Below are positions 1 through 64,000 of a DNA stretch of 64,000 bases, piece after piece. Source of the stretch: Polychytrium aggregatum (taxonomy: Eukaryota > Chytridiomycota > Chytridiomycetes > Polychytriales); assembly GCF_025602895.1 (NCBI RefSeq), contig NW_026516216.1:806001-870000 (forward strand), given 5' to 3'. Made by a program: the position numbers and the translations under genes. The notes beneath the pieces are model-generated. The model was not told the DNA's origin, ran no database searches, and worked only from the letters and a program-made list of their open reading frames with translations. The stretch's first letter is position 1, and each line of letters begins with the position of its first letter.

Positions 1-131
1 GGCCGAAGGCCCAGCCAAGACCGACGGCGAGCCGGGGGGGGGGCAAGGCACGCATGCCAAAGTGCGGGCGGTGCATTGTTTATTGAGACGGCGCACAAGG
101 ATCCCGACCACGCTCATCGAGGAGCTCTGGA

Positions 132-3100
132 TCACATTTTGGAGTCGAACCACGGGCCCTCCACCGGCCGAATGCCAGGCGTGTTTTGGCGGATATAGAA
201 TAGAATGTACGCCGCGTTGGACTGAACGGGGCAGCAGGAACAAACACAATCGTGGACACGGCGTCAGAGACATGGTATCGCTCTTGTGCTGCGTCTGCTG
301 TGTCTGCTGTGTCTGATGCGTCTGCTGCGTCTGCGACACCCACCTGGACGACGCTTTCGTTGCTGTTGCTGATTGTCGAGTCGTCAAAGAGATACCAGTT
401 CTTTTGCTGATTCTTCACATAGGCCGTGTAGTGTCCTCCGTTCAAGCCACCCATATGGTTCTGGCCGTTCGACGATGGAGACATTCGTTAGTGAGCTCGT
501 TAGCAGCGCAACGGTGGAGATTGCACGGCGGCGCCGCGAACGCGCCGCCCTTTCAATCAGAGCGGCTGCATAGAGTCTAGATTAACCAGGCGGAAGAAAC
601 TCACAGAAACTGCAAATAGATCGTATTTGTACGGTATTATCTGCCCTCTCGGACCGGTGTAGCTCCAGGAAGGCATGTAGCTGGTCAAATCCAGAGACCT
701 GCCGATAGTAAAACCAAGTCGTCAGTCGCATTGTTGTGAACCGCTCCCAGAATGCGGGTTGCCGAATACGCACGCGATATTAAATTCGACATAAGTTTCA
801 ATCTTGTTGCGGAATGGGCCTTCTTGGTAAAAGCGCTTCAGGTGGATCAGGAGAATGACAGGCAGTTTGGTGATCTCAAGCCTCTTGGTTGCCTTACGGG
901 CGACCTTACACTTGGGACAATGCCTTTGGCGACGCAAATCCGGGGAGGTCAGCAGCGAGTTGAGTGTGCCCAACGGTGCCCCGCAGCAAAGCGGCCCTAG
1001 AGGCTGCAAAGGGCTGAAGATGGGCTCTTGGACAATAACGATCGAGATGGGCTGCCGATTCTGCGGGTACCAAAGCAATCATCAGCCCTTTCGCCCACGC
1101 ACTCACCATCGATCGTCGCCATCCAGGGTCTCCTCTTCCACGAACTTGTCCAGACAAGCCCGCAGTCCAACAGCTGTCACTTTGCCATGCTTGCTTCCCG
1201 TTGCAGGAATAGGAACACTCAGGTACATGAACGGGTTGAATGTGGTCGATGTCTGTTGAAACACAAGTGCCGCCCGAGAAGTCCGATCGAATTAGTCAGC
1301 AGACACAAGCGCAAGGCAGTGTGTCGGCGGCGAGTCCTCTGGCACCAGCGGACGGGTGCCTACCTTGCCACATGCGAGACAGGTCAGAGTTGATTTGAGC
1401 TGTCCTTGAAATAGGTCGACGATGACGGACCAGTTTTGCTCTTTGTACAGCGCCCACGACTTTTGGGCAAGAATCTATGCAGCCGACACGGTGAGTCAAG
1501 GGCACACGGCTATAGTCCTGATTCGGTGCGCAAGCTCTGCAAGATGAGCTTACGTGTTCCGGAATCGTCCCATCATCCTCGATCGACTTGGGCGGGGGCT
1601 TGGAGCCAATGCGAGCAACGTTCAGATCCTCGTGCAAACGATCGAGAAGATTTGCCAGGAATTCTTGGCTGTCGTGTTGCTCGTCTCCTTGGAACTGCGA
1701 AACGTACTGGCCAATTGTTTTCTAGAGCCAGGGACCCACGTCAGTCTCATCCAAACAGCCAGCGATGGACATAGTGCAGGCTCACCTTGAAGAGAAAGGG
1801 CGAGATGACGGTTTGCTCATTGGACCAAATGGACTTGATAAGTTCGGCGTATCGGTTGGCCAAGTTTCCTTGTGTGCCCAGTCGATTTGAACAGTTCAAA
1901 AATCGACGGAAGCTTCCGTCTGAGCACGATAGGGAGCACGATAGAGGGCACGATAGAGGGCACGTGAGTATCAACCACCACGGCCGCAACATTGGAACGC
2001 ATGCGGATGGCACTATAGATCACATGCGGCAGGCTACGGTCGAGCAAGCGATGCAGACAGTGGATCAATCGGCATAAGCAGACACAAATGAAGCCTGAGT
2101 GGGCCCCTACCAAGGAAAAATCTGGAAAGTGGGACGGTGCCGCTCAAACACTGGATGATCGAGTTCATGTAGCACGTATTGCCCATGTTCTTCAAACCGA
2201 CAAGCCCAATGTTTTGGTTCATCTGTGAAAACAGTGCAACTTCACCACCCATCGGAACAATGACGGCAGTATCGGTTGCCGAGCTGGTCGTGAAATTTGC
2301 AGGCTTCTTGGGGATCGGTGGTGGGAAATAGAGAGTCGTCGATGGCGAGGGCGAGGATGCTCGTGTTGGCAACGATATTCTGGGAACGATCTGGTCTTGC
2401 CCCTGAAGACGCTGTTGGATTTGAAGAGGCTTGGGCGGAATCAGGGGCGGATGCTGTGTGGCAGACGGCTGGAGGAGCGTCGAGATGGGCGGCGTCGAAA
2501 CCTGTGGCACGGGATGAAGAATCGCTTGGGGAGCTCCTGGTTGAGCCAGACTCGGAAGGTTGGAGGCGGAGCTATTCGCAGACACAGATTGGGAGTGCGT
2601 CGATGCCAACATCTGGATATTCTGAATTTGATGCTGCGTATGCATCAGGTTCTGTTGGGCCATATGCCGATTCTGCATTGCCTGTTGGTCGAGCTGCTGC
2701 TGGAGCAAGTCCGAATTGATGCTGGCGAGCGAATTGCTTGGTGGAAGCAAGTTGGTCGAATCTGCCAGCGGGTAGCTTGATTGACCGGCAAGAGTCTTGG
2801 GGAGCAAGGGCGGTGGCGTGGATTGCGGCGACAGCCCCAGCGGAGCATTTGGCGAGCCGGCAACAGACATTGGAAGGGTAGGGTAGGCGCCATACTGGGC
2901 ACTATAGGCATAGGTGCTGGGGTTGACGTGCGCAGTGGAGAGACTTGTCAGCGAACCAAAATTATAGAATGCATTGTCAAACATCGTCGGCTGCGTTGGG
3001 ATCGGACCGGGCTGAGCCTGGACATGGCCAGGGCCCAGTCCCGAGGGAAACGTGTTTGGCGGTGAGATAGCGAATTGCAGGCCCTGGACAGTTTGAGCAC

Positions 3101-5269
3101 TTTGGACAGGGATCGCCGGTTGCAGGGAAGTGTATCCGTTCTGGAAGTTTGGCCAGGGACGAATGTTCAGTGGCAAGTCAGCCTCGACAGGCGATAGGCC
3201 CACAGTGTACGCGGCAGTTCGGTGCGGACACGGCTTCGAAAACGCACGTACCATGCGAAGTTCTGGGGCGCGGGTGGAAGTGTTGGAGCCTGCTTCTCCA
3301 TATTCGATCCACTGTGCGCTGTCACCTGCAGGGAGCTCATGCATAATAAATGAATTCCAAGCCTGGAATCCGCCATCGAGTAGAATTGGTGGTTGCTTCA
3401 GGGTCTTGTCAAACTCCATCTCGTGGATCAGTCGCATAAATTTGCGCAAAATTCCGGCCGGGCTGTTGGCTGTCGAGGCCCCGTCATGATAAATCATAAT
3501 GTCAAACTCGTTTCGTCGGTAGAATAGACTCTTCGCCTCGGCATCGTGTCCAAGCGATGCCAGATGCTCTTCAAGATCCCGTGCGGACTCGCTTGAAACG
3601 CAGGTGGTAGAGGTGGTGTTGATATCAGCGACGGCACGCATCCGTGAAGCCACAGCGATCAACGCTCCCGCCCGAAAAACTTCATTTTCACTATTATACC
3701 TGATTTCCACGGACCCTGGCTCAATCAAAACAATGCCACCGGGCGGCTTTCCATCGCTCCGGCTCACCCGTGGCCAGCGGATATGTCCATCAACAAATTC
3801 TTCAGTAGGACGGATATCCACGACAATCACGCGGCTTTTTCCTGTGCCTGCTTGAGTCAACCCTCGGTACAGGTCCTGCGCTGAAATACGCGGATACTGG
3901 CTTTGGATGGGAGCCGTCGACACCGGCCGGGGCTGGGGCTGGGCGCTGGTGAGAGCCGGCCGATATCCTGGAGCGGCAGCGGACTTGAGAGATGCTGCGC
4001 TGCTGGATGCATATTGTGGGACCAAAGGAACATGTGATGGCAGGGGTGGGGTGTTGGACGGCACTAAAGGCACGCTGGAATATGCAGCAGGTACCAAAGG
4101 CACGCTGGAATACGCAGCAGGTACTATAGGCGCACCGGAATACGCAGCGGACCGGATCGATGCCGATGGGCTGAGCTGGGGGTTGGCTGTGGCTGGAGTC
4201 GAGGCTGCAGGTATTGCAGCGGCCACATTTGAGGTCAAAGCAATGCTGGCTCCATGGCTCGCCGGGGATGATACTGGTTGGGCCGGGGTGGCTGTCTGCG
4301 AGCCAGAAGCAGAGCTGGCCGAGATGCTGGTTCGTGCTGTGGGTCCTGATCCGGTGGCATTCTTCTCGATCATCCTGGGCGACGATAGCAAGACAATAAC
4401 ACTCAGTGCACTCAGTCGGCGTGCTCGATGATCATCTGTATCCATGAGCTATTCCGTGGGCTGCTCTTGAGGCAGTCGAGCCAAACTTACGCTTTTACTT
4501 CAGGCTTGAGTTGCTCGAGCAGCGTTAGAGCCCCACCGATACGCTGGTGGCAACGGTAGAATGAAACGGTTATTGCAATTCTTTCTACGCACTTCAAACG
4601 AGAGTAGCGATAGAGTGCTTGGAGAGCATCACCCGATGTGGTTCGACGAATAATCAGAGGGGGGGGGAAGGACGCCTACCTTGTACAAATCTGCAACGCT
4701 TGCATCCTGTTTGTAATCCTTCCCTTTTGGCAGCACTTTGGTGAACACTCTATTGGATGAGCAGGTGAGCCGAGGTTCGTGTCCGAGGTCAGCAAGGGTT
4801 TTGTAGGGCTCCGCGGCGGTCTCATTTCTGTCTCAGACACTGGTGGAGGGAGGAGGGCAGCGCAAGCACAGTGCGTCGGGGATGTAGGGCAGACCCTTGC
4901 AACTCATCCATCATCGTACATAACGCTTCGGTAGAGGAGGATATACGCATCGAGATATTCGCCCTTCTCGGAAGCCGCCTGGCCCTGCAAGCAGCATATA
5001 GTTAGCTCGACAGATCGATGTAGCAAATGCAATCAACACCCGGCTCTCGTAGCGGAAAGTCTGGCGACCGCCACGGGTTTGCATAAATATCAGCGAGGTG
5101 CTGCAGGGCAGCAGATTTCCGCATCGGTCCAATCCGAGGTAGCACCCACTTCATTGAGGAGAGATATAACGGTCCTCTGAATGAATTTGGCCTGGTAATT
5201 CTTTGCAACGAGCTCCTGCGCTTCCTTGTCCAGACCATGGTGGATTTCGTCGAGAGATTTGCTTGTCAT
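132..5269 (-). CDS. Ubiquitin carboxyl-terminal hydrolase, USP8/Doa4 type (USP8-dimer + rhodanese + USP)
   Basis: Cysteine protease that removes ubiquitin; Doa4 and USP8 act at endosomes. The N-terminal helical USP8-dimer region is spread over small exons at about 4690-5269 (KGEYLDAYILLYRS, then TKVLPKGKDYKQD). Its short exons join in frame, which supports the ATG at 5269. A large exon (about 2130-4445) carries a Ser/Ala/Pro-rich linker, a rhodanese-like domain (VIVVDIRPTEEFVDGHI) and the catalytic Cys box (GLKNMGNTCYMNSIIQC). Later exons add CLACGK and CPKC zinc-ribbon pairs, KLPVILLIHLKRF, and the His box (GGLNGGHYTAYVKN) with the downstream WYLFDD aspartates. The final exon, 132-221, gives SNAAYILFY, the usual USP ending. 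All catalytic residues are visible. The rhodanese active-site loop was not resolved, so that domain may be non-catalytic. Exon edges in the middle of the gene are approximate. Confidence 0.9.
222..343 (-). repeat. Trinucleotide-rich tandem repeat inside the last intron of the USP gene
   Basis: The last intron of the deubiquitinase runs from a GTGGGT donor at 343 to a CAG acceptor at 222. It contains a degenerate 9-bp array (units like GCAGACGCA and GCAGACACA, about 289-335). Reading through the intron stays open, giving an Ala/Asp-rich peptide, but splicing gives the conserved USP C-terminus, so I treat the array as intronic. Confidence 0.7.
4069..4150 (-). repeat. 30-bp in-frame coding repeat in the USP linker
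   Basis: Nearly three copies of a 30-bp unit lie in the large USP exon. They encode a ten-residue repeat (AAYSSVPLVP, with one AAYSGAPIVP variant) in the low-complexity linker before the rhodanese domain. The length is a multiple of three, so copy-number change keeps the frame. Confidence 0.85.
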
Positions 5270-5746
5270 GTTTGTCGACCCAGGGCTGGGATGCGGCGAA
5301 TGGCTGGCGGAGCTGGAGAGACCAAATGGATGGGCTGGTGCTCTAGCCTTGCTGGTGGTCGATCTGGCGTTGCTTGGGACGGTCGGGGGGCGGCTGGTCT
5401 GGAGCGTTGCTGGCCGGAGCTCACAGATACCGTCGCTGGCGGGAGCGGCTCGGTTTCTTGGCGGCGCTTCTTCGGACCAGGATTGTTCCGCCGCACTCGA
5501 GCCGGGTCGAGCCGGGTCGAGTGCTGGAATGCGACCAAGCACATCGCCGTGAGACCCATCAGCGAATCTCAACGCCGCGACCGTCGCAGAGAGGAATCGG
5601 CTTTGAGCCATGCGGTTTAATGTGGAAAATCAAACGTCTATATTCTTGTGCACAAGCGCGGGCACCGGCACCAGCGAGCCATGCGGGTTGCCGACATCCC
5701 ACTCGCACACTTGCCCAGATCGCCAGCGAACAGAGGTGCGGACGCT
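5270..5746. other. Intergenic region upstream of the USP gene
   Basis: The region is GC-rich and lies between the USP start and the end of the membrane-protein gene on the same strand. The minus-strand frame remains open above the chosen USP ATG with a Pro/Ser/Ala-rich reading, so an N-terminal extension starting near 5611 cannot be excluded. Two adjacent copies of GAGCCGGGTC occur near 5500-5520. No other feature was seen. Confidence 0.5.
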
Positions 5747-7014
5747 CTATTCGCATCCGCAATAGTACTTCATAAACACCTCCCAGTCCAGCTTGCCACG
5801 GACAATCTCGGAAGTCGGATCCTCGTTTCGAGCAAGGCTGTCGAGGGCCTCTTGAATGAGTCTCTCGTTTTGGAAGAGCACAAGCGAACAAGAAATGCCC
5901 TTGCAGATATAGATTGCTGCCAGCATGGTGGCCCCGAGCGTCGGTGTCTCGGGAAATAGATGTACCATGCCCACCAGCGGAAGCGACAGGAGGGCGATAA
6001 GCAGCACCGTAGATTCAAAGGAAGACCTGATGGTGTCGAGGGTGCGATACATCAGCAGATTGGCTCATAGTCGCGATCGACACCCACTCATTCCGACCGG
6101 CGGCTTGCTCAGAATGGAGCCCAAAATTATGTATACGCCATACCAGGCAGCGGTCCAGCGACAGGACGAGGTCTTGGATTTGTAGAGACATCGGGATAGG
6201 ACCGACATGACAACGAGCTCGACGTAGACCGCATACAGCAGCGGTGCAAAGGGATCAATCATTACACCGCTTACGGTAAACATATAGTACAGGAACAAAA
6301 GGGCTGAGAGGAAACGGATTGTGGACAAGTGAGCAGTTTGTAGGCATGCTGCAGCAGTCAACTCGACAGAGGGGTAGCGAAGCGCCTTGTCAGAAATGCA
6401 CATCCGATACATACAGTATATGAGAATGACGATGCCGACGCACGTAAGGCTGATCAGGTACCAGACAAAGGGCGTGCGCCAGGCCGAAGATGGTTTGTTG
6501 AACTTGTCAAATCCAACGACAATGGGAACCATCGTCACGAAGGAAAGTCCGATGAGACCGAACCACCTGGAAACAAGCGTTTGGGAGGCATCAATTCCGT
6601 GGCCCCATCCGATCACGATATCGACAGCAGCCACTTGCATGGGAACCTGCAGCCCAGAGCCTTCTCGATTCGTGGCAACTCACACAAAAAATGGTGGTAT
6701 TGGCTCCAAGAGGCCACACTGCACAACCATGTGGATAACAATTGAAAAGAGCAGTCCCTGAGATCCGTCGATCAACGACTGCAACAGATAGACGCGCCGA
6801 TGGAACTCTGGGTTTGGGAAGAATGGGTGGTGGTGATCAGCAAGAGCCGTGGGCGATCCGTTGCGCGTTTGCTGGAGAGGGGCTTGCAGCAGCGCAGGCG
6901 GATTCAGCACACACCTCGACTAATGAGATGGCAGGGAATAATGCCGATATCGATTTTGATGTCCTTGGATTCCATATCAGGGACACTGAGCTTTTCATCA
7001 GGCGTTGGTGGCAT
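5747..7014 (-). CDS. Multi-pass membrane protein, family not recognised
   Basis: The model has about four exons. It opens with ATG at 7014 (MPPTPDEKLSVPDMESK, a short polar N-tail). A helix-rich exon follows at about 6680-6880 (GLLFSIVIHMVVQCG), then a long exon at about 6090-6655 with several hydrophobic segments (WFGLIGLSFVTMVPIVVGF, FVWYLISLTCVGIVILIYC, FLSALLFLYYMFTVSGVMI). The last exon, about 5747-6030, has two more (TVLLIALLSLPLVGMVHLF and LGATMLAAIYICKGISC). This suggests roughly six to eight membrane spans, as in receptors or transporters, but no diagnostic motif is visible. Splice sites such as GTGAGT near 6685 support the joins. Confidence 0.7.
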
Positions 7015-8032
7015 GGCGAGCAGAGATAATGCGATAGAGCGCTGCAATGACAAGTCTGGCGGAGGCTGTTATGAGCTCAGATGGATCCGGACGAGTAGAC
7101 TCAGCCAGCGGTCTACGACCAAGGGAAATACGACCTCGAGCACGCATGCTTTCTGACAGCGTCCTTGTCGCGGCACCGGCTTGTTGATCTTACCAGGAGA
7201 GGATATCGGAATGAACAACTCGTGCGCCCTGCAGAGCTTGGCGATCCCCCCCCCTTCCGGACATCGTTTGAATATATAGGCAAACAGGATGAGCCCGCCC
7301 ATTCTCTGAGGCAGCAGCGGAAGCGCATCGATCCGGACGTGACGAACAGCGCTGATCCTAGCAACGATCGATTGCGGGGCCTGTTGGCGCGCTCGGTTGT
7401 TTGGCCGCCAACGAGGATGCCGTCCAGGGCTCCGATCCCTGAGACAACAACGGCAGGCCAGCCCCCGGCTGCTTCGTCTCAAGGAGAGGGACACTTGGTC
7501 ATCGCTCGCCAAGGACAGCCCGCTCGCCAAAGCGGCGCTGGGTATTCCGGCGGAGCTGATACTCCTCGTTACGGCGTTTGGGGCAACGACCACTTCTCCG
7601 GATCATGAATCCGCATGTCGCAGCGAGAAGTTGCATCGTTGACTCCCACGACTCCACCCAGTGGGTGGAGTTGGTGCATCCCATCCAAAGCCGCGGTGCC
7701 AATGCTACCCAAGTGTTGCGATATTCTCTCTGTTACATTTGCGCGGGCGATCGGGGTAACTGTGGTGATTTTGACCCTTGTGGCGCCCCTTTCATGCAGA
7801 AAAGATGCCGCTATATCGAGATCAAACACAGTGATACAAAAATATGCGAAGATGCGAGCGGTGCAATTTAAAGATGCTGGTCTCTTCCTCAACTGTTTCA
7901 GACAGGGCAAGGAACCGATACGGGACGTGGGTGGTGTCAAGAAACACAGGGAGGGGGTCGGTGAGCGGGAGGGAGCGGGCACACGGCTGCCACGATAGAG
8001 CCCAAGCCAATGCAAGGGCACGACAGCGGCGC
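7015..8032. other. Gap of about 1 kb without a convincing gene
   Basis: The stretch lies between the start of the membrane-protein gene and the end of TIM50. A minus-strand open frame (7569-8021) and a plus-strand one (7165-7608) are present, but neither shows a recognisable domain or clean splice signals. It probably holds the promoter of the membrane-protein gene and the TIM50 3' region. An unrecognised short gene is possible. Confidence 0.4.
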
Positions 8033-10214
8033 TCAGTTGCCTTGCTGCGGCTGACCAGGCATCGGCACAGAGCCGGACAGATAGTCAAAGAACTTGTAGT
8101 TGCCGTCTTTCAGCTTCTCCATGTGCTCGTTCATCTGCTTCTCCTGTTCCTTCATAGCATCGGCAAGCTGCTTCTCCATCTCGACCTTGTCCTTCTCGAA
8201 GGCCTGGCGCTCCTGCTTGGCCAACATTTCGATCTGACTGATGACATTTGGTGTGGTCTGGGGCGTGAACGAGCGTCCAAAGAGAGCGGCCGTGACTCCG
8301 CTGATCCCTGAGGCGGGGGGAGGAGGGAGAAGCTTGTCGAATTCGCCGCGCATCCACTCCTTGTGGGCCGACCAGGCATCGCCAATATTGCTGGGTCCCG
8401 CAGCGCGGATCTGCTTCAAAAGGGGTCTAAGGTCCTCGATCTGAAGCATCATGCCCAGGAAAGCGAGCTCTGCGGAGGCATTGAAGGCTATGGTCAATGA
8501 AGGCCGTGCCACTGGTAGCGACCGGGAAGTGCATGCCTGGGCCTCTGACCGGCTTGGCTGTTCCGCTCTCGGATTTCGACAGCGGCCGACATGGCACGGG
8601 CGGAGGTGCACAGAGAAGACGTCAAGCAGGAAAGCTCACCGTCAAGGAAAGCCGACAATTTCCTGAGCTCATCATCACCCTTCTCGCCATTCCATTTTTG
8701 GAGGGGCATGCCGTTTTCAGGCTGGAGTTGGTAGGCGCTTGGGTTGATATCAACAATGATACACTTTTTCGGATCGCGGTTGGTGACACTCAGATCCTTG
8801 ACATACTCGGTGCCAATAGAGGTGGTTGCATCCCGATAGAGGCGATAACAAGCAAAGCGATAGGGATCGAGGGCTTGGATGATCGGATCGCCGACCTAAG
8901 CCAGACAACGGCAAGGCGCAAGTACCGAGAACGAACAAAGCAGCGTGGTGGATCGAGACGGTCAAACAATGCCACGGCGCAAGGAACGATAGTGTGCGAG
9001 AGCGACCGTGAATTGACGCCAAGCCAGAGGGGTGGCATGTGGGTCATATATCTGGCGCAGGACTCGAGTGACGGCGGCAAAGGACACCATGCAGCCACAA
9101 CACGCAACAAATCATCGCGGAACTTACATAGTTGAGAGAGTCGGTCCAGATGACAACTTCGTAGAAGCGAGAAAGATAGGCCAGGAGATCCTTGGCACCA
9201 GGACGGATAGCAACCTTCCAGCCCACGGATTTCTATCGTACATGTCATGACCGGGCCGGTAAAAAAAACGGCATGCAAGTCAGAAAGCGAGCGGCGTGAG
9301 TTGGCTTTGTGGCCTCTCGGATCCGACGGATCCAATAGTGTCAGCATCAGAGGCACACATTGCTGGTTCGGACAGCTGTGCACAACCATACATACATCGA
9401 AAACGGGATGGACGAGAGAGTCATTGAGCTCGATGAAGAGGGTGTACGGGCGACCGTATGGCTCGGGCAGCGGGTCCGGAAGGAACTTTTTGCTCTCGTC
9501 GGGTCTGATCGTGAGGCTGGCTTTGTTGGTGGTGCTGATGCCGAGAGTTCGCAAGACCCTCTGGTGGTGGGTATCATCGGGGTGGTTAGGGTCCTTGTCG
9601 ATGCCTAAGAAAGATCGGACCGACGAGTATTAGTCGGTGCTCGATAGCAAGACACGCGAACTATGTGCTCTGCGGCATTGTCGATCGGCCACCAGGAGCA
9701 CCACAGAGGGCGATGCCTTACCCAGCAAGATGTACGTTCCGATGGCACTGGTGATGACAGCGAGGGACATGGAGTTGTAGAATTTGGCATTTCTCTTTTT
9801 CTCGGATGCTTCAAAGGCCTTGCGCTTGATGCGAAGCTCCTCAAGCTGCTCGTCGGTCAGCTCTTGCTCGCTCTCCTGCTGGTCAAAGGTGGCTGGACGC
9901 TGTGTGGCTTTGGGCTGAGCTCCAGCATCGGCCGCAGCAGCATTCGCGGCGGACGACTGCTGCTGCGACTCAGTGTTCATGGCTTTCTTCTGTTCGCGGA
10001 GGCGCTGGGCGGCCAAGGCTTGCGAGAATAGATCAGATCCATCGGTAACGGGGGGTTGCTGTGGGCCGGGTTTGTCGCCGTTTTGGGTTGCGAAAGCTCG
10101 GGCGGGGCGAACAAGCGCAGCCCGGACAGGGAGCGAGGCCAGAGGATTGCTGGGGCGGAGGAGCGGGCAGCCGAGAAGGGCCCTGGATCTCAGGAGCACT
10201 CGGTGAGAGGCCAT
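8033..10214 (-). CDS. TIM50: Mitochondrial import inner-membrane translocase subunit Tim50
   Basis: Tim50 is the TIM23-complex receptor that takes presequence proteins arriving from the outer membrane. The first exon starts at 10214 with an Arg-rich mitochondrial presequence (MASHRVLLRSRALLG...). It also has a Gln/Ala-rich stretch and one membrane span (SLAVITSAIGTYILLGKAS). Downstream exons give the FCP1/NIF-like domain: LPDPLPEPYGRPYTLFIELN, GWKVAIRPGAKDLLAYLSRF, FYEVVIWTDSLNYV, YRDATTSIGTEYVKDLS and LQPENGMPLQKWNGEKGD. The usual DxD phosphatase motif reads LNDSLVH, so the fold is a pseudo-phosphatase, as expected for Tim50. The C-terminal exon encodes a charged coiled coil (KDKVEMEKQLADAMKEQ). 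It lies downstream of ESF2 on the same strand. Confidence 0.93.
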
Positions 10215-10406
10215 GGTGCGGGTGGGTGTCGCTGGGAAGTAGCCAAAGACGCAAGACAGACAGTCCCAGAACAGATCGCCTCGGGGCGCAGGAACGAGAG
10301 TCGCCAGCCAGATCGCGACCGCAAGGACAAATTTTTTTCCAGGGCGTTCTGTGGCGGCGCCGGGCGGTTCTGTGCTGCCTGCGTATGCCTTTGGGCTGCT
10401 TGAACA

Positions 10407-10487
10407 GCAAGATTGAAACCTCGCTCATGGACGGCAAGATTGAGACCTCGCTCAAGGACGGCAAGATTGAGACCTCGCTCATGGACG
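10407..10487. repeat. 27-bp minisatellite, three copies
   Basis: Three head-to-tail copies of a 27-bp unit start at 10407, 10434 and 10461 and differ by one or two bases. The unit is a multiple of three and reads as KIETSLMDG on the plus strand or as a SEVSILP-type repeat on the minus strand. It sits in what appears to be non-coding DNA upstream of TIM50. Confidence 0.9.
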
Positions 10488-10622
10488 GCAGCCAGCCCGC
10501 ATGCCGCGGTCATTCGACAGCGCTGGAACCACGGCTCCACGAAGGTGAGCAGCAGTTCGCGCCAACACCCCGGACTATGTTGATACCAAGACATTTGGAG
10601 CTGTCCGAATGGCCGATTGCAT

Positions 10623-10647
10623 ACATTACATTACATTACATTACATT
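10623..10647. repeat. ACATT pentanucleotide repeat, five copies
   Basis: Five perfect ACATT units lie in the ESF2-TIM50 intergenic region. Confidence 0.9.
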
Positions 10648-10903
10648 GCAATGCCAGCGCCTCGCAACACACGATATCGATGTGCCTGCCAATCATCGCC
10701 ACAGGAGATCGGCCAGATGTATTCGAGGGCGTATTCACCGAACCAACGAGCACCACTCGATTGCTAACCAAGACGGGAAACAATCGCACGGCCGAGATCA
10801 TGCGATCCGCAGAGTATCCGCCTCGGGCCAGTTGCTTGCTGCAATCGGGTTGAAAGAAGCTTCCCAAAACAGGCACTGCTCGGACCTGCTTTGCTGTAAC
10901 GAG

Positions 10904-12136
10904 CTAACCGCTCCCAAACAGACTGCCAAGCACAGCAGCTTTACTCTTGGAGGCAGGGATTCGTTGCTGCTGTTGCTGTTGCTGTTGCTGCTGGGCCTCG
11001 CTATCAATGACCTTGCGCTGCTTGAATCTGCGGCGGATTGCGGCGGTGGCTTCCTCGACGGACGCAGCAGAGGCAGCGTTCACCGCCGGTGTGGCCAACA
11101 CCTCGCCAGTTGAAGACGAGTCCTCGATCTGTCGCTTCCGGCTCTTCCTGGCCTCGATGCCCTCGATCATCTTGGCTTTCTCGACATTCTTGATATAGAC
11201 CTTGTTCTCTCTCTTGGCCTGGGACATCTCGGCCTTGAGTTTTTGGTCGCGGACGGCGCGCTCGTAGGCAATCTGCTCGGTCAAGTGCTGCCATTTGAAC
11301 CGCGGAAGGTACTTGATCGTCCAGATGTCATCGTAATAGTAGCTTCGCTTCTTTCCACCAATCTTGTTGTTGTTCAAGCGCTCGGCCACCAAACGGCCGA
11401 CCTTCTTGTCCATGAACTCGACCCAGCCTTCGGTGTAATTCTTTCGCCTGTTTCCCTTGTATTTTTTGCGCCGCGCAGCAATCTTGGGGTCTTCTGGAAC
11501 CAAATAGACTCGCCCGATCTCCCCGTACTGCGAGAGCAGCTGCCGAACCTTGATGGGCTTCATGAACGGTGGTATCCGCGACAGATAGCAGACGCCGGTT
11601 TTTTCGACCTTGGCTTGGAACTTGGCCAGCGCCGCCGGAGTGAGGGCTTTGCCGTTCGGAAGAACAGTCGCCTGGACGGGGTCTGTGTTGCCGTCCTGGT
11701 CTGCGTCCTCTCGTCGCAGCAAGTTTCCTTCGCTGTTACTGTCGTCATCGCTATATTCTTCCTCCTGCGCTTTCCCGCCGCTCTTATCATCGACCAGATG
11801 ATCGGCATCGAGGTCATCGCTAACACTGGCGTTGCTTGATTGATCATTGGCGCTGTCCTCAAAGGCTGCGAAGCGTGGATCAGAGCTTTGCTGGGCGACT
11901 CGTTTGGCTCGAGGCACACGACGAAGAGACGCCTTCTTGTTGCTGGTATCGGCTTCGCCATCGGAAGAAGAGCTCCCCTCATCGCCGGAGTGGGGCTGCA
12001 GCTTGGCCAGCGGACCCTTGCTCTTCCGGGACTTGGAGAACTTGCGTTCCTCGACTAGGGTCTCATCGTCAACGTCGCGCTCATCGTGGTCGGAGAGGTT
12101 GTGGAAATCAGGGCCCTTGGAGCGCTTCTTGACCAT
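10904..12136 (-). CDS. ESF2: Pre-rRNA processing factor Esf2/ABT1
   Basis: Nucleolar RNA-binding protein of the small-subunit processome; yeast Esf2 works with the helicase Dbp8 in early 18S rRNA cleavages. It is a single exon of 410 residues. The N-terminal third is acidic and Ser-rich. The RRM follows at about residues 180-275: VCYLSRIPPFMKPIKVRQLL, YGEIGRVYLVPED, then a basic insert and GWVEFMDKKVGRLVAERLN. The family-specific segment after it reads YYYDDIWTIKYLPRFKWQHL. A basic coiled tail includes a ten-glutamine run near residue 390. It is transcribed divergently from PNO1, another factor of the same pathway. Confidence 0.95.
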   Translation of the reverse strand: MVKKRSKGPDFHNLSDHDERDVDDETLVEERKFSKSRKSKGPLAKLQPHSGDEGSSSSDGEADTSNKKASLRRVPRAKRVAQQSSDPRFAAFEDSANDQSSNASVSDDLDADHLVDDKSGGKAQEEEYSDDDSNSEGNLLRREDADQDGNTDPVQATVLPNGKALTPAALAKFQAKVEKTGVCYLSRIPPFMKPIKVRQLLSQYGEIGRVYLVPEDPKIAARRKKYKGNRRKNYTEGWVEFMDKKVGRLVAERLNNNKIGGKKRSYYYDDIWTIKYLPRFKWQHLTEQIAYERAVRDQKLKAEMSQAKRENKVYIKNVEKAKMIEGIEARKSRKRQIEDSSSTGEVLATPAVNAASAASVEEATAAIRRRFKQRKVIDSEAQQQQQQQQQQRIPASKSKAAVLGSLFGSG

Positions 12137-12568
12137 GACGGCGGATCAGCGGGGTGCTATATGGCAGCAGGCGGAGGAGAGCGGTGGTGCTGCCCGTTGC
12201 TGGTTGCTCGTTGCTGGTTGCTGCTTGCTGGTTGGATCTGGCCGGCGCCCGAAATGAATTAAATTTTTTGTTTTGCAACTCCGATGTCACGTGGACGCGG
12301 CCAATCAGGGCGCTGCGTCGGGCAACTTTTTTTTTTGGGCCGGCCAGCGCAGCGCAAGGACCCAGCCGCCGCCCGGCACACCACCGGCGCGGCCGTATAA
12401 ATCCACGGCGGCCCTGCGATCCCTGCCTCTTGCTCTTCGTCCAAATCCTCCTCCACCAGGTATGCGACGGCGCCAGGTCCCTCTTGCCTCTGCGTCCGAC
12501 GCACCGATACCGTCTGCTAACCCGCCGCGCCGGCTTCGTGTTCGCCACAGTCCCCTTGCCTCAGCGCC
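12137..12568. promoter_or_regulatory. Bidirectional promoter of ESF2 and PNO1
   Basis: These 432 bp separate the two divergent start codons. Visible elements are an A/T block AAATTTTTTG at 12261-12270 (similar to the yeast rRNA-processing element), a palindromic CACGTG E-box at 12288-12293, CCAAT at 12301-12305, and TATAAAT at 12396-12402, placed properly for PNO1. A pyrimidine-rich tract precedes the PNO1 ATG. Function is inferred from position. Confidence 0.6.
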
Positions 12569-13653
12569 ATGTCTGACAACGAAGAAATGGCCGATGTCAT
12601 CGAGCCCTCGGAGCTCGCCGGGCCAACCCCCATGGACTCGGATGCCAAGAAGCGCCGTGCGTACAGAAAAAAGAAGGCGGAGAAGCCAAAGTTCGATGCG
12701 CTGAAGCCCTCGGAGATGGGCGTAAGTAGATGTGTCTGTGGCAGACAGACTTTGCTGTGCCCCGCAAACACAAACTCCCGACAGACAGTTCGAAATGATG
12801 AGATTCATATAGAGTCAAGCCCTGAACATACATCTTGATGCATAACCTTTTATTTCTGACTACGAACCATGAGGATGGGCGAGATTGTGCTGGTGCTGGC
12901 GAGGAATGTTTCCCCACTGGCTGTTCCTTGGCGCTCCTAACCCGCCGGTCGTTGGACCTTTCTTTCTCAGAGCGGCAAAGCACAGTATCGCAAGGTCCCG
13001 ATTCCGCCGCATCGCATGACCCCTCTCAAGAAGGACTGGCTCCAGATCTACACGCCCCTGGTCGACAATCTCAAGCTTCATGTGCGCATGAACGTCCAGG
13101 CCCGTGCTGTCGAAATCAAGACCTCCGCCGACACCCAGGAAGAGGGAGCGATCCAGAAAGCCGCCGATTTTGTGCGAGCATACGCTTTGGGCTTCGAAGT
13201 CGGGGTGAGCAAACCGTGCATCGTGCGCCCTGTCGCACTTTTGTGCTTCCGCCGCTTGCCTCTTGTTGCAGCGACCAGACAGATGCCCTTGTCAGTCAGC
13301 GCATTGACAGTCGGCTCTCTTCACCAACCCCACAGGACGCCATGGCCCTGATCCGGATGGATGACCTGTATCTGGATACTTTTGAGATCAAGGACGTCAA
13401 GACCCTCGGCGGCGATAACCTGTCGCGAGCGATCGGTCGCATTGTCGGAAAAGACGGCAAGACCAAGTACACCATCGAGAACACCACCCGGACTCGTATC
13501 GTCGTTGCTGACACCAAAATCCACATCCTGGGGAGCTTCCAGAACATCAAGATTGCCCGCGATGCTGTCGTCAACTTGATTCTGGGCTCCACACCCGGCA
13601 AGGTCTATACCACCCTGAGGACCATCAGCTCCCGGCTGAAGGAGCGGATGTAG
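12569..13653 (+). CDS. PNO1: Ribosome assembly KH protein Pno1/Dim2
   Basis: KH-domain protein of pre-40S particles that binds near the 3' end of 18S rRNA and controls Nob1 cleavage and Dim1 methylation. There are three exons, 12569-12721, 12971-13204 and 13336-13653, with GTAAGT and GTGAGC donors, and all join in frame. Exon 1 gives the acidic/basic N-tail. Exon 2 carries [20 protein letters not shown]. Exon 3 has the KH region with [19 protein letters not shown] and ends with [15 protein letters not shown], the near-invariant family C-terminus. The match is strong along the whole length. Confidence 0.96.
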
Positions 13654-14161
13654 ATCTGAAGCGCCGCAATGCTGCCTGCTGACGACGTCCCTCGACAGCA
13701 AGAGCCCCATCCCCAACCTCACGTTGTCTCGTCTATTTATGCATGTACCAACTCGTTCGTTCCATGTTCTTGCGCGTTGCCCTGTCGACTCGCCCCTCTG
13801 TATCATAGCTTTGCATTCTCGCCGCCAGTTGAGCGTTTTTGGTCCACAATAACAGTTCGTTCCACACTATCTCCATGAGAAAGCGGGACTCCCATCTCCA
13901 CAGCGTCAGTGTATCCTGTGGCAGTCTGTCCATTTTACAATAGCAGGCCCATCGCCTTGGCAGCGTGCGGTGCTCTGAGGTAGCGGATCGCTGGGTGCCC
14001 CATCTGTTATTGGACTCGCTTCAACCATATCCGATCACCAAACGCTCTCCAGAGGACGAGGGAATGGGATGGGAAACGCCAGCTCCGTTCTCGGCCCAGT
14101 GCAGCAGCAGAATCTGCTTCCGTTCGCCAAGCAGCCAGATGCGCCGAGTCAGCGGCAACCC
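13654..14161. other. Convergent intergenic region downstream of PNO1
   Basis: About 500 bp lie between two converging genes and probably hold their 3' ends. No ORF with recognisable content, repeat or RNA gene was seen. Confidence 0.5.
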
Positions 14162-15099
14162 TCAGCTTGCTGAATGAGCCCCAGCATCGTCGCGCGATAT
14201 GTTGAAGCGATCGAATGACATCTCCTGCCACTCGGATTCTGGTCGCTGGGTGCTCTCTGGGCCACAAACAGTCGAAACAAGTCATGATGGAGACGGTTAG
14301 ACCCGGAGTATGAACTCCGGCAATCATCCCTGTGTCCACAGGCCTATGCCATTGATATCTGCGCCGCCTTACCTTCGTCTTCGTCGGGGGGAAGCTCAAC
14401 ATCAATCGGAACTTCAACCTCTATCCAGCCAGACGCCAAACTGGTGGGTGAGCGACTAGATCCTGTGGGCTTGCCGATGCCATGCGGCCTCCAGATCGCA
14501 GTTTGAGTTTGGTGGTGCCTGGCTATCCTCCCAGACTCGCTGTGAGGCAGCCCAGCCGAGATGCGCTGTCGATACGTTACCTTCAACCGGAAGCGGCTCC
14601 TTGATCCAATCGTCCTCAACAATGTCGACCAGCAGCCCACTGCCGTGGACGGAAACTGTAAACTGGCTATCCTGGATGGCGTGCGGACCTGTTGTCAGTG
14701 ACCCGGACCTGCTGTCGGCGACCTGGACGGCCCATCGCGATGCACCTAACCAGTCGATCCCTCTTCAGTGGGCTGAGGCGGGACTGGCAGCACCCACCAT
14801 GATCTCGCCGTGCTGTTGTCGTTGCTGTCGTTGCTGTCGTTGCTGTCGTTGCTGTCGTTGCTGTCGTTGCTGTCGTTGCTGTCGTTGCTGTCGTTGCTGT
14901 CGTTGCTGTCGTTGCTGTCGTTGCTGTCGTTGCTGTCGTTGCTGTCGTCGTCGCCGCTGTCGAGATGGCAAGACGAGAGCGCTTGGCTGGGGGCAAATGC
15001 GCGGCTTGCCTTCTCGCTGCTCGCCGTGTCCGCTCACCAGCCCTCCCCTGCGCCTCTGGTCATTTGCGTCTCCAGCGCTGTGGCCGACATGGCTGCCAT
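14162..15099 (-). CDS. Small acidic protein with an Asn-Asp-Ser repeat, function unknown
   Basis: Five exons can be chained with phases that agree at every junction. The start is at 15099 (MAAMSATALETQMTRGAGEG, donor at 15037). A repeat exon begins at 14956 and reads GDDD followed by tandem Asn-Asp-Ser units from the 9-bp minisatellite. Then come TVSVHGSGLLVDIVEDDWIK, WIEVEVPIDVELPPDEDEG and ESEWQEMSFDRFNISRDDAG, with the stop at 14162. The protein is about 165 residues, strongly acidic and Ser/Asn-rich, with beta-like segments in its second half. I do not recognise a family. It is divergent from the chitinase, with 265 bp between start codons. The main doubt is the true start and whether the repeat is translated in this frame. 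Confidence 0.6.
14821..14946. repeat. 9-bp minisatellite, 14 perfect copies
   Basis: Fourteen uninterrupted copies of GTTGCTGTC lie in the proposed second exon of the minus-strand gene. The minus strand can be read as Asn-Asp-Ser, Gln-Arg-Gln or Thr-Thr-Ala without stops. Only the Asn-Asp-Ser frame joins to neighbouring exons consistently. The perfect identity of the copies suggests recent expansion. Confidence 0.95.
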
Positions 15100-15364
15100 G
15101 ACTTGCTCGTTTTACGAGCATGCGCAAGCACATCGGAGCAGCCCGATGAGCCCCACACAGCGCCGTCCGCTGCCGACTCGATCTGCATGGCAGAGCACTC
15201 ATTCAAGCAGCAGCAGCCACCACGCGATTGGTCCACCCTGTCGCTGAGAAACCCTGGCGACAGGGCTGGTTCGAGCCGCTGCCCTGGCCTGTCTATTCCA
15301 CCTCGCCAAACAGACACGGCCACCCATCGTCTCGTCATCCCGTCATCCCGTCAATTTCACCAGC

Positions 15365-17255
15365 CATGAATGCCGCACCGTTTGTTTGGCCGTCCGGAAA
15401 GAAGCTCATCGTGTGTATGTATCAATAGGCGCGGCATCTGTTTGGCGGGGTGCGAGCGCCCGTCAGCCGGGCTCGGCCTCAAGTGCCGGTTTGGCCGTCC
15501 AGATTCCCAAACGACATGCATGAGGAGGTGGTCAGCATCGACCTCAGCTCGCTGGATAGCGCGGACTGAGGGATGCCGGCTGCTCCCGTACTAGCTGGTT
15601 GCTCGGGAGTCTGCTTCCCCACACCGATTATCGCTCTCGAGTCTACGGCCTGTGTTGCGTCTGTATCGTGCCAAGGCCGGTGGCTCAACAGACCGGTCTC
15701 TTCGGATACCCGAGACGCCCTCGGAGCTAATATTCGATCGATGCTCGTATTTGACCAATACCAAACTTGTCCGCCCCCCCTCGCAAATCGAACCCAATGG
15801 TCTTTCCCACAGACCACACGGCATGGTCCGGCTACGACCGCAAATTCCAGGTCAAAGACCTGCCCATCAACTATATCAGCGATATCAACTATGGCTTTTG
15901 GAATCTTGTCCGAGACCCCAAGTCAGGCTACTACGGTATTGCCACCGGCGACGCCTGGGCGGACTACGAAAAGCGCTTCACTGGGCCAGACGAGGGAGTG
16001 ACTCCGCCTGATACCTGGAACGACGACAATAAGGGCCTATACGGCAACTTTGGCCAGTTCAAGAAGCTCAAGGACTTGGGCATCCGATACAACCTGGGCA
16101 TCAGCATCGGTGGCTGGAGCTGGAGCTCGCATTTTTCGGATGCCGTTGTGTCGCCACAGGCCCGGCAGTTTTTTGTTCAATCTATCATCTCCTTTTTGGA
16201 TCGTTACCCCATCTTTAACCGAGTGGACATGTAAGTCGCTGTGTCTGTCCGAGTGCATGCACCTTCAATCGGAGCTCGTATTCTTGCGAGTGTAGCGGCC
16301 TCATCCAGATATCGGTTTTCTCCCACCACTTGAATCGATACCACAGCGACTGGGAATACATCAGCCCTCCCGGAAAAAACTACGGTCTGGATGGAAACGT
16401 AGTCCGTGGCGAGGATCCGCACAACTTTGCAGAGTTCCTGGCTCTCCTTCGCTCACGGCTGAATGAAACCGGCCGCGGGTCGTTTGAGATATCGGCATGT
16501 ATTGCAAGCGATCCTGTCAAGATGAATGTCCTCCCGCTGCAAGCCATGGTCGCCTATCTCACCACCATCAACGTCATGACCTACGACCTGGGCTCCTCCT
16601 CGTGGGGGGCCGCGGCAGCCGGCCACCACACTAACCTCAAGTCGACGCCCTATGCGCCTCTCTCGGTCGAGCTGGCTGTCGACACGCTCCTATCCCGAGG
16701 AGTCCCGGCGAGCAAGATCGTGATCGGTATGTGTTGCTTTGAGTCTCTTTGCATGGACCTGGTTGCGGCAAACCCAAACGAACAGCATCTGCATGCTCGT
16801 GTCGAGGCGATGCCGCCCGATATTGGATTGTTGGCACGGCGTTTGCTCAGGCATTTACTCCGGCACGGCATTTGCTAACCCATGCCTGATATTGCATATC
16901 GCCAGGCGCCGCATTCTACAGCCGCGGGTTTGCCAACTGCGACGGGCTGGGCACACCCTCCAGCGGCGTAGTGTCGGATCGATCATGGGAGGATGGTGTC
17001 TGCGACTACAAAACGCTTCCACGACCTGGGGCCGTCGAGTATTGGGATGAGAATGCCAAGGCCGGCTATTCATACGATCCCCAGAAGCGCATTTTGAACT
17101 CGTACGACACAGTCCAGTCGCTCGAGGAAAAGTGCAAGTACGTCCACGGCAAGGGACTCGCAGGCATCATCGTGTGGGAGAGCAGCGGCGATGTCCCCGT
17201 CAACCACCCGCGCTCGCTCCTTCGTGCGCTCTACCAGGGACTTTCAGGCTTGTGA
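15365..17255 (+). CDS. GH18 chitinase
   Basis: Endo-acting chitinase of glycoside hydrolase family 18. The exons are 15365-15413, 15813-16230, 16347-16726 and 16906-17255; the sum is 1197 nt, giving 398 residues. Visible blocks are KDLPINYISDINYGFWN, GDAWADYEKRF, the SIGGWSWSSHF strand, and the catalytic motif formed across an intron (RVDIDWEY, with the proton-donor Glu present). The MTYD strand (INVMTYDLGSSSW) and the closing GLAGIIVWESSGD with its Trp are also present. The first Asp of the usual DxxDxDxE motif is Asn here. No signal peptide is visible in this start (MNAAPFVWPSGKK), so an upstream exon may be missing or the enzyme may be intracellular. The first intron is unusually long (399 nt). 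Confidence 0.9.
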
Positions 17256-17826
17256 GGCTCATGGACTGGCTGCGTTGGGCGATACTTGGGATCCGAGCAT
17301 GAGATGGAATATGAATTTGGAATGCCACCGACGCAAACGCATGCCATTGCGGCGATGCTCGCCTGGGCCCTGCACCGTGCGTATTCGGCATGGGCCTCCC
17401 GCCTGCTTCCCTCGCATCCCACATCCCCACAGTTCCTCCACCGGCCACGCCTCTTGGTCGGATCTCTCTCGACTCTGGGGCGATTGGGAAAGATGGTGCT
17501 GCGCACGGGCCAGCGTTTTCAGCGTGCCGTTTCCAGGCTCCACCAAGCGGGAGGCGACCAAGCCGCTCTGTCCCTATCGCAACGGCCGGTGTCGAGAAGC
17601 ATACGAACAGGTTCTTTTGCTCGCTGCGAGGAGCTCACCCGCAGGTCCAGAGTTTTCAAAACAGAAAAAGCGCACACACATACCAGGGACACTGCCGCTC
17701 CCGGCCCAGATTTGTGTCTGGATCTCTCCTCCATCGGCTGCGACTCCAGGAAACCCACTGTTGGCCCTTCCCGTGCCGTGCTTTCGGACGCTAAGAAGTA
17801 GCCCGCACTTTGTTCTCTCCGTAGAT
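17256..17826. other. Intergenic region between the chitinase and myotubularin genes
   Basis: This is same-strand spacing of 571 bp. No gene was seen. It presumably holds the chitinase 3' end and the myotubularin promoter. Confidence 0.5.
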
Positions 17827-20800
17827 ATGGATTACATCCGAGTGGCTAAAGTGAGAATCCTTTCGGAGGCCGACCGGCAGCCATTCGAGTCTCCAGGCAA
17901 TTGCCTGTTCCCTTGCCTGTTCCCTTGCCTGTTCCCTTGCCGAGAAGGGACCTGCCGTCGCTATGCAAAGCCTGACTGCTCTTCCAGCTTGGTTGTCCGG
18001 GCCGAGCCACATGCCAGGCAGCAGCTCGAGCCGACGCCCTTGCCAACCATGATCTCGGAAGCTTGGTCGCCTCGCCACTTGAGCAACCGAGAATTCTTGA
18101 CTCTGACCCGTTTCGTTCTGCCCTATCCGACGCTGGCCAGGTCCCGGATGTGACTCTTGTCGTGGGCAAGGCGAGCCATCAGGGCACCCTGCACCTGCTT
18201 TCCCACCATATTCTGTTTTGTCCGTCAAATGGCGAACCAGAGATTTGGGTGAGTCTCGTGGCTCGGACACCATTTTGTCGTGGGCCGGTTGGTAGGACTG
18301 GTGGGCTTGGCTGAATGAACTTGCGGTGGCAAAGCAGGTGGTTGCTCGAAGCTGCAGTGGGCGGATCGAACTGCCAAGCAAAAGATGGGAGGAAGCGCTC
18401 GCTGCACGAGCAAGGGCAGCTCCGAATGCGGGATATGAACCGTCAACACGATGGGCATGCCAACAGCAGGCAGCAGGCAGCAGGCAGCAGGCCCTTGACT
18501 TTGAACTGAGACTTTCCTGTGGCATAGATATCGTACTCCAGCATCCACACCGTCAACCGAAAATACTCGGATGTCAATGGAAACCACCCTCTCTTTATCA
18601 TGTGCCAAACCTTTCTGCTCGCAAAGTTGTTCATTCCGAAGGAGCAGGACGCTGCTGATGTATACTCGAGTCTGCAGAAGCTCATGAATGTTGGTATGTT
18701 GAGCGGCGCCTGGAGTTGATCGCGGTGGCCTTGCTCAGGGACATGGGTGCCGTTGTATTCGCACAAGTCAAGCTGGGAAAGCAGATATGTGATTGAACTT
18801 GGAAGCTGCGGCCTGGCCTTCATGGGGCTCGTTGAAGCAGGCGACAAGGTCGACGCATCGACAGAAGACTCATATCCCATTTACTGTCTCGACAAGCCTC
18901 GGTCGATCAACTATATGCGTTCTTCTACAAACCGCTCCATCCGTTCCCGATGGCGGTTGGATGGACGATCTACGACCCCAAACAGGACTATGGGAGAATG
19001 GGAGTCGGCACAAAGACAAACAACTGGCGCATCAGCGCTATCAATCAGGATTTCCAGGTACGGCGCTAATGATTGAGATGTATTGGCAACCCTCGAGTCG
19101 GCGTCTTCTGGACTGGATGGCCGTGAAACCGTGACCCGCAGACGGCCTCCGAAGAGTGTGCAGAGCCTTGGCCGCAGGATGCCTCCTGGGATTGGAGCCC
19201 AGTGCCTGGTGTTAACTTGGATGGCTGGCATGTGTCGCAGTTTGCTCCAACGTATCCTCGCTACTTGGTGGTGCCATCGCGCATCAGCGATCACACCCTG
19301 AAGCATATTGGCAAGTTTCGAAGTAAGAGCCGTATACCCGCTTTGAGCTATCTTCATTCAAACATGGTATGCAGCCCAACAGTGGCGCCTCTCCGATGCA
19401 GCTGATCCGCCGGGCTGACTGAAGATCAGGCTTTGCGCATGGGCCTGTGTTTTGTGGCGATAAAGACTCAGACTCGCCATGGATCTCCGAGCAGTGCCCC
19501 TGCTGGTGGATAGTGTGCATCCTCGATACCATATCCTACTGTGCCATCCGAGCAATCGGACGGCGGTCCTCGGTTGGCGAAGTTGGATCGAGTCTGGCGC
19601 GGTTGTAACTTATCTCTTCCCGCATCACTGGTCCAACAGATCTCCATCACCAGATCAAGCCAACCGATGGCTGGAATCAAACAGAATCGCTCGGTTCAGG
19701 ACGAAAAGCTTGTGGAATGCATCTTTTCCTCGGATCAAATCAACCCATCGCCATATGTGAACCTCAGCCACAACGTCATTATGGATGCGCGGCCGATGGC
19801 AAACGTCATTGCGCAGACGGCCATGGGATCGGGCGCCGAAAGCTCAGAGAACTACAAGGGCTGCAGGATCATGTTCCTGGGGATCGAAAACATCCACATC
19901 GTTCGTGACAGCCGGAACCGGCTTTTTGATGGTATGGCTTGCAGGCCTTGGATTGCGTGACTGCATGCTCTCACGCAGTACCCATGGCGACCGCCTCCCC
20001 ATGCATGGTAGTCATATGCGATACGCACTGGGCGCGGCATCGAGTCACCCAACTCGTGATCGCTTGCATACCGACATCATCTTTGTGCGATATTGATGCT
20101 GCGTTGTATGTCGTCTTGTGTCTCGCTCACCAGCGATCCAAGGTGCAGAGTCAAGACCTGTCTCGAAGAGCTCGCTCGACCGGTCGGGCTGGCTACGCCA
20201 CGTTCGCACAATCATTGACGGCGCTTCGTTGATTGTTCAGAATGTGGATATCCACAAGAACCACGTACTGGTCCATTGCAGGTGCGTCTCGATTCTTGAG
20301 TCGCCAGAGTGCATCCGAGTGACATGGAGCCGAAGCATCCCATGTATCGAGACGCCTCCGACTCAGCTTCATCTCCATGTCCAAAAGATTAGCCATGGTT
20401 GCCTATTTTGGATATGTAGCAGCCACTCTCCGCACGTGTGTCGCGGCAATCGCGGATCCTGCGTCTTAACCCTCATCTACGATTTCTTACAGTGATGGCT
20501 GGGATCGCACCGCACAGCTGTGTTCCCTGGCTTCCATGTGTCTGGATCCATACTATCGCACCCTTGAGGGCTTTTGCGTGCTGATTGAGAAGGAGTGGAT
20601 TTCATTTGGCCACAAGTTCAGCGATCGACTGGGCATCATATCTCGCGAAAACAACGACTCGTCCGAGCGCCCCCAGACCATGGGCCAGCAGCTTCACGCG
20701 CAGAGCAAGCTGTTCTCGTCGTCGATATCGTCCGCAGCCAAGAGCCTTTTCAAGCACGCGAACGACTCGGCGCCATCGCTTTCGACCCACTCTTCATCGA

Positions 20801-21939
20801 TGCCAAACAAGCTGATGCCACGAGAGGTTTCTCCTGTCTTCACACAGTTTCTGGATTGCTGCTACCAGATATGGCGGCAGTTTCCGACCCAGTTTGAGTA
20901 TTCGGACAAGCTCTTCCTGGCCCTGAACGACCACATCTACTCGTGCCAGTTTGGGACGTTCCTGTTCAACAACGAGCGCGAGCGCCTGATGTACCGCAGC
21001 GGCCAGAACCAACTTCCGATTCAGGATGTCGCCTTCAGCATCTGGGATTGGATCCTCAGCAACCCAACCGAGTTCCTCAATCCGGCCTATGTTCCATGTG
21101 CTTCTGAGCCGGCTTTTGTCGCCGAGGTTGGGACGATGCATTCGTCGATATCGTCGGCAACCTCCGGAAAGCGAAGCGACGGCGAAAGGGGCACCCATGG
21201 CTGCACTAGCCCGGACGGTCGGGTACTTTACCCAGGGGGAATCAACCCTGTATACTGGATGGATCTTCTGCGGCGACCCGAGGACGAAGACTTTAACGAC
21301 ACCGCCAGCATTTACAGCTCGATGAACGCCCTTGACGAAAAGAAGGGATCTTCCTCGCCCGGATACCTCTCCGAGGACGGCGCCGACAATCCTGCGTCTC
21401 GATCGCCCGAGACTTCCCAGGCAGAATACAAGCTCGGCTCATTCAAGGATGGGAGCGAGTTTGGCAGCCTCGAGGCACAGACCAGCAGCCTGCCGCCACT
21501 ACCGCTTATGGCCGAGCTGCGAGTTTCGTCTCACACTCCACCACCATCCGCCCTTGGCCTCGAAGAAAGGGACGATGTAGCTACATTCGCGGAGCCTCGT
21601 GCGACGATCGAGCCCCCTCTGACTGAGAGTGGCTGCACCGTCAACGACCCAGCTCACCCCAAGAAATCGCCAGAAGCCGATCTGAAGCGACGACTGGACG
21701 ATGAATTATCTCCACCGAGCGTAACGAATCAAGTGTCTTTGCGAACACACTCATCGACCGCTTTCAGCAGCAGCACTGCGACAGACGTTAATGCCCTTGA
21801 CGAGCAGCAGCCCGATCTGTTCCAAAATGCCAAGTTACCGGAAGCTTTCGTGGCTGCCGCCCATGATCCACCAGAGGATCATGCAAAGCCACCCCAGATC
21901 GCTCTCGATATCGATCCCCTGATGGGCCTGCCTATCTAG
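17827..21939 (+). CDS. Myotubularin-family phosphoinositide 3-phosphatase
   Basis: Removes the 3-phosphate from PI3P and PI(3,5)P2 on endosomal or vacuolar membranes. Eight exons sum to 2472 nt, or 823 residues: 17827-17850, 18141-18248, 18528-18693, 18897-19057, 19241-19366, 19640-19931, 20134-20281 and 20493-21939. The first exon is only eight codons (MDYIRVAK, like the start of yeast Ymr1). A GRAM-PH domain follows (GTLHLLSHHILFCPSNGEPE). The phosphatase core shows PTYPRYLVVPSRISDHTLKH, KSRIPALSYLHSN, ITRSSQPMAGI and the active site HCSDGWDRTAQL, whose Cys and Arg fall on either side of an intron junction. DPYYRTLEGF and EKEWISFGHKFSDR follow. After about residue 590 the tail is Ser/Pro-rich, with no FYVE domain. 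Confidence 0.93.
17901..17941. repeat. 12-bp tandem repeat in myotubularin intron 1
   Basis: Three full copies and a partial copy of TTGCCTGTTCCC lie between exons 1 and 2 of the myotubularin gene. Confidence 0.85.
18464..18491. repeat. 7-bp tandem repeat in myotubularin intron 2
   Basis: Four copies of CAGCAGG lie about 40 bp upstream of the exon 3 acceptor. Each copy ends in AG and could act as a decoy acceptor. Confidence 0.85.
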
Positions 21940-22514
21940 ACGAGGCCACTGACGCCTCGATCTGCTCGCTGCACGCCCATGTACCATTCGCCTGTGTTTG
22001 TATGAATATACAGTCAATCCAGAAAGAAGTAGGACAGTTACTCTGGCATCAGCGACACAAGTTTGCTGATCCATAGGCTCCAGCGTGCAAGCCATGCGAT
22101 TGTTTCCCGTCCTGGTTGGCAATATCGTTGTGTGGTGCATTCACTCGACCCTCTGGACAGCTCCATGGTGCATCGATATCAAGATACTCGGCCTTCTCGA
22201 GTCGCTTGGCTTCCCGGCACTGTGAGGAGACAGCTGGCCGTATCGGGCGAGGTCAGGTGACCGTCCCTCCCGGTCGATGGACAACCGGATCGAGCCAAGC
22301 CGGGCGGGATGCAGGCCAAGCCACGCGGCGGAGTTGCGGCTCCAAAATTTTTTTTTTCCTCTTCGTGTTGCTGAGGGCGCTGTGCTGCATTCTCCACAGC
22401 AGCGACCAGCGATCCTCACAGCAGCGGCCCTGCGCTTGTCACCAGACAGACCCCACACCCCACACCACACACACTCCCTACTCTGGAAGCCGACGACAAG
22501 ATCTAGCCGCCGAT
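21940..22514. promoter_or_regulatory. Intergenic region with the IMP4 promoter
   Basis: A long A/T block (AAAATTTTTTTTTT) near 22346-22360 precedes the IMP4 ATG by about 160 bp. It resembles the A/T blocks upstream of ESF2/PNO1 and TIM50. A CACACC-rich stretch follows near 22450-22475. No gene was seen. Confidence 0.45.
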
Positions 22515-24694
22515 ATGATTAGACGACAGGCTCGTGTAAGTCAATGGCGAGCATCCAGAACTCCATCGAACTGCGTGGCAGCGGCGTGGCGGCGACACTG
22601 GCCTCGGAACACTGAGGAGCGCAAAGCAAGTGGCATCCAGCGGGAGTCAGCCATTCCCAGAAGCAATATGGAATCAAAGATAACACATCCGTATGCGCCT
22701 GACCTGATCTGCTGACCTCGCCTGTGACTGGTGCTCTGCAGATGCGCCGGGAGTACCTGTACCGGAAGGCACTCGAAGCAAAGGATCTCCAAATCCATGA
22801 GCGGAAGCAAAGCCTCAAGGCTGCTTTGGAGGGTGAGCGATTGCGTCTGCAATAAGTTTATCCACACGAATGTCCCGACCTTGCAAGGAACAGCCCCACC
22901 TTCCTTTCGCGACCGAGTCTATGGCTGGCATAACGATGCAGTTGGAATCGCTCGATCGAGATCCGAATCTGACGTCCTGGGTTTGCGTCGCTTGTGATGC
23001 TGCGTGCAGATGGACGACCCCTCTCTGGAGATATCAAGAAGGACGAGGCCCTGAGGAAGGATCTGATATTCGACGAAGGGCAAGCAGGTGAGCGCAGCGA
23101 CGGGCAAACAGGGCTGCTTCATGCATATGCACAGTTTTTGCTACGCTCTGCAGAACAAAGCCGATCTCCCTGATGAGATGCGCCGCCTTTTGTCGGCAAA
23201 GCGCTGTCAAAGTCTCTTCACCCAGTGTTAAATTGAATGCCGCCATGTTTCTGTAGCTCCGACGACGCACATCGACGATGAATATTCGCGAGCCGGAGAA
23301 CAGGACCCGAAAATCCTCATCACCACCAGCAGAGACCCCAGTTCGCGATTGGCCCAATTCGCAAAGGTCTGGACAGGAACATCGGCAATATTCGAGGTTC
23401 TGTTGCCCTTTGCGGGGCGGCGATGCCATCCAAGTGCGCGCACACAGACACCACATTCGAAACAACGACCACCACAGTTGACGCTCTGCATCTGGGATAC
23501 TCTCATTGCTCAATGCAGGAAATGCGCCTGGTTTTCCCCAATTCGCAGCGCATCAACCGTGGCAACTACGTCATGAAGGAAGTCGTTGAGGCCTGCAGAG
23601 CCAACGATGTGACTGATCTCATCATCCTGCACGAACACCGCGGCGAGCCAGGTGAGGCATCTAATCACTGTGCGGCGAAGGTGCCCAGAAAGCAGGGGCG
23701 CGGCGATGTGTGTCATCGAAACAGGGTGGCTCGCAGCGACTGTGCTTGCGAGTGCCAGTTACTAACCGGAGATCAATCGACTGCTTCCGTGTGTCCCAGA
23801 CGGCATGGTTGTCTGCCACTTTCCGTATGGTCCAACGGCATACTTTTCACTGCACAATGTGGCTCTGCGCCATGATATCGACAATCGCGGCACCGTTTCG
23901 GAGCAGTTTCCGCATCTGATCTTCAACAACTTCAATTCCAAGCTTGGAAATCGGGTGAGCACCCTGCCTAGCCCTAGCATCGATTCTGTACAACAGAGCT
24001 AAAATCCGATGAGCATGATGAACCTTTCTGGCGGCCCGTCCCACCAAGCCATCGGACTAAGCCCGTCGTGTCTGATGTCGATGCACAGATCCAAAACATT
24101 CTCAAGTATCTGTTCCCTGTCCCAAAGGAAGACAGCAAGCGAGTCATGACGTTTTCGAATGAGAGCGATTTCATTTCGTTCAGGTACTTCAAAGATCCTG
24201 GAACGTGCAATCCACGAGCGATCCAGATAGCCCATTCACCAGCACCGAGAGATGTGCATCTCGTTTGACTGTCCTCCAGTGCGAGCGCTTTGCTATTCTC
24301 AGCTTCGGGGTCCGGATACGGTTGTTTAACGGCGTGATCTCGGTATATCACAGACACCATGTCTTCTACAAGGCGCAGGATGAAGTCAACTTGGTCGAAG
24401 TCGGACCGCGCTTTGAAATGCGAGGTAAGCGTGCGACCGGCCTCTTTTGACCTGGAGCAAATCAACTCCACTTCCCAAGCCATGTTCATGTCTCTCCAAG
24501 AGACAGCCCTGTTGGCCAGAATATCGTATCATGCTTGCATATGGCGAAATCGTTACTGACTGAGGATCGCTGATGCATGCGCCGACGATGCAGCATACGA
24601 AATCCGGCTAGGAACCGTCGACATTGCCGAGGCGGACATTGAATGGGTCTGGAGGCCCTACCAGCGCACGGCCAAGAAGCGGGATCTGCTGTAG
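22515..24694 (+). CDS. IMP4: U3 snoRNP protein Imp4
   Basis: Brix-domain component of the small-subunit processome that helps U3 snoRNA pair with pre-rRNA. Nine exons close in frame to 284 residues: 22515-22535, 22742-22832, 23010-23087, 23257-23366, 23519-23651, 23800-23954, 24089-24183, 24354-24424 and 24594-24694. The first exon encodes only seven residues (MIRRQAR). Exon 2 continues with [16 protein letters not shown]. The Brix core shows [95 protein letters not shown] and EVGPRFEMR. The end, [18 protein letters not shown], matches the family. Length is close to human and yeast Imp4. Confidence 0.96.
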
Positions 24695-25096
24695 ACAAGC
24701 GAGCAAGTACCGCTGGTGCAGCCAAACAGCGACAGCAGCTACTGGAGGAGAGCCCCTGTGTCGATGGAGGTTGCAACGTTCAATGAAGGGTCAACGAAGG
24801 GTCAATAAAGGATTAATAGTCGGGCAGACGCAACAAGCGCACCTCCCCTCGCCGTGAAGAGATCGCTCGATACATGTGTGCATGTGGTTGCCGATCGATG
24901 CTAGTAAGCAGCAGACAATGCTGATCCGAACTGCTCGCTGCGGCCGCATTTTCGCTGCCTCATGGGAGCTGCTCCCGAAGGTCATGCACCAGTCGCATTA
25001 TCGGCGATGGGAATCTGTCAATGCCCACACCATTGGATACCGGATGAACGTGTGTATTCAGAAACAAGACGAAGAAGCAGCCGAAAACAATGTCCC
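24695..25096. other. Convergent intergenic region
   Basis: About 400 bp lie between the converging IMP4 and Reeler genes. Short direct repeats GGGTCAACGAAGGGTCAATAAAGG occur at about 24788-24811, and AATAAA near 24804 may serve as an IMP4 polyadenylation signal. Nothing else was seen. Confidence 0.45.
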
Positions 25097-26029
25097 CTAG
25101 AACAGGGCAAGAGCACCCAGAACAGAGAGCAGCAAGGCAGCACCAAAAGTCACGGTATGGGCGTCGGACTTGCTGGCGGCGGCCGTGGGAGAGCTGACGG
25201 AGGCAACTGCGGAGGGATGGTGAGATGAAATTAGTGACGGATCTGGAGAGCAGCTCCAGCCAGGCATGTTCTGGGCACATCGCACCGCATCGCACGAGGG
25301 CGCCGATTATCGATGCCGTCTTTCCAAGCCAATTTGCCAGACCCAGCCGCGTCAAAGAAATATCTTACTTGAAACCTGAACAGACGACGAGTTGGCAGAG
25401 GCAGTGGGCAGAGTTGCAGAGGTAGTCAGAGCTGCCGAGGCAGCGGATGTAGGGGCACCGGCCGAGGTGGCAATGGGGGCAACACCAGAGCTGGCAGCCG
25501 AAGAAGCTCCGGCAGGGGCAGAGGCAGGGGCCGGAGCAGCAGCGGGGGTGAGAACGATTGAGGTAAAGATGTCAAAGTTGGGCATGCCCGGGACGATGGC
25601 GCCCTGGAAGTGGATGTTGCCGCTGACAGACGCAGGCGGGTTCCAGGTGAAGGTAGTGCCGGCGTTCTTGATATCGGCGGTGGAATGGGTCAGCCATGCA
25701 GTGGGATCGCTGCCAGTGCACTCGGGCATGGAGCGGAAGCCGCTGCCGATCTGCCAGGTGCCGACACGGGTGGTGCCATCATCGAGGGTGGCATAGAGCA
25801 GCACACCCTTGAAGGTACCGCTGCCCTGGACGGTGATGGTGATGGGCGAACCAGGGGTGTATTGGCCCGAGGAGGCCGAGAGACTGAAGCCCGAGGGGCT
25901 CTGGGTGAAGCCCATGCCCATATGGATGGTGGTGGCATCGGCGTCGCAGGTGCCGGCGCCGGTGGGATAGGCGAAGGTCGAGACGGCCGAGGCCAGGACG
26001 AGAGCAAAGGCAGAGAGGAGCTTGACCAT
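25097..26029 (-). CDS. Secreted GPI-anchored Reeler-domain protein
   Basis: There are two exons, 25369-26029 and 25097-25206, with a GTAAGA donor, giving 256 residues. A clear signal peptide (MVKLLSAFALVLASAVSTFA) is followed by a Reeler-type beta domain with spaced cysteines: GTCDADATTIHMGMGF, YTPGSPITITVQGSGTFKGV, then MPECTGSDPTAWLTHS and TFTWNPP, ending NIHFQGAIV. An Ala/Ser/Pro-rich stalk follows. The second exon gives a Ser/Ala spacer and a hydrophobic tail (TFGAALLLSVLGALALF) typical of GPI attachment. It is probably a cell-wall or surface protein of the sporangium or zoospore (inference). Codon use is strongly GC-biased compared with nearby introns. Confidence 0.85.
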
Positions 26030-26551
26030 GGTGAATGTGGGCGATGCAAAGGAGTGCAGGATGATGCGAAGGGAGAAGTGCGACGCAGACGGCAGGAGGA
26101 GGACACCGACCGCAGGTGAATGTGATGCGGACAGGAAGATGGGTGCGATGCGATGCGATGCGATGCGATGCGGACAGGAAGACGGATGCGATGCGATATC
26201 GGAGCGAGCCCAAGAAGGCAGGTGCGCGCACACACGCGTCGCGTCGGCGCGGTGCCACACACGCTCTCTTGCCATTGCGACAGCCAGAGGCGCACTGGCT
26301 GCGCAGAGCCTCTGTGCGCCCCTTGCGTCTTTGCCCTCTGTGTTTGGCGGACAGACGCGTCGGCCACGTTGTGCCGATTTGCTGAGCCACGTGCGGGAAA
26401 TCCCAGGAGGGGTGGACCTGTGCCACCGTGGCCCGACCATCAAATGCAGAGGTGCGAGGGACGGTTGTTGCGGTGGCCGCATGTATTGGTTCCGCTGCCG
26501 ACCATGAAGCGAAGCAATGGAGCTGCAGGAGCGCCCTGCTCCTGCCATCGC
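26030..26551. other. Upstream region of the Reeler gene with a GATGC repeat
   Basis: This stretch holds the promoter and 5'UTR of the Reeler gene, followed by the 3' end of the next gene on the same strand. A TGCGA pentanucleotide run (about 26144-26172) and scattered GATGCG copies dominate the first 150 bp. Minus-strand frames stay open through here but encode only low-complexity Ser/His-rich peptide, so I do not extend the Reeler protein upstream of its signal peptide. Confidence 0.5.
26144..26172. repeat. GATGC pentanucleotide repeat
   Basis: About six GATGC-type units run head to tail upstream of the Reeler gene, with further single copies nearby (26122 and 26185-26195). Confidence 0.85.
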
Positions 26552-29500
26552 TTACAGACGCGGGCGGGGCACCGCCGGCAGAGAGCCGCTCCTCCGTTGC
26601 GCATCGCGCACAAGCTCCAGATACCAGCCGATGCACTGTGTCTTGCGTGTATAGTCCAATCCGTCTTGACTCGCAATGGTATCGAAGAGGAACCGCCACA
26701 GCGTTGATGCCGGAGCCTGGGTCGGGGATATGGCGCCTTCCTCGCCGCCGCCAGCATCCCGCATGACCCACAAGCGTAGCGCCGACCATCTCTGGAGGAG
26801 GCTACGGGCCCGATCTGCGTCCTCAGCCGCCGTCCACTCGACAGCCGGGTCGTGACTGCTGTCTTCCAACAGAAGATTCAACGATCGAGGAAAGGCCTCA
26901 TTGTCGCCAAGCATTACCCAGCGGATGGCTTCAAGCAGCGGGACAAGACATCGTGGGCGGATGTGTCGGATCTGATCAATCAAGACCATGCACAACTGCT
27001 CAAATCGATCCGGAGGCTTGGTCGATGCACCGGCGGGTCCGGAACTGGAGGGGCCCGAGGGCAGGGTCGCGGCGCCCTCAGTCAATGCAGTATTCAACTG
27101 ACCCGAACGGACAGTTTCCGTTTTCGGAGCCTGTCCCAGATTCGACAATTCGGGCCGAGAGTTGTACTCTGGGATGGCAGGTGTGGCGACGGACTCGGGT
27201 GCGGTCACAGACCCGGAACAAGTCGCCATTCTGGCTTCGGTCACGGCTTCGATGAGAACGAGAATACACTGTAGGGATAGCACATCGCTTGTGCTCTCGG
27301 TCGCAAGTTGGTGGGCTGGTGCGTTCGGTGCTGGGGCCTCATCCATGCCATGTTCGGAATGCTGCAGAATATCGCTGGCAATGCGGACAGGGTCGGCAAG
27401 GATATAATCTTGACCATCGTCTAATTCTTCCTCGGGCTGATCTTCGGCGTCCAGATGGTCGGGGGAATCGTCGTCCATGTCATCCTGGGCCGTCAGGCTT
27501 TTTCTAGTGAGAGCCTTGCGACTGGCCTGGCTTTGCCGGGAGAGCGTCGAAATAGAGACAATGATACTCCGAAAGCATCCACGCAGAAGCTCCAAGTCCA
27601 CGGGATCCGGAAAGTGCTGATAATTTGGACAGCTGTCAGCATAGGCTTGAACACAAGGCGGCCTTGATCCTCATGCGTATCCTTCGGAGGATCTTCACTC
27701 ATCCGAGTGAGCACCAACATACACATGCCGACAAGTGTGTGCCAGCATAGTCATCTTTCCATGAAGCAGCCTACCTCGAGCAGGGTACGGCAGTACCACA
27801 TGGTAAACTCGCCAATGAACCGAACCCGTTCATTCCAGAGTCTCGAGTTCTCGATTAGCTTGGTCTTTGAGAGCCGCCAGCACATTTCGGAGACAACGCC
27901 AACACAGACCATATGACTCGCCTCGAAAAGCTCAGTCAGCTCGCTGGCTTGGCGACTGCGATCGCCCATCGCCATGGCAGATCCAGGCGGCCGACTACAC
28001 ACAATGTACGGAGACATTTGTGGGAGGAGTTGGTGCAAGAGCACATCGTCGCTTATAATTGGCAGCAGAGCCCGCACCAATTGTTGGTAGAACAGCAGCC
28101 GGCAACGATGCACGACACAGTTGCTAACTAACCATCACATGGCATCAAGAAATCAACTGGTCAGTTAGGATCTTACAATATTCCTGCCAAGGAATATATA
28201 GTGCCGCTTCTTGGCTGAAGCTTACCGCCAGATCCGCGATATTCGGGCGTCAGTCCATCCATCATTGCTTCGAATGGCGTTGCCTGGCGAACAGAGCGGC
28301 CCGCAGCCTTGATATTCCTGGCGACGATCCAGCGCGTAATTTCGGAGAAGGTGTGGTTCCAGGACGGGAACATGCTTGATCCGAAACCGGTCGCAACAAA
28401 GTGAAGGTGATAGAAACACTCGAGAATCGTTGTGAAAATTTGGTGCTGAAGCTCTGCCCATTTGGCGCTGGCTCTCATGCGCAGGCGATTTCTATGAAGA
28501 CTGGACTGCACATATTGCTCAGATATGTATGCCACCGCAAAAAGGAGTGTTTTGAGAATCTGCATGGTACCGACGAGCGCTGGATTGTCTGATGGGATGC
28601 AAGGGTAGTGAGTCGAAACTATCAAACCCGCACAGGATGCACTGAGTCTTTGCCCGGTCCCCGCTGGAAACACGCTCACCAGCCACTTGATCGAGGGATG
28701 CTATATTCGCCGCCCAGTCTTCTGCTGTGGAGCGGCATTTGTTGCGGATGCTTGAGAGACATTGCGACAAGGTCACATATTATGAGTTTGATATCGTCGT
28801 TTCGTCGAGCACAGCTGCTGGCGTCGCCAGAGGAGTCATTGGCACAATACGCAAGCGAGCGAATGTCAACTCACGTTTCGAAGACCTTGACGAGGCCAGC
28901 GAATGACGGAGGCTCTTCTTCGTGGGAAAAATAGATAGTTGCCAGCATGTCTGCGAGCGCCCGCGTCATCGTCGGGATTGCTGAAAAGTTTGCAGAATAC
29001 AGGTCCCTATCGGATTTTTCAAGAACAATGTCGTAGTGTCGGAATCGTTCGGCAGAAATACTTCCGTTTCCTGTGGACAGGCGCTTGGTGTCTCGGAGAT
29101 GACCAGAAAGCTCGAGAAAAAAGCCAGGCGGAAGCCCAAGTGTCATCGGAGACTCAAAAATGAAGCGTGCACCAAGATCCGTGATGGTCTGAGCGGAACA
29201 CAGCGATGCGTCAGCTCATGGCCGCCAAAAGGGCGTTTGCGCGTTCACTACGACTTTGGATGCATGATAGACATCGACTCTCATTCGCCTGATAATCGCA
29301 ATGTACAAGTGACTGGGCGATGCTGGACAAACCTCTAAATCGTCGAACTGCGGCGGCGCAAGACGAGGGATATACACGTTCTCCAGTTGGGTCATTCCAT
29401 ATCCAATCGATTCCTGGAGAACATCTACAGATATAAAGTGGTCTCAGACTGTGTTGATCGATAGGTGCGATCCGAGTGTCCGCTGCGCCGCATCTGGAAC

Positions 29501-32500
29501 GGCCGAGCGGATGACAAGACAGTCCATGATGAGCAATGCAGTCATGGTTGGAGTACAGACAACTCTGCCAGCTCATCTTTCCGTCTCTGTTCGTCTCGGC
29601 GCACACTCGTGAGGCTTGAAAAAGTGTCTCAAGAATTATCTGGTCGACTCGCTTCATAGTCTTGCTTGGTTCCTTGGACATGCTCGTCATCCTTTTGCGG
29701 CCCCGTCTAAAAACATAGAGTTTTAGTGGTGAGTGTGCCTTTTTTAGGATCTACTCTCCCTCGGGGCTTACCTGAGTCCAACTAGAGCAAAAATCGCTAT
29801 TGCCAACGTAAGAGTCGACTGTCGGTGGCTGGCTTCATTGTCGATCATGGGTGATATGGCACTATTGGATATGCTTTCGATGGCTCTAACAGCCCACGTT
29901 CGCATCGACTGCAATCCCGATACAGCACCGTCGGAACTCTCACGATCCATGCTGTTCTGCGAGGTGACTAGCCAGTCCTGGAGCCTCCATTTCTTTTGCG
30001 ACCGAGAATCCCGTTCTTGGCTCGGGAAAGCGTCGCCATGTTCCAGAGTCTCTTCAAATAATGATGACACCAGCAGACCACGCCTAATAAATCCATCGGC
30101 CGACTCCTGGTAAAGCTGAGCCACGTCGGATCCGGTATTGACGCGCGAAAACGTGTCGACGACAATCATCGAAAGCTGTATGCTTTCCTCGGGATCCGCA
30201 CGAGCCATGAAAAAGGCCAGGGCCGAGGCCAGAGCTTCTAACTGCTTGATGCTGGAGATGTGAAAACGCAACGCCGCTGTGGATGTAAGTACGATGAACA
30301 ATAGAGCTATACGAATCTCGGGAATTGAGCCGCAGCTCAACCCGGAGGCTCCACGTTGGTAATTTGACCAGCATCGATCATCGGGTATACACAGAATTGG
30401 CGAGGTCCACCATCACGAATACGTACTCGGGCATGGTCGGCGTCAGGGCAAGCGAGGATTTGATGCGATTGAAATGATGACCGCCACTTTGAGTTTTAGC
30501 TGTGCCCACAGCCACAGTCACAGCCATGACCGTTGTCACGGCAGCATCATAATCATGAGTGGGTGGTTTCTTGATCGATTGCCACATCAAACCTACACTT
30601 GCTACCAATCGCAGAGGAGTGTTGGGCAGACCACCAAGCCGGTCAGCGCCAACAGCTTCTCCGACTTCCCTGCGTCCACCTACCAAGGAAGATCAGTAGA
30701 AAGCGCACAAACGCCGACATGACAGGGACCAATTCTTCCTGGATCACATGCGGTGCAAAGACACTCGAGTTGGCAATGTCCTCAAAAACATCGACGTTCT
30801 GGACATCGTCTGGAGGTTGGATGGAGGGAACGAGCGATCAGTTGGATCACGCAGCTGCGATCATAACATCTACTGAGCTAGGTCATAGTCCTTACCTGTT
30901 TTTTGAAGGTATCCAGTCCAGACATTGAGCAGATGGATCAAGCCTTGAGCTTCGGTTTGGCCCGGAACCATTGTCCACTCGGTCCATCGATCATGCAACA
31001 GCACCGCCACGTCCCGAGAAAACCACTTGGTTGGAAGCTGTCCTATATACTGTGCGAGAAGTTCCAGATTCAAAACGGCCTGGAAGTGTGCAATCCACAC
31101 AAACAATGCAGGAATAGATCCCAGGCGTCAGTAAATGGTCTCTAATCAGTGCGGCAATAGTGTTACTGGCGGTAGCGTCGAATTCGAAAGCTTTGCCGAT
31201 CGTTGACATCTGAAGCCTCGGCAAGTGCACTTGACATACCGACACGGTGCCCCCGAGATAGCGAGCCATCACTATGGACCAGCTGCTGGAAGCAAGGTCC
31301 GCCAGTTTGTCGACATCGGCGACGGAGAGCTTGGCCGTGGATTTAGAGCCGGCGATCCAGCCCTGTTGACGAAGGCCATGGAATCGAATGGTCTCAAGAA
31401 TATCTTGAACAGCCACGTTGCAGGGAATATGACTGGCGGTGCGGAGAACCGAGTGACAGTCAGCCAAGCTCGACTCATCTCATGGCTGTCACCGACAGCC
31501 GTCGTTAAGCACAACCACAGCGGGCAGGTGCCGCAGAGTCGACTCAAGCATGTCCGATTGGAAATGCTCGATAGCGCCTTACCGCCCAGTGTCCTCTGCG
31601 ACCACAGACTCGACTTGCAGATTGATATCCGAGAAGCATCGATGCCACAATCCTGGGGCCAGTGAGGTGCGCTCTGTGTCCATGATGGCCAGTTGCTGCG
31701 GACGAGAGATCGTTCGTCAGTGTTGCACTGTGTGGGAGCGGGAAGCTGAACATCAAGTCTGGGCGCCGTTGCAAGCACACCGAGCGGATCGCACTTGCAG
31801 CAGTTCCGAGATCACACCTTGGCTTGGATCTTGGCGACAATCCGCTCCAGGACTGCTCGGGTTGTGATGCAATCCCCAACCTCGAATACGCGAGATGGAG
31901 CTGTGGGGAGAAAATAGGCAATATACAGACAGACCAACCAGAAAGTCTCGATTGCCTCAGCATTGGGCTTTGCTCGATCGCTCCTGCCGATGATTTGATC
32001 AAGTTGAAAACGTGAGCTCATGGGACCGTCAGCTCTCTCGGCAAGCGATGCGAGGCATTGCGCACTTACAGGTCATTCCCCATCGCAATCGATGCCCATG
32101 ATCCTTTTTCCAGACACTCTTCGACAGATGCCCAGCTCAAATCTGTCGAGTCAGTGATATCGAGGACGTTTCCGAGATGCGGTAGAGAAATCGGATCAAC
32201 TGCAAACACCAGGGCCGCCGAGACAACGGATGGTGGCTCTGCAACCCGAAGAAATGTGATTCAGTGAGTGCATATCGCCATCCTATAGATGTGTATCGCC
32301 GAGCGACCGAGCCATCTCGGATGAACGCTCGGCAAGAGCCACAAGAGCTCGTTTGCCCACCTTTGATCAAAGTCTCGCTGTCGGCGCTGGTTTTCAGGTG
32401 CATCAACGGCCTCAGCACCCGGGCGAGACCCTGGAGCCGACCATGCTGCAGGGTCGTGACAAGATTCCAGATGCCAGCCCGGATGCTGGGCGGAACATGG

Positions 32501-32532
32501 GCCGAGATGCAGTCATTGAATGCCGGAATCAT
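26552..32532 (-). CDS. Large helical protein of uncertain identity (one gene or two)
   Basis: About a dozen minus-strand exons with good GT-AG borders form a long alpha-helical protein. A possible start is at 32532 (MIPAFNDCISAHVPPSIRAG). Readable blocks are LARVLRPLMHLKTSADSE, IETFWLVCLYIAYFLPTAPS, DILETIRFHGLRQQGW, KWFSRDVAVLLHDRWTEW, QLEALASALAFFMARADPEE, GMTQLENVYIPRLAPPQFDD, FIFESPMTLGLPPGFFLEL, LLFAVAYISEQYVQSS, LLPIISDDVLLHQLLPQM and LTELFEASHMVC. The final 350-residue exon (26552-27600) includes an acidic patch. An in-frame stop at 30378 could end a first gene, but a GTACGT donor just before it allows read-through by splicing. The LFEASH block and following helices faintly recall fungal peroxin Pex8-like proteins, but this is too weak to name. 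Confidence 0.55.
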
Positions 32533-33134
32533 GGGAGGATATGCAGAACGCGGGGTGGACGAATAGAGAGGTGGCCTGTGAGAGACCGAGGCTCGATGCG
32601 CAGGTATCGGATGCGGCCTGAATGCAGAGGATGGTGGACAGGAGCGAGGCCGGATTCTGGCGACCAGGGCGGGCCTTGAGGGTGTCGATCGTGACGGTGC
32701 ATGTGAAAGCCCCGCGGCATGTGGATGGAAGCGCGATGGGCGATCCTTCCCAAGAGCAGAGCATCTGACACATGCAGACGGCTCGAGTCGATGGCCCGCT
32801 GAGGTGGTGTGTTGTCGGGACGATGGAGCAATCCAATGTTGCTCACGATCTTCAGCTGACAGCCTGAGTATACGGCTCGCGGCTCACCATCAGTTCCTCG
32901 CCCGACGTCCTTCTCCCTCATCTGCGAAATGCGCTATTACACAGACTGCATCTGCGGCGGCTCGCTGGTGTTCGCCATGTCCACTCGTTCTACGCAGCTT
33001 CTTACTCACCCAGGGCACTGCACGCCAGGCCCATCCTGGATGATGCGACCAACAGCAGTGTATGCTGGCTGTATATTGAGGCAGCACGCTCTCAAGTAAC
33101 ACCTTCCCAAGTAGCCCCCCCCTTCCGATGACTC
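32533..33134. other. Region between CYM1 and the large helical gene
   Basis: This probably holds the promoter or 5' exons of the large helical gene. A minus-strand frame from about 32770 to 32513 (MLCSWEGSPIALPSTCRG...) looks coding-like but cannot be joined cleanly to the next exon. The CYM1 3' end lies at the right side. Confidence 0.4.
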
Positions 33135-36100
33135 CTAATACTCGCCCCCAGCACTGCTGTCCACAATCGTCCATCCTTCGACGCCCTCCGCTTCTCGGCG
33201 GTCTCCAAGCACAGTTTTGCTGGAGTGGCCCTTCCGGAGCGGCTCCAGGAGATAGGTCTGTGCCGCAAGTTCGACCTCATCCAATGTCACAGCAAACAGC
33301 TGCTCCCGGCGACTGAATAGCAGACGTGCGTTCTGGTCAGCTTCCTCGCAAAAGAACCTTGGGCCCCGATGCTACCGAATCGACTCGGTGTGCGCCTACC
33401 TTTGGCGGATGTGGTCCGTCACACCGTACTTGAACAGTGTCATACTCTAGAAACATGGTATAAGAACGAGTTAGACGGTCACCCATCCGTGATCGCTGCT
33501 GGACAAACTGCACCGCTTACTTCGTCACCAGCATTGACAGGGGAGTCGACTTGGGAAAAGATTGACAGCTTGGCTTCATCGAGTTCCTGGTACCGTCGGC
33601 AGCGGTGGATTTAGCCAGCAGATATTCGTGACAAGATGCAACCAAGCAATCAATACGACTGGCGCAGGAGACTGATCCGTGATAGCGATCGTGATTGCAG
33701 CCCACAGCATGGCTAATCCGGCCGATGTGGCCAGCGCCTATGGCCTACGATCGATAGGGCAAACGCCGTGGGAAATGCGCGCCAAACGGCGTTGGACATA
33801 CCCGCTGTCCGAGCGATTTTCTGATATCGACAGCCCAGTTGATCGAGCTTTCGAACGCATCGAGGGTCCGCTTGGCGCCAGGGGGATCACGATACGAGTA
33901 GAAACTGAAGGTGCCGTCAAGAGCCGAGTAGCGGGCGCCGCCGCCATACGCGCCGCCTTTCTCGCGGATCTCTCGGTGCAAGAAGTGGGTCGTCATCAAC
34001 GACGCAAGAATCTGTGTGGCAAGGCAGACGTGAATATGGCGACTCTGATGGTCGTTGGGCTGCGGGACGGCCGATAGCATTCGGCGCACACCCATACCTG
34101 GAGCGATGGCGAGTCTTTGTGGACCAGAGGAACACCGAGGAATGTCTGAGCGGCAAAGTTGATGGGATAGGGCAGGGCAATCAAGGTGTTGCGGTACTTG
34201 GGTACAAACGGGATCTAGACAAGATAGCGATTGAGCGATGTCAGCACGGGGAAGCTGCCGCCTTGTCAAGGCCACGTATTCTTGGGGCATGGCAGGGAGT
34301 GCAGCGCTCGAAAGGAAGCAAGAAGCATCAAACCCAATGGCTCGCGCCTCAATCGAGAAACTTCATCACCTGTGCTCCTGTCCGTTCGAAAGCATTGCTA
34401 TGGAGTTTGAGTCGATCGACAAGCTTGATCAACTGCCGTTCGTGGGTCGGCTGATCTTGAGGACTCAAAACGACAGCCGCACGGCTTGTCTCAGACTCGT
34501 TCAAGACGAATTCAGAGATCCTCTGGGTCGTGGCGCAGAGAGTTGTCGGAATCGGGCTCAGCATCAACACACATGCCCTCACTCGAATCAGCAGCCGATC
34601 AGCCGGGCTTCCGGAGTGTCAATTGCGGGCGAGCGATTTTCTTACCTTGAGAGAATCCGAAACGCCCTGGATGTCCTCCGGCGACTTTGCCGCAAGCGAG
34701 TTCAAGAACTCTGCCTGCGAGAATCCCCCCGTGAGTTCATTCAACCACGATGCTCGGGTCATTGTTGCCTCCGCCCATGACATGGCGATGCCGTGGCCGT
34801 TCTCAACGATGGAGCTGGCATAGTTGCTTTGCGCCAGCCGAATGTTGGTCATGAGTCTCTCGGTGTCATGCCAGTTGGTGTTCTGGATGACTTCACAGAG
34901 AAGATCATACGAGGATGAGATGTTGGAAGAAAGTGACGAAGTTGCCACCAAGATATCCTCATGTGACGTTGTGAGACTTTGCGGGCTAGCGTGCGCCGTG
35001 TACGACGCCTCGATGCCGCCGGTCAGAAGGCGAATCTGCTCGTCCAGCTCGGCAAGCGACTTGTTCGTGGTTCCCGTTTTGCCCAAGGCCTACATTAGTT
35101 TCAAGGGGAGTGTAAAAATGAGAGTCAGTCTCGACGGTGCGATCCGAAACGGAAATTCATGGGTCGACGCTGGTTAATCGCAGTCGAAGAGAGATTGCAT
35201 GTGAGCGCGTGGGTGTGCGAATGTGTGTGGGAGAAGGAGAGGACGCTTACCATGCAAAACAACGGCAGGTACGATTTGAGCTCTTCGGGAAGGCGCAAAA
35301 GCGACTTTGCGAGATTCACATATGAAACCCTGTTGGTGTCGGTTGTCCGCCACTGCACAGGGAGTCCTGCCACACTCGCATGTTTGGGGGGGTACGTTTT
35401 GCCCTGGGGTGAGATGTCCTTGACGGTCAAGGTCGGCAGACATGATAGATCTATGCGAACGATGAGTCAGTAAACAGAGTTCCCCGGACCAAAAACCACC
35501 TGGGCACAACAGACCAGCGAATCTGTCAAATATCATGCACGAACACGGCCTCCAGAGCGGTTTACCTTCGGTTTCTTCTTGCTTCTTGAGCAGCTCAATT
35601 CCGTCGCTGTATATCTGTGCTTTGTCGGCCTTGGTCAAGGCTGCAAGCTTTCTTTCCAGGCGATTGGCCTCTTCTTGCTCCTGCTCATCGACGAACGACT
35701 CCTCGGGTTGCTGTGTTTCGGCGACACATACCAATATGGTTATACACAGGTGCTCGGGCATGCAGGAATGCTTACATCAAGTCCAAACAGTCGTCCAGCA
35801 GATAATATTGCGTGGCAAGGGCATACCATGACCAAGGTGAGGCGATGAGGGTTGTCGATGAAATATCGGCGGATCCTACTCTCAAAGAAACCCGGTGTCG
35901 CGGCCTCGCGCCGGAGTTGATCGATATACTGGAGAGCGGGTGCACAAGTAGCGGGTGCGCAGGGGGTGGATTGACATGGTAGATATCGAGATAGACGGGG
36001 GCGACGCTGTTAGAGACCGCAGAAACATCGTCTCCAGAGAGCGATTTGTGGGGGGGTTCTCACCTTTGAAAATTCCATAGCCTCGATGGGATCGCCACCA

Positions 36101-38792
36101 TGAATCCAGTGTCCGATGATCGCCTGCGCCAATCCCATGCCAAAGTTGGCGGTGCGCTGGAGTCGGCGAGATGCGTAAGCACACAGCCAAGCCAAACTCG
36201 GTCTCGACGAGTACCAATGAGCAGCTTGCTTACGTGCTTCAAGCCAAGTTCCATCTGGTGGATAACGCTCTCGACGCGATGGGCATCGAATCCGTGCTGA
36301 GCGGCATCTGCAAGGGTGTTTTGGATAGCATCTTCAACCTAGAGCCCAGAGGGTATTGGCGGCACGTTGAAAGTATTAATGGGAGGCTCAAAGCATACGC
36401 ACATGGCGCTCAACAAGAAGCTTACCCTCGGAGCGTCTTCCGACCGGATCCCTTGCAGCCCAAACGAAACCTTGGCCAGTCTGCATGCTCAGCCATCCAA
36501 CATATTAGAAACTCGCAACTATCTGTCCGTGAGCCTGCGAAAGATTGAAACCTGGACAAGCTAGCAGGAAAACTGGCACAGAGGGGAGAACGAAGCCAGT
36601 TGTTCTTTGACATCGTCTACCTGGCAGTCGAATCGTATCCGCTTCCCATCACGTAGTCGGTGCCGAGATCGGATTCAATCAAGGACTTGTACATGGGCGA
36701 GGCCGCCCCTTCAGTGAGCAACGAACAGATAACTCGCAGGACGAAAGTCTCAAAGATGTCCTGGTATCGCAAATGAGACCGATGAGTACGAGCACTACGA
36801 TCCCAAGTGCGCTGGAAGTTTGGAGGTTGGCATGCTGGCTCAAACCTACGTTCGAGTCGTTCACCAGATACGAAATGGCCACCTTTGACTCGCGTCCATC
36901 GATGGCCACTAGGTCGCGTCAAGCCCAGATATTGCATTTGTTAGATAGGTCGATGTCCTCTTGCAGCCACATGTTTAGTACTGAAGGAATGCGCCGATCT
37001 CAAGCCATGCCTCACATACAGGCATCTGGTACACTGGAAACTATCATTTTTCTTGGCTTAGACCACCGTTCGGTATCATTCAGCTGCTCGGGCTGGATCT
37101 TTTCGAAGACCGAGATCGAAGCATCGATTTTGGAGAGGTGATCGACCAATGGGAACGTGCCTGGTATGAAACGCACAGGGACAGGTCAGGTCGACCCTTG
37201 CAAGAGCCGAAGCTCAACAGCTCCGACAGTTTGATATAAAGCGCCCCTTACCATAAGTGAAGAATTTGGCGTTGCTTGGGTGATAGTTTTTGTGGTGGAA
37301 ATCGACTAGCTGCTCATGGGTCAGATCGGTGATCTCAATAGGATCTCCTCCGCTGACGGTGGAGTATGTGGTACTGGGATACATGTACTGCTGTAGACGC
37401 TGAGCAAAGAGTGAATTCATATCCGACTAGAGAGCACAGGTTTTGAAGCAGCGTGCACAAGAGTCGGCGTAGATTTGGATTTGGATTTGGATTTGGATTT
37501 GGATTTGGATTTGGATTTGGATTTGGATTTGGATTTGGATTGGTCGTTAGTATGTGCGAGTACAGGGCTGCTCGACAGGGGCGCGGAGGGTCGTACGATT
37601 CAGTAGACGAGGTGTACTGCTCGCCAGCCCAACGGCTGCATCTGCTGACTACGATCCCCCACCAGTGCTCCTTTCATTTCGTTGTACACGACACCCTTGA
37701 ACACGATGGGAGTACTGGCATCTGTGAGCATCGTGCGCGGCAGTATCGCGGGTATCAGTATCGAGAGTCTCAGCATCTGGAAAAGAGCGCCATCTTGAGC
37801 ATCACCAAGTCTGACTGAACGTCTCACCTCGAGGGTCTTGATGCTCCAAGCGCCATCCCTCTTGTCTGAGAAAAAAAAAAAGGCGAATCATAGCGTCAGC
37901 TAGCTTCCACCGTAATCCACACCTGACCAGCGTAAGCCAAGTGCCAGCGAAACTCTGGACTGAGACCGTGAACACGGGGCTTACTAGCCGTCCCCACCGC
38001 AAACGAGAGCAACAAAGCAGACTAGACGGCGTACAGGAAATCAAACTTTTGAAGTCGAGGGGCCAGAGTTGAGTCCATGTACACATCCATCAGGTTGTAA
38101 AAGTCGGTTTTGTTTTCCGTCGAGAATGGATATATGGTCACATCCGAGCCTAAGCCATTCCAAGGATGCAGCAGGTTCGTTGGTCAGGATGGAGTCGCCA
38201 GCCGGGGCTCTGGTGGACATCTATGGAATGTCTTGCACACATGTGCACCGCCCGCACATAAATCTGCAGCATCCAGACCAGTCATCGCATTCATGAACGT
38301 CGCCATGGATCTGTTGAGCATTTTGAAGAAAGGATCGCGGACGGGATACTTTTCGCTGCCACAGAGCGTAGTATGCTCAAGAATATGCGGGACACCGGTG
38401 CTGTCCCTTGGCGCCGTCTGGAAAGCGACACTGATGATTCCAATGAATGGATATGCCGTTATCAGCCATTTATACTACTGGAGGTCGACGATGCTATCGA
38501 CGATGCTATCGACTACGCTATCAATGATGCCATCGAGGGTACCTAAACACATTGTTGGCATCGTCCTTGAAAACATGGAGGTAGTCGGCATTGGTTTTGA
38601 TGTGTTTCAATCGCACGGCCACCTGATCAAAGTCTGGAATCGGCTTGACCTGGATAAATTGTGGAACATCAGGGCGACACGCAGCTGACGATACATGCTC
38701 GTTTGCCAAGCGATCTGAGACGTTTGGTCGGTACAAGTCCGCTGCGGCTGTTCCGAGGCATCCGTGTCTGTACCTGCACAACCCTAAAGCCA
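33135..38792 (-). CDS. CYM1: Presequence protease Cym1/PreP (M16C metallopeptidase)
   Basis: Matrix zinc protease that degrades cleaved presequences and small peptides. The start at 38792 gives [19 protein letters not shown], a plausible mitochondrial presequence, then [20 protein letters not shown]. The inverted zinc motif is intact: [20 protein letters not shown] at about 38350-38420. Further blocks are [91 protein letters not shown] and [17 protein letters not shown]. The C-terminus is [11 protein letters not shown], then a last exon ending [12 protein letters not shown] with its stop at 33135. The gene has many short exons over 5.7 kb; not all boundaries were resolved between 34000 and 37200. 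It is divergent from SYG1. Confidence 0.92.
37472..37537. repeat. GATTTG hexanucleotide repeat in a CYM1 intron
   Basis: Eleven perfect GATTTG units lie between the exon encoding [14 protein letters not shown] and the exon encoding VVYNEMKG. On the transcribed strand the repeat reads CAAATC, so it contributes a pyrimidine/A tract inside the intron. Confidence 0.95.
38487..38534. repeat. 12-bp tandem repeat in the first CYM1 intron
   Basis: Four copies of a GACGATGCTATC unit, two perfect and two diverged, lie next to the exon encoding the N-terminal [10 protein letters not shown] block. Confidence 0.8.
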
Positions 38793-39148
38793 TGGACAAC
38801 TCGACCGACTTGGAATTGCTCCAGCTCTGGGAACAATCGGTAAACTGTGGTCAGGGCCGGTCGGCAAATGCTGTGCTGGTTCAGGCCGGCACGAGCCGCA
38901 GCAATCGACACAGCGATCCACAGCGAGAGGACATTTACGATTCTGGGCCAAGGTCGAGAGGGGAGAGCGTGGGGTACAGGAGCGAAGACTTGAACGCAGC
39001 GCAGACACCGTCCGTCGCGAAAGCAGCGGGGCAAAATGCTTGGATGCCAGATGGATCATGGTGGATTGGCACCGGCGCAGGCAGAAGACGATCGCGGCTG
39101 CGGGATCAAGATGGTTGCAATGAAAACCCTCCAGCCATGACACTGGCC

Positions 39149-39184
<36 letters not shown>

Positions 39185-39394
39185 CTCGGCAAGGGCCGTG
39201 CGCAGCCGCCACAGCCAGGCTGGCGCTCGTGCCGCGCTCGTGCCACACCGCCGCCGCCGTGCAATCCGACCAATCACAGCCCGCCCGCCAGACACAAACC
39301 AGCCCCGAGCAGCCCCAAGTACTTCCGAACCTCCTCTGCCCCTTCGTATGCCCATCTCCTGCAACACGTGCGAAAGTCGTCCGTCGGGGCCAGG
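38793..39394. promoter_or_regulatory. Divergent promoter region of CYM1 and SYG1 with a CT tract
   Basis: These 602 bp lie between the two start codons. A perfect CT dinucleotide run occupies 39151-39181, and ATTGG/CCAAT boxes occur near 39064 and 39270. The plus-strand frame over 38645-39394 is open but of low complexity and has no family match. Confidence 0.5.
39151..39181. repeat. CT dinucleotide microsatellite
   Basis: About 15 CT units lie in the promoter side of SYG1. GA/CT tracts are common nucleosome-depleting promoter elements in other eukaryotes; that role here is an inference. Confidence 0.9.
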
Positions 39395-42300
39395 ATGAAG
39401 TTTGGGCAATATCTCCTCGAGAACGCCGTGCCAGGTGCGAGAGGAATCGGGAAGGAGAGACGTCATCCGCATGTCCATGTTCGTCCCGGAGCTTGCGGCG
39501 AGTCGGGTTGAAGCCAAGCCCGGAACCAAGCTTCGTAACGAATGCAGTCCACCCTGTGGAAGGGGGTCAGCGATCGGGACCTCGCCTGGCCCAGATTTGG
39601 GATAACGGCGGACACTGAGCCCGTCGTTTCAATTCGGCTCTTTCCAAAAGAATGGCAGCACAAATACATCGACTATCGGGTTCTGAAGAAGGCCATCAAG
39701 AAGATTGAGGCACGAAAGCAACAAGAGGCCCATATCCGCAAGGACGAATACGCCCCGCAAAAAATCGGCAACACTGGCGACAACGATGACGATGGCGAGG
39801 AAATGGACGAGCAGATGGGCGAGCCCGTCGGCTCGATCCCCATGGGCGAACGCATCGAAATCCACATCAACGATGGCTCGGCGCTGGGCAGCCAGCGCGA
39901 TGACTCGGCAGAGAGCAGCAGCGGTGACCTTGCGGTGCCTCTGCGGCGGAAATCATTCAAGTCGCAGCTTCCAGAGCAGTCTTCCAACTCCCTCAAGTTC
40001 TTCTTCAAGAAGCGCCGTCGCAGCTTGATAAAAGGTACGAGGATAATGCGCATTCCTTCTTCAACACAGGATTGGCTGGTCGGCGGATAAGCCTTGAACA
40101 AAGATCCAGCCAACGGGGAGTCGCCTAACGAACGCCCGCAAACCTCCGTCACAACCGATCCAAATAGAGACAGAGTATTTCCCTGACTTTCTCGAAACCG
40201 CAAACGAAGAAGAGGTGCTCTTCTTTGCGATGCTCAACCAAGAGGTTCAGAAAGCAAATCAATTCTACGAGGGTAAGCGCCTCTGTGCCACCTCACACAT
40301 TTTCCTGGATTCGCCCCGATGCATTTCGCACCAAAGAGTATCACAAGTGCGAGCATGGTATCCTGCGATTGTCACATTTGTATAATACTGGGTGGGCTGC
40401 CAAAAGCACAATCCCCCATGAGATCTAGCCCCGTGAACCGCTCCACCACATCCGTCAACTCCATCATTTCCATTACCCACAGAAAAGCTGCAGGAAGCAA
40501 ACCGGCGCTTCGAAGAGCTTCAAGAGCAGTGCAAGGCGGTCACAAACTACCAATTTAACGTGGGTGAAGGGCTCTGCCTGCGTCGGCACATATCCGCCGT
40601 ACCCTCGCTTTCCCAGACGGCGTCGCCTTCTTGACCAACGCCGCACGGACTTGGACTGATGGAAATATCGGGCTAATATCTGCCAACATCGGGCCACATG
40701 GTGCGAATTGTGGTATATGGCGTGCTGTCTGAATCTCTAGCAATGGGATAGCGCCAGTGCTTTGCTCGAGAGCGAATTCAAGACACTCAAGAACAAGCTT
40801 GTCACAAAGATTGACTCAGTTATAAAGCCTCGGCAAGGCAGCTCTTCTCAAGGGGAGTCGTCACAGATCCGAACCCACCTCGAACTGCCTCAGTCCTTCA
40901 CCGAGACGGATATATCGCAAGAGTATGTGCCGGTCAGCAAGAACATCAAAGCCAAGCTAACGTCAGCCATCCTCGAGTACTATCGGTTTCTTGAGCTCAT
41001 CAAGAACTTCAAGGTAAGACCGTGAAATGCCTTCCAGCATTCCCTTTCTCGTCCCAAGAGCCGCCCTTATTATGATCTCGTATGGATCGTTTCGATAGAC
41101 TGACGTTGGCTGTTTCGATCCCAGACAATGTGTGTCACGGCCGTGTACAAAATCATGAAGGTATGGCCGTCAGTGTCTGTGGTCGGTCCTGATGATGGTC
41201 TGTCTGCTCGTTGCCTCACACGTCCGGTACCTTTTGCAGAAATTCGACAAAGTTTCTTCACCAGCGACCCAGCTCTATATCCCGACAGTCGAGCATCTCT
41301 CGCTATTTGAAAAGTCGTCGGAGAAGATCGATGGCCTGATGACTAAAATTGAAAACGTGTTCAGCGACTGTCTTTTAAGCGGCGACAGGTGCGTGCTTTG
41401 TTTATGACTGAGTCTGCGGCAAGCGACCTGCGGTATTTCAGTGCACCAAGGCGCATCCGGCCCTCGCCCCATCCCAAAATCATGTCGCATCCGAGACCTG
41501 TCGCTAATCATATTACTGCACACAGGAAACTAGCCATGAAGAAGCTGCGCATTCCTGACTTGGCCCACCAGGTGCGGTGCGGCGTCTCTTGTTCAGCCGA
41601 GATCGACGGTGCTATCACGAAGCGGGGTGGCGTGGGGCAGATCGATATTGTGTTGAGATACGCCGCACTGCAACCCGTGGCACTAACCCCGCACCTTCCC
41701 GCTTTCATAGACTCATCACTTTGTGACCTGGCGCAGTGGGTTTTTCCTTGGCCTGTCGTTACCACCGATCGTTGCCACGATTCGAGCAATCTGGAGCCTT
41801 CCGGATATTGGCAGCCTCGATATGATGCTCCTGCAGATCTATGCTGGATTCAGGTGGGTCTTGAGCAGCACCATCGATGGAACCCAGTCCCGATTCTGCG
41901 TTAACGCATGTGTGTTTCGAATACGCCCACAGCATCCCCATTCTGTTTCTCTTCTTGTTTGCGCTCAACTTGATTATATGGCAAAAGTATCATATCAACT
42001 ATGTCTTTATCTTCGAGTTCGATCCCAGAGGTAGGCTTACGAGCGACATACATGGACGCCATGTCAGGACCTTTGCCACGGGAGCCCTTGGCATCTCCAG
42101 CCATGACAGCAGACTGCAGCCGATGTAGATCCCGCTCCCAGAAGGACAACTGATCCTGTAGATCCGATTTGCAGATCATCTCAGCCCCCACCAGTTCTCC
42201 GAGTTCGGCTCCTTCCTGATCCTTCTCTTCAGGTAAGCAGCGAAACAGCTTGTTGTCGATTAGAGTCTCGATGCCCTCATGCGCATCGCGCAATACGATG

Positions 42301-44506
42301 ATCTGAGTCGCCATTCCTTCCAGCTGCGCACTCTATCTATCTCTGGTCGACAACTTTTTCCCTGGCATCGAAGTACAGCTCTATCCGATCGTGAGTTCCA
42401 CGTTTCCTGTCTTGCGCAACACAGCACTATCGACTGGGGGGGGGGCATGCAACAGTCAATTATCTGACTGGACATTTGCTCAAATGGTGGCTCGGATTCA
42501 GTGTCTAAGAGCCGCCATGCATCGTACAACGCTCTTACTTGCAGTTTCTCGGTTCCTTTTCATTCTGCAGATTTTGTGTGCCGTCATATTGCTCTTGATG
42601 AGCAACCCATTCAAGTTTTTCTACCGCAGCTCGCGCTTTTGGTTGATGCGATCGATTGGAAGGATAATTACCTCGGGCGTCTGGAAAGTCGAGTTTCGAG
42701 GTGGATATCGAGCCAAGCCCAACAAACCTGTCCGCTCGCCTGTGTGTATTTCTGATCGTGCTCTTTCTGTATGGCTCCTCGGCGACAGACTTTTTCATCT
42801 GCGATCTCCTCAGTTCTATGGTAAGCGATCCATCGCCAGGATTTATTGAATCCAAGTGTCACACGAGGCAGATCGGTCACAGTCACTAACCACCTCCCGA
42901 TGTCACAGACCTACTCTTTTGTGGCGCTGGAGCTGATGGCGTGCCTGATTATCAACAACCCCTTCGACACCAATGGTGGGTTTGCGGATCAAAAAATAGG
43001 TTCTATCAGCCAATCTTCGTTTGTCGGATGTGAGCGCATGCTAACCGGCCATCTATCTTCGGAGCAGCAAGTACCTGCGATCTATCGACATCGTACATCG
43101 TGCCGATCATTGCGGGCCTCCCAAGCTTCTGGCGACTGATTCAGTGCATACGCAGTAAGTGGAAAAGTAAACAAACAGCTGAATTACTTGGCCTCATCGA
43201 CGCAGCCTTGAGTGGTGTCTCCACACTTCCATATCCAAATATGCTCCTGGGGCGGTTGCTCCCCAAGTATTGATTGGGCCGAGACGTCGTTTGCAGGATA
43301 TTACGACAACTCGTTTGCTAGACCGCATCTGCTGAACGGCATCAAGTATTTGCTATCGCTCTCTGTGATCATTTTGTCTGCAGTCAGCAAGATCCAGAAC
43401 AGCATAGCCATCCGAATTCTGTGGATAAGTAAGTTGCGCCAGCCAAGAAAATGCACCACGCTACACCAGCGATCCCGTCACGGATTTCAGCTCTCACCAT
43501 GATATTGCTTCGCCCTGCGTTATTGGCGTGATCGGCGACACCAGTTTTTGCAAGCATCACCACCATTTATGCCTACGTTTGGGATACAACCTTTGATTTC
43601 AATCTTTTGCAACGCAAATACGGATATTTGCGAGAGGAGCTCGTAAGTAGTGAGGTGACTGCATCTCTGTAGAGTCGATCGCTGTAGCTTGGGCTGTGGG
43701 GCAAGACCGCTCAAGCTCGGTGGCTAATGCTTGATGATGGGGACATTTGTTTCGTCCTCGCCATGTAACCCCCAGGTGTACCCATGGAAGGCCTTCTACT
43801 ACTTTGCAATTGTGAGCAACTTTATTCTCAGAATGACGTGGATCATCACGATTTCCCCAAACAACTGGGGCATATTCTGGGACAGCAAGCTGCTTATTTA
43901 CTTCTTGGCTATTCTCGAGCTATTCCGGTACGGACCAAGGATGAGTTGTGATGAAGCGGGCGCAGCCGGCGGCGTGGTATTGCAGAGGAAATGTACATAT
44001 CGAGAGACTAACCTTGGAGTTCGCTCATCAGTCGGTTCCAGTGGAATTTGATTCGTATGGTAGGTCAAGGGGGATCGGCCCGTCGGTGTTCTCTTGCGGC
44101 ATTGCTGAGTGCCATGAGCTTCGCGGCCTCGTTTTAAATGCGGACTCATCGCTGCCGTTCATAGGAAAATGAACATACCAGCAACATTGGAAACTTTAGA
44201 GCAACCAAGGGTGAGACTTTTGTGCAGAAGCCTGCATCACATGGTCGCCGATTCGCAGTAGACAGCGTCCGGTCGAGCCGAGAGCTTTAGTTTTATTGGC
44301 TGGACGATGGGACTTATATGCAGCGATGATGCAACACAGACATTCCTCTCCCGTTCCGAAGACGCATGGCGCCCCAGCCACCCTCTGCTGTGGAAGACAC
44401 CGAGGAGCCAAAGGAGTCTATTGCTGAGAGATCAGAAACTCGCAAGTACCGCCTGTTGGATGAAAAGCCTCGCGCCGAGCCTGTCCCTGATCTGAATCTA
44501 TCCTAG
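39395..44506 (+). CDS. SPX-EXS protein, SYG1/XPR1 phosphate-exporter family
   Basis: Twenty-two exons close in frame to 804 residues. Exon 1 (39395-39434) gives MKFGQYLLENAVP. Exon 2 starts at 39651 with EWQHKYIDYRVLKKAIKKI and continues through an acidic linker to FFKKRRRSLIK. The SPX domain then shows YFPDFLETANEEEVLFFAML and KKFDKVSSPATQLYIPTVEH, with lysine clusters expected to bind inositol pyrophosphates. The EXS half has TWRSGFFLGLSLPPIVATIR, IPILFLFLFALNLIIWQKYH, NPFKFFYRSSRFWLMRSIGR, VEFRDFFICDLLSSM, PSFWRLIQCIRRYYDNSFAR, HLLNGIKYLLSLS, IYAYVWDTTFDFNLLQRKYG, RRFQWNLIRMENEHTSNIGN and FRATKGDIPLPF. XPR1 exports phosphate in animals; SYG1 in yeast is implicated in phosphate export. Several exons are very short (28, 32, 36, 40 and 46 nt). 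The stop is at 44504-44506. Confidence 0.95.
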
Positions 44507-44956
44507 AGCCGAAAAGTACCCGATAACACTATGCAAAGTCTCAGAACCACACTCAGTATCCTTCCATTTGACATGGAATATTAAAAGCTACCTCCGATAT
44601 GACTGTACCGTTCCCAGCCCTTTCCGTATGAGCTGCAATGTTGCTCCGGCAGACACAGAATATCGCATTGTATACAAGAGATTTCATCTTTGTCTACTGA
44701 ATGGAATATACAGGAGCCATGATTCACAGAGTGGTCAACTGTGCTACAAGCGTAGACATTACTCGAGGCGGTCGAGCTGCCCGGTTGCGAATGCCACCCG
44801 CTTTGGCAACTGGGGCATATGGGAAGGGCATATCAGCAGAAGGAGAAGGAAGCTTGAGCCGACAGCATCACAATGTAACGTCCATCCGATTGCTCATGGA
44901 GCACATGTCCCGACCCGGATTCAGCCGTTAGCTCTCTTTTGGATACAGCTGCTCAC
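44507..44956. other. Convergent intergenic region
   Basis: About 450 bp lie between the converging SYG1 and ERT1-like genes. Nothing with coding or repeat character was recognised. Confidence 0.5.
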
Positions 44957-47900
44957 CTACGAAAAGTCCAAGAGCCCCGACATTAGGTTTTGCATGTCTG
45001 CATCCAAGGCTATGTATTCCAGCTGGTCAAAATCGATGGCGTCCTCTGGCGCAGCCGATTCGGCTTGTGGCTGCAGCGGTCCGGGACTCGAGGAGTTGGG
45101 AGGCACACTCGATGGAGCGGCCACGGCAGAGGTCGAGGCTGAGTCTAATTGTGCGGTGCTGGGTTGCGGCGCTCTGTCTGTCGAGCTGATCTGTCCGCTG
45201 ATCTGGCCGTGACCGACGGAATGGGGTACATTGCTTGCGTGATCGTGGAGAGACCTGGCAAGACCCGGGAAGGCAGCAATCGCGCCAGCGCCAGTTGGGA
45301 TAGGGAGCTTTGCGGCAGAGGATAGCCCCGGCAGAACAGAGTATCGGCCTGTGTTTGGTATTCCACTCAAGCTTCCAAAGCCAAAGTCAAAGTGCGAGCG
45401 GGTCTCTTGTGGAGCCGCCATCAAAGTGTTGACCGTGGGTATCCCCAAGATCTGTTCGATGGGACGAGGGTCAGTCAAGAATGCTGATGTCGGAAACAGA
45501 CTTGAGGTTGAGGGATGGACCAGAGTTGATGGTGTTGAGTCGTCCAGGGAGCCTCCAGCCGAACGCAGGGCCGGTGCGATTGCCATTGTGATGGGCGAGA
45601 ACCCAAGATCTGGCTGGCCGATCGGTGCCGACAGAGTGCTTGCTGAGCTCTGTTTTGCGGGCTCGATTTCAAGCTGTGTGAGCGAGGATGCTGTAGTAAT
45701 GCTCTGGAGGTGCTCGGACGTCGAAGAGCTTGATGTGGCTTGATAAATGGCCGGACGGGTTGGAGTAGAGCTCTCATCGTATATGCTATAGCCCTGGAAA
45801 TATACACTCGTGGGGGTTGAGTGCGGCCGCGCGTCTGAAGACACCTCCGAACAAGGCTGCTGGGAGTGTTGCCCGTCCAGATCCAGGATCAAAAATGTAC
45901 CGATTATCATCAGCGGCACGCCCCAGTGGTCGTGATGGAATTCTATCGACAAATTGGAGTAATGCAGCTCGGCGCCAGGCAAGTTCCGATTTCGCAAGAT
46001 GCATGGACCAACTCTGACTTCGTTGCTTTTGCCAAAGGATAGCTGTCCATATCTTTCCCAGTAGGAGACCAGGGAATCTTCAGTCATGAACTCGTATATA
46101 CCCGTTCGACCTTCGACGACTTGGTCAGGGGTCAGGTGAAGTAGTTGCAGGAACAAATGACTGGCTCCATAGATTTCCCCTGTTCTGCGCCACACGGCAG
46201 TGGCGATCTTTGCAGATTCTCTTGACTGATGCTGCTGTTGATGTTGCTGCTGTTGCTGTTGCTGCCAATAATTGCGCACCAAATCGCGAAACCGACGTTC
46301 GACCTGGATAAGCTCGGAAATCGGTGGGCTCTTGACCAGGAGACTGAAGACTGCTTGCGATGTGAGAATGACTTTGTTGATTTTATCTTGTCCGGCGACG
46401 GAAATGTGAGTTGCCATATAGCTGCGGGCCCGATTGTATCCAGATTGATAGTCATGAGGCAAGACGCTCAGAGGCTCTGGACCACATACGAATTTGATGA
46501 GTGACAGTGACAGAATGTCGGGAGTGAGTGAATGAGTGGGTGAGTGAGTGAGTGAGTGAATGAGTGAATGAATGAATGAGTGAGTGAGTGAGTGAGTCAG
46601 AAAAAGGCATGCTGCTTTGATGTGGTGAGCATGCTCCACCAAATCGCAGCGTCACATAGTCATCAACTGCGATAGAACACCCTTGTCATCTGAATTTGGA
46701 GCGGGGCGATATCCAAGTTGATTTCTTGCCTTCGGCTCAAATCGGATGACTTTGGAATCAGTGGGATCAAACCCTACCTGCGTCTGGTTGGGCTCGGGTA
46801 TAATCAATCAATGACCCAAGCATGTTCAGGGTTGTTTGCGATGACAATCCGCTTGCCGATAGGCCTGACTCGGCAGTGGCCAACGGATTCTGCTGCCCAT
46901 CGGGCGGACTGGCTATAGAGGGGACGGCAAGTGTAGTCGGAGGAGGATGGGCCCGAGGCGCCGTTGCGTTCTGGAAGGCCGCAATTTGGTGGGCGAGGTG
47001 GGCGAGGTGGTCGATCTGACGCTGGATAGCATTTGAATCGTACTCGATGCTTGGGGCCATCTGGGTTGAAATGGAGTCTAAGCTCGACCGCAGAGCACAA
47101 AAAAGTCCATCCTGCTGTGCGGGCGGGTGTGAGGGTGAATACGGGTGTGGCGATGGGATTGCGGACGAGTGAACGACCGAGCCCAGAGGTGAAGCACATG
47201 CGGGATCGTTCAAGAGCCGTCCAACCAAAGAGCCGGACATTGGGGAACTTGGTGTCGAGGTTGCAACGGCCTCAGGCAGATCCTGGGCGGTGGCAGCTGC
47301 GGCCAGACTCATCAGACTCGACAAAAGGACCGAGTCTGTAAGCACAGATGGCGCTTGATCGAACCCATGTGCAAGGGCCGAGGAGGATGGCAGAGGCGAC
47401 GCTATGCGCGATACTTCGATCGGCCGTTGGATCGAGACAGTGGGAATCTTGATTTGTGGTTGCGGCTGCAGTTGCGACGGGCTTGAGAGAGCCGGTGATC
47501 CCGATGGCGATTTGGAATTGGCTCGAGAGGGCGGCAGCGATAGCAGCTCGCGGGACAGCGATCGAGATGCTGGCTTGGTCGAGGACAGCGACGGAAAAAC
47601 GAAGGACGACTCGGGCTTTGGTGGTGCGGGCCGGATCAAGACGGGGCAAGAAAGGCAGGCCTTGGTGGTTGGTTTCTTTTGGGGATTCTGGCAGGTTGCG
47701 GCAAGCCCTCGTTTGATGCATCGTTGACACGGACGGCTTTCGTCGCAGGACATATGGCCCTTCTGGCAGTTGGTGCATGCCTGACACACCTTCCGTCGCT
47801 TGGCAGCCGGACAGGGCCCTGCAGGCGAGGTTGAGGCGCCATCGACAAGCTCATCCTCCTGGAGAACGATGGGCTCGCCGATCCGACGCTGGCGAAGCTC

Positions 47901-48371
47901 GATACTGGGTAGTTTGGAGATCGGCTCGCTGTCCAAGCGAACATGAAGCGTCTGGTTCATGCCTGGAGACGGATGCGAATTGCAACTGCCTGTCGAAGGA
48001 GCGAGACCTGGATGATCGCCGGAAAGGCCATCCACGACCTGGGTGGCCCCAGATGGCCGATCACGGATCCGCCGGTCTGAAGCCGGCCGATCCTGAGCAA
48101 AGTGGCTCAGGGCTAGCTTCTCGGTAAGCACCCGGCCAGAGCTGGGTTGGTTTGGTGTTGGTCGACCAGCCCCGAGGTGATCGGAGGGCGGTCTTATCGG
48201 CGGGGATGTCGAAACTGAAGTTGACAGTCGAGGCGATAGGGATCCTAAGACCAGCGAGCTGGACTGGGTGAAGTACGGCGTCGGGGCCTCTGTTGTGGGA
48301 GGTCGAAGAGCGTCGGTTACAGGCCGGTGCAGCAACGAAGGGAGCAGCGAGGACGAAGTGGTTGGGGTCAT
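44957..48371 (-). CDS. Zn2Cys6 transcription factor with PAS domain, ERT1/AcuK family
   Basis: Two large exons are interrupted by an intron at about 46475-46762. The first ATG is at 48371 (MTPTTSSSLLPSLLHRP). The zinc cluster reads CQACTNCQKGHMSCDESRPC followed by QRCIKRG, the same spacing as Ert1/AcuK regulators of gluconeogenesis and non-fermentable carbon use. Ser/Pro-rich spacers follow. The second exon gives LPHDYQSGYNRARSYM, a short Gln/His run, then the PAS-like block AVWRRTGEIYGASHLFLQLL and GIYEFMTEDSLVSYWERYGQ, and ends with HHDHWGVPLMIIGTFLIL. A long Ser/Thr/Pro/Ala tail and an acidic-hydrophobic end (AIDFDQLEYIALDADMQNLM) could activate transcription. At about 1,040 residues it is longer than yeast Ert1. 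Confidence 0.88.
46527..46599. repeat. GAGT/GAAT tetranucleotide repeat in the ERT1-like intron
   Basis: About 18 tetranucleotide units (mostly GAGT with GAAT and GGGT variants) fill the intron between the DNA-binding and PAS exons. If unspliced they would read as a Ser-His-Thr-Leu repeat. Confidence 0.85.
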
Positions 48372-49459
48372 GGCAGGCGTCCCAAGAACCACAGTCGGAG
48401 GGCGACGAGGGCGAGTTTGTTCGCAGCGGTACTTGCGGTGGCCGTTGGAGAGCCAAAATCAGCACAACACAGACACGGAGAGCACCCCAACAGTACTCGA
48501 CGGGCAGTCAGCCTGGGCCGGCCTCGGTGCTGGATGCTTGAGGGACCGAAGAAGGCTCTGATAGGCCGTGGTGGGAGGAGAGCGCTTGATTTACGAGACA
48601 GCAACGGCAGCAACAGCAACAGCGGTAGCGTGACGCTGATAAGCAATAAGCCAGATTGTGGATGAGCAGAGGATAGAGGACAGAGGACAGAGGACAGAGG
48701 ACAAAAGACAGAGGACTGTCCGGAGGACGCAGTCTCTGTGGGAGTTGCTCTGGGGCCCGCTGGTCGTCCGAATGCGAGGAGCAGAGAGAGCAGAAGATTC
48801 GCAGAACCGGCACCAGATCGGATCACAACAAACGGGTGCGATGGATAGTCTGCACTGACTGGCCCGGAGAATGTGGCTACTGCAGACCCGGAAGACAGAA
48901 CAGGCGAGATCGGCAGCAAAAGGCCGAGTAACTGCCGAGTCGGCGGGGCCGAATGCAGACACTGCGGGCAGGCCGTTGTCACGGCTATCTAACGCAGAGT
49001 TGGGGCAGCAACGGACGCCGTGATTGGCCCGCGGCTCCGTGTGGGACATGCAACGCGGGGAGTGTGGGAATGCGGTGGTGGGACCGTGGGAAGCCTTGAT
49101 GTTGTTGTTTCGGATGACGGAGCGCATCCGTTGGGCAAGCAAGATGGAAGCCATAAGCGGCCATCCCATAACGAAACGAACAAGTTGTATATGGTGGACG
49201 GCATCCTTGGGCACACCGGTGACGGTGGCAGCCTTGCCCCCCCACCTGTAGATCAAATGGCTGTCTCGCAGTGCAGTAGCGTCATGATCGAGTGCCACAC
49301 ATGGTCATCGTGAGGGGCGGATGGGTGTGTATTCATGGCGAAAAGAAAGGAAAAGAAGGGAGGGAGAGAGAAAGCTGACCAGCCAAGCAAAAAGCGGTGT
49401 TCTGTTTATTTCAAGTGCGGTGTGTCCTGTTTTGAAATCACCACAGCTGCTTCCATCGT
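48372..49459. other. Gap of about 1.1 kb upstream of the ERT1-like gene
   Basis: This region probably holds a long 5' region for the regulator and the 3' end of the Kes1-like gene. It contains a 7-bp repeat (listed separately), a CAGCAACGG-type trinucleotide stretch near 48600, and a purine-rich tract (about 49338-49375). No gene was recognised. Confidence 0.45.
48676..48703. repeat. 7-bp tandem repeat upstream of the ERT1-like gene
   Basis: Four perfect copies of GAGGACA lie about 300 bp upstream of the proposed start codon, with further diverged copies on both sides. Confidence 0.85.
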
Positions 49460-51469
49460 CTACTTGAGATAGGGTTTGCCGCCCTCCATCGACCGAATCG
49501 ACTCTGGGGTTGCAGGCTCCAACGGCGGTAGCTCAAACCGAAAATAGCTGGAGACAAAGGGCTCGTTGCGCCCGCGGCTCAGTGCACGTTGTTCATCTTC
49601 GAGCTGGCGCTTCAGTTTCGTCGCCGTCTGGAAGTCCTCCTCCAGCATGGCACTCGTAACGCCTCCCCAAACTCGCTGCGATTCAAGCGGGTCCTGATCG
49701 CCAATAGGCTTGACAATCTTCCTGGCCACTTCGGACTCGGTCATGTCGAAGAGCAGGGTGTCGTGCTGACACAAAGATCCGTTAGGAGCAGATACATTCC
49801 TGTGTGTCTGCCGGTGCGATCCGCTATCGAACATGCTGGCGGCATCAACAAAGCAGCCGGGCGAGTCCTTCACTTACATCCTCGCCGGTCTTTCGGAAGT
49901 AGACTCTTCCGTTCCACTGTCCCGACACCGTAGCCAGGACCAGTGATTCGGGGATTTTCGCAAGCTTCTCACTTTCTTTTCGCTCTTTCTCTGTCAGGCC
50001 CTCGTCCGCCTTGTAGTCGTGCCGGAAGATCTTGCCCTCAATCGCAAACTTGGGGCGTCCAAAAAAGGGCTCGGGCTTGTACTCTAGTACGGCCTTGAGC
50101 CCCGTTTTGGGGCACACGATCACGGTCGTTTCCGAAACGGTGATGTATAGCGAGCCCGTAATGAACCCCGCCACCGAGGCCCACGGGTGAGTCAGCAGAT
50201 ACTCCTCGTCTCGCTTGGTCAGCGTCACATAGATGCCGTGGTTGCATTCACCGGGTCCAACTTTGAGCTCTATGGCAGGCCAGCGAGGGCAGTCATGGGT
50301 TAGTTGCGACGGGGGCGTAGCGCGTGGGGGTGGTTGATCCAGCAACATCGATGCAACACCCAGCGACAAATCACGAGCAGATGCAGGGTCTCGCCAGCGG
50401 ATGCTGGAATAATGCAGACACATACGAGTGCCGGTGAACCGAGCCATGATTTGATCGAGCCCTCGTATGACCACGCCCTTCTCTGGGCAATCGTAATAAT
50501 ACGCGCACACAGGGGGATGGTGGGAGATCTGCTCCTGAATTCCCTGCACCGTTACGTGTTTGGGCTCCACGACGCCGTTGTGGCCTGGGGGCTGGGCGAC
50601 CAGAGTCCTCCATTCACACAGGAAGCGCTCGCCGAGAATCGGATTGAAGGGCTTGCACATCGTATTGGTCTATGGCCGAAGCAGTTAGTCGCAGATCTGG
50701 ACTTACCCACTGCAACAGCCCCCTGCAGCCACGTACCTTCCACTTTGTGTCTTTGGAATACCACCATCGAACAACACCCAGGAATCGGTCCAGGCTGTCC
50801 TCTGGATCGCTGAGGCTATAGACACAAGAACAAGGCATATGTGAACAGTTAGCTTCCCTCGGCAGCAGCTCGATGGGCGGTGCATAGCAGCCAGCGCTGT
50901 ACCTTGCCATGAGATCTGGGCGATCGTTGTAATTCTAATGCAGGCAGCGGTCAAGTTAGCCCTGGCGCAACGATCAGGAGCGTCTGGTTCGTGCATCGCA
51001 TTGATGACGACAAAGCATCCGCCATCAGATACCACACCCGGGATGCAGAGTATACAAGTTGCCGCAACCGACCCAGAACTCCAGCTGCGACGTGGGGTGC
51101 AGTAGATTGGTTGGAAGGGACAGGCGGCTGTATTTGGCAAATGGTCAGCTGGATGTGCTGCTGGTGAGCATGAACCGTAGCCCATGGTTCGGCTACGAAC
51201 GACGAATGCTTCAGCCATGACGACGAGTGCTTCGGCTGCCGCTCCTCGACTTACGTCGACACAAGATCCTTGGCGCTCTTGAACCGCAACAGCATCTTGA
51301 GCACCCAGGCGATGGTCGAAGTGCCCTTCTCATAGTCGAGCTGGTCGGTGCTTGGCGGCTGAGGACCAGCTCCGAGCTTCTTGATAGCATCAGTAGCGTC
51401 CTCGATGACCAGGGTCTTTTCAACCCGAGTCTCGAGGCTGTCCGTTGACGAGATCTTGTGAGGCGGCAT
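49460..51469 (-). CDS. Oxysterol-binding protein homologue, Kes1/Osh4 type
   Basis: Lipid-transfer protein that exchanges sterol and PI4P between membranes. The start at 51469 (MPPHKISSTDSLETRVEKT) leads into AWVLKMLLRFKSAKDLVS, then a short exon with SLPTNLLHPTSQLEF, then NYNDRPDLMAR and DSLDRFLGVVRWWYSKDT. The ORP fingerprint follows: KPFNPILGERFLCEW and EQISHHPPVCAYYYDCPEKG. Next come ECNHGIYVTLTKRDEEYLL, SETTVIVCPKTGLKAVLEYK and the lid/charged C-terminus ESQRVWGGVTSAMLEEDFQT, ending GGKPYLK. No PH, ankyrin or FFAT-like segment is visible, so this is a short ORD-only form of about 430 residues, as in yeast Osh4. Exon edges between 50700 and 51200 are approximate. Confidence 0.92.
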
Positions 51470-52446
51470 CGACGAGGGGCAATTTGGATAGAGCGGGCAG
51501 CGGCAAGAAAAGCCGGCGGGCCATTTTGTAGCCGCCTGGGCCATCGCCATCCCGGGTTCCCTGTCCTCCGTTTTTTTCGTCGCTGGTGTATTGTGCGAAT
51601 CCGCGGAGAAATGGCGCTGGCGCAGCAGGCGCAGAGCAATAGCGTTTCCTGGCCGCCCGTGGGCTTGTTGGACTGATTCCCTGGGACAGACGCCCAGGAG
51701 AGGATGTGACCCCAATTGGCTGTTCATGGGCCGAGTCATTTTTCCGCACATCATGGCCGCTCCCAACCCACCACGCCTTGCACCCAGAGCTGATCGATGC
51801 TTCGAGATACTTCCCGACATGGAGCCGATGCCACATGGAGTTCGTGTGTGTATCGAACCAGACCGACCGCTTTCTCAGAGGAGCTGCCGACTTGCTGCGA
51901 GGCAATCCATGCACGTCGGGAGATGGAGATTCCGTCGCATGGACGATTCTCACATGCCCAGAGCGAATCGGACAGTGTCATTTGCGTCCGTTTACAATTC
52001 AATGCCGCTTGGTGTTGGCTTGGGGAGGGGGGGAAGCACAGTCTTGAGATGCCATATGGATTCGGCCCTTTGTGCAGCTCTGGGATTTCTCGATGTCAAG
52101 GAGTTGGTCCCGAACCATTCCCTCGCCGTGAGTTCTGGGTCCTGGACGTCTCTGGTGGTGGTGGGGCTGCTCAGGGCATTTGGCAACCTGTATCTGTGGG
52201 CTCAATGGACTTCCCTTCCCTTCCCTTCCCTTCCCCCCTTTACTTCCACCGGACACTCGCAAACGCAACCACAATATCAGTCTCCTTGGACACGCTGGTT
52301 GGCCACGATGAATCGGGGTGTATTCTGGACCCAGAAAATGCAATGTCTCGTTTCGTTTTGGGAATGCTGAGTCTCGCTTCGGCAAAGGCCGTGTATTCGT
52401 AAGCGGCCGCACTGCAATTGGCGTACTTTGGCTTTGAGAATATGCT
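51470..52446. other. Region between the Kes1-like and mitochondrial carrier genes
   Basis: This is about 980 bp of same-strand spacing holding the Kes1-like promoter and the carrier 3' end. A TTCCC pentanucleotide run occurs at 52211-52236. Long open frames on both strands here have no family resemblance. Confidence 0.45.
52210..52236. repeat. TTCCC pentanucleotide repeat
   Basis: About five TTCCC units run into a C-rich end in non-coding DNA upstream of the Kes1-like gene. Confidence 0.85.
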
Positions 52447-53837
52447 TCAAGTCGAGGATAGAGGCCGAGGCCTGTTGTCGATGAATCGGTTCTCCGAGGA
52501 TTGCCGTTGCTCCAGCCAGCCGGCTCGCCAGTCCTTTAGCATGTCATACATGGTGATCGTGATGGCTACACTCGGCATAACCCAGAGGATGCGGGCGGCC
52601 ATGCCCTTCGTGAAGGCCTTCCAGCCACCCTCCTGGACCCACATTGTTCGCGCCACCGTCCAGGCCGAGGTGCCGTCGACTTGCACTCGGGTCTTGACGA
52701 CGTCGGCGATGTTGCTGATGGCGCCGGCTAGCGCACCGGAGCCTGCCGCGCATGCCAAGTAGACAGAGAAGGGCAGAGGCGGCTGCGCCGTGGTGCTTCC
52801 GCTCTGCACTTTGGATCCGGTAGAGATATCCGGGTGGCCCAGGGCTCGATGCGCAACAATCTTGAGCTGCTCATATGTCACAAAATAGCTCACCTACCAA
52901 AGGGTTAGAGAGTAGACAGCCTTGATGAGTCCATCTGCACCGGCGGTACATTAACGCAACGGCTACGCCCGCAGAGCATCGATGCGGGCTGGAGAAAGGC
53001 ACCCGTAGCTCAGACTATCGTTTCTGGGCTTTGATCGATTTCTCCCGAACCCACCGTGTATGGCATGAACACGGCCAGGCTGAGCCAATAGCCCCGGAAG
53101 AAGGCCGCAGCTCCTCCTGTTCTATAGATGGAGCGGGCCAGAGATAGAGTCGACTCGGCCGGTGCCGACGGAGCCCGAAGCACACTGACTTGCTGCTTGT
53201 TCTTCATGATCTCCATGGGGGTCCTGGGCGGCGTTTCGAAGACGAGTCTAGTCAATGGCGATCTGTTACAAACGCACGGCCCATTAACGAGGCCGGGCCC
53301 CAAATTATCGATCGTTTGAGGGACGATACTTTGTCGCTCTATCTCCTGTGCTGTGTCGCTCTATCCTCATCGGGCCTGGCTGCCCATCAACTGCGGATGG
53401 TGTCGTCTGATAGAGGGCCAGACGACAAACGGCGTAAGACCCAAAGCCGGGCTCATTCGGACCTGAACTTACCACAACAGACCACTGAGCCCCTCTGCTG
53501 TTGCTGCCGAAGCGGCATGCACCAGAATCGACTCGCCGCCGCCACGGCCGTACCATGAACCAAGCCTATGCTTGAGGGCGTCGTACGTAGTCAAGTACAC
53601 CGTGAGGGCTGGAACGGAGAATATCAACGAGACGCCAAGACCTCGGTACAGCGACAGATTGGCATTGGACCGTAAGTAGGATGCGAGCCCAGGCGCTCCA
53701 GAGGAAATATGCTGCGAATATTGGATGCGAGTTTTGATCGTGTCCAGCGGATGAGTTAACGAGCGAGTGGTGATGGCGGCTGTCGACGAGAAGAGGATGT
53801 TGGCTGTCGTTTCGTTTTCCAAGACCCAGGCGAGCAT
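52447..53837 (-). CDS. Mitochondrial carrier family (SLC25) protein
   Basis: Inner-membrane solute carrier. There are three exons, with the start at 53837 (MLAWVLENETTANILFSSTA). Repeat 1 has the signature HPLDTIKTRIQ. The first exon ends LSGLLW and joins TPMEIMKNKQQV, giving repeat 2 with a PMEIMK signature. The third exon starts SYFVTYEQLKIVAHRALG and carries repeat 3, where the signature reads NIADVVKTRVQVDG, with Ile at the usual Pro position. GWKAFTKGMAARILWVMPSV closes the fold. Six membrane helices can be placed. The third repeat resembles carriers with divergent substrates, but I cannot name the substrate. Confidence 0.88.
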
Positions 53838-54529
53838 GGCGACGGATATTCGAGGGACGGGCTTGATGGGAACGCTTCCCGGCAGCCTTTGGTTTTTGAC
53901 CAGCGCTGTACGGAAGCGGGGGTTTGCACCGAGATCAAGATATCGGTGGGGTTTTTCCGAGGATCAAAGTCAAAACACGGATTGCGCATCAGCGGGCTCT
54001 CCAGACGATGACTCTCCACGCCCCCTCAAGCCAGCAATCGCCCACAAACGAGAGCGGCGACACCTTCTCTTCGGGCCAGCGGGCCCGCTAAATAGCTGCG
54101 CTGGAGTGGCCGCACTCGTAACGAGTGGCTGGCCGTTTTCTATCGACTACCCGTTCTGCCCGTCGTATTGCCCACCGAGGACAATGAGCGAGATGCCGTC
54201 TCGGACATGCTTGCACTGAATCGGCAGCCGCAGCGAATCTGTCGCCCAACAACGATCCATCTGATTGCTTGCATCAAACGAGCCACACGACACTCGCCGC
54301 TCGTCGCCCCCCCCCGAGCACCATGCGGCCACCAAAGAGCCCTGCATCGGCGTTGGCCAGGGTGTGTCGGCGTGACGGCGCTGACTGGCACGGGGCGGGT
54401 GTTCAGGTCCTGGGTGGTTTTTTTCGCTTGCAACGCGCCTGGTCCCCAGACCGGCATCGCAAGCATCATCGACCCTCTTCAGGCCGCCATCGCATCTCCA
54501 GGCTGCCGACCACACCCTCCGCACCCAAG
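53838..54529. promoter_or_regulatory. Divergent promoter region of the carrier and CBM48 genes
   Basis: These 692 bp lie between the two start codons. They include a C-rich run near 54308 and a pyrimidine-rich T run near 54419. No gene was recognised. Confidence 0.4.
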
Positions 54530-55899
54530 ATGGTCTCTTACACATTCAGATGGAAGCGCCCTGGTCCTCAAAGCGTCATCGTCACCGGGACGTTCGACCA
54601 GTGGAGCAAGGTCTGAGGAACTATGCTTGTCCCATCGTCACATCGCCCTATCGTACCGTCGCCACCATCGCCGTGCGTCCCCAGCCGCATCGCTGGACCT
54701 ATCGCGGGAGTTCCTTGGGCTGCTCAGGGCGTATATTTCGGGGGCTACCGCTATCGGTCGACTACGACTAAATCCCATCTGCACCTCGCAACTTCTCCAA
54801 CCCCGTACTGCAGACCCTGGTCCTGGCCAAGAAGGAGGACGGCACCTTCGAAAGCATCATTGACCTGCCGCCACCCACTTCAAGCGACGGGGATACAATC
54901 CTCTACAAGTTTATCGTCGACGGCGCTTGGACCCACGACGATACCGAAAACTTCCGGGTTGATCAGAGCGGCAACGTCAATAACATTCTTGTTCTGAAAC
55001 CCAGCGACACTGCAGCCACCACGCCTGTTGTCCAGCCGGCGCCATCGGAAAGTCAACATGAGCCTATAGGTATGTTCGCCGCGGCACGAAGACAGAAGGC
55101 AATTTATTGCATACTGTCGGTAACTCGCTTCGATGTGCCTTGCAGTTTGTTGAGCAAACCGGCGTGAGACAGGCAGTATCTCTGCTCGTGTGATGGTGTA
55201 CTGGCGTGAACCAGCAGAGCATGTCATGGTCCTGGTGGCTCCGTCTCTAATCTCTGCGGTGCTGCTGCTGTGTTTTGCGGATAAATAGTTGAATCTGTTG
55301 TGAAATCAGTGACAGAAATCGTCAGCATTGTTGAGGAATCGCCTGACCGCAAGCGCTTCGACGTCATTGGCTTCGACTCAGACGAGGCCACCGATGTTTC
55401 GGAGGACAGTCTTCAAGAGGCACTCAAGGTCAGCCTGAACAAGCTTGGCGCCACCGGTGATCTGATTGTCTCCGAATCAAGCTCGCCAGCTTCTTGCCCT
55501 AACAACGAGGGCCTCAGCCCCGACAGCACGACGATTGGGCTTGTATCCGATGGCGGAGTCAGCAACGAGCAAGATCGGGATGTCCATGTTGACGATGACG
55601 ATATCCATGTTGAAGATGTCGATGACAATCGTGTTCGACTGGACTATCGATTTCTCGATACCGATATTGGCCAGAGCCGAGACATTCATGCCAAAGTCAG
55701 CAGCAATGATGCCGAGGAGCTGGACGAGGAGCTGGATGAGGAGCTGGATGAGGAGCCGGACGAAGATGATCAGACCGGCGAAAACCAGAGACTGCAGAGC
55801 CGCGCCGGCAAGGAAGTCAGCAAGACCCACGACCAGACCTTTTGGCTCTTGGCTCTGATTATCACAGTGGTGAAAAATGCAAAGTGCAACATATTGTAA
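54530..55899 (+). CDS. CBM48 (AMPK glycogen-binding-like) protein, Crp1/Mdg1-like
   Basis: Three exons, 54530-54610, 54814-55069 and 55289-55899, sum to 315 residues. The start MVSYTFRWKRPGPQSVIVTG and FDQWSK form the first strands of a CBM48 domain. Exon 2 continues with EDGTFESIIDLPP, LYKFIVDGAWTHDDTENF and SGNVNNILVLKP. Yeast Crp1 and Mdg1 have the same N-terminal arrangement. The rest is acidic and Ser-rich, including an EELDEELDEELDEEP run from a 12-bp coding repeat (about 55720-55757). The end, TFWLLALIITVV, is hydrophobic and could be a tail anchor, or the last codons may be the start of an unspliced intron. The exon 1 donor (GTCTGA) is weak. Confidence 0.8.
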
Positions 55900-56628
55900 A
55901 GCCCGTCCTATCGGGTGCCCCTTGCAGGCTTGGTCTCGGACCTGGCCGTTCTGGCTGGCCGTTCTGGCTGGCCGTTCTGGCCGGTGACTCGGATCCCTCC
56001 GCGAACTACTTTCCGTCTTTCAGTTCCATTATGCCTGTCCAGTGATCATGTACAAATGAACAGGCCTGTTATGCTTTGCGCCATTTGGCATAGAGCATCC
56101 GATCGAAACCAACCAGCCGCTTTCTCTCTGGCTGTTGAATACATACTTTGATTGATCGAATGTCCGTAGCATCTTGGAGATTTCACTGTTCTCACCCAAG
56201 GGTACTCCACCTCGATTTGTGGCTGTCAGCCAACCGCCCTTGTTGCTGCGCTCAAAACCGCCACCGATTGGTACAGCATTGACGATTGCCCGGAGACACG
56301 GACGGCTGGATATGCGAGGTTGAGTTGGGAATGGAAATGGTAGCGATGAACCAATAAAGTCTGCCGGGTTCGCCAGCAGATCTCAGCCCGGATGATGCTC
56401 GACCCCTGCTATCGATCGCCCATCATCGGAATGTGGATCAGCCCAGCTCCCTCTTCTCTAGCCCTAAAGTACCGGGTGCATCAGCGTTTTTTTTTTTTTG
56501 CCGCAAGGCAGACATGTCAGCCAGGGCCGTCTATTGAAGAGACGAGTCAAACAATCTGATGAATGATAAGGGAACCGCTATCACTCCGAGTGGCGGGTGG
56601 GGCAACATCGTGGGATCTATCGACAGGC
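55900..56628. other. Convergent intergenic region with a 13-bp repeat
   Basis: The region lies between the CBM48 gene and ARL1. Three copies of CTGGCCGTTCTGG occupy 55942-55980, and a 12-nt T run lies near 56488. No gene was seen. Confidence 0.5.
55942..55980. repeat. 13-bp tandem repeat, three perfect copies
   Basis: Three identical CTGGCCGTTCTGG units lie just after the stop codon of the CBM48 gene. Confidence 0.9.
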
Positions 56629-57180
56629 TTATTTCTGGCTGCCAACGTAGTTGGCTAGCCATTCCATTGCTTCTGTTAAGCCCTCGCCGGTTTTTGCAGA
56701 GCATTTGAGGATCGTCCAGGTCCTATTTTTCAAATCAGTCAGGGCGAGGTGCTCGGAGATTTCAGCGACACTTCGTGCACCTTCGAGGTCCTGCTTATTG
56801 GCAAGGACTATCAGCGCCGAGCTCTTGAGCTCGTCCTCAGCCAACATATTGACAAGTTCAGTCTTGGCACAGGCGATTCGGTCAGGCTCCCTATCGGCAG
56901 AGTCGAGCACGTAGATGATGGCATCGGTGTTGGCGTAGTAGCATCTCCAGTAAGGTCGAATCGAGGTTTGTCCGCCCAAGTCCCAGACTTGGAATTTGAT
57001 GTTGTTGAATTGGACCGTTTCAACATTGAAGCCGATCGTCGGAATCGTGGTGACCACCTCGCCAAGCTGTAGGCGGTACAGAATCGTGGTTTTACCGGCT
57101 CCGTCGAGGCCCAGGATCAAAACCCGAACCTCTCGGTTGACGTTCCAGAGCTTGGCAATCATCGAATAAATGGCGCCCAT
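56629..57180 (-). CDS. ARL1: ADP-ribosylation factor-like GTPase Arl1
   Basis: Golgi small GTPase that recruits GRIP-domain golgins. It is a single exon of 183 residues. Gly2 of [12 protein letters not shown] is the N-myristoylation site. The P-loop is [19 protein letters not shown], switch 1 has [10 protein letters not shown], switch 2 [20 protein letters not shown], and the guanine-specificity motifs are [10 protein letters not shown] and [10 protein letters not shown]. The [10 protein letters not shown] block is characteristic of Arl1 rather than Arf. The frame stays open upstream, with an ATG at 57477 that would add about 99 residues, but myristoylation demands the start at 57180. Confidence 0.95.
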
Positions 57181-58229
57181 CTTGCCTTGCTGGTTTTGGA
57201 TGCACGGAAAGCTGTGCCATCGAGTAGATAGCGCAGGCAGAATTGTCCAGGTTGTCGATGGATAGACAGCCAGATCGTGGAAAGAGCAGAAACAGAAAGG
57301 CAGAGCGGATTGCACAGTGAGTCGAGGTTGCAACGCACGAACAGGGGGTTGGAACAGGGGCTCGTCCGGCCCAGGTGCTTGGCCGTTAGGAATCAGCGGT
57401 CTCGAAAACGAGCAGGGACTGCTGGGGACGAGATTTGGGAGGGCAACAGTATGCGCCTGGCTGCTCAGACAGGACATTGCCCACTAGGCAGCGAGGACGA
57501 GGATCCATCCGGCAAGGATGGTTGTCGACGGCGTCGTTGAATGAGAGCATGGCGCTTGATGACGCCTTTGCTCGGATGAGACGCAGGCCGCCGACTAGAT
57601 ATCGGCCAGCGGCCAATAGGCCAATAGGCGAGGAAGGGCAGAGAAGAGCGAGGGACGGCGCCGGCTGTGATGGGTGTAGAAAGTGGCGAAAGCAGCGGAA
57701 TCATGGGTGCTGGGCAGAAAGCCGATGCCACTTACGGAGAAGCGAGCGGTCTGGAGCCGAATAGCGATGGCCGGCGAGCAGGAAAGGCAGCAGGAGGAGG
57801 ATGGGGGCGGATGAGATCGGGGCAAAGGCGTTTGGCACAACCAGCGGCAATCCCCCTGTGGGCTGGGATGCAGGCGACCGGGCCGCTCTGCCCACCCAAC
57901 ACATCCGCGGGGCTGCGGCCTTTCGATTCCCAGACCGACCCACACCATCAGACCAACAAACGAGGGGGGGGGGGCACTGAGCCTCACTCGGCGGGTGCTG
58001 TACTTTTTTTTTTTGGCATCCGTTCAGATATCAACCATCGTGTTCTCGATGTTTGCCAATATATGCTCCTGCAGGCACCGTCGCAGGCACCGTCGCAGGC
58101 ATCACAGGCATCGCAGGCATCATCCTCTTTTGAACATCGGCCTTGGCCGTGGTGATCATCCGTCCGAGCGAAACGACCCCGCTATGCTGTTTCTACTACA
58201 GGGCCTTGTGCAGAGCCCGGTGGCCGGAG
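57181..58229. other. Gap of about 1 kb upstream of ARL1
   Basis: This region holds the ARL1 promoter and an in-frame open 5' stretch, then GA-rich DNA, a G run near 57965 and a T run near 58004. A 12-bp repeat is listed separately. No recognisable gene was found. Confidence 0.45.
58071..58124. repeat. 12-bp tandem repeat (GCAGGCACCGTC family)
   Basis: Two good copies and several decayed copies of a GCAGGCACCGTC unit lie downstream of the minus-strand unknown gene. Confidence 0.8.
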
Positions 58230-58844
58230 CTAGTCTTTGCGCTGGCTCAAGGCCTTGCGGGTGTTCCGGAATCGCTCGATCTTGGATCCCAAAAAGTCGG
58301 TGACTTTGGCCATGGCATTGTACAGGGGCTCAATTCGCTGGAGATGGCGCTCGCTTGCTTCATCGACAACAACGCCCCGCCCGACACGATGAGGCGGAAT
58401 CACCCCTGAAACGATCTTGATCTTCTGGCTGTTTGAGATGCTGTGGAAAGCTGGCCCAACGATATTGGCGTGCTGCAACATCCCTGAGAAACGTAGCTGT
58501 TGCCTGACTGCCTCGGCCTGGGCTTGGATGGCCGGATCGCTTTGGTCGCAAACAAAGATCTGCGCTATAGCATCGGCTCCACAGAGGCTCTGCAGACGAG
58601 AAAACGACTCCCGAAGCCCAGGGTCTCGCTCGATGCATTGGAGCAGCTTCTTTTCGTTTTCGGGACTCGTAAGCAGGTAATCGTACAGGCTACGAATGTC
58701 GGCCAGTCGGATCTCGGGGCTCGAGGGTGTGCTGCTGAGGCGGTTGAAGAGCTGGATTGGCCTCCAGGCCGGAAGAGCATAAGTGCGAGCCGCACGGCCC
58801 AAGCCTGTGAGCAAACGTGCTGATGTTCTTGAGCACCAGATCAT
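58230..58844 (-). CDS. Unknown protein with a probable mitochondrial presequence
   Basis: Intronless ORF. The ATG at 58844 gives MIWCSRTSARLLTGLGRAAR, an Arg/Ser-rich amphipathic start typical of mitochondrial import. An upstream in-frame ATG at 58937 would add 31 residues without that character. The body is soluble-looking and helical, for example LADIRSLYDYLLTSPENEKK and DPAIQAQAEAVRQQLRFSGM, with a basic C-terminus (FRNTRKALSQRKD). I recognise no domain. Its start lies about 250 bp from the divergent IQCH-like gene. Confidence 0.6.
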   Translation of the reverse strand: MIWCSRTSARLLTGLGRAARTYALPAWRPIQLFNRLSSTPSSPEIRLADIRSLYDYLLTSPENEKKLLQCIERDPGLRESFSRLQSLCGADAIAQIFVCDQSDPAIQAQAEAVRQQLRFSGMLQHANIVGPAFHSISNSQKIKIVSGVIPPHRVGRGVVVDEASERHLQRIEPLYNAMAKVTDFLGSKIERFRNTRKALSQRKD

Positions 58845-59090
58845 GCTTCGGTTTGGGGTTGACGGCGGTGGATTTGGCCGCCACGGCTCAGCATTTCCAA
58901 AACGAACGAGACACCCCCGATCACATCGAGGTCGCATCGCATGTCATTGCCGGGAATCGACCCGTCGTTTGCGCCACGTGACAATTCCTCGGAGAATATG
59001 CTTCACTTGCGATTACTTGGGGTGCCGAGGCGAGCGATTGACCTGAGCGCTTCACCCGGGTCAGGTCGACCGTACCCAACGCCGCACAAA
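58845..59090. promoter_or_regulatory. Short divergent promoter of the unknown and IQCH-like genes
   Basis: About 250 bp separate the two proposed start codons. A CACGTG E-box is visible at 58975-58980. Nothing else was identified. Confidence 0.4.
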
Positions 59091-62000
59091 ATGGACGATG
59101 CCTCCACGGATGCGTTGTTTGCACGCAGGTGGAGGAGCATGCAGGAGTTGGGCCATGAAGACGCCGCAACGTCACAGCGGTTGCTGCCTCGTGCAACGAC
59201 GGCTTCGGGAATGCTGGAGCGATCCACAAAATCCGTCACATTTGCACCCTGTGTGCAGGTCACGAATGCCCAACAGAAGCAACGGTTCAGCCTAAGATCC
59301 ATGGTAGCACCCTCAAGTGCTCCACCAAAACTCTCCCGTCGATCGTCAGCCAATGTGGGTTATATTCCCAGAGCAGCACGCTAATGTACTCACAAGCAAT
59401 GATAGCTTACCAGTTGGCGGTTCGACAGTCCATTCAGCGAAGTCTCCTGAACGATATTGATATTTCCTCCACTGGGGCAGCCGACTGGCCCAGTGGACCA
59501 AGCCGTGATCCTTCAAAGGATCACAATCCCATCTGCGCTGCGCTGGCACCGCAAACATCAAGTATACAGATATCCTACCGTAAGAGTGTGCTTGACCCAC
59601 ATGCAGAGCGGATCAAACTAGGAGTGGTATAGCATTCTCAGGAACTCCAAAAAGCTAAGAAGCTCATTGGACAAATGACAGGCCCGCAGGCTTTGTCTGC
59701 TCATCGTACAGCAAGTGCTTCATCCGGAAGGTCGAGTCTCAGGGTAAGGCAGTGCCAGGGCAGTTACAAGGTCGTGTGAACACGACAAGCGCAAGTGACG
59801 ATGGACAAGAAATCCCATTATCCGGTTGGCAGACTCTCCAGCGAGATCCTACTTTCTCGGACCGAAGCTCAGAGCTCCGCGTCCTTATGGTCCTGAGCCG
59901 CACACTCCACGTTGTCTGATTTGAAGAGCATATATCATTTCCTCAACTATAGAACTTGAGTCGGCCACACACATGCGATGCTACAGTCGTGCGGCCAAGA
60001 GCACCCGTATCCACTGCGCCAGTCCGAAGGAGGCCAAGCACGGGCATTCTGAAAGTGGCGCACATCTATCCTGAACAAGCGCATTCAAGGCATGGGCGCT
60101 TCCGAGATACCTCTGGTGCCGAAGAATGCGTACCCCTTGCGCAAGTATGTGTTATGAGGCCGGCAGGACAGATCATCAATGGAGGAGGATGTAGTCGAAG
60201 CATGGCCAATCGCCGTCGTGGGCAGGCGAGTGGTGCGATCCAAAGGTGGCCAGAACGTAGAGTGATGGTGCTTGATACAGATTTTGTTCATCGTGGTGAC
60301 AAAGTATCAGATGACCAAGCCGACAGAACCATATGTTCTCCCACAGGGTGTTTATCACTTGATTGAGCACGGCATCTACCCAACAAGTGCGGATTTTTCC
60401 AAAACCTTGAGGAGTCACGAGCTCCTCCAGTTCCGGCAAAAGTACCTTCACCCGCACTCAGAGCAATTCGATGTGGTCTTCGAGAAGGGACTCGATGTCT
60501 CGTATAGACCCAGTTTGAAGTTCCAGCCGAAGGAGCCTGAGGTAAATGCTGGCGTGGTGCTCGGCCGGCGAACAGGCCATCTATGCCTATTCGGGGGGAG
60601 GGCGACTCGATGATTGATAAACACTGGCCTGGGTTTGAAACAATGTTATCCTTTCACATGGAATCGATAGCCCCCAAGGCCGCCCGTACCTCTCTTTCCC
60701 AGGCCTCAATTTGTGCGCATCCCACCGGCTGGAAGCCCAATTGTAACCCCAGTCATCGAAAGCGACTCAACGCTAAAGTTTGCTCTTAGTGGAGGTTTGT
60801 AAGCGTGTGTTTATGAGGATGTTTCGTATCAAGAGTGCGCAAGATACAAAAGCGGGTGCATTCGACTCGGATCACATGCGATGGTGGGCGATCGTTCTGT
60901 GCTGCGGATGGTGCATGTCGGATGGCACAAGTCAATCACCTGTGACTATCCGGCAGCCAGAGATAGTCTCGTTGCCGCTAAACTGGCTCCTACTGTGACT
61001 AAGCGCCGTATGTTTTCATAATCAGTCGGCATATGTGATTCCAGGCTAGCTACCCCCATACGCAGCCGTCCGGTATCGGCACTGAAGCCACCACGGTCTT
61101 CCATCATGGCCAGGTCGGAGAGAGAAAGTGTCAAGTACTCTTCTTTTGTGATCTCCATGGGAATGGCTGTCTCCAGCTCGCCACAATATCGTTACTTTGT
61201 GGAGTATACCAAATCATTTTCTACCCCAGAATCGATTCGAGCCGTATTAGACAAACTGGAAGATCTTTGCAAAGACTATGCACGTGAGTAATCGCAGGCA
61301 AGCACGAAGCGGTGGACGGTGCATATGCACACACGGCTGAGCATACATGGACCAGAGTGATATGGCGTGAGACAGCGTTCGATGCACGCTGATCTTTGTT
61401 GCAGTTCAATGGGTAGAAATAGGAATATTTCAGGTGGAGCGATTGCTGCGTCGACCAATATTATGCCCGCTCTTAAGAAGGGAACTCATCGATTGCATCA
61501 TCAACAAAGAGGAGGTATGCTCGATTCCCTATGGGCTTGACAATAACCTCGTAGACGACCGCTGTTTGTTCACGGCGCAGCCATGCGGCCCAAATTACAG
61601 TTGAATCAGAGGTCGCATGATGCCACTTGACTTGAGGGTTGGCACAATATGAAGCCGGCACTGATACAAAACATCACCCCATACATTCAGGTGCTCGCAT
61701 GCATTCGTCTTCCGGGTCAACGCTACAAGGGGCGCTGCGGTCGCCAGGCCGCAGCAGCAAAGATTGCATCTGTCTTGAAAAGGCACATGATTCGCAAGAT
61801 TCACTTGGATGTCATCCGACACATCCGTGCGGCTGAGTTGTTTATGTTTTATTGGAGGAGAAAAAAGAAGCGACTGATATTGGACTCAATAGGACAGGTA
61901 GCGTCAAAATATGCTGCGGTCGGCGAACCGGATGACGACAGTTCCAGGGAGCATGCAACCAAATTCACCGTTACCATGCACTTGACTGTAGCAACGGATA

Positions 62001-64000
62001 TCAAACTATCATCAAGAGTGTCTGCAGCTCGCCGATAATCTTCGAGCGCAATGGGCGTCAGACTATGAGTCGAATAACAGGTAGAGACTCAATATCATCA
62101 AATGTGGCGGCCCTGAATCGCGAACATATCCGATTTCCTAGCTTTCGGGAACTCGGATACCGTACTCAGCTACTTGGTTCTGTGCTATTCATCACCACAG
62201 GATTGCAATCCACCTGCCTTCTGTTACAAACAGAAGCTATAGATCAAAGTTTGACTTCGTCGCACCCTTCCAAAGGATGCAGTGTGGAAGGTATGCTTGT
62301 TGAGAATACCAAGACGCTCGTAACAAAAATTCGCTGGAGAACCGACCGACTTTTATGCATGGTGATAGGCTTCTGGATCTAGTTGATCCCCGCATCAGCG
62401 TTATATATGTTTCACCAGTACTGGATGAGACCCAAATGAAGGAAATTGAAGATGTACTCGGTAATTGTAGTCGTCATCGGCGGCTTTAGAATGGCTTCAC
62501 ACTGAAGATATGCGTATCTGGATTCCATGGGTTCCATTGGTACACTGCCCTGACCCGGCACATCACTGAAGCGTCCATATCCATCCGCCAGCTGGACACT
62601 GTCTAGATTATGCAGATCTGCAGGCCCAAGGAAGATTGCACATAATTGTTCCGGAAAATGCACGGTTCTTTACCCCCAATTCTTCGCTGACAGCTATGCT
62701 CCTGATGAGTCCGCTCGCGGTACAGAAAATCCGAGATTTAACTCAAGACCAGAAGGCATACATAGTGCCAGGAGTCATGGGGACGGCAGATATAGAGCTT
62801 AGTGCAGTAAGTTCTGGCGATGGATAGATTTACATGGTCGACTTGGTCCTTGCAACTGATGATCCCTAATGTGAGATAAAAATGGGAGACTTGCTCCAAA
62901 TATGACCTAGTGAGCATCCATTTCGCCACTCGCAGATCTTGAAGGTGCCGCTGTTGGCCTCAACCCTGGCCATGGAGCTGTTCACTTCGAAAACAAAACA
63001 GCGGATGATGCTTCGTGGGGCCCCAGTAAACCTGGCGCCGGGTGAGTAGAAAAGGTTGGATCTATCGCCAATCATGATGGCCGATACAGCCATAATGAGC
63101 AAACGATTGTCACAATCCCCGGGCTGTCGTGAACAACACATCTCACAAGCAGAGGTAATAACCGAGAACTGCATGGCTAACGCGCACGCCGATGTGTTTC
63201 ATCTCCGGACCCACAAAGCCATTGTTGCTCCAAACTCCCTCAAGGAACTTTGCTACGACATGTCTGTATTGGTATCACAAAACCCACAAATCACCAGGTG
63301 GATATTCAAAATGGATGGATCTATGCAGAGTCGAGGAATAGCGTATATAGGTGAGTTCGTTATACCACTAAGCTGACCAGGCGGTAACGCACTCGGTCCC
63401 GCCAGAGCAGTGGTTGCTTCAACCCGGCACGAGCGCCATCTCTTGAACGTTGGTGCATCGTTTATCACTGGCCGCAGTTCCTGGAGCTCATTTATAGTCA
63501 TAAAATGGCATTTTTGCATCCACGACTCTGACAGATACAAAGCATATCCAGTCGAAAGAGGGCACGTTTCTTCTGGCGACCAGATCGACGACTACTCAAG
63601 TTCTCGAGGGCCTTTCGTCTCACGTGGTTGTTTCAGCCCCAAACATCTACCGATCCTGGTCACATTACTTTACGGCCTTTATGAAATCGGGAGGAATAGT
63701 CGAGGCCACTCCGCCGCTCGGACAAGGCGTCGATGGCAAGAATATGCGCTATCCTATTGTCCACGTTATGATCTGTCCCTCAGGACAGGTGCAAGTTCTC
63801 GGAAATCAGGATCAAGTATGCGAATTCCGGAATGGCGACTGGGGTCAGGCTGCTGGCGATTGGAAGGGTATATTGGTTGCGTATGAGGTGTCTGAATGGG
63901 ATTGTACCACTACTCTAGATTACCGTGGGTGTCTACAAGAACTGGGGAGCCCTCATTCCACAGCAGACCTGCTTCATGGCCGACTTGGAAGACGCCGCTG
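59091..64000 (+). CDS. IQCH-like protein (IQ motif, ATP-grasp-like domain), 3' end outside the window
   Basis: The gene is multi-exon and continues past the right edge. A possible start at 59091 (MDDASTDALFARRWRSMQEL) leads into ISSTGAADWPSGPSRDPSKD. Later exons give EPYVLPQGVYHLIEHGIYPT, RIPPAGSPIVTPVIESDSTL, FVEYTKSFSTPESIRAVLDK and VERLLRRPILCPLLRREL. An IQ-like segment follows (AAAAKIASVLKRHMIRKIHL), then LADNLRAQWASDYE. The C-terminal half has LLDLVDPRISVIYVSPVLDE, LLMSPLAVQKIRDLTQDQKA, AYIVPGVMGTADIELS, QITRWIFKMDGSMQSRGIAY and FTAFMKSGGIVEATPPLGQG, an arrangement I associate with animal IQCH proteins. IQCH has been linked to flagellated cells. Exon boundaries between 59600 and 61100 are incomplete, and the upstream exons may belong to a separate small gene. 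Confidence 0.75.

Follow-up and report, generated by a model that had tools for sequence, protein, structure and literature searches.

What does the multi-exon gene at the right-hand end of this DNA encode, and can the ATP-grasp domain of its product still act as a ligase? The whole stretch that was analysed, called the window here, is 64,000 nucleotides long and corresponds to C46:806001-870000 in an assembly of 64.7 Mb and 418 contigs. The initial annotation read the gene as an IQCH-like ATP-grasp/IQ protein in a fungus. In mouse and human work, loss of IQCH is reported to underlie male infertility in one human family and to impair the fertility of knockout mice, with axoneme, mitochondrial and acrosome defects in both species (PMC11259432, main text). 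The authors ascribed these defects to calmodulin and HNRPAB, and IQCH binds calmodulin through its IQ motif (PMC11259432, main text). The word ATP does not occur in the main text of that paper, nor in that of PMC10112910. In the main texts of the open-access collection searched, no paper pairs IQCH with ATP-grasp, and none pairs it with flagella and fungi. There, a search for IQCH with Chlamydomonas gave nothing relevant (the sole match is unrelated by title), and one for IQCH with cilia and ortholog gave a sole match, on gorilla spermatogenesis genes. IQCH is also absent from the main texts of a 2026 fungal flagellum atlas (PMC13358043), PMC10425847 and PMC11317154, supplements not included.

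Structure of the gene

The gene lies on the plus strand and runs from about 59091 to 66464 in window coordinates, crossing the window end at 64000. Flanking DNA, C46:869001-878000 (L003), was used for the 3' part, and a window coordinate equals 63000 plus the L003 position. The core model consists of 17 exons (60281-66464) and 16 introns of 78-246 nt, all of them GT-AG and all with compatible phases. Joined, the core exons give an open frame of 1376 codons before the stop, which lies at L003:3464, or window coordinate 66464. They were deduced from reading frames and splice sites, and their splicing is predicted rather than observed. The features, all on the plus strand, are as follows.

59091-59354, plus strand: putative first coding exon (provisional); ATG at 59091, open frame, then a possible 59-nt GTGGGT..ACCAG intron
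59355-60280, plus strand: N-terminal region, provisional exons; open frames without profile support, holding ILNKRIQGMGASEIPLVPKNAYPLRK, which ends near 60145
60281-60541, plus strand: core exon 1; open frame, GT-AG, phase-compatible
60671-60798, plus strand: core exon 2; core splice model
61045-61283, plus strand: core exon 3; core splice model
61405-61514, plus strand: core exon 4; core splice model
61691-61897, plus strand: core exon 5, IQ-like helix AAAAKIASVLKRHMIRK; core splice model, no PF00612 match
62028-62080, plus strand: core exon 6; near the start of the stretch aligning with cyanobacterial ligase-like proteins
62201-62290, plus strand: core exon 7, RIAIHLPSV..., pre-ATP-grasp; splice model and cyanobacterial alignments
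62369-62460, plus strand: core exon 8, ...VIYVSPVLDE..., pre-ATP-grasp; splice model and cyanobacterial alignments
62607-62806, plus strand: core exon 9, ...QDQKAYIVPGV...; splice model and cyanobacterial alignments
62936-63041, plus strand: core exon 10, FTSKTKQR, first ATP-grasp lysine kept; splice model and cyanobacterial alignments
63153-63350, plus strand: core exon 11, RWIFKMDGSMQSRG, second ATP-grasp lysine kept; Pfam match and cyanobacterial alignments
63535-63815, plus strand: core exon 12, SGGIVEATPP and GNQDQ; Pfam match and cyanobacterial alignments
63919-64083 (to L003:1083), plus strand: core exon 13, with GYFSFKF in the part beyond the window (metal-ligand D changed to K); splice model, Pfam match and alignments
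L003:1188-1691, plus strand: later exon, WCIGFD block; splice model and Pfam match
L003:1796-1857, plus strand: later exon; core splice model
L003:1937-2045, plus strand: later exon; core splice model
L003:2139-3464 (window-equivalent 65139-66464), plus strand: last exon, 441 residues; open frame

The start at 59091 and the exons upstream of 60281 are plausible but not settled. Splice-chain scoring indicated that other chains are also possible for the region of the first coding exon; for the N-terminus it yielded chains of very short exons and was set aside. We rejected an in-frame TAG (59630-59632) both as a genuine stop and as a recoded codon, since it can sit within an intron. The reading frame stays open through the last three exons (64796-66464), but none of them matches a family above its cut-off, and the 441-residue last exon gave 0 PDB matches at E up to 1. 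This exon could extend the protein at its C-terminus or belong to a different gene. A 237-residue ORF on the minus strand (58230-58943), without a Pfam match at E up to 0.001, lies next to the gene in divergent orientation. Rfam and tRNA scans of the window gave 0 and 0 matches.

The locus has a copy on contig C391, with 99.89% identity across 10,001 bases. We interpret this copy as the same gene on the other haplotype or on a duplicate contig, not as a second gene, and we rejected it as a paralogue on the strength of that identity. Six differences between the contig copies fall within 59091-66464, two of them in core exons, one silent and one changing H to R. No difference lies between 61186 and 67188, and thus the active-site residues are identical in both copies.

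The protein belongs to the ATP-grasp_IQCH family

Hmmscan of a 935-residue core piece matched PF24923 (ATP-grasp_IQCH) with E=3.7e-33 and 115.4 bits against a cut-off of 27, over profile positions 33-256 of 266, and this was the sole Pfam family at E up to 1. The profile search thus bore out the initial annotation of an IQCH-like ATP-grasp protein. The sequence blocks that it quoted (IQ-like helix, SPVLDE, QDQKAYIVPGV, RWIFKMDGSMQSRG and SGGIVEATPP) are all present in that order, on the plus strand, in exons of the core model. A 178-residue piece ending before the EIN-equivalent exon still scored 104.9 bits. When a 111-residue ATP-grasp piece was searched against the entire genome, the only matches were the window gene and its copy on C391. 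There was no pattern match to the fungal protein in viral contigs, and none of the 28 found in prokaryote contigs was a relative. NCBIfam gave 0 families for one set of fungal pieces and one weak match (E=0.14) for another. At E up to 1, neither the 935-residue piece nor the 229-residue piece that follows the ATP-grasp part showed PGM1_C (PF18105), and a sequence search of PDB gave no significant match (2 matches, best E=0.14, unrelated).

The ATP-grasp_IQCH family reaches cyanobacteria, with matches in 47 of 146 genomes; the cyanobacterial proteins over the PF24923 cut-off are 507-598 residues long. A profile built from nine cyanobacterial proteins only matched the fungal protein in one continuous stretch, residues 313-709. 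The whole protein scored 57.7 bits with it, whereas none of its 200 shuffled versions exceeded 0.0 bits. From residue 313 on, a pre-ATP-grasp block lies directly upstream of the ATP-grasp domain, collinear with the cyanobacterial proteins; by itself the pre-ATP-grasp part matched the cyanobacterial profile weakly (7.2 bits, E=0.074). For the cyanobacterial protein tested, the closest solved relative was BesA, an L-propargylglycine-L-glutamate ligase (PDB 8yi6, E=1.5e-46). The BesA model NF042917 scored 125-145 bits against three cyanobacterial proteins, below its cut-off of 750, and BesA itself reached PF24923 marginally, with 28.0 bits against 27. Five cyanobacterial neighbourhoods of 14 kb each had no conserved neighbours: apart from the homologue, one ORF pair matched between two loci.

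Active site of the fungal protein

On the nucleotide side, MAFFT and the cyanobacterial profile gave the same result. The lysine of WGTKSG is kept as FTSKTK, the lysine of KLNEG as FKMDG, the hinge glutamate of GAIVEA as GGIVEA, and the aspartate of THDQ as NQDQ. The window copy thus has the ATP-grasp lysines and hinge glutamate of a BesA/PGM1-type ligase. It lacks the metal-ligand triad of D, E and N (or acids) of such ligases. At the first metal position (equivalent to D393), GVDF is SFKF and D is replaced by K701 in both alignments. The EIN block, with the equivalents of E410 and N412, was placed in two ways. Counting back ungapped from the end of the Pfam match at 256, with profile positions taken via the cyanobacterial match, gives G719 and D721, while MAFFT puts D and R beneath E and N. 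We favour the Pfam placement because WCIGFDPYYS then meets the block without a gap. The triad accordingly reads K, G, D by the Pfam match and K, D, R by MAFFT, so that a single acid of the three remains under both placements. The glycine-rich loop is also changed in the alignment, from NEGFSGEGN to DGSMQSRGI.

A cyanobacterial domain that scored 88.8 bits was given nine single substitutions, and each variant was rescored with PF24923. On the nucleotide side the cost was -4.5 bits for K201S, -4.2 for K248A, -3.5 for D344A and -2.7 for E314A, so K, K, E and D are what the profile prefers there among the residues tried. At the metal positions, the values were -2.8 for D393K, -2.3 for D393E, -0.7 for E410G, +0.7 for N412D and +2.5 for E410D. 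At each of the three metal positions D is therefore the highest-scoring of the residues tried, and E410G alone costs little because the profile prefers D there. This indicates that the family, as modelled by Pfam, is acidic at these positions and that the window copy departs from it at two.

Could these losses be artefacts of a wrong gene model, with the metal ligands in unrecognised exons? The splicing is predicted, no profile supports the exons upstream of 60281 or those beyond 64691, and the two alignments disagree at the EIN block. Against this, K701 lies within an open exon in a gap-free alignment to the cyanobacterial GVDF block, and the Pfam match extends to profile position 256, beyond the EIN-equivalent block; we consider such an artefact improbable. 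The divergence and the active-site changes would also fit a decaying pseudogene. This is very improbable, as all 17 exons are open, 16 of 16 introns are GT-AG, and within the core coding sequence the contig copies differ at two sites, of which one is silent and the other changes H to R.

The IQ-like helix

For the 69-residue helix exon (61691-61897), no match to the IQ profile PF00612 was listed at E up to 10 with HMMER filters on, and a comparison of this exon with families listed one match, unrelated and weak. The helix block of the initial annotation is therefore present, but its IQ identity did not hold up against the profile. Since no canonical IQ motif was matched, we file the protein as IQCH-like and not as a full IQCH. 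This bears on whether it works as proposed for mouse IQCH, that is, as a calmodulin-bound regulator of RNA-binding proteins which sets flagellar-gene expression. IQCH does bind calmodulin via its IQ motif and regulate HNRPAB in the mouse and human work (PMC11259432, main text). The poor IQ helix of the window copy does not favour the calmodulin/HNRPAB route here, and the marginal IQ match in this genome (20.9 against 20.3 bits) is instead in a second gene; we regard this role as doubtful in the fungus, with little chance of being correct.

A second IQCH-like gene

Genome-wide, PF24923 matched seven stretches. Six of them come from the window gene and its copy on C391. The seventh, at C46:177154-177444, scored 22.7 bits alone, below the cut-off. 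With exons joined in a partial model (L012), the score rose to 47.6 bits (E=1.8e-12). This second, more divergent IQCH-like gene occupies about C46:174600-177500 (L012 about 1650-4470), which puts it some 690 kb away from the window gene on that contig. Compared directly, the genes share two matching stretches (6e-09 and 3e-08). In a weak tblastn match (E=0.089), AAAAKIASVLKRHMIRK of the window copy faces EKAATIIQSTFRMFVLR of the second gene, and the upstream motif there, scored as an unchanged peptide, is the one that comes out just above the IQ cut-off. The N-terminal peptides of the window gene had no convincing match in the second gene. Its product has R in the first lysine column by MAFFT. 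By our own reading, with NRWCLHVDEPI set by eye against the lysine block, it may have H in the second; MAFFT aligns this part otherwise. The hope of the initial annotation that a fungal copy would show what the ATP-grasp fold does is weakened, since two of three metal positions are non-acidic in the window copy and the second copy is more altered.

The host genome

Ten window ORFs were scanned. A fungal Zn2-Cys6 cluster (PF00172, E=5.4e-07) was found at 46767-48458 on the minus strand, and adjoining it, at 44957-46651 on the same strand, an ERT1/acuK-type PAS domain (PF24990, E=6e-11). These ORFs support a fungal genome. Together (44957-48458, minus strand) they look like one split fungal regulator gene. 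The window also holds a Reeler-domain ORF (PF02014, E=5.3e-15; 25352-26551, minus strand) with a serine/alanine-rich tail, here in a fungus.

The same genome contains flagellar genes. PF04712 matched a radial-spoke gene on C179 (best exon E=3.9e-32), and PF12317 matched IFT46 genes (best exon E=4.9e-22). None of 14 control genomes matched PF04712 or PF12317. This supports the genome being that of a flagellated fungus. IFT46-like stretches lie at C113:168777-169914 and C405:168286-169423, and two of three per contig have in-frame stops. A second IFT46 locus, at C27:29770-30842 and C113:567794-568866, has one stretch with one TGA. Such stretches could stem from reading through introns, from a pseudogene or from a second gene.

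Proposed function

The reading that we prefer, with moderate confidence, is that the window gene encodes a non-catalytic, perhaps nucleotide-binding, IQCH-like protein with a structural or nucleotide-sensing role in the zoospore flagellum or its assembly. Its C-terminal half has a pre-ATP-grasp plus ATP-grasp unit, an arrangement also seen in cyanobacterial PGM1/BesA-like proteins. The residues taken to contact nucleotide are kept, and the metal site and the IQ helix are altered. Two non-acidic metal positions out of three, together with the unmatched IQ profile, suggest that the protein most likely acts without ligase chemistry. Loss of ligase catalysis in the window copy is thus what we infer from its residues. 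A metal might yet be bound by the remaining acid or by others close to it. Retention of the lysines favours nucleotide binding and leaves room for activity. A flagellar site of action is proposed because flagellar genes are present in the genome and because IQCH-deficient mice and men have axoneme defects (PMC11259432, main text).

An active ligase with a rearranged metal site, whose substrates would be an amino acid such as glutamate and either a flagellar protein or a small molecule, is possible though unlikely. Homology to cyanobacterial proteins, the one tested being closest to BesA, speaks for it, as do the sub-cut-off NF042917 matches of three of these, the match of BesA to PF24923 and the two kept lysines. 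It is opposed by the non-acidic residues at two metal positions in either alignment, the altered glycine-rich loop and the failure to detect PGM1_C.

More broadly, eukaryotic IQCH could be a flagellar relative of bacterial amino-acid/glutamate ligases, a working sperm-flagellum ligase in animals and a pair of pseudo-ligases in flagellated fungi. We offer this tentatively and with low confidence; a working ligase in animals is proposed because the family profile scores acids best at the metal positions. The link to bacterial glutamate ligases is a concrete enzymatic hypothesis for IQCH, and a fungal copy whose metal site is damaged sets a structural role apart from an enzymatic one. If true, a flagellar role in a fungus would extend IQCH function outside animals and their testis. 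The second gene, the cyanobacterial reach of the family and the altered metal site and IQ helix are additions to the initial annotation.

Comparison with known systems

The animal side is represented here by the profile and not by direct sequence comparison. Like animal IQCH as described by PF24923, the fungal protein has the ATP-grasp_IQCH profile preceded by a helix block and a pre-ATP-grasp block. Unlike it, the fungal protein has no IQ profile match, has non-acidic residues at two of three metal positions, and ends in a 441-residue exon for which neither Pfam, above its cut-offs, nor PDB gave a match. BesA (PDB 8yi6) has its metal-site residues intact in the alignment with a cyanobacterial protein, whereas the fungal protein has no significant PDB match. 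The cyanobacterial PGM1/BesA-like proteins differ from the fungal one in keeping all seven active-site positions (five proteins aligned) and in having PGM1_C (three scanned), which was not detected in the fungal protein. Nevertheless, the fungal and cyanobacterial proteins share a pre-ATP-grasp and ATP-grasp arrangement that is collinear over about 400 residues.
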